Positions 1 to 18,051 of a DNA stretch of 18,051 bases are shown here, piece by piece. A program made the translations under genes and the position numbers. Positions within the stretch are counted from its first letter, which is position 1, and each line of letters opens with the position of its first letter. Source of the stretch: an uncultured Eubacteriales bacterium (GTDB lineage Bacteria > Bacillota > Clostridia > Peptostreptococcales > Anaerovoracaceae); assembly GCA_902765035.1 (NCBI GenBank), contig CACWYF010000023.1, forward strand, positions 1-18,051, given 5' to 3'. The notes under the pieces were generated by a model. That model saw only the letters and a program-made list of their open reading frames with translations. It was not told where the DNA came from and did no database searches.

Positions 1-244
1 TCAGCGCCCCGATCGTCGGGATCTCTGTTTCATAATCTTCACCATTCATTCCATAGTTGCCGATCAGAGGATAAGTCATAACTACAGCCTGATCAGTGTA
101 TGACGGATCGGATAGTATTTCCTGGTAGCCTGTCATAGATGTATTGAAAACTATTTCAAGAACCTTCTCCTGATCTGATCCGAACCTGTATCCATAGTAT
201 TCTTCACCGCTTTCGAGGATGATCTTTCCTGTATAGTCACTCAT
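1..244 (-). CDS. carA: Carbamoyl-phosphate synthase small (glutaminase) subunit, N-terminal part, cut by window edge
   Basis: CarA hydrolyses glutamine and passes ammonia to CarB, which makes carbamoyl phosphate for pyrimidines and arginine. Only the first 81 residues lie inside the window. The reading starts MSDYTGKIILESGEEYYGYR and continues through FNTSMTGYQEILSDPSY and MTYPLIGNYG. These are the conserved N-terminal CarA blocks involved in contact with the large subunit. The class I glutaminase domain lies beyond position 1. The ATG at 244-242 sits inside the end of purF (8 bp overlap), with GGAGGGAACAG just before it, so translation is probably coupled to purF. The family assignment is firm from the conserved blocks. 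A following carB is expected but cannot be seen. Confidence 0.95.
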   Translation of the reverse strand, partial: MSDYTGKIILESGEEYYGYRFGSDQEKVLEIVFNTSMTGYQEILSDPSYTDQAVVMTYPLIGNYGMNGEDYETEIPTIGAL

Positions 245-1664
245 CTGTTCCCTCCACCATTTCTGACAGACGGCGTTCAAAGCGGTCTTTGCTAATGCCG
301 CCTGAAACGTCTGTCGGATACTCGCCTGTAAAGCATGCGCTGCAGTATCCGTTGTGTCCGCAGAGCTCTCCGAGTCTGTCCGCCGGAAGATACCCGAGCG
401 AGTCAGCACATATGATCGAAGCGATCTCGTCTATGCTGTATCTGCATGCTATAAGGTTTTCCTGTGAATCTATGTCTGTTCCGTAGTAGCACGGATACAT
501 GAACGGCGGCGCAGATATCCTTATGTGTATCTCAGAGGCTCCTGCCTCTCTCAGGAGTCCTGCAATACGGCCCATGGTAGTTCCCCGCACGATAGAGTCA
601 TCGACCAGCACTACCCTTTTGCCCCTTACCGCTTCTTCTATCACGGAAAGCTTGATCCTGACCTTGTCATGTCTTCCGCCTGGCTCTATGAATGTTCTGC
701 CGATATATTTGTTCTTTATTAAGCCTATTCCATACGGTATCCCCGATTCTTTACTGAATCCGAGAGCAGCATCGAGGCCTGAATCAGGCACTCCTGTCAC
801 TATGTCCGCTTCCACGGGATGTGTCTGGGCAAGGATTCGTCCTGCATTTTCACGGGCTTTATGCACCGGCACTCCGTCTATCACTGAATCGGGACGTGCA
901 AAATAAATGTACTCAAAGATGCACAGCTTCTCAGGCTGCGAGCCGCAGTGCCTTGTTCTAAACTCTATGCCTTTTCTGCTGAAAATGATTATCTCTCCGG
1001 GCTCAACATCTCTTATGTATTCTGCTCCGGCCGCTGCGATGGCGCAGGTTTCCGAGGCGACGACATATATGCCGTCTTCCGTCACTCCATAGCAAAGCGG
1101 TCTGAACCCGTGGGGATCTCTGGCACAGATCAGTTTCTGCGGGGACATGATTATAAGGCTGTACGCGCCTTCTATTGTGTCCATAGCCCTGTCGACAGCT
1201 TCTTCTATTGACCCGGAGCGGAGCCGTTCTCTGGTAACGATATATGCAATAGTCTCCGTATCCGTAGACGTATGGAATATCGCTCCGGACATCTCAAGTT
1301 CAGACCGGAGCTGCGCCGCGTTTGAAAGGTTTCCGTTGTGTGCTACGGCCATGCGTCCTTTCTGGTGGTTCACTTCTATCGGCTGGCAGTTGCGTCTGCT
1401 GGCTGCTCCTGTAGTTCCGTATCTTGTATGTCCGACCGCCATTCTGCCCTGCGGTATCTTACGCATGACGTCCTCAGTAAAAACATCCCCTACAAGCCCC
1501 AGGTCCTTGTGTGAAAAGAAAACCCCGTCATCGTTTACAACGATCCCGCAGCTCTCCTGACCTCTGTGCTGAAGTGCATACAGGCCATAGTATGAAATGC
1601 CTGCAACATCAGCAGACTGATCAGAATACACACCTAATACTCCGCATTCCTCATGAATACTCAA
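237..1664 (-). CDS. purF: Amidophosphoribosyltransferase (glutamine PRPP amidotransferase)
   Basis: PurF makes 5-phosphoribosylamine from PRPP and glutamine, the first step of purine synthesis. I chose the TTG at 1664 (475 aa, starting MSIHEECGVLGVY). It has AGGGGGT nine bases upstream and places the nucleophile Cys7 behind a six-residue propeptide, as in Bacillus-type precursors. The ATG at 1700 would overlap the upstream gene by 31 bases and has no clear Shine-Dalgarno site. The N-terminal Ntn glutaminase domain carries Cys7 and the HTRYGTTG block. The C-terminal PRTase domain carries the PRPP loop VVLVDDSIVRGTT at about 351-363. Cys248, Cys392, Cys441 and Cys444 match in spacing the four 4Fe-4S ligands of B. 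subtilis PurF, so an oxygen-labile cluster is likely. It starts 5 bp after the deacetylase stop and overlaps carA by 8 bp. It is therefore part of the dap operon rather than a pur operon. Confidence 0.95.
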   Translation of the reverse strand: MSIHEECGVLGVYSDQSADVAGISYYGLYALQHRGQESCGIVVNDDGVFFSHKDLGLVGDVFTEDVMRKIPQGRMAVGHTRYGTTGAASRRNCQPIEVNHQKGRMAVAHNGNLSNAAQLRSELEMSGAIFHTSTDTETIAYIVTRERLRSGSIEEAVDRAMDTIEGAYSLIIMSPQKLICARDPHGFRPLCYGVTEDGIYVVASETCAIAAAGAEYIRDVEPGEIIIFSRKGIEFRTRHCGSQPEKLCIFEYIYFARPDSVIDGVPVHKARENAGRILAQTHPVEADIVTGVPDSGLDAALGFSKESGIPYGIGLIKNKYIGRTFIEPGGRHDKVRIKLSVIEEAVRGKRVVLVDDSIVRGTTMGRIAGLLREAGASEIHIRISAPPFMYPCYYGTDIDSQENLIACRYSIDEIASIICADSLGYLPADRLGELCGHNGYCSACFTGEYPTDVSGGISKDRFERRLSEMVEGTDE

Positions 1665-1669
1665 TTCTG

Positions 1670-2848
1670 TTACACCCCCTCTTCCGTCAGAAAATACCAT
1701 ACCGAAGCTGCATGCATCACAGCCAGTTCAGTCACAACATCCTCCTCAGGGAGGAATCCGGGATTGTGAAGAGGCAGACTGCAGCCTGCTCCTATGTGAT
1801 AGAAGGAACCCGGTGCTTTGTCCAGAAAGCAGCCGAAATCCTCGCTTATCATGACCGGGTCTTCTATGATGTGCACCTTCTCCTCTCCGAAGATCCCGCA
1901 GGCAGCCCTGAATGCAAGGTCTGTCATGCTTTTATCATTTACAACGCCCGGATGACTGTGTATATAGTCTATGTCTGCTGCAGTTCCGGTCCTGTCTGCT
2001 ATAGCCTGCACGGTATTCCTGAACTCCTCTTCCATTCTGCGCCGTGTTTCAGGGCCGAGCGTGCGTATTATTCCCTCGAATACCGCTTCACCCGGCATTA
2101 TGTTGCCTGCCGTTCCTGACTGCATCCTTCCTACAGTCAGAATGCACTTATCAGAAGTTATCTTCGATGGCAGTTCAAGAAGCGCTGTTACCATTTCCGC
2201 TGCAGCTGCCAGAGCGTCAATGCCCTTCTCTCTTACTGCGCCGTGAGATGCCAGTCCGGTTACTTCAACCTTGAACATATCCGATGCAGCATAGAATATT
2301 CCGTAGCGTATACCAATATGGCCTGCCGGCAGATCGGGGCTGACATGCGCACCGAAGACAGCATCCACTCCATCCATGCAGCCTTCTCTGATCATTCTGT
2401 CAGCACCTCCGCGCCCCTCTTCATCAGGCTGCAGCAGGAATATTACATTCCCTTTCAGTTCGTTTCTGTGCTCTGCCAGTATTCTGGCAGCTCCGAGCAC
2501 TGCTGCTGTGTGAACATCATGGCCGCACGCATGCATCACACCTCTGACTTCCGATGCGAACTCTGCCCCTGTCATCTCGGTCAGCGGAAGAGCATCCATA
2601 TCTGCTCTGAGCGCAGCCGTCCTGACCGGCCCGTTCTCCGGGTCTCCGGCACCGCACTTCAGTTCTCCGACAACAGCCGTGTCAAGTATCCGTCTGGTCG
2701 CTATCCCGAGTCCGTTCAGGTATTTTTCTGCAAGCTCAGCCGTACAGTATTCATGATTTCCCATCTCAGGATGCCTGTGTATGGTCATCCTTAATCCCTT
2801 TATCTCCTCTGCGAATCTCTCCGCATCGCTTCTGATCATCTGTATCAT
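1670..2848 (-). CDS. M20-family amidohydrolase, probable N-acetyl-LL-diaminopimelate deacetylase
   Basis: This is an M20D metallo-amidohydrolase of 392 aa. It probably removes acetate from N-acetyl-LL-diaminopimelate to give LL-DAP. The start is the ATG at 2848, which overlaps the dapF stop in an ATGA and has CGGAG eight bases upstream. The longer reading to 2917 would lie inside dapF. Visible metal-site motifs are DMDALP at about 83-88, HACGHD at about 106-111, QPDEEG at about 141-146, H168 in GAHVSP and H361 near LHNPGF. M20D also includes hippurate and IAA-amino-acid hydrolases, and sequence alone does not settle the substrate. The operon with dapH, a patA-like aminotransferase and dapF makes the DAP role the best reading (a ykuR-like role in B. 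subtilis). Only five bases separate it from purF. Confidence 0.85.
   Translation of the reverse strand: MIQMIRSDAERFAEEIKGLRMTIHRHPEMGNHEYCTAELAEKYLNGLGIATRRILDTAVVGELKCGAGDPENGPVRTAALRADMDALPLTEMTGAEFASEVRGVMHACGHDVHTAAVLGAARILAEHRNELKGNVIFLLQPDEEGRGGADRMIREGCMDGVDAVFGAHVSPDLPAGHIGIRYGIFYAASDMFKVEVTGLASHGAVREKGIDALAAAAEMVTALLELPSKITSDKCILTVGRMQSGTAGNIMPGEAVFEGIIRTLGPETRRRMEEEFRNTVQAIADRTGTAADIDYIHSHPGVVNDKSMTDLAFRAACGIFGEEKVHIIEDPVMISEDFGCFLDKAPGSFYHIGAGCSLPLHNPGFLPEEDVVTELAVMHAASVWYFLTEEGV
1674..1680 (-). promoter_or_regulatory. Shine-Dalgarno site that decides the purF TTG start
   Basis: On the minus strand AGGGGGT lies nine bases before TTG at 1664-1662, and it sits within the last codons of the upstream deacetylase gene, whose stop is at 1672-1670. 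No other start codon occurs between this site and the conserved HEECGVLG block. The only other in-frame candidate is the ATG at 1700, which has no purine-rich leader. Confidence 0.6.
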
Positions 2849-3708
2849 AATAATTCTCCGGTGAATACGGTCACTGCCGGTCCTGTCATAATGCATCTGC
2901 CCGTGTCTATGTCGCACTCTATCTCAAGATCTCCGCCCCTGAGATGCACAAGCACTTTGCACGCCAGTTTTCCTGCAAAGCATCCGGCGGCCACTGCTGC
3001 TGTTGCTCCCGTGCCGCACGCATACGTCTCTCCCGATCCTCTTTCCCAGACCCGGAAGGAGATCTCCTCCGGGCTGATCATCTCTACGAACTCTGCATTG
3101 ACCCCGTCAGGGAATCTTCCTGAGCTTTCTATTTCAGGTCCGATGATCTCAAGCGGGATCCGGCTGAGCAGCGTGCAGTCCCCGCCTCCGCCGGAAGTAT
3201 CTTCATCAGTAATTCCGCTCAGAGCAGGATTATCATCAAGGAAGAATACCGCATGCGGATTGCCTGTACTGACTGCTGTAAAACAGAGATCAATTCCGCC
3301 GGCCGCAATGTTCTCAGACTCAGCAGCTACTTCAGCTATGCCCATGTCAACGGATGCAGCTGCGGCCTTGCCGTCTTTTATATCGAGCCTGATTTCTCTG
3401 AGGCCGGCTTTTGTATCTATCAGGACATCCTTTCTCTCCGGCGGGACCATCCCGTTGTCATATATATACTTGGCAACACATCTGATCCCGTTGCCGCACA
3501 TTTTCCCTTCGGATCCGTCACGGTTGAACATATGCATGAAAGCATCAGCCCTGTCTGACGGCTCTATGAGGATAAGCCCGTCGCTCCCTATGCCGTATCT
3601 TCTGTCCGAGAGCTTTACAGCCAGGTCTGAAGGGTCCTGCACGTTCTCTTCAAAACAGTTGACATATATATAGTCATTTCCGCATCCCTGCATTTTGGTA
3701 AACTTCAT
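2845..3708 (-). CDS. dapF: Diaminopimelate epimerase
   Basis: DapF interconverts LL- and meso-diaminopimelate, the last step before cell-wall crosslinking or lysine. It works without cofactor through two cysteines. The start at 3708 (287 aa, MKFTKMQGCGNDYIY) has GGGGAGCGTAAAGAA before it. An upstream in-frame ATG at 3786 would add 26 residues unlike the family. The catalytic pair is Cys71 in KMCGNGIRC and Cys231 in YACGTGATA, with the usual GIGSDG and STGNPHAV blocks. A glycine-rich stretch (about 171-178, SGGGGDC) replaces the usual short link before the IPLEIIGPEIE block. A 117 bp gap separates it from patA, the only loose joint in this operon. Its 3' end overlaps the deacetylase by 4 bp. 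Confidence 0.95.
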   Translation of the reverse strand: MKFTKMQGCGNDYIYVNCFEENVQDPSDLAVKLSDRRYGIGSDGLILIEPSDRADAFMHMFNRDGSEGKMCGNGIRCVAKYIYDNGMVPPERKDVLIDTKAGLREIRLDIKDGKAAAASVDMGIAEVAAESENIAAGGIDLCFTAVSTGNPHAVFFLDDNPALSGITDEDTSGGGGDCTLLSRIPLEIIGPEIESSGRFPDGVNAEFVEMISPEEISFRVWERGSGETYACGTGATAAVAAGCFAGKLACKVLVHLRGGDLEIECDIDTGRCIMTGPAVTVFTGELL

Positions 3709-3825
3709 TTCTTTACGCTCCCCGTTCCGGCTGCCTGTTGCCGTTTTCATAGATCTGCTGACACTATTGTTCCGGCTGTGTATCATTCAGCCTTTGCAGC
3801 ATCCTCTGTGTCCGCACTATTTTGC

Positions 3826-4974
3826 TCATTTTTCCCGGATTGTTATCAGGAAGCTCTCAAGACGGTCGAGTCCCTCCTTTAAATCATCCATGCTGCAGCA
3901 GTATGAGATCCTTATGTGATCATCTGAGCCGAACGCCGCACCCGGCGTGACAGCAACAGCTCCCTCCCGGACAAGTCTCTCAGCAAATTCAAACGAACCC
4001 ATGCCATATTTCCTGATCGAAGGGAAAACATAAAATGCGCCTTCCGGGGTCTCTGTCTCAAGGCCCATATCCCTTAGCCTGTCTGTCACATAGTCTCTCC
4101 GCCTTCTGTATTCTTCAGTCATATATGAAGTATCTGTATCCAGTGCAGTGATGCAGGCCTTCTGCATGATTGACGGAGTTGAGACAACATCGAACTGGTG
4201 CACCAGCTCGAGTCTCTCTTTTACGGATGCGTCAGCCATCAGGTAGCCCATCCTCCATCCTGTCATCGCGTAAGGCTTGGAGAAGCCCTGCACAGCAAGG
4301 ATCTGTTCCCTGATGTCGCAGTATTCCGCAAAACTGTGATACATGCTGCCGTAGTACAGTGACCTGTACACATCATCACATATGACGAAAACATCTCTTC
4401 CCTTTACAGCTTCATATACCGTTCTCAGACTCTCTTCGTCATATACGCAGCCGGTCGGATTGTTAGGAGAGTTGAGGATCACCGCCTTCGTTCTGCTGCT
4501 TATCAGGGGCTCAAGATCATCTTTTCTTATCTGAAACCCTGCTCCTGATGTATTCATCGGGACACATACTCCCCTGCAGAGGTTCACTATCTGCTCATAC
4601 AGAACAAATGCCGGCACCGGAATGATCACCTCATCACCCGGATCCAGTATTCCGAGAAGCGATACGAACAGTGCCTCAGTTGCGCCTGCAGTAACGATTA
4701 TCTCATCTGCACTGTACTCAAGGCCTTTTGTTTTCTCGAACGCTGAGATGCGCTCGCGCAGGATCCTGCTTCCGTTATTCTCTATATAATGTGTGTCACC
4801 TGCAGCGACTGATGCGCTGACTTCGCAGCTTATCACCTCAGGCGTATCAAAATCCGGCTCGCCGAGAGTAAGTCTTACACACCCGGGAACAGATGCAGCC
4901 AGCCTGGAGAACTCTCTTATTGCACTCCTCTTCAGACTGTAGACTGCCTGATTCATGTGTTCATGAACTGCCAT
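3826..4974 (-). CDS. patA: PLP-dependent aminotransferase, probable N-acetyl-LL-diaminopimelate aminotransferase
   Basis: This is a class I/II fold-type I aminotransferase of 382 aa. In this operon it most likely transfers the amino group from glutamate to N-acetyl-2-amino-6-oxopimelate. The start is the ATG at 4974 with GGTGGAGGTCAGA before it, 13 bp after the dapH stop. The longer reading to 5013 would run back into dapH. Visible marks are LGEPDFDTP at about 37-45, NSPNNPTG at about 168-175, the DDVY block, the PLP-binding Lys233 in GFSKPYAMTGWRMGY, and EGAFYVFP near the C terminus. Sequence alone would also fit an aspartate or aromatic aminotransferase. The dapH and dapF neighbours support the PatA role, and the symbol rests on that context. 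Confidence 0.85.
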   Translation of the reverse strand: MAVHEHMNQAVYSLKRSAIREFSRLAASVPGCVRLTLGEPDFDTPEVISCEVSASVAAGDTHYIENNGSRILRERISAFEKTKGLEYSADEIIVTAGATEALFVSLLGILDPGDEVIIPVPAFVLYEQIVNLCRGVCVPMNTSGAGFQIRKDDLEPLISSRTKAVILNSPNNPTGCVYDEESLRTVYEAVKGRDVFVICDDVYRSLYYGSMYHSFAEYCDIREQILAVQGFSKPYAMTGWRMGYLMADASVKERLELVHQFDVVSTPSIMQKACITALDTDTSYMTEEYRRRRDYVTDRLRDMGLETETPEGAFYVFPSIRKYGMGSFEFAERLVREGAVAVTPGAAFGSDDHIRISYCCSMDDLKEGLDRLESFLITIREK

Positions 4975-4987
4975 TCTGACCTCCACC

Positions 4988-5680
4988 CTACAGATTCCTA
5001 AGTCCCTGCTCAAGCGCCGTTTTCATCGATGTCTTATCATCCTTGGCCTTGATGATTCTGGCCGGGCATCCCGCAGCGACCATTCCCGGCGGAACATCCG
5101 CTGTCACTATTGCTCCTGCTGCCACTACAGCACCCTTTCCTATCCTTACGCCTTCTATCACGACAGCGTTTGCTCCTACGAGCACATCATCTTCTACGAC
5201 AACTGGGACTGCAGAAGCCGGTTCAACTACACCTGCGAGGACTGCTCCGGCGCCTATGTGGCAGTTTCTTCCTACCTCAGCTCTTCCTCCGATGACGGCC
5301 CCCATGTCTACCATCGAACCCTCGCCAATGACAGCACCTATATTGATGACTGCACCCATCATGATCACGGCATTATCGCCTATTTCTACCTGCTCTCTTA
5401 TTAAGGCTCCGGGTTCTATTCTCGCATGCAGGTTCTTGGTATCCAGCAGATGGAGCGCACTGTTGCGGCAGTCATTTTCTATTACGATGTCCTCGATCCT
5501 GTCGCTGTTTTCCCTCACTATCTCTTCAAGCTCATTCCAGTCGCCGAACACAATCCTGTCTCCTGCACCGAAAACCCTTGCACTGCCATAGTCCACCGGT
5601 GCCTTTTCCCTGACGTACATTCTTACAGGCGTCTTCTTCTCTGCATCCCTTATCAGCTGAATGATCTCCTGTGCATTCAT
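4988..5680 (-). CDS. dapH: Tetrahydrodipicolinate N-acetyltransferase
   Basis: DapH acetylates 2,3,4,5-tetrahydrodipicolinate with acetyl-CoA and so commits flux to the acetylase branch of DAP synthesis. The 230 aa protein has an N-terminal helical and mixed domain (about 1-85). After it comes a left-handed beta-helix of isoleucine/valine/glycine hexapeptides (about 90-205, for example [20 protein letters not shown] and [20 protein letters not shown]). The family block [14 protein letters not shown] and a short helical tail follow. The length matches DapH rather than the longer succinyl-type DapD. The ATG at 5680 has AAGGGGAAAGG upstream. It is the first gene of the left block. The 214 bp upstream contain the terminator of the preceding operon and no promoter that I can place with confidence. 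Confidence 0.93.
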
Positions 5681-5828
5681 GGTCCTTTCCCCTTATATCT
5701 ATCATTAAAAAACATATTAAAATTTTCTCACAGAGCGGTCTTTTTCTGTCATACCAATATCGTCTGCGTTGCCATACCGATTGCATATCGAATGGATCAG
5801 TGATATAAAGCCTCGAAAAAAGCGCATG

Positions 5829-5858
5829 TTAAAAGGACAGCTCCATGTGAAGCTGTCC
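5829..5858 (-). terminator. Rho-independent-type terminator after the flavodoxin-like gene
   Basis: On the minus strand GGACAGCT and AGCTGTCC form a perfect 8 bp stem (5835-5842 with 5851-5858) around an 8 nt loop, followed by TTTTAAC. It lies about 37 bases after the stop of the flavodoxin-like gene and about 155 bases before dapH. It therefore separates the middle operon from the dap operon. The T-run is short, so some readthrough is possible. Confidence 0.7.
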
Positions 5859-5894
5859 GCCGTGCTGCACCTAATGCCAGGATGCTCTCTTCTG

Positions 5895-7064
5895 TCAGTA
5901 TATGCGGAAAGCGAACTTCCCTGCTTTTTCTTCTATGTCTGCGACTGCAAGGATGCTCTTCGGGTCGTTAGCTGTCTCAAGCATTGCAAAGTCCGCAGGC
6001 AGTATGAATGACTTGTTGAAATTCAGCGCGCCGATGATCTGCTCTGCGATGATGTCCCCGCCGGAATAGCCCGATACGATCACGGCATACACCCTCTTGT
6101 CCGAGAAGTCATGTGACCGGAACAGTGAAGTAAGCCTGTTGACGAAGGCCGTCAGATTGGCGCTGAGTGCGTCATTGTAATTAGGGCATATGAGGACAAC
6201 AGCATCTGCCTCGAGAAGCGCCGGATACACCTGGTCCGTGATTATCCCTCCGTAGAAGCACGTTCCCTGCTCGCCGAAGTGCAGACATGCCTCATAGCTG
6301 CATCCGCGGCAGTCGTAGATCTGACCGTTCTGCAGGGATATCTCAGTTATCTCCGCACGGCTGTACAGATGCTTTTTCACCATGTCCCACAGGAGAAGTG
6401 TATTGGATGTCCTGCGTGTGCTGGCATGAAGCGCCAGAAGCTTTATCTTCCCGCTTACTTCCGGAAGGCCGAAGTCCAGGACCTTATCAACAAGCGAGCG
6501 GACCTGAGTGCAGTATATGTCTTCCGGCTCTCTGCCGGATATGGTACTGAGCACATGAAAGTTCCCGAGAGATCCTGTCGCCTCCACAAGCGGCTTTCCA
6601 GGGAAGGTGCATCCGCACATGTTTGCAGAGAATGCAAAACGCCTGGCGATCGCCTTGGTATAGAACTCTCCCCCTCCGTCGACGATTATCCCTCCGACTG
6701 ATCCCTCAAGACAGTCAGGGTGTCCGCGCAGGTGCTCAAGCAGGCGGTAGTACTCGATATTGACCCCCGCTTCCGACAGAGCCACGGCAAACAGTATCCT
6801 TTCAGACGAGATGTCCCTGTCCTCAAATTCACTGACATGGCTGTATATTACGACATCGATGCCGCGCTCTTTCAGTTCATCAAGATACGGCAGCAGCATG
6901 CCGTCGAGTCTTGACGCCCTGTCCTCTGAATCACATGCAGGCTTTATTACGATGAGCCTGCGGTTTTCTGCTGAATTAATATTGTCTCTGTTAATATTGT
7001 CTCTGCTGCAGGTCCCCTCACCTGATATCGCAGAGCCTGATGTATGAATCTCTGATCCTCTCAT
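5895..7064 (-). CDS. Two-part flavodoxin-like / NADPH-dependent FMN reductase family protein, start uncertain
   Basis: With the ATG at 7064 the protein is 389 aa. The C-terminal half (about 207-389) is a flavodoxin-like fold of the NADPH-dependent FMN reductase type. It has the phosphate-loop-like LHASTRRTSNT at about 212-222, CPNYNDALSANLTAFVNRL from about 293 and a SGYSGGD loop at about 331. Between them is a cysteine cluster C-x2-C-x4-C-x8-C at about 252-269, loosely like iron-sulfur flavoproteins. The N-terminal half (about 36-175) is also alpha/beta in pattern (RRLIVIKP, GSVGGIIVDGGGE, ATGSLGNFHVLS) and I do not recognise its function. The start is a problem. The 7064 ATG overlaps the upstream gene by 47 bp with only a weak GGA before it. 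The open frame extends to 7160, and no ATG, GTG or TTG occurs between the upstream stop and residue 56. Substrate unknown. Confidence 0.75.
   Translation of the reverse strand: MRGSEIHTSGSAISGEGTCSRDNINRDNINSAENRRLIVIKPACDSEDRASRLDGMLLPYLDELKERGIDVVIYSHVSEFEDRDISSERILFAVALSEAGVNIEYYRLLEHLRGHPDCLEGSVGGIIVDGGGEFYTKAIARRFAFSANMCGCTFPGKPLVEATGSLGNFHVLSTISGREPEDIYCTQVRSLVDKVLDFGLPEVSGKIKLLALHASTRRTSNTLLLWDMVKKHLYSRAEITEISLQNGQIYDCRGCSYEACLHFGEQGTCFYGGIITDQVYPALLEADAVVLICPNYNDALSANLTAFVNRLTSLFRSHDFSDKRVYAVIVSGYSGGDIIAEQIIGALNFNKSFILPADFAMLETANDPKSILAVADIEEKAGKFAFRIY
6976..7005 (-). repeat. Perfect 2 x 15 bp tandem repeat in the 5' part of the flavodoxin-like gene
   Basis: The unit TTAATATTGTCTCTG (plus strand) occurs twice without a gap, at 6976-6990 and 6991-7005. 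Read in the flavodoxin frame it encodes a doubled RDNIN-type pentapeptide just before the first conserved block. It lies 12 bases past the stop of the dehydrogenase-like gene. The unit keeps the frame, so the duplication is neutral to translation. Confidence 0.9.
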
Positions 7065-7974
7065 ATAATTTATCCGGAAGCTCCGGATCCTCGTAGTCCC
7101 AATTATCCCCGTTAAATCTGCTCCTGATCCCCAGGAAGGCTCCTCTGTTCTCATCCCCAAGATACAGTGAGCCGTAGTTCCACTCTCCCCTGAGTGTAAG
7201 TAGTATCGATATCGCCGCCGACGACATCGCCGGTGCGATATACGGCTTGAAGCCGAGCTCTCTCACCTCAAGATTGGCCCCCGTTGCCAGCTCTGTAAGT
7301 TCGCGTGACAGCTCATCATCATAGTTCTCAATGCTGTTGGCGATGACCAGGTCCTGCCCGTGCGGACCGAAAGCTCTGCCTTCTGAAAGATATGAGCTGA
7401 ATCTCTCGTCTCTTTCAGCGTAATATGCCGCCCGCGCGTTCATGACTCCGAGACCGTACCCCCGCAGCTGCCACGGCTTCAGGCCCGATGCATCGAGAAA
7501 TGCTACGCAGAGGTTGTCCACAGGATCAACTGCCGCACGCGCCAGTCCGGCATAGTGCTCTATGATTCCTCTGTTTGCATCCAGCTGCGCCATCCTGACA
7601 TCGAAGTCCGGATCTTTCTCTTTTCCGAGGTCCGGCACACCCTTGCTGGCGCAGAATATGAAGACGTCGGTATCGAAGAGTTCCTCTTCAGTCACTATCC
7701 TCACGGGAGGCAGATGTGGCTCACCGTCCGGAAATCTTATCTGGTTGATCTCGCGTACAAGCCTCTCGCAGTTCTCAGGCCTTATGTCACAGATGCCTAT
7801 CTCAGATATGACATCCGCACCCATCAGCCTCAGTCCTATGAGCATCGTGGTCCCTACATCACCGAGCGCCAGGATATTGACCCGGTGCTTTTCCCCCGGG
7901 CGTATGGGGTGTCCTGCCAGTGATACGGGTGCGTCCACCCCGATCTCATTTACCAGTTCTTTTATTCTGTGCAT
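7018..7974 (-). CDS. Lactate/malate dehydrogenase-like NAD-binding protein, specific function unknown
   Basis: The 318 aa protein follows the LDH/MDH plan. There is a Rossmann loop ALGDVGTT at about 36-43 with Asp63 ending the second strand, where an NAD-ribose ligand is expected. DVRMAQLDANRGII at about 125-138 resembles the helix with the substrate arginine and a conserved Asn. PVDNLCVAFLDASG at about 151-164 resembles the NPVD region. GPHGQD at about 203-208 carries the catalytic-type His205. The usual LDxxR block reads VMNAR (177-181), so the Asp that pairs with the histidine seems to be Met while the Arg stays. Activity on lactate or malate is therefore doubtful. The ATG has CAGGAG five bases upstream. 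It sits between the giant protein and the flavodoxin-like gene, and I expect a shared transcript. Confidence 0.75.
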   Translation of the reverse strand: MHRIKELVNEIGVDAPVSLAGHPIRPGEKHRVNILALGDVGTTMLIGLRLMGADVISEIGICDIRPENCERLVREINQIRFPDGEPHLPPVRIVTEEELFDTDVFIFCASKGVPDLGKEKDPDFDVRMAQLDANRGIIEHYAGLARAAVDPVDNLCVAFLDASGLKPWQLRGYGLGVMNARAAYYAERDERFSSYLSEGRAFGPHGQDLVIANSIENYDDELSRELTELATGANLEVRELGFKPYIAPAMSSAAISILLTLRGEWNYGSLYLGDENRGAFLGIRSRFNGDNWDYEDPELPDKLYERIRDSYIRLCDIR

Positions 7975-8017
7975 ATATACTCCTGATTATTATTGATTTT
8001 GCTGATGCATGATCTTT

Positions 8018-8038
8018 AAGAATTAATAATCAATTCTT
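8018..8038. repeat. AT-rich inverted repeat upstream of the dehydrogenase-like gene
   Basis: AAGAATT and AATTCTT form 7 bp arms around a 7 nt centre (AATAATC), about 44 bases before the start at 7974. It lies in the 170 bp gap after the giant gene. It could be an operator or a weak hairpin. There is no T-run, and I cannot assign a promoter beside it. The gap also holds a 6 bp stem hairpin at 8105-8127. Confidence 0.35.
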
Positions 8039-8144
8039 TATATGTTCGATTATTTCATATCGTCTGCACGGAGCGTCATCATGCTGAATATTACCACTCT
8101 GCAATTCTGCAGACAGTTCCGGCAGAATGATTCAGTGAAGATTT

Positions 8145-11100
8145 CTACTTATCCCGTGACAGGTGCAGCCTCTTCGCGCGCTTTATGTCGCTCTCTATAT
8201 ACACGCTCGGTGCCGCGTTCTCATCATACAGGAGCCCGTCTCCGTAATCCGGACGGCGCGGATTTGTGATGACAGCACCAAGCCTTCCGAGAGTCAGCTG
8301 CTTTTCAAACTCCGCCTGATATTCCTGCTCGATGACCTTCATTATGTCCCTCGCATTCTCAAGGCATGTCATCGAGTACCTGTACACCTTCTCGGAGTCC
8401 CTTCCGCCGACAAAGCTGTAGGATGTGTACGGCATTATGATATTGATCGATGCGTTCCTGTCTCCTGACTCAAAGCTGTCTCCCCCGATGAACGGATAGC
8501 AGTCTCTCTCGTTGAGCCACATGGTTATGACAGGGATGAAGTATGCCCCGTCCACAGCCCTGCGGCTGACAGCCATCTCGTCTCTTGCGTTGCCCGTCAG
8601 CAGGCCGACTATGACCTTCCTGACATTCACATCATTCTCTCTCAGGATAGGGTCTATCCTTTTCATCCTCTGGCCGGAGTGGAGAAGGTCGTCTATGAGG
8701 ATCACATCTCTGTTGAAAGATTTAAGCGTCCTGACCTGATCCTCAAGCTCTGCATAACCGCGGGACTCCCTTATCGTAAAGTCCCGGATCGACTCACTTA
8801 TGAACTTCTCTGTCCTGAGAGCCTTGGTGACAGTATTCGGTACGACGACATCAGAAAGAGCCTTTCCGAACGGCACCGCCATATAAGGGCCCCTCCTTTT
8901 TGCCGGGTCTGGCACTGACGGCACCATGTTCTCCTTCGCGGCCATCTCAATGATCTTGCTGTAGACAGCGCTGGTATTGAAGGAAAGTATCAGCTTGCCC
9001 GGATACAGCTCGCAGAATGTCTTAAGAAGGTTGTTGTGGGCATCATCCACTGCCTTCATGACCCTCGGATTCTTGTTCAGCGGTGCCTTGATCACCGTCT
9101 CGACATCGCGGAACAGCACCACTGGTGCAGTTATATCTACCGCATAAACAGGATTGTCATGATCTTCTGATATGTTGACAAAGCCCTGTCTTCTGAGGAC
9201 TTCCGTCACGTTCTGGCTGAGGCCTGCAGGGTCTGCCGGATGATATACGACATATCCGTAGTCCTTTGCAAGCATGTCAGTCAGTATCTCGGTGAGAAGT
9301 ATCTGCCCGAGGTTGGATATATCGCGGCTGCGTTCGAAGTAGAAGGCATTTATGATGCCTATCGAGCCGTTCGCGCTCCTTCTGATGCTGCGCGTGACAT
9401 CGGTATCTCCGAATTCAAAGAGAAGGTCTTTCCGGTCTATCCTCCGTCCGGATGCAAAAGCGCATACTCCGGTGCGTTTAGTTCCTGTCCTCTCGATATA
9501 TATCGTCCTGACGCGCGGACGCTCAAGAACAGTCATGAGAGAGTCAAAGTCATATCCCCTTCCTGTCAGTTCGTCCCTGAGGCTTCTTATCCTCCTGCAG
9601 TTACTGTGCTCATATCCCGAGATGTGTATATCTCTTGCCTGAAGCTCATGCTTATATGCCGGCTCTCTTATGTAGAAATTGTTCTCGTATATGTAGTTCT
9701 GTACGACCGGATCAATAAGAGATGTTATGTCTCTTCCGAGGTCGATGTTTTCTCTGATCCTTGTCGAACTTATATCTTCATAGAATTTTCCGAGCCTGAG
9801 GTTTATGACTTTGCCCCGGACCGGATATGCTTCATCCTCACCGCGGTCTGTCTGCCTTGCCTCACGCGCGAACACGATGTGATTGAAGGTGTGTATCGAG
9901 TTCTTCTGAGGCTTAGCCTTGTAGCTCGAAGCGTTTCTTACGACATCCGATCCGACTGCTATATACAGGTCCCTGTCTTCAAACAGGCTGCGCAGTATGC
10001 CGAGATCTTCAGGGTTGGCAATGTTTACAGGAACATCATCCGGGAATATGTACATGTCCGTCTCTGCTGCTATGGACATCGCCAGGATCTCCTTTCGCAG
10101 CATGTGCGGGAGGGTCTTCTTGGACCACGAGAATTCATCGATCGCAAGGTACACCTCATAGCCCATGTCGCGTATCGTGCAGGCTATGGCCTTGTGGCCG
10201 AGGCTGAACGGGTCGAAAGTGCCCGGGAAGAAAGCCGCTTTCTGCCTGCATTCAAGTCCGAACGGCCCCTCTTCAGCTATATATTCCGAGATGAATCTGT
10301 ATATACCCCTGAGAGCTGCTGCATTATTGCAGAACTCCATCGCGTCCTTCTCTGAATCCGTATCCGGGATGAGCGTAAGTATCCTCTTGCCTGTAAGCGC
10401 CAGTATCCTGCGCTTTTCATCATCTGATGCCGTGCCGCTCACGAAGACCCGCTCTGCAAGTGTCCGGAAAGCTTCCTGCGAGACGGCGTCCCTGTAGTGG
10501 GCAACGCCCTTCATAAGAAGACCGGAAAGACGTTTTACAAGTTCTTCACACCTTTCCTCTGTCCCTCTCCTGCGGTATTCGCTGAAGTGCTCAAGCATTA
10601 TCGAGACTGTCATGAGCGATGCCGAGGCCGTATTGATATTGCCTGAGCTTATATGGCTCTCGAGATTGCCTGTGACTTCGTCGATCTCCTTGTCCGGCAT
10701 CAGCAGGATCATCCTGCCGAGATACTCAGGTATGAGCCTTGCAAACTGATAGTCCTCTATATCCAGTCCGTTGTACAGTTCGACCATGATCTCATTGCAC
10801 TGATCCGCAGGCATCTTCCTTATGAGTTTAAGAAGCGCCTCCCCGGCCTCCCGTCTTACCGTGACCGTCTCGCTGACCTTTATGAGGTTCACAAAGTGTG
10901 CCGCGATATGCATCCTGACATTTCTGTCGGATGATCCCGCGATGTCAGTCATGTATCGTATATTGGCAGCCTTGCGAGTCCACGAAGTCTGGAATTTGAG
11001 ATCATCAAGGAACATCGCCGAGAGAGCTGCATCCCTTTCCTCAGCAGACTGCACGGCAGTCTCGCCGCCGTCATCGATCCCCATCAGCCTGAGTCTTGCC

Positions 11101-12968
11101 GCGCGGATGCTACCGTCCTCATCACCGCTGAACTTTTCCCTCACATCAAGGGCCAGGAGATCTGTGCTGTCTGAGTATTTTCCCGTAACATTGCATGCAT
11201 ATCCCGAGGCCTTTTCCCTGAAACTGTCAGTACACGTATCCTCATCGACCGCAAGGGCTGAGTTCAGAACGGCCATCGTCATCCGCTCGCTCCTGCCGGT
11301 ATCTTCAAACAGCTTCTCGAGCACTGCATAGTACCTCGGAAGGAACTGCTTTGCACAGCTTGTGAGAGCAGCACTTACGAAGAAGTCCATGCTCTGGATT
11401 ATCCAGTTCCTGTGCCTCTCGGTCAGCCTTGAAGACGGGCTCAGCATCCTGCCAAGGTATATCTCAAACATCTCGAGATTGGTCGTGGTCTCATCCAGCT
11501 TAGGTATGTCTTCAGGCAGCTCCTTTCTGTAGCTCTGTCTGAAGGTCGCTGTCATCTGCCCCATCTGGCGCGCCGACTGCTCCCTTACATCGCTCTCCCT
11601 GTTCATCAGCTGGTCGTAGAGGAATCTGAGAGTTAGGGCCTTCTGCTCTTCGGTCATGTATGTGGAATACTCACCGAGAATGGTTATATATGTACGGAGA
11701 TTCCTCCAGTCAGCCTCGCCGCGGGCATCCTCGATGAGGCGTGCAAAATCCGCTTTATTATTGAAATAGTGCATGAGGCGTATGTTGTGCCCCACGGATT
11801 TCATTTTGAGCTGTGTGATTATATCGTCGCCCTGGATGAGTGACATCTCCCTTCTTACGCGTACAGGCTTGTCCTTGCGGTATCCCATGCCTTCTGCAGG
11901 CAGAGCCGTAATGACTCCGTCCTCAAGGGCAAAATCCGAAGGCAGGTCAGTCACAGCGCCGAGCTCGATCATGTAGTCTTCAAAGTCTTTGAGCCGCGCA
12001 TATACCTTTTCATATCTGTGCTTCTTGGCATCGTCGACATTGTCAAGCTTGCTGAGGATGACATCAAAGGCCTGCTCAAGTGTATAGAAGTGTATTATCT
12101 CTTTGCCGTCTTCTCTCGTGCTCTTGACCCTGAAGTCAGCATAGATGAGAAGAAGCGACTCTGCCGAGAGATTCTCAAACTCAAGATCCCAGGTCGAATG
12201 GTTGGCTGCAATGTGAGCTATCTCAGGCATTCCGTTCTCTGTCATGCAGTAGTCTGTATAGTAGTAATGAAGGTACGGGACCCTTCTCTCCTCGCTCTTG
12301 CGGCAGCCGTATTTGCCTATGTCATGGCTTGCAGCAGCGGCAGATGCGAGTGCGACATCAACAGGGATGCCCGCATCGCGGAGCTGCCTTGCCATGTATG
12401 TCGCGACATAATGCACTCCGGAAATGTGTCCGAGGGTATTGAAGGGCGTGACCTCTGTTCCGAGGCGCATGAACTCATAAATGAAATTACTCCTTACCAG
12501 CCTGTGCATCCTTATATATTCAGATGCGAACCCCTCTGACTGCGCCTCGCTGTCTGATAGAAGAGTCATGTCCAGAGTCGGGTCGAACCTGCAGGCTTTG
12601 CGTTCATATGTGAAAACAGCCCTGAGGAGCGTAAGTGCCGTGATGCGGCCGGTCCTGAATTCTTCGGAATCATCCGGCAGTCCCAGATGCGGGAAAATGG
12701 TGCCGCGGACATGCATATAACAATGAAGAGCCCATCCCTCCTGAGGGATAAGGCTCATCTCTTCAAGGCATACTGCGCCCGCTTTAAGAATATTTCCGGC
12801 GCTTATGCGGCCGTTCTGATCTGAATAAGACAGGATCATATCCGCAAGATAACGGATGTCTGAAGACCTTTCCTGCACCCTGCTTCTGCTGATCCCGCAT
12901 GTGGAAAGATATGCTCTGTCCGTAAGAGCAGATATAATTTCTCTGTAAAGTTGTTCCCCTCTGTCCAT
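8145..12968 (-). CDS. 1607-residue multidomain protein: HD hydrolase, helical repeats, NadD-like adenylyltransferase, GNAT-like region, PRTase-like domain
   Basis: Domains in order. (1) HD phosphohydrolase, about 175-335, with candidate metal ligands H181, H215-D216 in SHDIGK, H252 and H257 in HIAANHS, and D278. (2) A long helical stretch, about 370-900, with HEAT-like pattern. (3) A nucleotidyltransferase of NadD type, about 908-1100: GTFDPFSLGHK (916-926), TLPHMLRKEILAMSIA, VGSDVV and ISSTRIRE (1067-1074). (4) A GNAT-like region, about 1155-1285, with LGQILLTEILTDMLAKDYGY and VLRRQGF; the acetyl-CoA loop is not clear. (5) A PRTase-like domain, about 1300-1500, with the PRPP-type loop DVILIDDLLHSGQRM (1421-1435). 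There is no signal peptide or membrane segment, so it is probably cytosolic. The ATG has AAGGGGG upstream and a good promoter about 30 bases away. The domains suggest pyridine nucleotide or other nucleotide metabolism. The substrates are unknown, and I know of no characterised protein with this order. Confidence 0.85.
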   Translation of the reverse strand: MDRGEQLYREIISALTDRAYLSTCGISRSRVQERSSDIRYLADMILSYSDQNGRISAGNILKAGAVCLEEMSLIPQEGWALHCYMHVRGTIFPHLGLPDDSEEFRTGRITALTLLRAVFTYERKACRFDPTLDMTLLSDSEAQSEGFASEYIRMHRLVRSNFIYEFMRLGTEVTPFNTLGHISGVHYVATYMARQLRDAGIPVDVALASAAAASHDIGKYGCRKSEERRVPYLHYYYTDYCMTENGMPEIAHIAANHSTWDLEFENLSAESLLLIYADFRVKSTREDGKEIIHFYTLEQAFDVILSKLDNVDDAKKHRYEKVYARLKDFEDYMIELGAVTDLPSDFALEDGVITALPAEGMGYRKDKPVRVRREMSLIQGDDIITQLKMKSVGHNIRLMHYFNNKADFARLIEDARGEADWRNLRTYITILGEYSTYMTEEQKALTLRFLYDQLMNRESDVREQSARQMGQMTATFRQSYRKELPEDIPKLDETTTNLEMFEIYLGRMLSPSSRLTERHRNWIIQSMDFFVSAALTSCAKQFLPRYYAVLEKLFEDTGRSERMTMAVLNSALAVDEDTCTDSFREKASGYACNVTGKYSDSTDLLALDVREKFSGDEDGSIRAARLRLMGIDDGGETAVQSAEERDAALSAMFLDDLKFQTSWTRKAANIRYMTDIAGSSDRNVRMHIAAHFVNLIKVSETVTVRREAGEALLKLIRKMPADQCNEIMVELYNGLDIEDYQFARLIPEYLGRMILLMPDKEIDEVTGNLESHISSGNINTASASLMTVSIMLEHFSEYRRRGTEERCEELVKRLSGLLMKGVAHYRDAVSQEAFRTLAERVFVSGTASDDEKRRILALTGKRILTLIPDTDSEKDAMEFCNNAAALRGIYRFISEYIAEEGPFGLECRQKAAFFPGTFDPFSLGHKAIACTIRDMGYEVYLAIDEFSWSKKTLPHMLRKEILAMSIAAETDMYIFPDDVPVNIANPEDLGILRSLFEDRDLYIAVGSDVVRNASSYKAKPQKNSIHTFNHIVFAREARQTDRGEDEAYPVRGKVINLRLGKFYEDISSTRIRENIDLGRDITSLIDPVVQNYIYENNFYIREPAYKHELQARDIHISGYEHSNCRRIRSLRDELTGRGYDFDSLMTVLERPRVRTIYIERTGTKRTGVCAFASGRRIDRKDLLFEFGDTDVTRSIRRSANGSIGIINAFYFERSRDISNLGQILLTEILTDMLAKDYGYVVYHPADPAGLSQNVTEVLRRQGFVNISEDHDNPVYAVDITAPVVLFRDVETVIKAPLNKNPRVMKAVDDAHNNLLKTFCELYPGKLILSFNTSAVYSKIIEMAAKENMVPSVPDPAKRRGPYMAVPFGKALSDVVVPNTVTKALRTEKFISESIRDFTIRESRGYAELEDQVRTLKSFNRDVILIDDLLHSGQRMKRIDPILRENDVNVRKVIVGLLTGNARDEMAVSRRAVDGAYFIPVITMWLNERDCYPFIGGDSFESGDRNASINIIMPYTSYSFVGGRDSEKVYRYSMTCLENARDIMKVIEQEYQAEFEKQLTLGRLGAVITNPRRPDYGDGLLYDENAAPSVYIESDIKRAKRLHLSRDK

Positions 12969-12991
12969 AATACCCCCTTTTGTTCTGACAC

Positions 12992-13020
12992 ATTATACAC
13001 CATGCGGGAATTCCGGTCAC
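12992..13020 (-). promoter_or_regulatory. Sigma-70/SigA-type promoter for the giant multidomain gene
   Basis: On the minus strand GTGACC (13020-13015, four of six to TTGACA) is followed after 17 bp by a perfect TATAAT (12997-12992). The start of transcription would fall near 12985, giving a leader of about 17 nt that is mostly the Shine-Dalgarno site AAGGGGG before the ATG at 12968. The tract AAAAGGCTTTTTT just upstream of the -35 is A/T-rich, as in UP elements. Confidence 0.7.
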
Positions 13021-13037
13021 GAAAAAAGCCTTTTATC

Positions 13038-13066
13038 CGCACAAATCAGGGCAATTATTATATAAT
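13038..13066 (+). promoter_or_regulatory. Probable promoter of the plus-strand pseudogene
   Basis: A perfect TATAAT at 13061-13066 lies about 49 bases before the GTG at 13115. Seventeen bases upstream is CGCACA, only three of six to TTGACA, so the -35 is weak. The surrounding ATTATATAAT is near-palindromic and could also serve as a -10 on the other strand. The intact signals suggest the downstream gene decayed recently. Confidence 0.4.
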
Positions 13067-13114
13067 TAACAAAACAGGCAGAAGATTCTCTTCAGACAAA
13101 GGAGGTCCGGTATC

Positions 13115-13548
13115 GTGAAATACAGAAAATAATTCCCGCTTTTCGCTGTACTTGTCATCAGTGTATGCATATCTGCAGCCTGCAGTCAGCAGTCTGAACA
13201 GAGTACAGAAAGCGGCTATACTATCGATAATATAAGAGACTATGTCGTCGGCATCGATGAGCAGATGGATCTTGAGAGCGGCGGTAAGAAGGTAGTCACG
13301 AATTTTGACAATGCGGCGCATTCTGCGCTAACCCGTACGTATGGAGGCTGTACGGACTTACAGAAGAGCAGGTCCGCAATTTTGCCGAATGCTCCGATGT
13401 GAACACCCCGGGCATGATCCGTGTCAGCTTCGGTATCTACAACACCGAGGAAGAAGTCGACTACCTGCTGAAGGTACTGCCTAAGGCAGTACAGGAAGCC
13501 AAGAAGACCAACGAAAAGAACATGGGCCTGGCTAATCCGGAATACTGA
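13115..13548 (+). pseudogene. Remnant of a class V (cysteine desulfurase-type) aminotransferase with a lipoprotein-like signal peptide
   Basis: A strong site AAAGGAGGT precedes GTG at 13115 by 8 nt. The frame reads VKYRK, then TAA at 13130-13132, then continues in the same frame as FPLFAVLVISVCISAACSQQ. This is a hydrophobic signal segment ending in a lipobox-like SAAC (Cys codon 13181-13183). Next come IRDYVVGIDEQ and VVTNFDNAAHS, like the N terminus of class V PLP aminotransferases (compare DNAATTP). Around 13325-13340 the frame changes. The second frame reads RLYGLTEEQVRNFAECSD and then NTPGMIRVSFGIYNTEEEVD, a class V C-terminal block, to a TGA at 13546-13548. About 300 residues, including the PLP lysine, are missing. 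The nonsense codon, deletion and frame change make function unlikely. It is the only plus-strand gene in the window. An assembly error at the join is possible. Confidence 0.75.
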
Positions 13549-13599
13549 TCCTGCAGCACTACAGTCTGACTGTTATGCCGGATCTGATTCTGTAACACC

Positions 13600-13641
13600 A
13601 AAGGCCGCAGCCCTTGATTTACAAGGTGCTGCGGCCTTTTT
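13600..13641 (+). terminator. Strong intrinsic terminator between the pseudogene and guaA, possibly bidirectional
   Basis: AAAGGCCGCAGC (13600-13611) pairs with GCTGCGGCCTTT (13628-13639). An inner CCTTG/CAAGG stem, a one-base bulge (T13627) and an ATTTA loop complete the hairpin, and the T-run at 13637-13641 follows. On the plus strand it ends the pseudogene transcript. On the minus strand it starts about 23 bases after the guaA stop, but the T-run there is only three bases. It may still serve both convergent units. Confidence 0.88.
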
Positions 13642-13663
13642 GTGCGTTTGTGTACTGCTTATG

Positions 13664-15208
13664 CTATTCCATCTCCACTGTCCCCGGCGGCTTGCTCGTG
13701 AGGTCGTAGAATACTCTGTTGACGTGATCGACCTCGTTTACGATCCTTGTCATGACTCTCTGCAGGACATCCCAAGGTATCTCTGCAGCTGTCGCTGTCA
13801 TGAAGTCTGATGTGATGACAGCTCTCAGGGCGATAGCATAGTCATACGTCCTGAAGTCTCCCATGACTCCGACTGTCTGCATGTTGGTAAGAGCAGCATA
13901 GTACTGGCTTATATTCCCTGCCAGACCTGCCTTATCTATCTCTTCCCTGTATATCGCGTCTGCATCCTGGACTATCTTCACCTTATCTGCTGTGACCTCG
14001 CCGATGATCCTGACGCCGAGTCCCGGGCCCGGGAAAGGCTGCCTTGTAACAAGATATTCCGGCAGTCCGAGCTCTCTTCCGAGCTGCCTTACCTCGTCCT
14101 TGAAAAGCATCCTGAGAGGCTCGATGATTTCCTTGAAGTCTACGTAGTCAGGAAGCCCTCCGACATTGTGGTGGGACTTGATAACAGCAGACTTTCCGAG
14201 ACCGCTCTCAATGATATCCGGATATATGGTGCCCTGAGCGAGATAGTCAACGGCACCATTTTTCCTCGATTCTTCCTCGAATACTCTTATGAATTCCTCG
14301 CCGATGATCTTGCGCTTCCTCTCTGGCTCTGTGACACCGGCAAGCTTCGCGTAGTATCTCTCTGCAGCATTGACCCTGATGAAATTCAAGTCGAACTTAC
14401 CCTCTTTTCCGAATATGGACTCTACCTCGTCAGCCTCGTTCTTTCTCATCAGACCGTGGTCAACGAATACGCATGTAAGCTGAGGTCCGATAGCCTTCGC
14501 GAGAAGTGCAGCAACTACCGACGAGTCGACACCTCCCGACAGCGCAAGAAGGACTTTGCCGTCTCCCACTTTCTCTCTGATCGCAGCGATCTGCGTCTCA
14601 GCATAGGAATCCATCTTCCAGTCCTGAGCGCATTTGCAGACATCAAGCACGAAGTCTCTTATGAACTCTGCACCGTGCTGTGTGTGGTTGACCTCAGGAT
14701 GGAACTGCACCGCATAGAATCCCCTGCTGCGGTCTTCCATTGCGGCTACAGGACAGTCATCGGTATGTGCCGTGACCGTGAATCCTGCAGGCGGCTCGCT
14801 TATGTAATCCGTATGGCTCATCCAGCAGACATTGACATCATCTGCTGTCCTGAGGATGCCGTCCTTTCCTGTCACGGTGACCTCTGTACGCCCGTACTCA
14901 CTTGTAGGTGCGGACTCGATCTTTCCGCCCAGGCGGTATGCCATGAGCTGTGCTCCGTAGCAGATGCCGAGGACAGGCACTCCGAGCTCAAAGATGCCGT
15001 CATCGATGGACGGCGCCCCTTCTCCGTACGCACTCTGCGGTCCGCCGGTGAAGATGATGCCCTTAGGGTCGAATTCACGTATATCTTCAAGAGTGACCGA
15101 CTCAAAGCCTTTGATCTCCGAGTACACGCCGCACTCTCTTACTCTTCTCGCGATCAGCTGGTTATACTGTCCGCCGAAGTCTATTATAAGGATCCTGTTA
15201 ACAGCCAT
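13664..15208 (-). CDS. guaA: GMP synthase (glutamine-hydrolysing)
   Basis: GuaA converts XMP to GMP with ATP and glutamine. At 514 aa it has the full family length. The class I glutaminase domain (about 1-195) shows Cys83 in GICYGAQLM and His170/Glu172 in QFHPEV. The ATP-pyrophosphatase domain (from about 205) shows the PP-loop SGGVDSS at 224-230. The dimerisation domain ends in KPPGTVEME, close to the usual KPPxTIEWE. The ATG at 15208 has GAAAGGA six bases upstream. The 90 bp gap from glmS contains only a 5 bp stem and no T-run, so guaA is probably read from the pyrG-glmS transcript. An 8 bp direct repeat AGAACCAT lies in that leader. No guanine-type riboswitch could fit there. Confidence 0.97.
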
Positions 15209-15298
15209 ATGCTTCCTTTCGTATGGTTCTGTGGTTTCATGGTTCTGCAGCGCACGGCTTTATCAACAGCCGGCACTTATTGCCTTGCTGGGAAAATT

Positions 15299-17167
15299 TT
15301 ACTCTACGGTGACCGATTTCGCAAGGTTTCTCGGCTTGTCCACATCAAGCCCCTTTGCAACACTGAGGTAGTATCCCAGAAGCTGCAGCGGGATGACTGC
15401 AAGGCTTCCGGCAAAATGTTCATCAGTCCTCGGCACATATATCGTAAAGTTTACGGAGTCCTCAACGCTGTAGTTGCCGTTGATCGTTATGCCCATGAGG
15501 TAAGCCCCTCTCGCCTTGCACTCTGCCATGTTGCTGACAGTCTTCTCAAGGAGCTCGCCCTGGGTAAGAACTCCGATGACAAGTATCCCGTTCTCAATAA
15601 GACTGATAGTGCCGTGCTTGAGTTCCCCTGCCGCATAAGCCTCACTGTGTATATAGCTTATCTCCTTCATTTTGAGACTGCCCTCGAGGCTTATGGCATA
15701 GTCGAGCCCGCGCCCTATGAAGAATACATCATGAGCGTTGGAATACTTAGATGCAAACCACTGTATCCTCTCCTTGTTCTCAAGGATGCGTTCTATCTTG
15801 TCCGGGATGGACTGCAGCTCTTCAATATAATAACTGTAGTCACTGCCGTCCAGCCTGCCCTTTGCAGAGGCAACAGCCAGTGCAAGAGCATACATCGCCG
15901 CAAGCTGCGAGCTGTACGCCTTGGTGGTAGCCACTGCTATTTCAGGCCCTGCAAGAGTGTACAGCACATTGTCCGCCTCTCTCGCGATAGTTGAGCCCAC
16001 TACATTTACGACAGCGAGAGTCCTCAGGCCGTGTTCCTTAGCCGCTCTGAGGGCAGCAAGAGTGTCTGCAGTCTCACCTGACTGGGATATGACGACAACA
16101 AGGGCATCCTTATCTATGATCATCTTCTTATACCTGAATTCGGACGCCAGCTCTGCTCTTACAGGTATCTCTGCAAGGTCCTCAATCACATACTGGCCAA
16201 CCATTCCCGCATGCCATGCCGAGCCGCATGCAGCAATCCTGACTTCACTGATGCCTGCAAGTATCTCTTCTGTGAGCCCGGCTGAAGACAGATCGATCCT
16301 GCCGTCCTTTATCATGCCTGCAAGGGTGTCCCTGACTGCCTTAGGCTGCTCATGGATCTCCTTGATCATGAAGTGCTCGTATCCGCCCTTCTCAGCTGCC
16401 TCAGCGTCCCAGGATATGTGAGTGCCCTGCATCTCCACTTCATCGCCGTTCAGGTCGAAGAAGTGAGCCTCGCCCGGCAGCAGCCTCACAGACTGCAGGT
16501 TATCTATGTAATAGATGTCACGGGTGTACTTCAGCACAGCAGGCACATCGGATGCCAGGAAGGTCTCGCCGTCTGCGACACCTATGACCATAGGGCTGTC
16601 CTTCCTTGCTGCATATATCTCGCCGGGGTAATCTTTGAACATTAGTGCCAGCGCGTATGACCCGCGTACACGCACCATCATTCTGTTTATGGCATCGATA
16701 GGTCCGATCTTGTACTTCTTGTAATAGTAATCGACAAGCTTGATGGCAACCTCTGTATCTGTCGTGCTGTAGAAAGTGTACCCGTTGCCAAGAAGCTTGC
16801 TTCTCAGCTCTTCATAGTTCTCTATGATGCCGTTGTGCACGCCTACTACATCAGACTCGACAGGTCCCGAAGCAGACCCTGTAGCATTGCCGCTGACATG
16901 AGGGTGAGCATTGGTCTGAGACGGCTCACCATGTGTGGCCCATCTCGTATGGCCTATCCCGCAGTTCCCGGGCAAAGTTCTCCCGTTATCTGTCTTTTCT
17001 GCAAGATTTCTGAGCTTGCCGGTGGATTTTACGACCTCTGCAAGAGAAGCACCGTCACGCACTGCAAGCCCGGCTGAATCATATCCCCTGTATTCAAGCT
17101 TCGACAGGCCGTCCAGAAGCACAGGCGCCGCCTGCTGTCTTCCCGTAAAACCTACTATTCCGCACAT
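15299..17167 (-). CDS. glmS: Glutamine-fructose-6-phosphate aminotransferase (isomerising)
   Basis: GlmS makes glucosamine-6-phosphate from fructose-6-phosphate and glutamine, the entry to peptidoglycan amino sugars. At 622 aa it starts MCGIVGFTGR, so Cys2 becomes the N-terminal nucleophile after Met removal. The glutaminase domain shows EYRGYDSAG, HTRWATHG and VHNGIIENY. An insert of about ten residues (SGNATGSASGPV, near 92-103) accounts for part of the extra length. Two SIS domains follow, with AACGSAWHAG at 312-321, SQSGETADT at 361-369 and the C-terminal PRNLAKSVTVE. The ATG at 17167 has GGAGGAAAGGA upstream. Only 65 bases separate it from the pyrG stop. That is too short for a glmS ribozyme, so control must come from elsewhere. 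Confidence 0.97.
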   Translation of the reverse strand: MCGIVGFTGRQQAAPVLLDGLSKLEYRGYDSAGLAVRDGASLAEVVKSTGKLRNLAEKTDNGRTLPGNCGIGHTRWATHGEPSQTNAHPHVSGNATGSASGPVESDVVGVHNGIIENYEELRSKLLGNGYTFYSTTDTEVAIKLVDYYYKKYKIGPIDAINRMMVRVRGSYALALMFKDYPGEIYAARKDSPMVIGVADGETFLASDVPAVLKYTRDIYYIDNLQSVRLLPGEAHFFDLNGDEVEMQGTHISWDAEAAEKGGYEHFMIKEIHEQPKAVRDTLAGMIKDGRIDLSSAGLTEEILAGISEVRIAACGSAWHAGMVGQYVIEDLAEIPVRAELASEFRYKKMIIDKDALVVVISQSGETADTLAALRAAKEHGLRTLAVVNVVGSTIAREADNVLYTLAGPEIAVATTKAYSSQLAAMYALALAVASAKGRLDGSDYSYYIEELQSIPDKIERILENKERIQWFASKYSNAHDVFFIGRGLDYAISLEGSLKMKEISYIHSEAYAAGELKHGTISLIENGILVIGVLTQGELLEKTVSNMAECKARGAYLMGITINGNYSVEDSVNFTIYVPRTDEHFAGSLAVIPLQLLGYYLSVAKGLDVDKPRNLAKSVTVE

Positions 17168-17233
17168 ATATCCTTTCCTCCGGTCCTTTTAGATTTCTTT
17201 AATTTTTGGTTTCTTTACTGTTATTGATTACTG

Positions 17234-18051
17234 CTATTTTACCATCCGGTCCTTATCCTCTGCCAGCTCTCCTGCAGCCCTGATGAACTCCCTGAATACC
17301 GGGTGGGCCTTGTTAGGCCTGCTCTTGAACTCAGGGTGATACTGCACACCCACATGGAATCTGTTCTCAGGCAAAGCGACTGATTCGACCAGCCTTCCGT
17401 CAGGCGATGTACCTGCGATCTGCATGCCCGCAGCAGTGAATTCATCGCGGAACTCATTGTTGAACTCATAGCGGTGTCTGTGTCTTTCGCTTATGTTCAG
17501 GCATCCGTATATCTTCTCCAGAAGAGAGCCTTCAGCAATCGAGCACGGATAAGCACCGAGTCTCATCGTGCCTCCCTTAGGAATGTCCCCGTACTGATCA
17601 GGCATGAAGTCGATCACCTTGTGCATGCTGCATTCATCGAACTCTCCCGAATTGGCATCAGCATATCCGAGCACATTACGCGCAAATTCTATGACTGCGA
17701 TCTGCATGCCGAGGCATATGCCGAAGTACGGTATGTCGTTCCTTCTCGCATATCCTGCAGCTCTTATCATGCCTTCTATGCCGCGGTCGCCGAAGCCGCC
17801 CGGCACCAGGATGCCGTCCGCATCACCGAGTATATCATCCTCAGTTTCTGCGGTGATGTCCTCTGCCTCTATCCACCTTATGTCCACAGTGCACCCCGTC
17901 TCAAATCCTCCGTGGCGGAGAGCTTCGGCCACGGACAGATATGCATCATGCAGCTTTATATACTTGCCGACCATAGCGATAGTGACTTTGCGTCCCCCGG
18001 CTTTGATCCTCTCCACCATCTCCTTCCAGTCTTCCATATCGCACGGTCCCG
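17234..18051 (-). CDS. pyrG: CTP synthase, C-terminal glutaminase part, cut by window edge
   Basis: PyrG aminates UTP to CTP with glutamine and ATP. Only the last 271 residues are inside the window, and the synthetase domain lies beyond 18051. The frame stays open to the edge and reads GPCDMEDWKEMVERIK across the apparent ATG at 18037, where PyrG has its interdomain link, so that ATG is internal. The class I glutaminase domain shows the nucleophile Cys in GICLGMQIAVIEFARNVLG (codon 17716-17714) and the HPE of VGVQYHPEFKSRP. The gene runs into glmS over a 62-base A-rich gap without a terminator. Confidence 0.96.
   Translation of the reverse strand, partial: GPCDMEDWKEMVERIKAGGRKVTIAMVGKYIKLHDAYLSVAEALRHGGFETGCTVDIRWIEAEDITAETEDDILGDADGILVPGGFGDRGIEGMIRAAGYARRNDIPYFGICLGMQIAVIEFARNVLGYADANSGEFDECSMHKVIDFMPDQYGDIPKGGTMRLGAYPCSIAEGSLLEKIYGCLNISERHRHRYEFNNEFRDEFTAAGMQIAGTSPDGRLVESVALPENRFHVGVQYHPEFKSRPNKAHPVFREFIRAAGELAEDKDRMVK

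Follow-up and report, generated by a model that had tools for sequence, protein, structure and literature searches.

In a stretch of 18,051 nucleotides from an uncultured Eubacteriales bacterium (assembly GCA_902765035.1, contig CACWYF010000023.1; the whole stretch is called the window below), a giant gene was found to head a conserved three-gene unit in the order giant gene, gene for a lactate/malate-dehydrogenase (LDH)-fold protein, gene for an FMN-reductase-type flavoprotein. The best explanation at present is that the giant may be a self-contained assembly-and-proofreading enzyme for a dedicated X-ribosyl-adenine dinucleotide, not ordinary NAD, which would be made for or from the two redox partners, and this reading is put forward as possible rather than probable. 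What the sequences and models themselves show are the domains with their conservation, the linkage of the genes, their co-occurrence and the pattern of losses, all described below. The features of the unit are listed in Table 1.

Table 1. Features of the three-gene unit in the window, with residue ranges given for the parts of the giant protein.
Feature	Residues, length or motifs	Positions	Strand	Basis
Giant gene	1607 aa	8145..12968	-	uninterrupted ORF; opens three-gene unit
N-terminal all-helical region	residues 1-125	12594..12968	-	model m73b015b0cb03; poorly conserved, mean 0.35
HD metal-hydrolase-type domain	residues 145-340	11949..12536	-	Pfam PF01966 on piece; residue conservation
HEAT-repeat scaffold	residues 381-900	10269..11828	-	fold
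NadD-type adenylyltransferase domain	residues 909-1104; GTFDPFSLGHK, DEFSWSK, ISSTRIR	9657..10244	-	
GNAT-like domain	residues 1113-1290	9099..9632	-	Foldseek and strands in model; mean conservation 0.41
Type I PRTase-like domain	residues 1300-1530; loop VILIDDLLHSGQR (consensus VILVDDLLHKGYR)	8379..9071	-	PF00156 in homologues; strand-loop-helix in model
C-terminal helical region	residues 1531-1607	8148..8378	-	model; conservation 0.59
LDH-fold protein (second gene)	318 aa	7018..7974	-	profile match to LDHs
Flavoprotein (third gene)	own N-terminal region, FMN_red domain, four conserved Cys	5895..7160	-	PF03358, 68.6 bits (cut-off 24)

The original prediction of a single uninterrupted 1607-codon gene was borne out, since the frame is free of stops and begins with ATG, and the minus strand, which the prediction had not given, can be added. 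Domains were assigned by profile searches and AlphaFold models. When the whole giant was scanned with Pfam, CTP_transf_like was matched at residues 913-1074 (39.2 bits, cut-off 21), HD at 179-261 (21 bits, cut-off 22) and Pribosyltran at 1405-1466 (13.4 bits, cut-off 26.3). The motifs on which the prediction was built were present and of the type assigned to them, namely SHDIGK (214-219) and HIAANHS (252-258) for HD, GTFDPFSLGHK (916-926) and ISSTRIRE (1066-1073) for NadD, and VILIDDLLHSGQRM (1422-1435) for the PRTase-like loop, and their conservation together with the profile matches ruled out chance resemblance. An assembly or fusion artefact was also ruled out, since frames of 1,554-1,727 aa with this architecture were found in many families of two phyla.

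In all 46 non-redundant full-length giants, the HD residues H181, H215, D216, H234, H257 and D309 and the adenylyltransferase residues G916, F918, D919, P920, H925, S1067, S1068 and R1072 were invariant. In the PRTase-like loop, D1426 and R1434 were found in 46 of 46 and D1427 in 45, so that the acidic pair of a PRPP loop is present. The expected conservation of the catalytic residues thus held for the HD site, the adenylyltransferase core and this pair, and did not hold for T917 (33 Thr) and G924 (19 Gly, 26 Ser), which lie within the quoted GTFDP..GH motif. A wider set of 93 rows included the query, own-genome copies, near-copies and fragments (92 aligned rows longer than 1000 aa besides the query); the six HD residues, ten adenylyltransferase residues and four PRTase-loop residues were each intact in 88 rows. 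Departures were confined to fragments, to the second copies treated below and to single changes, of which S1067 to Arg, D1427 to Asn and G1432 to Ser were each seen twice and the others replaced D309 by Gln or Glu. Some of these occur in copies linked to the LDH-like gene (D1427N in L052 and L132, D309Q in L128, D309E in L015, and S1067 to Arg in L017 and L019, the last two lying outside the 64-copy linkage set described below). Overall, the three predicted centres of the giant are under strong constraint.

The HD piece scanned alone reached 25 bits against PF01966, above the cut-off of 22, and 21 of 23 homologous pieces matched Pfam HD at E 0.1 or better. The predicted metal residues H181, H215-D216, H234, H257 and D309 fit the dinuclear motif H...HD...H...H...D, which the passages of PMC8177086 on the superfamily give for dinuclear HD proteins. 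The same passages describe an Arg three residues ahead of the first metal His in all HD phosphohydrolases (PMC8177086), and this Arg was found in none of the 46 giants, where position 178 is Thr in 40, Ser in 3 and Ala, Asn or Val in one each. The spacing of the giant HD site differs from that of YqeK, and in a search of the own genome at E 0.001 the YqeK model TIGR00488 did not match the giant, its sole match being the separate yqeK on contig C176. The best NCBIfam match of the HD piece was the HD part of the DVU_1551 family NTP transferase (NF045665), which every one of 23 homologues matched with E no higher than 0.1. Judged from its name and the position of the match, NF045665 is likewise a nucleotidyltransferase with an HD domain, but the giant piece scored only 30.1 of 315 bits and left the transferase part of the model unmatched.

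The repeat scaffold of about 500 residues proved to be a HEAT repeat by fold, and the matches listed by Foldseek for the N half of the giant were all taken up by HEAT repeats. The GNAT-like fold is the weakest of the domain calls. Among the 50 Foldseek rows listed were GCN5 (E 6.7e-4) and NatD (E 5.3e-4), within an overall range of E 5e-4 to 2e-3 and with the aligned range unprinted, while Pfam gave an essentially negative result (1 of 23 members, E 0.085) and no acetyl-CoA loop was recognised by eye in the domain. The predicted domain series is consistent with these results, with HD, HEAT and NadD-type parts upheld by profile or fold, the GNAT-like part tentatively suggested by fold and not by profile, and the PRTase-like part upheld in homologues, the window's own piece falling below the cut-off.

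In the adenylyltransferase domain, the NadD fold and the core residues of GxFDPxxxxH and SSxxxR are present, and DEFSWSK is near-invariant (E945 in 45 of 46 giants, the other positions in 46). The NadD model TIGR00482 aligned end to end at residues 914-1099, and each of the 23 homologous pieces matched it with E no higher than 0.001. With a cut-off of 112.45 bits for this model, the whole giant scored 45.1, the piece alone 50.9 and the NadD of the own genome 149.7. On the acceptor side the giant departs from NadD both in this additional DEFSWSK and in having VNIANPxD where the own-genome NadD has TYDT, and Y1016 (46 of 46) is aligned with a Trp of that NadD by reading of the alignment. TYDT is the acceptor stretch of NadD; since it is replaced in the giant, the base need not be nicotinate.

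A separate nadD and yqeK, which the prediction had proposed to look for, were both found in the own genome, side by side with rsfS and each above its NCBIfam cut-off. The genome also has coaD and a glycerol-3-phosphate cytidylyltransferase gene, which likewise exceed their cut-offs. A housekeeping NadD/YqeK was rejected on this ground as the main reading, and the giant is probably not for housekeeping NAD synthesis; its product should therefore differ from NAD. An improbable alternative is that the giant provides a second or backup route, in which base, PRPP and ATP are turned into NaAD or NAD and the product is proofread, as by an enlarged version of the Mycoplasma NadD-YqeK fusion. This is opposed by the side-by-side nadD, yqeK and rsfS, the scores far under the cut-offs of NadD (45.1 of 112.45) and of NF005519 (36.5 of 315), a model that, read from its matches to both own-genome proteins, seems to cover the NadD-YqeK fusion, and the replacement of TYDT by NIANPxD. 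Nicotinate, nicotinamide and quinolinate PRTases are of type II, and the PRTase-like domain of the giant is type I-like. The type II class of the pyridine PRTases and the role of TYDT also point to a product other than NAD.

For the PRTase-like domain, 12 of 23 homologous pieces matched PF00156 with an E of 1 or lower, the lowest being 6.2e-5, and the piece from the window reached 16.8 bits, below the gathering cut-off of 26.3. In a PDB sequence search, all nine matches (E up to 10) were PRTases or PRPP synthetase, with E 0.13-1.8. Among the best 50 rows of each of two Foldseek searches no PRTase was listed, an observation that carries no weight against the assignment. The canonical phosphate loop of type I PRTases is T-[TS]-G-x-T (T-T-G-x-T), and residues 1430-1434 are H-K-G-Y-R in most giants (H in 37, K in 38, G in 45, Y in 37 and R in 46 of 46). 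Because this loop is non-canonical, the domain may only bind its ligand, without catalysis.

The two redox partner genes were absent from the original prediction and are the strongest functional clue. The profile of the LDH-like family found lactate dehydrogenases in PDB (best E 1.5e-8), and 21 of 22 aligned members matched Ldh_1_N at E 0.1 or better (best 2e-9); the window's own 318-aa copy gave no Pfam match and no Ldh_1_N match. The dinucleotide-binding GDVG was kept in 47 of 47 members and D63, which we take to be the position contacting the adenosine ribose in NAD enzymes, in 44 of 47. The positions of LDH Arg109, Arg171 and His195 were retained as R127 (47/47), R181 (44/45) and H205 (43/43 covering rows); on our assumption Arg109 and Arg171 are the substrate-site Arg residues of LDH, and His195 forms the catalytic pair with Asp168. 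The catalytic Asp is replaced by M178 in 45 of 45 covering rows, and the LDH-fold protein may for this reason not be a normal dehydrogenase. Also in comparison with LDH, 22 of the 47 members carry at least 100 residues before the GDVG loop when read as stop-to-stop frames, and the copy in the window does not.

For the flavoprotein, the listed TTG start overlaps the second gene, and the true start, judged from the alignment, is probably nearer 7064. Its four Cys residues (positions 219, 222, 227 and 236 of the first row) were invariant in 20 of 20 aligned members and would bind an Fe-S cluster. PF03358 and the four-Cys set are shared with iron-sulfur flavoproteins of the FMN_red fold, whereas the spacing C-x2-C-x4-C-x8-C and the N-terminal region of its own set it apart, and a profile search of PDB gave no relative at E 0.001. 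Both partners would fit users or makers of a dinucleotide.

When one genome per species was scanned, 57 giant loci were obtained, with identities of 34 to 99% in the best segment, in Clostridia, Atribacterota and one bacterium without a named phylum. With the window included, the LDH-like gene adjoins the giant in 54 of 58 loci, and the four misses (L063, L078, L087 and L089) have at most 268 bases after the giant. The flavoprotein gene follows in 46 of 58 loci by BLAST, and profiles add two (L056 and L084). Another gene, RlmN-like as read from its sequence, stands in its place after the LDH-like gene in L067, and no flavoprotein gene was found in the 414 bases left after the LDH-like gene in L069. 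Among 64 non-identical giants longer than 1000 aa with at least 1.5 kb of downstream sequence, a set in which near-copies remain, the LDH-like gene was adjacent in 60 and the flavoprotein gene was also present in 58. A fourth conserved gene was not found, the next commonest families occurring in at most 8 of 58 loci and no family in more than five places just beside or after the trio.

Co-occurrence was observed in both directions. The LDH-like gene was present, at E 1e-15, in 25 of 25 other genomes found by the giant HD profile, and the LDH-like profile, run on 398 genomes of the phylum, found seven besides the own genome, all seven with a giant; one genome (G115) is common to both sets. The association holds when the genes lie apart, as in G175 (5.4 kb from giant to LDH-like gene, with ammonium-transporter and glutamate-synthase genes between them) and G078 (5.6 kb), and in G730 the giant and partner genes are on different contigs.

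Only four of the 64 giants (L116, L117, L121 and L129) lack partners despite room for them, and each shares its genome with one other copy. Adenylyltransferase residues were lost in L116, L121 and L129, all checked residues were kept in L117, and the HD residues were kept in all four. Loss of adenylyltransferase residues was thus seen in 3 of 4 unlinked against 0 of 60 linked copies (Fisher 1e-4, post hoc and uncorrected for relatedness). In genome G058 the functions are split between a copy of 1079 aa (L115), which lacks HD, keeps the adenylyltransferase residues and the PRTase loop and is followed by the LDH-like and flavoprotein genes, and a copy of 1230 aa (L116), which stands alone with an intact HD site and a ruined adenylyltransferase. 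This loss pattern and the G058 split indicate that the adenylyltransferase goes with the redox partners and that HD activity can stand apart. They bear on an unlikely alternative in which the HD domain is the core, serving nucleotide sanitation or control, with the PRTase-like part as a PRPP sensor and the adenylyltransferase as a losable accessory. That HD is the best-conserved domain (mean 0.71, followed by NadD-type with 0.68), that the three unlinked copies with lost adenylyltransferase residues retain their HD residues, and that the PRTase phosphate loop is non-canonical all favour it, but no linked copy out of 60 has lost the checked adenylyltransferase residues, and G058 keeps the HD-less copy with both partner genes.

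The giants form a coherent family of Clostridia and Atribacterota. In 41 of 60 related genomes a match was obtained at E 0.001, but many of these were weak and fell on ordinary NadD-like frames. Strong matches occurred in 8 of the 35 genomes of the same genus, of which many are incomplete, and in further families of the order. The giant HD-domain profile found 26 of 393 class genomes, the own genome included, with 28 matches; 27 fell in frames between 1,573 and 1,687 aa long, and the other was in a 244 aa frame near a contig end. In a quick midpoint-rooted tree of 50 proteins, the seven Atribacterota rows formed one group among Bacillota, which suggests transfer; this reading is unsure because the root of the tree is not known and several branches are long. 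The one plasmid record, 2.63 Mb long, labelled as a plasmid of Acetoanaerobium noterae and holding 4 annotated features, looks like a mislabelled chromosome, and a plasmid location was set aside. No Rfam match was obtained in the window, and the seven matches in 11 other loci all lay outside the three-gene unit and more than 1 kb away, so riboswitch control of the unit was dismissed. A paper describing the giant or its unit was not found in the open-access literature, searched by titles and abstract openings, most subscription papers being outside the scope of that search.

The patchy presence (26 of 393 class genomes) is compatible with the idea that the product of the three genes is no cofactor but a nucleoside-like metabolite, secreted or related to stress and comparable to the product proposed for Ter clusters. 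A C-C_Bond_Lyase gene lies beside the giant in G730, and a giant was found in 8 of 33 class genomes with a PF15617 match, a figure from two draws of 393 genomes that were not compared row by row. However, this is the only lyase adjacency, just 3 of the 14 genomes whose lyase matches were strong (E below 1e-90) had a giant, and no neighbour family recurred in more than five places after the trio. With one adjacency and a weak genome overlap, a link to Ter clusters was rejected, and such a metabolite is considered quite unlikely. An anti-phage or conflict system acting via NAD or nucleotides would also agree with a patchy distribution and with a giant multidomain protein containing HEAT repeats. 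It is considered very unlikely, given the strong conservation and a PADLOC search at E 0.01 in which none of five proteins of the unit was matched and which led to the rejection of a defence system. It is also opposed by the search for relatives, in which no phage record matched and none of 43 viral-contig stretches that matched a pattern was confirmed; a phage or viral origin of the giant was rejected on the same results.

Since ribose-phosphate-transfer-like, AMP-transfer and nucleotide-hydrolase-like sites occur in one chain, the most fitting reading is that the giant makes a dinucleotide and clears away product that is faulty or in excess. The chemistry of each step, the nature of X and the way the flow runs are what we infer. 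The PRTase-like domain would make or bind X-ribose-5-phosphate, the NadD-type domain would add AMP from ATP to give the X-ribosyl-adenine dinucleotide, and the HD domain would hydrolyse wrong or surplus dinucleotide, while the HEAT scaffold would keep these sites close to one another. The two partner proteins might then employ the dinucleotide for redox chemistry, or else produce its X part and reduce it. In favour of this reading are the constrained centres, the linkage, the reciprocal co-occurrence, the loss pattern with the G058 split, the GDVG and D63 of the LDH-fold protein and the presence of a separate NadD and YqeK. The direct precedent is the mycoplasma fusion JCVISYN3A_0380, which like the giant joins a NadD-type adenylyltransferase and an HD hydrolase in one chain; in the passages of PMC9426524 that describe it, the YqeK HD domain hydrolyses mis-made NaAD analogues and is proposed to proofread the product, and no scaffold, GNAT or PRTase part is named. 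The NadD of that fusion is the cell's NAD enzyme, whereas the genome of the giant has a separate nadD-yqeK. The originally predicted building and breaking of a dinucleotide on one scaffold is consistent with these findings and partly supported, with the altered PRTase phosphate loop and the missing HD Arg as weak points; the altered LDH dyad and the patchy presence also weigh on the dinucleotide reading, as do the intact residues of unlinked L117, the single changes in linked copies, the separation of giant and partners in G730, G175 and G078 and the lack of the flavoprotein gene in L067.

Carried further, the three genes would form a previously unrecognised dinucleotide redox cofactor pathway in Clostridia and Atribacterota, in which a single polypeptide assembles and proofreads a non-nicotinate NAD analogue for use by a dedicated LDH-fold enzyme and a flavoprotein. 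We regard this fuller version as somewhat unlikely, and the unit might be the first indication that a new dinucleotide cofactor exists. Among the carriers are several named isolates (Anaerovorax odorimutans, Peptoclostridium litorale, Fervidicella metallireducens and Acetoanaerobium noterae), which makes the system testable. A tightly linked unit that has conserved sites for building and for breaking nucleotides, together with two redox-type partners, points to a nucleotide that present pathway maps may lack. Should this prove to be a cofactor, the few dinucleotide cofactors now listed would gain another member; a repair or control system would extend the idea of adenylyltransferases that carry their own proofreading hydrolase.

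In the LDH-like family, a region of at least 100 residues was observed ahead of the dinucleotide-binding GDVG loop in 22 of the 47 members, as read in stop-to-stop frames, and the LDH-like copy of the window has no region of this length there. In two LDH-linked giant fusion proteins (L017 and L019), the first Ser of the adenylyltransferase motif ISST (S1067) was changed to Arg. Besides the giant, the further CTP_transf_like proteins of its own genome include a glycerol-3-phosphate cytidylyltransferase.

In genome G175, genes for ammonium transport and of the glutamate synthase type separate the giant gene from the LDH-like gene, and by ORF comparison the same interval in G078 (L155) contains ORFs resembling them in size and order. 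One further locus, L143, corresponds to NZ_CP154629.1 in PLSDB, where it bears the label of an Acetoanaerobium noterae plasmid, pTPELB2; with 2.63 Mb and 4 annotated features, this record looks like a chromosome rather than a plasmid.

Coordinates of the genes described
Gene(s)	Position	Genome	Remark
LDH-like gene	window:7018-7974 (-)	own genome	
Ammonium transporter, three glutamate-synthase-type genes	L154:7246-12443	G175	between giant and LDH-like gene
Glycerol-3-phosphate cytidylyltransferase	L002:1414-1878	own genome	205 bits (cut-off 165.4)
C-C_Bond_Lyase (PF15617)	L157:6797-7798 and neighbours	G730	
M20 peptidase, diaminopimelate epimerase, aminotransferase, DapH-type acyltransferase	window:1670-5680	own genome	downstream, same strand as unit

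In G730, a C-C_Bond_Lyase gene adjoins the giant, whose neighbours, judged from length and order alone, may form a Ter (tellurite-type) cluster. Among genomes of the class, PF15617 was matched in 33, of which 8 have the giant; when only strong matches (E below 1e-90) were counted, it was present in 3 of 14.

The genes downstream of the three-gene unit in the window, whose families recur among the 58 loci with counts from 3 to 8, are likely involved in lysine/diaminopimelate synthesis.
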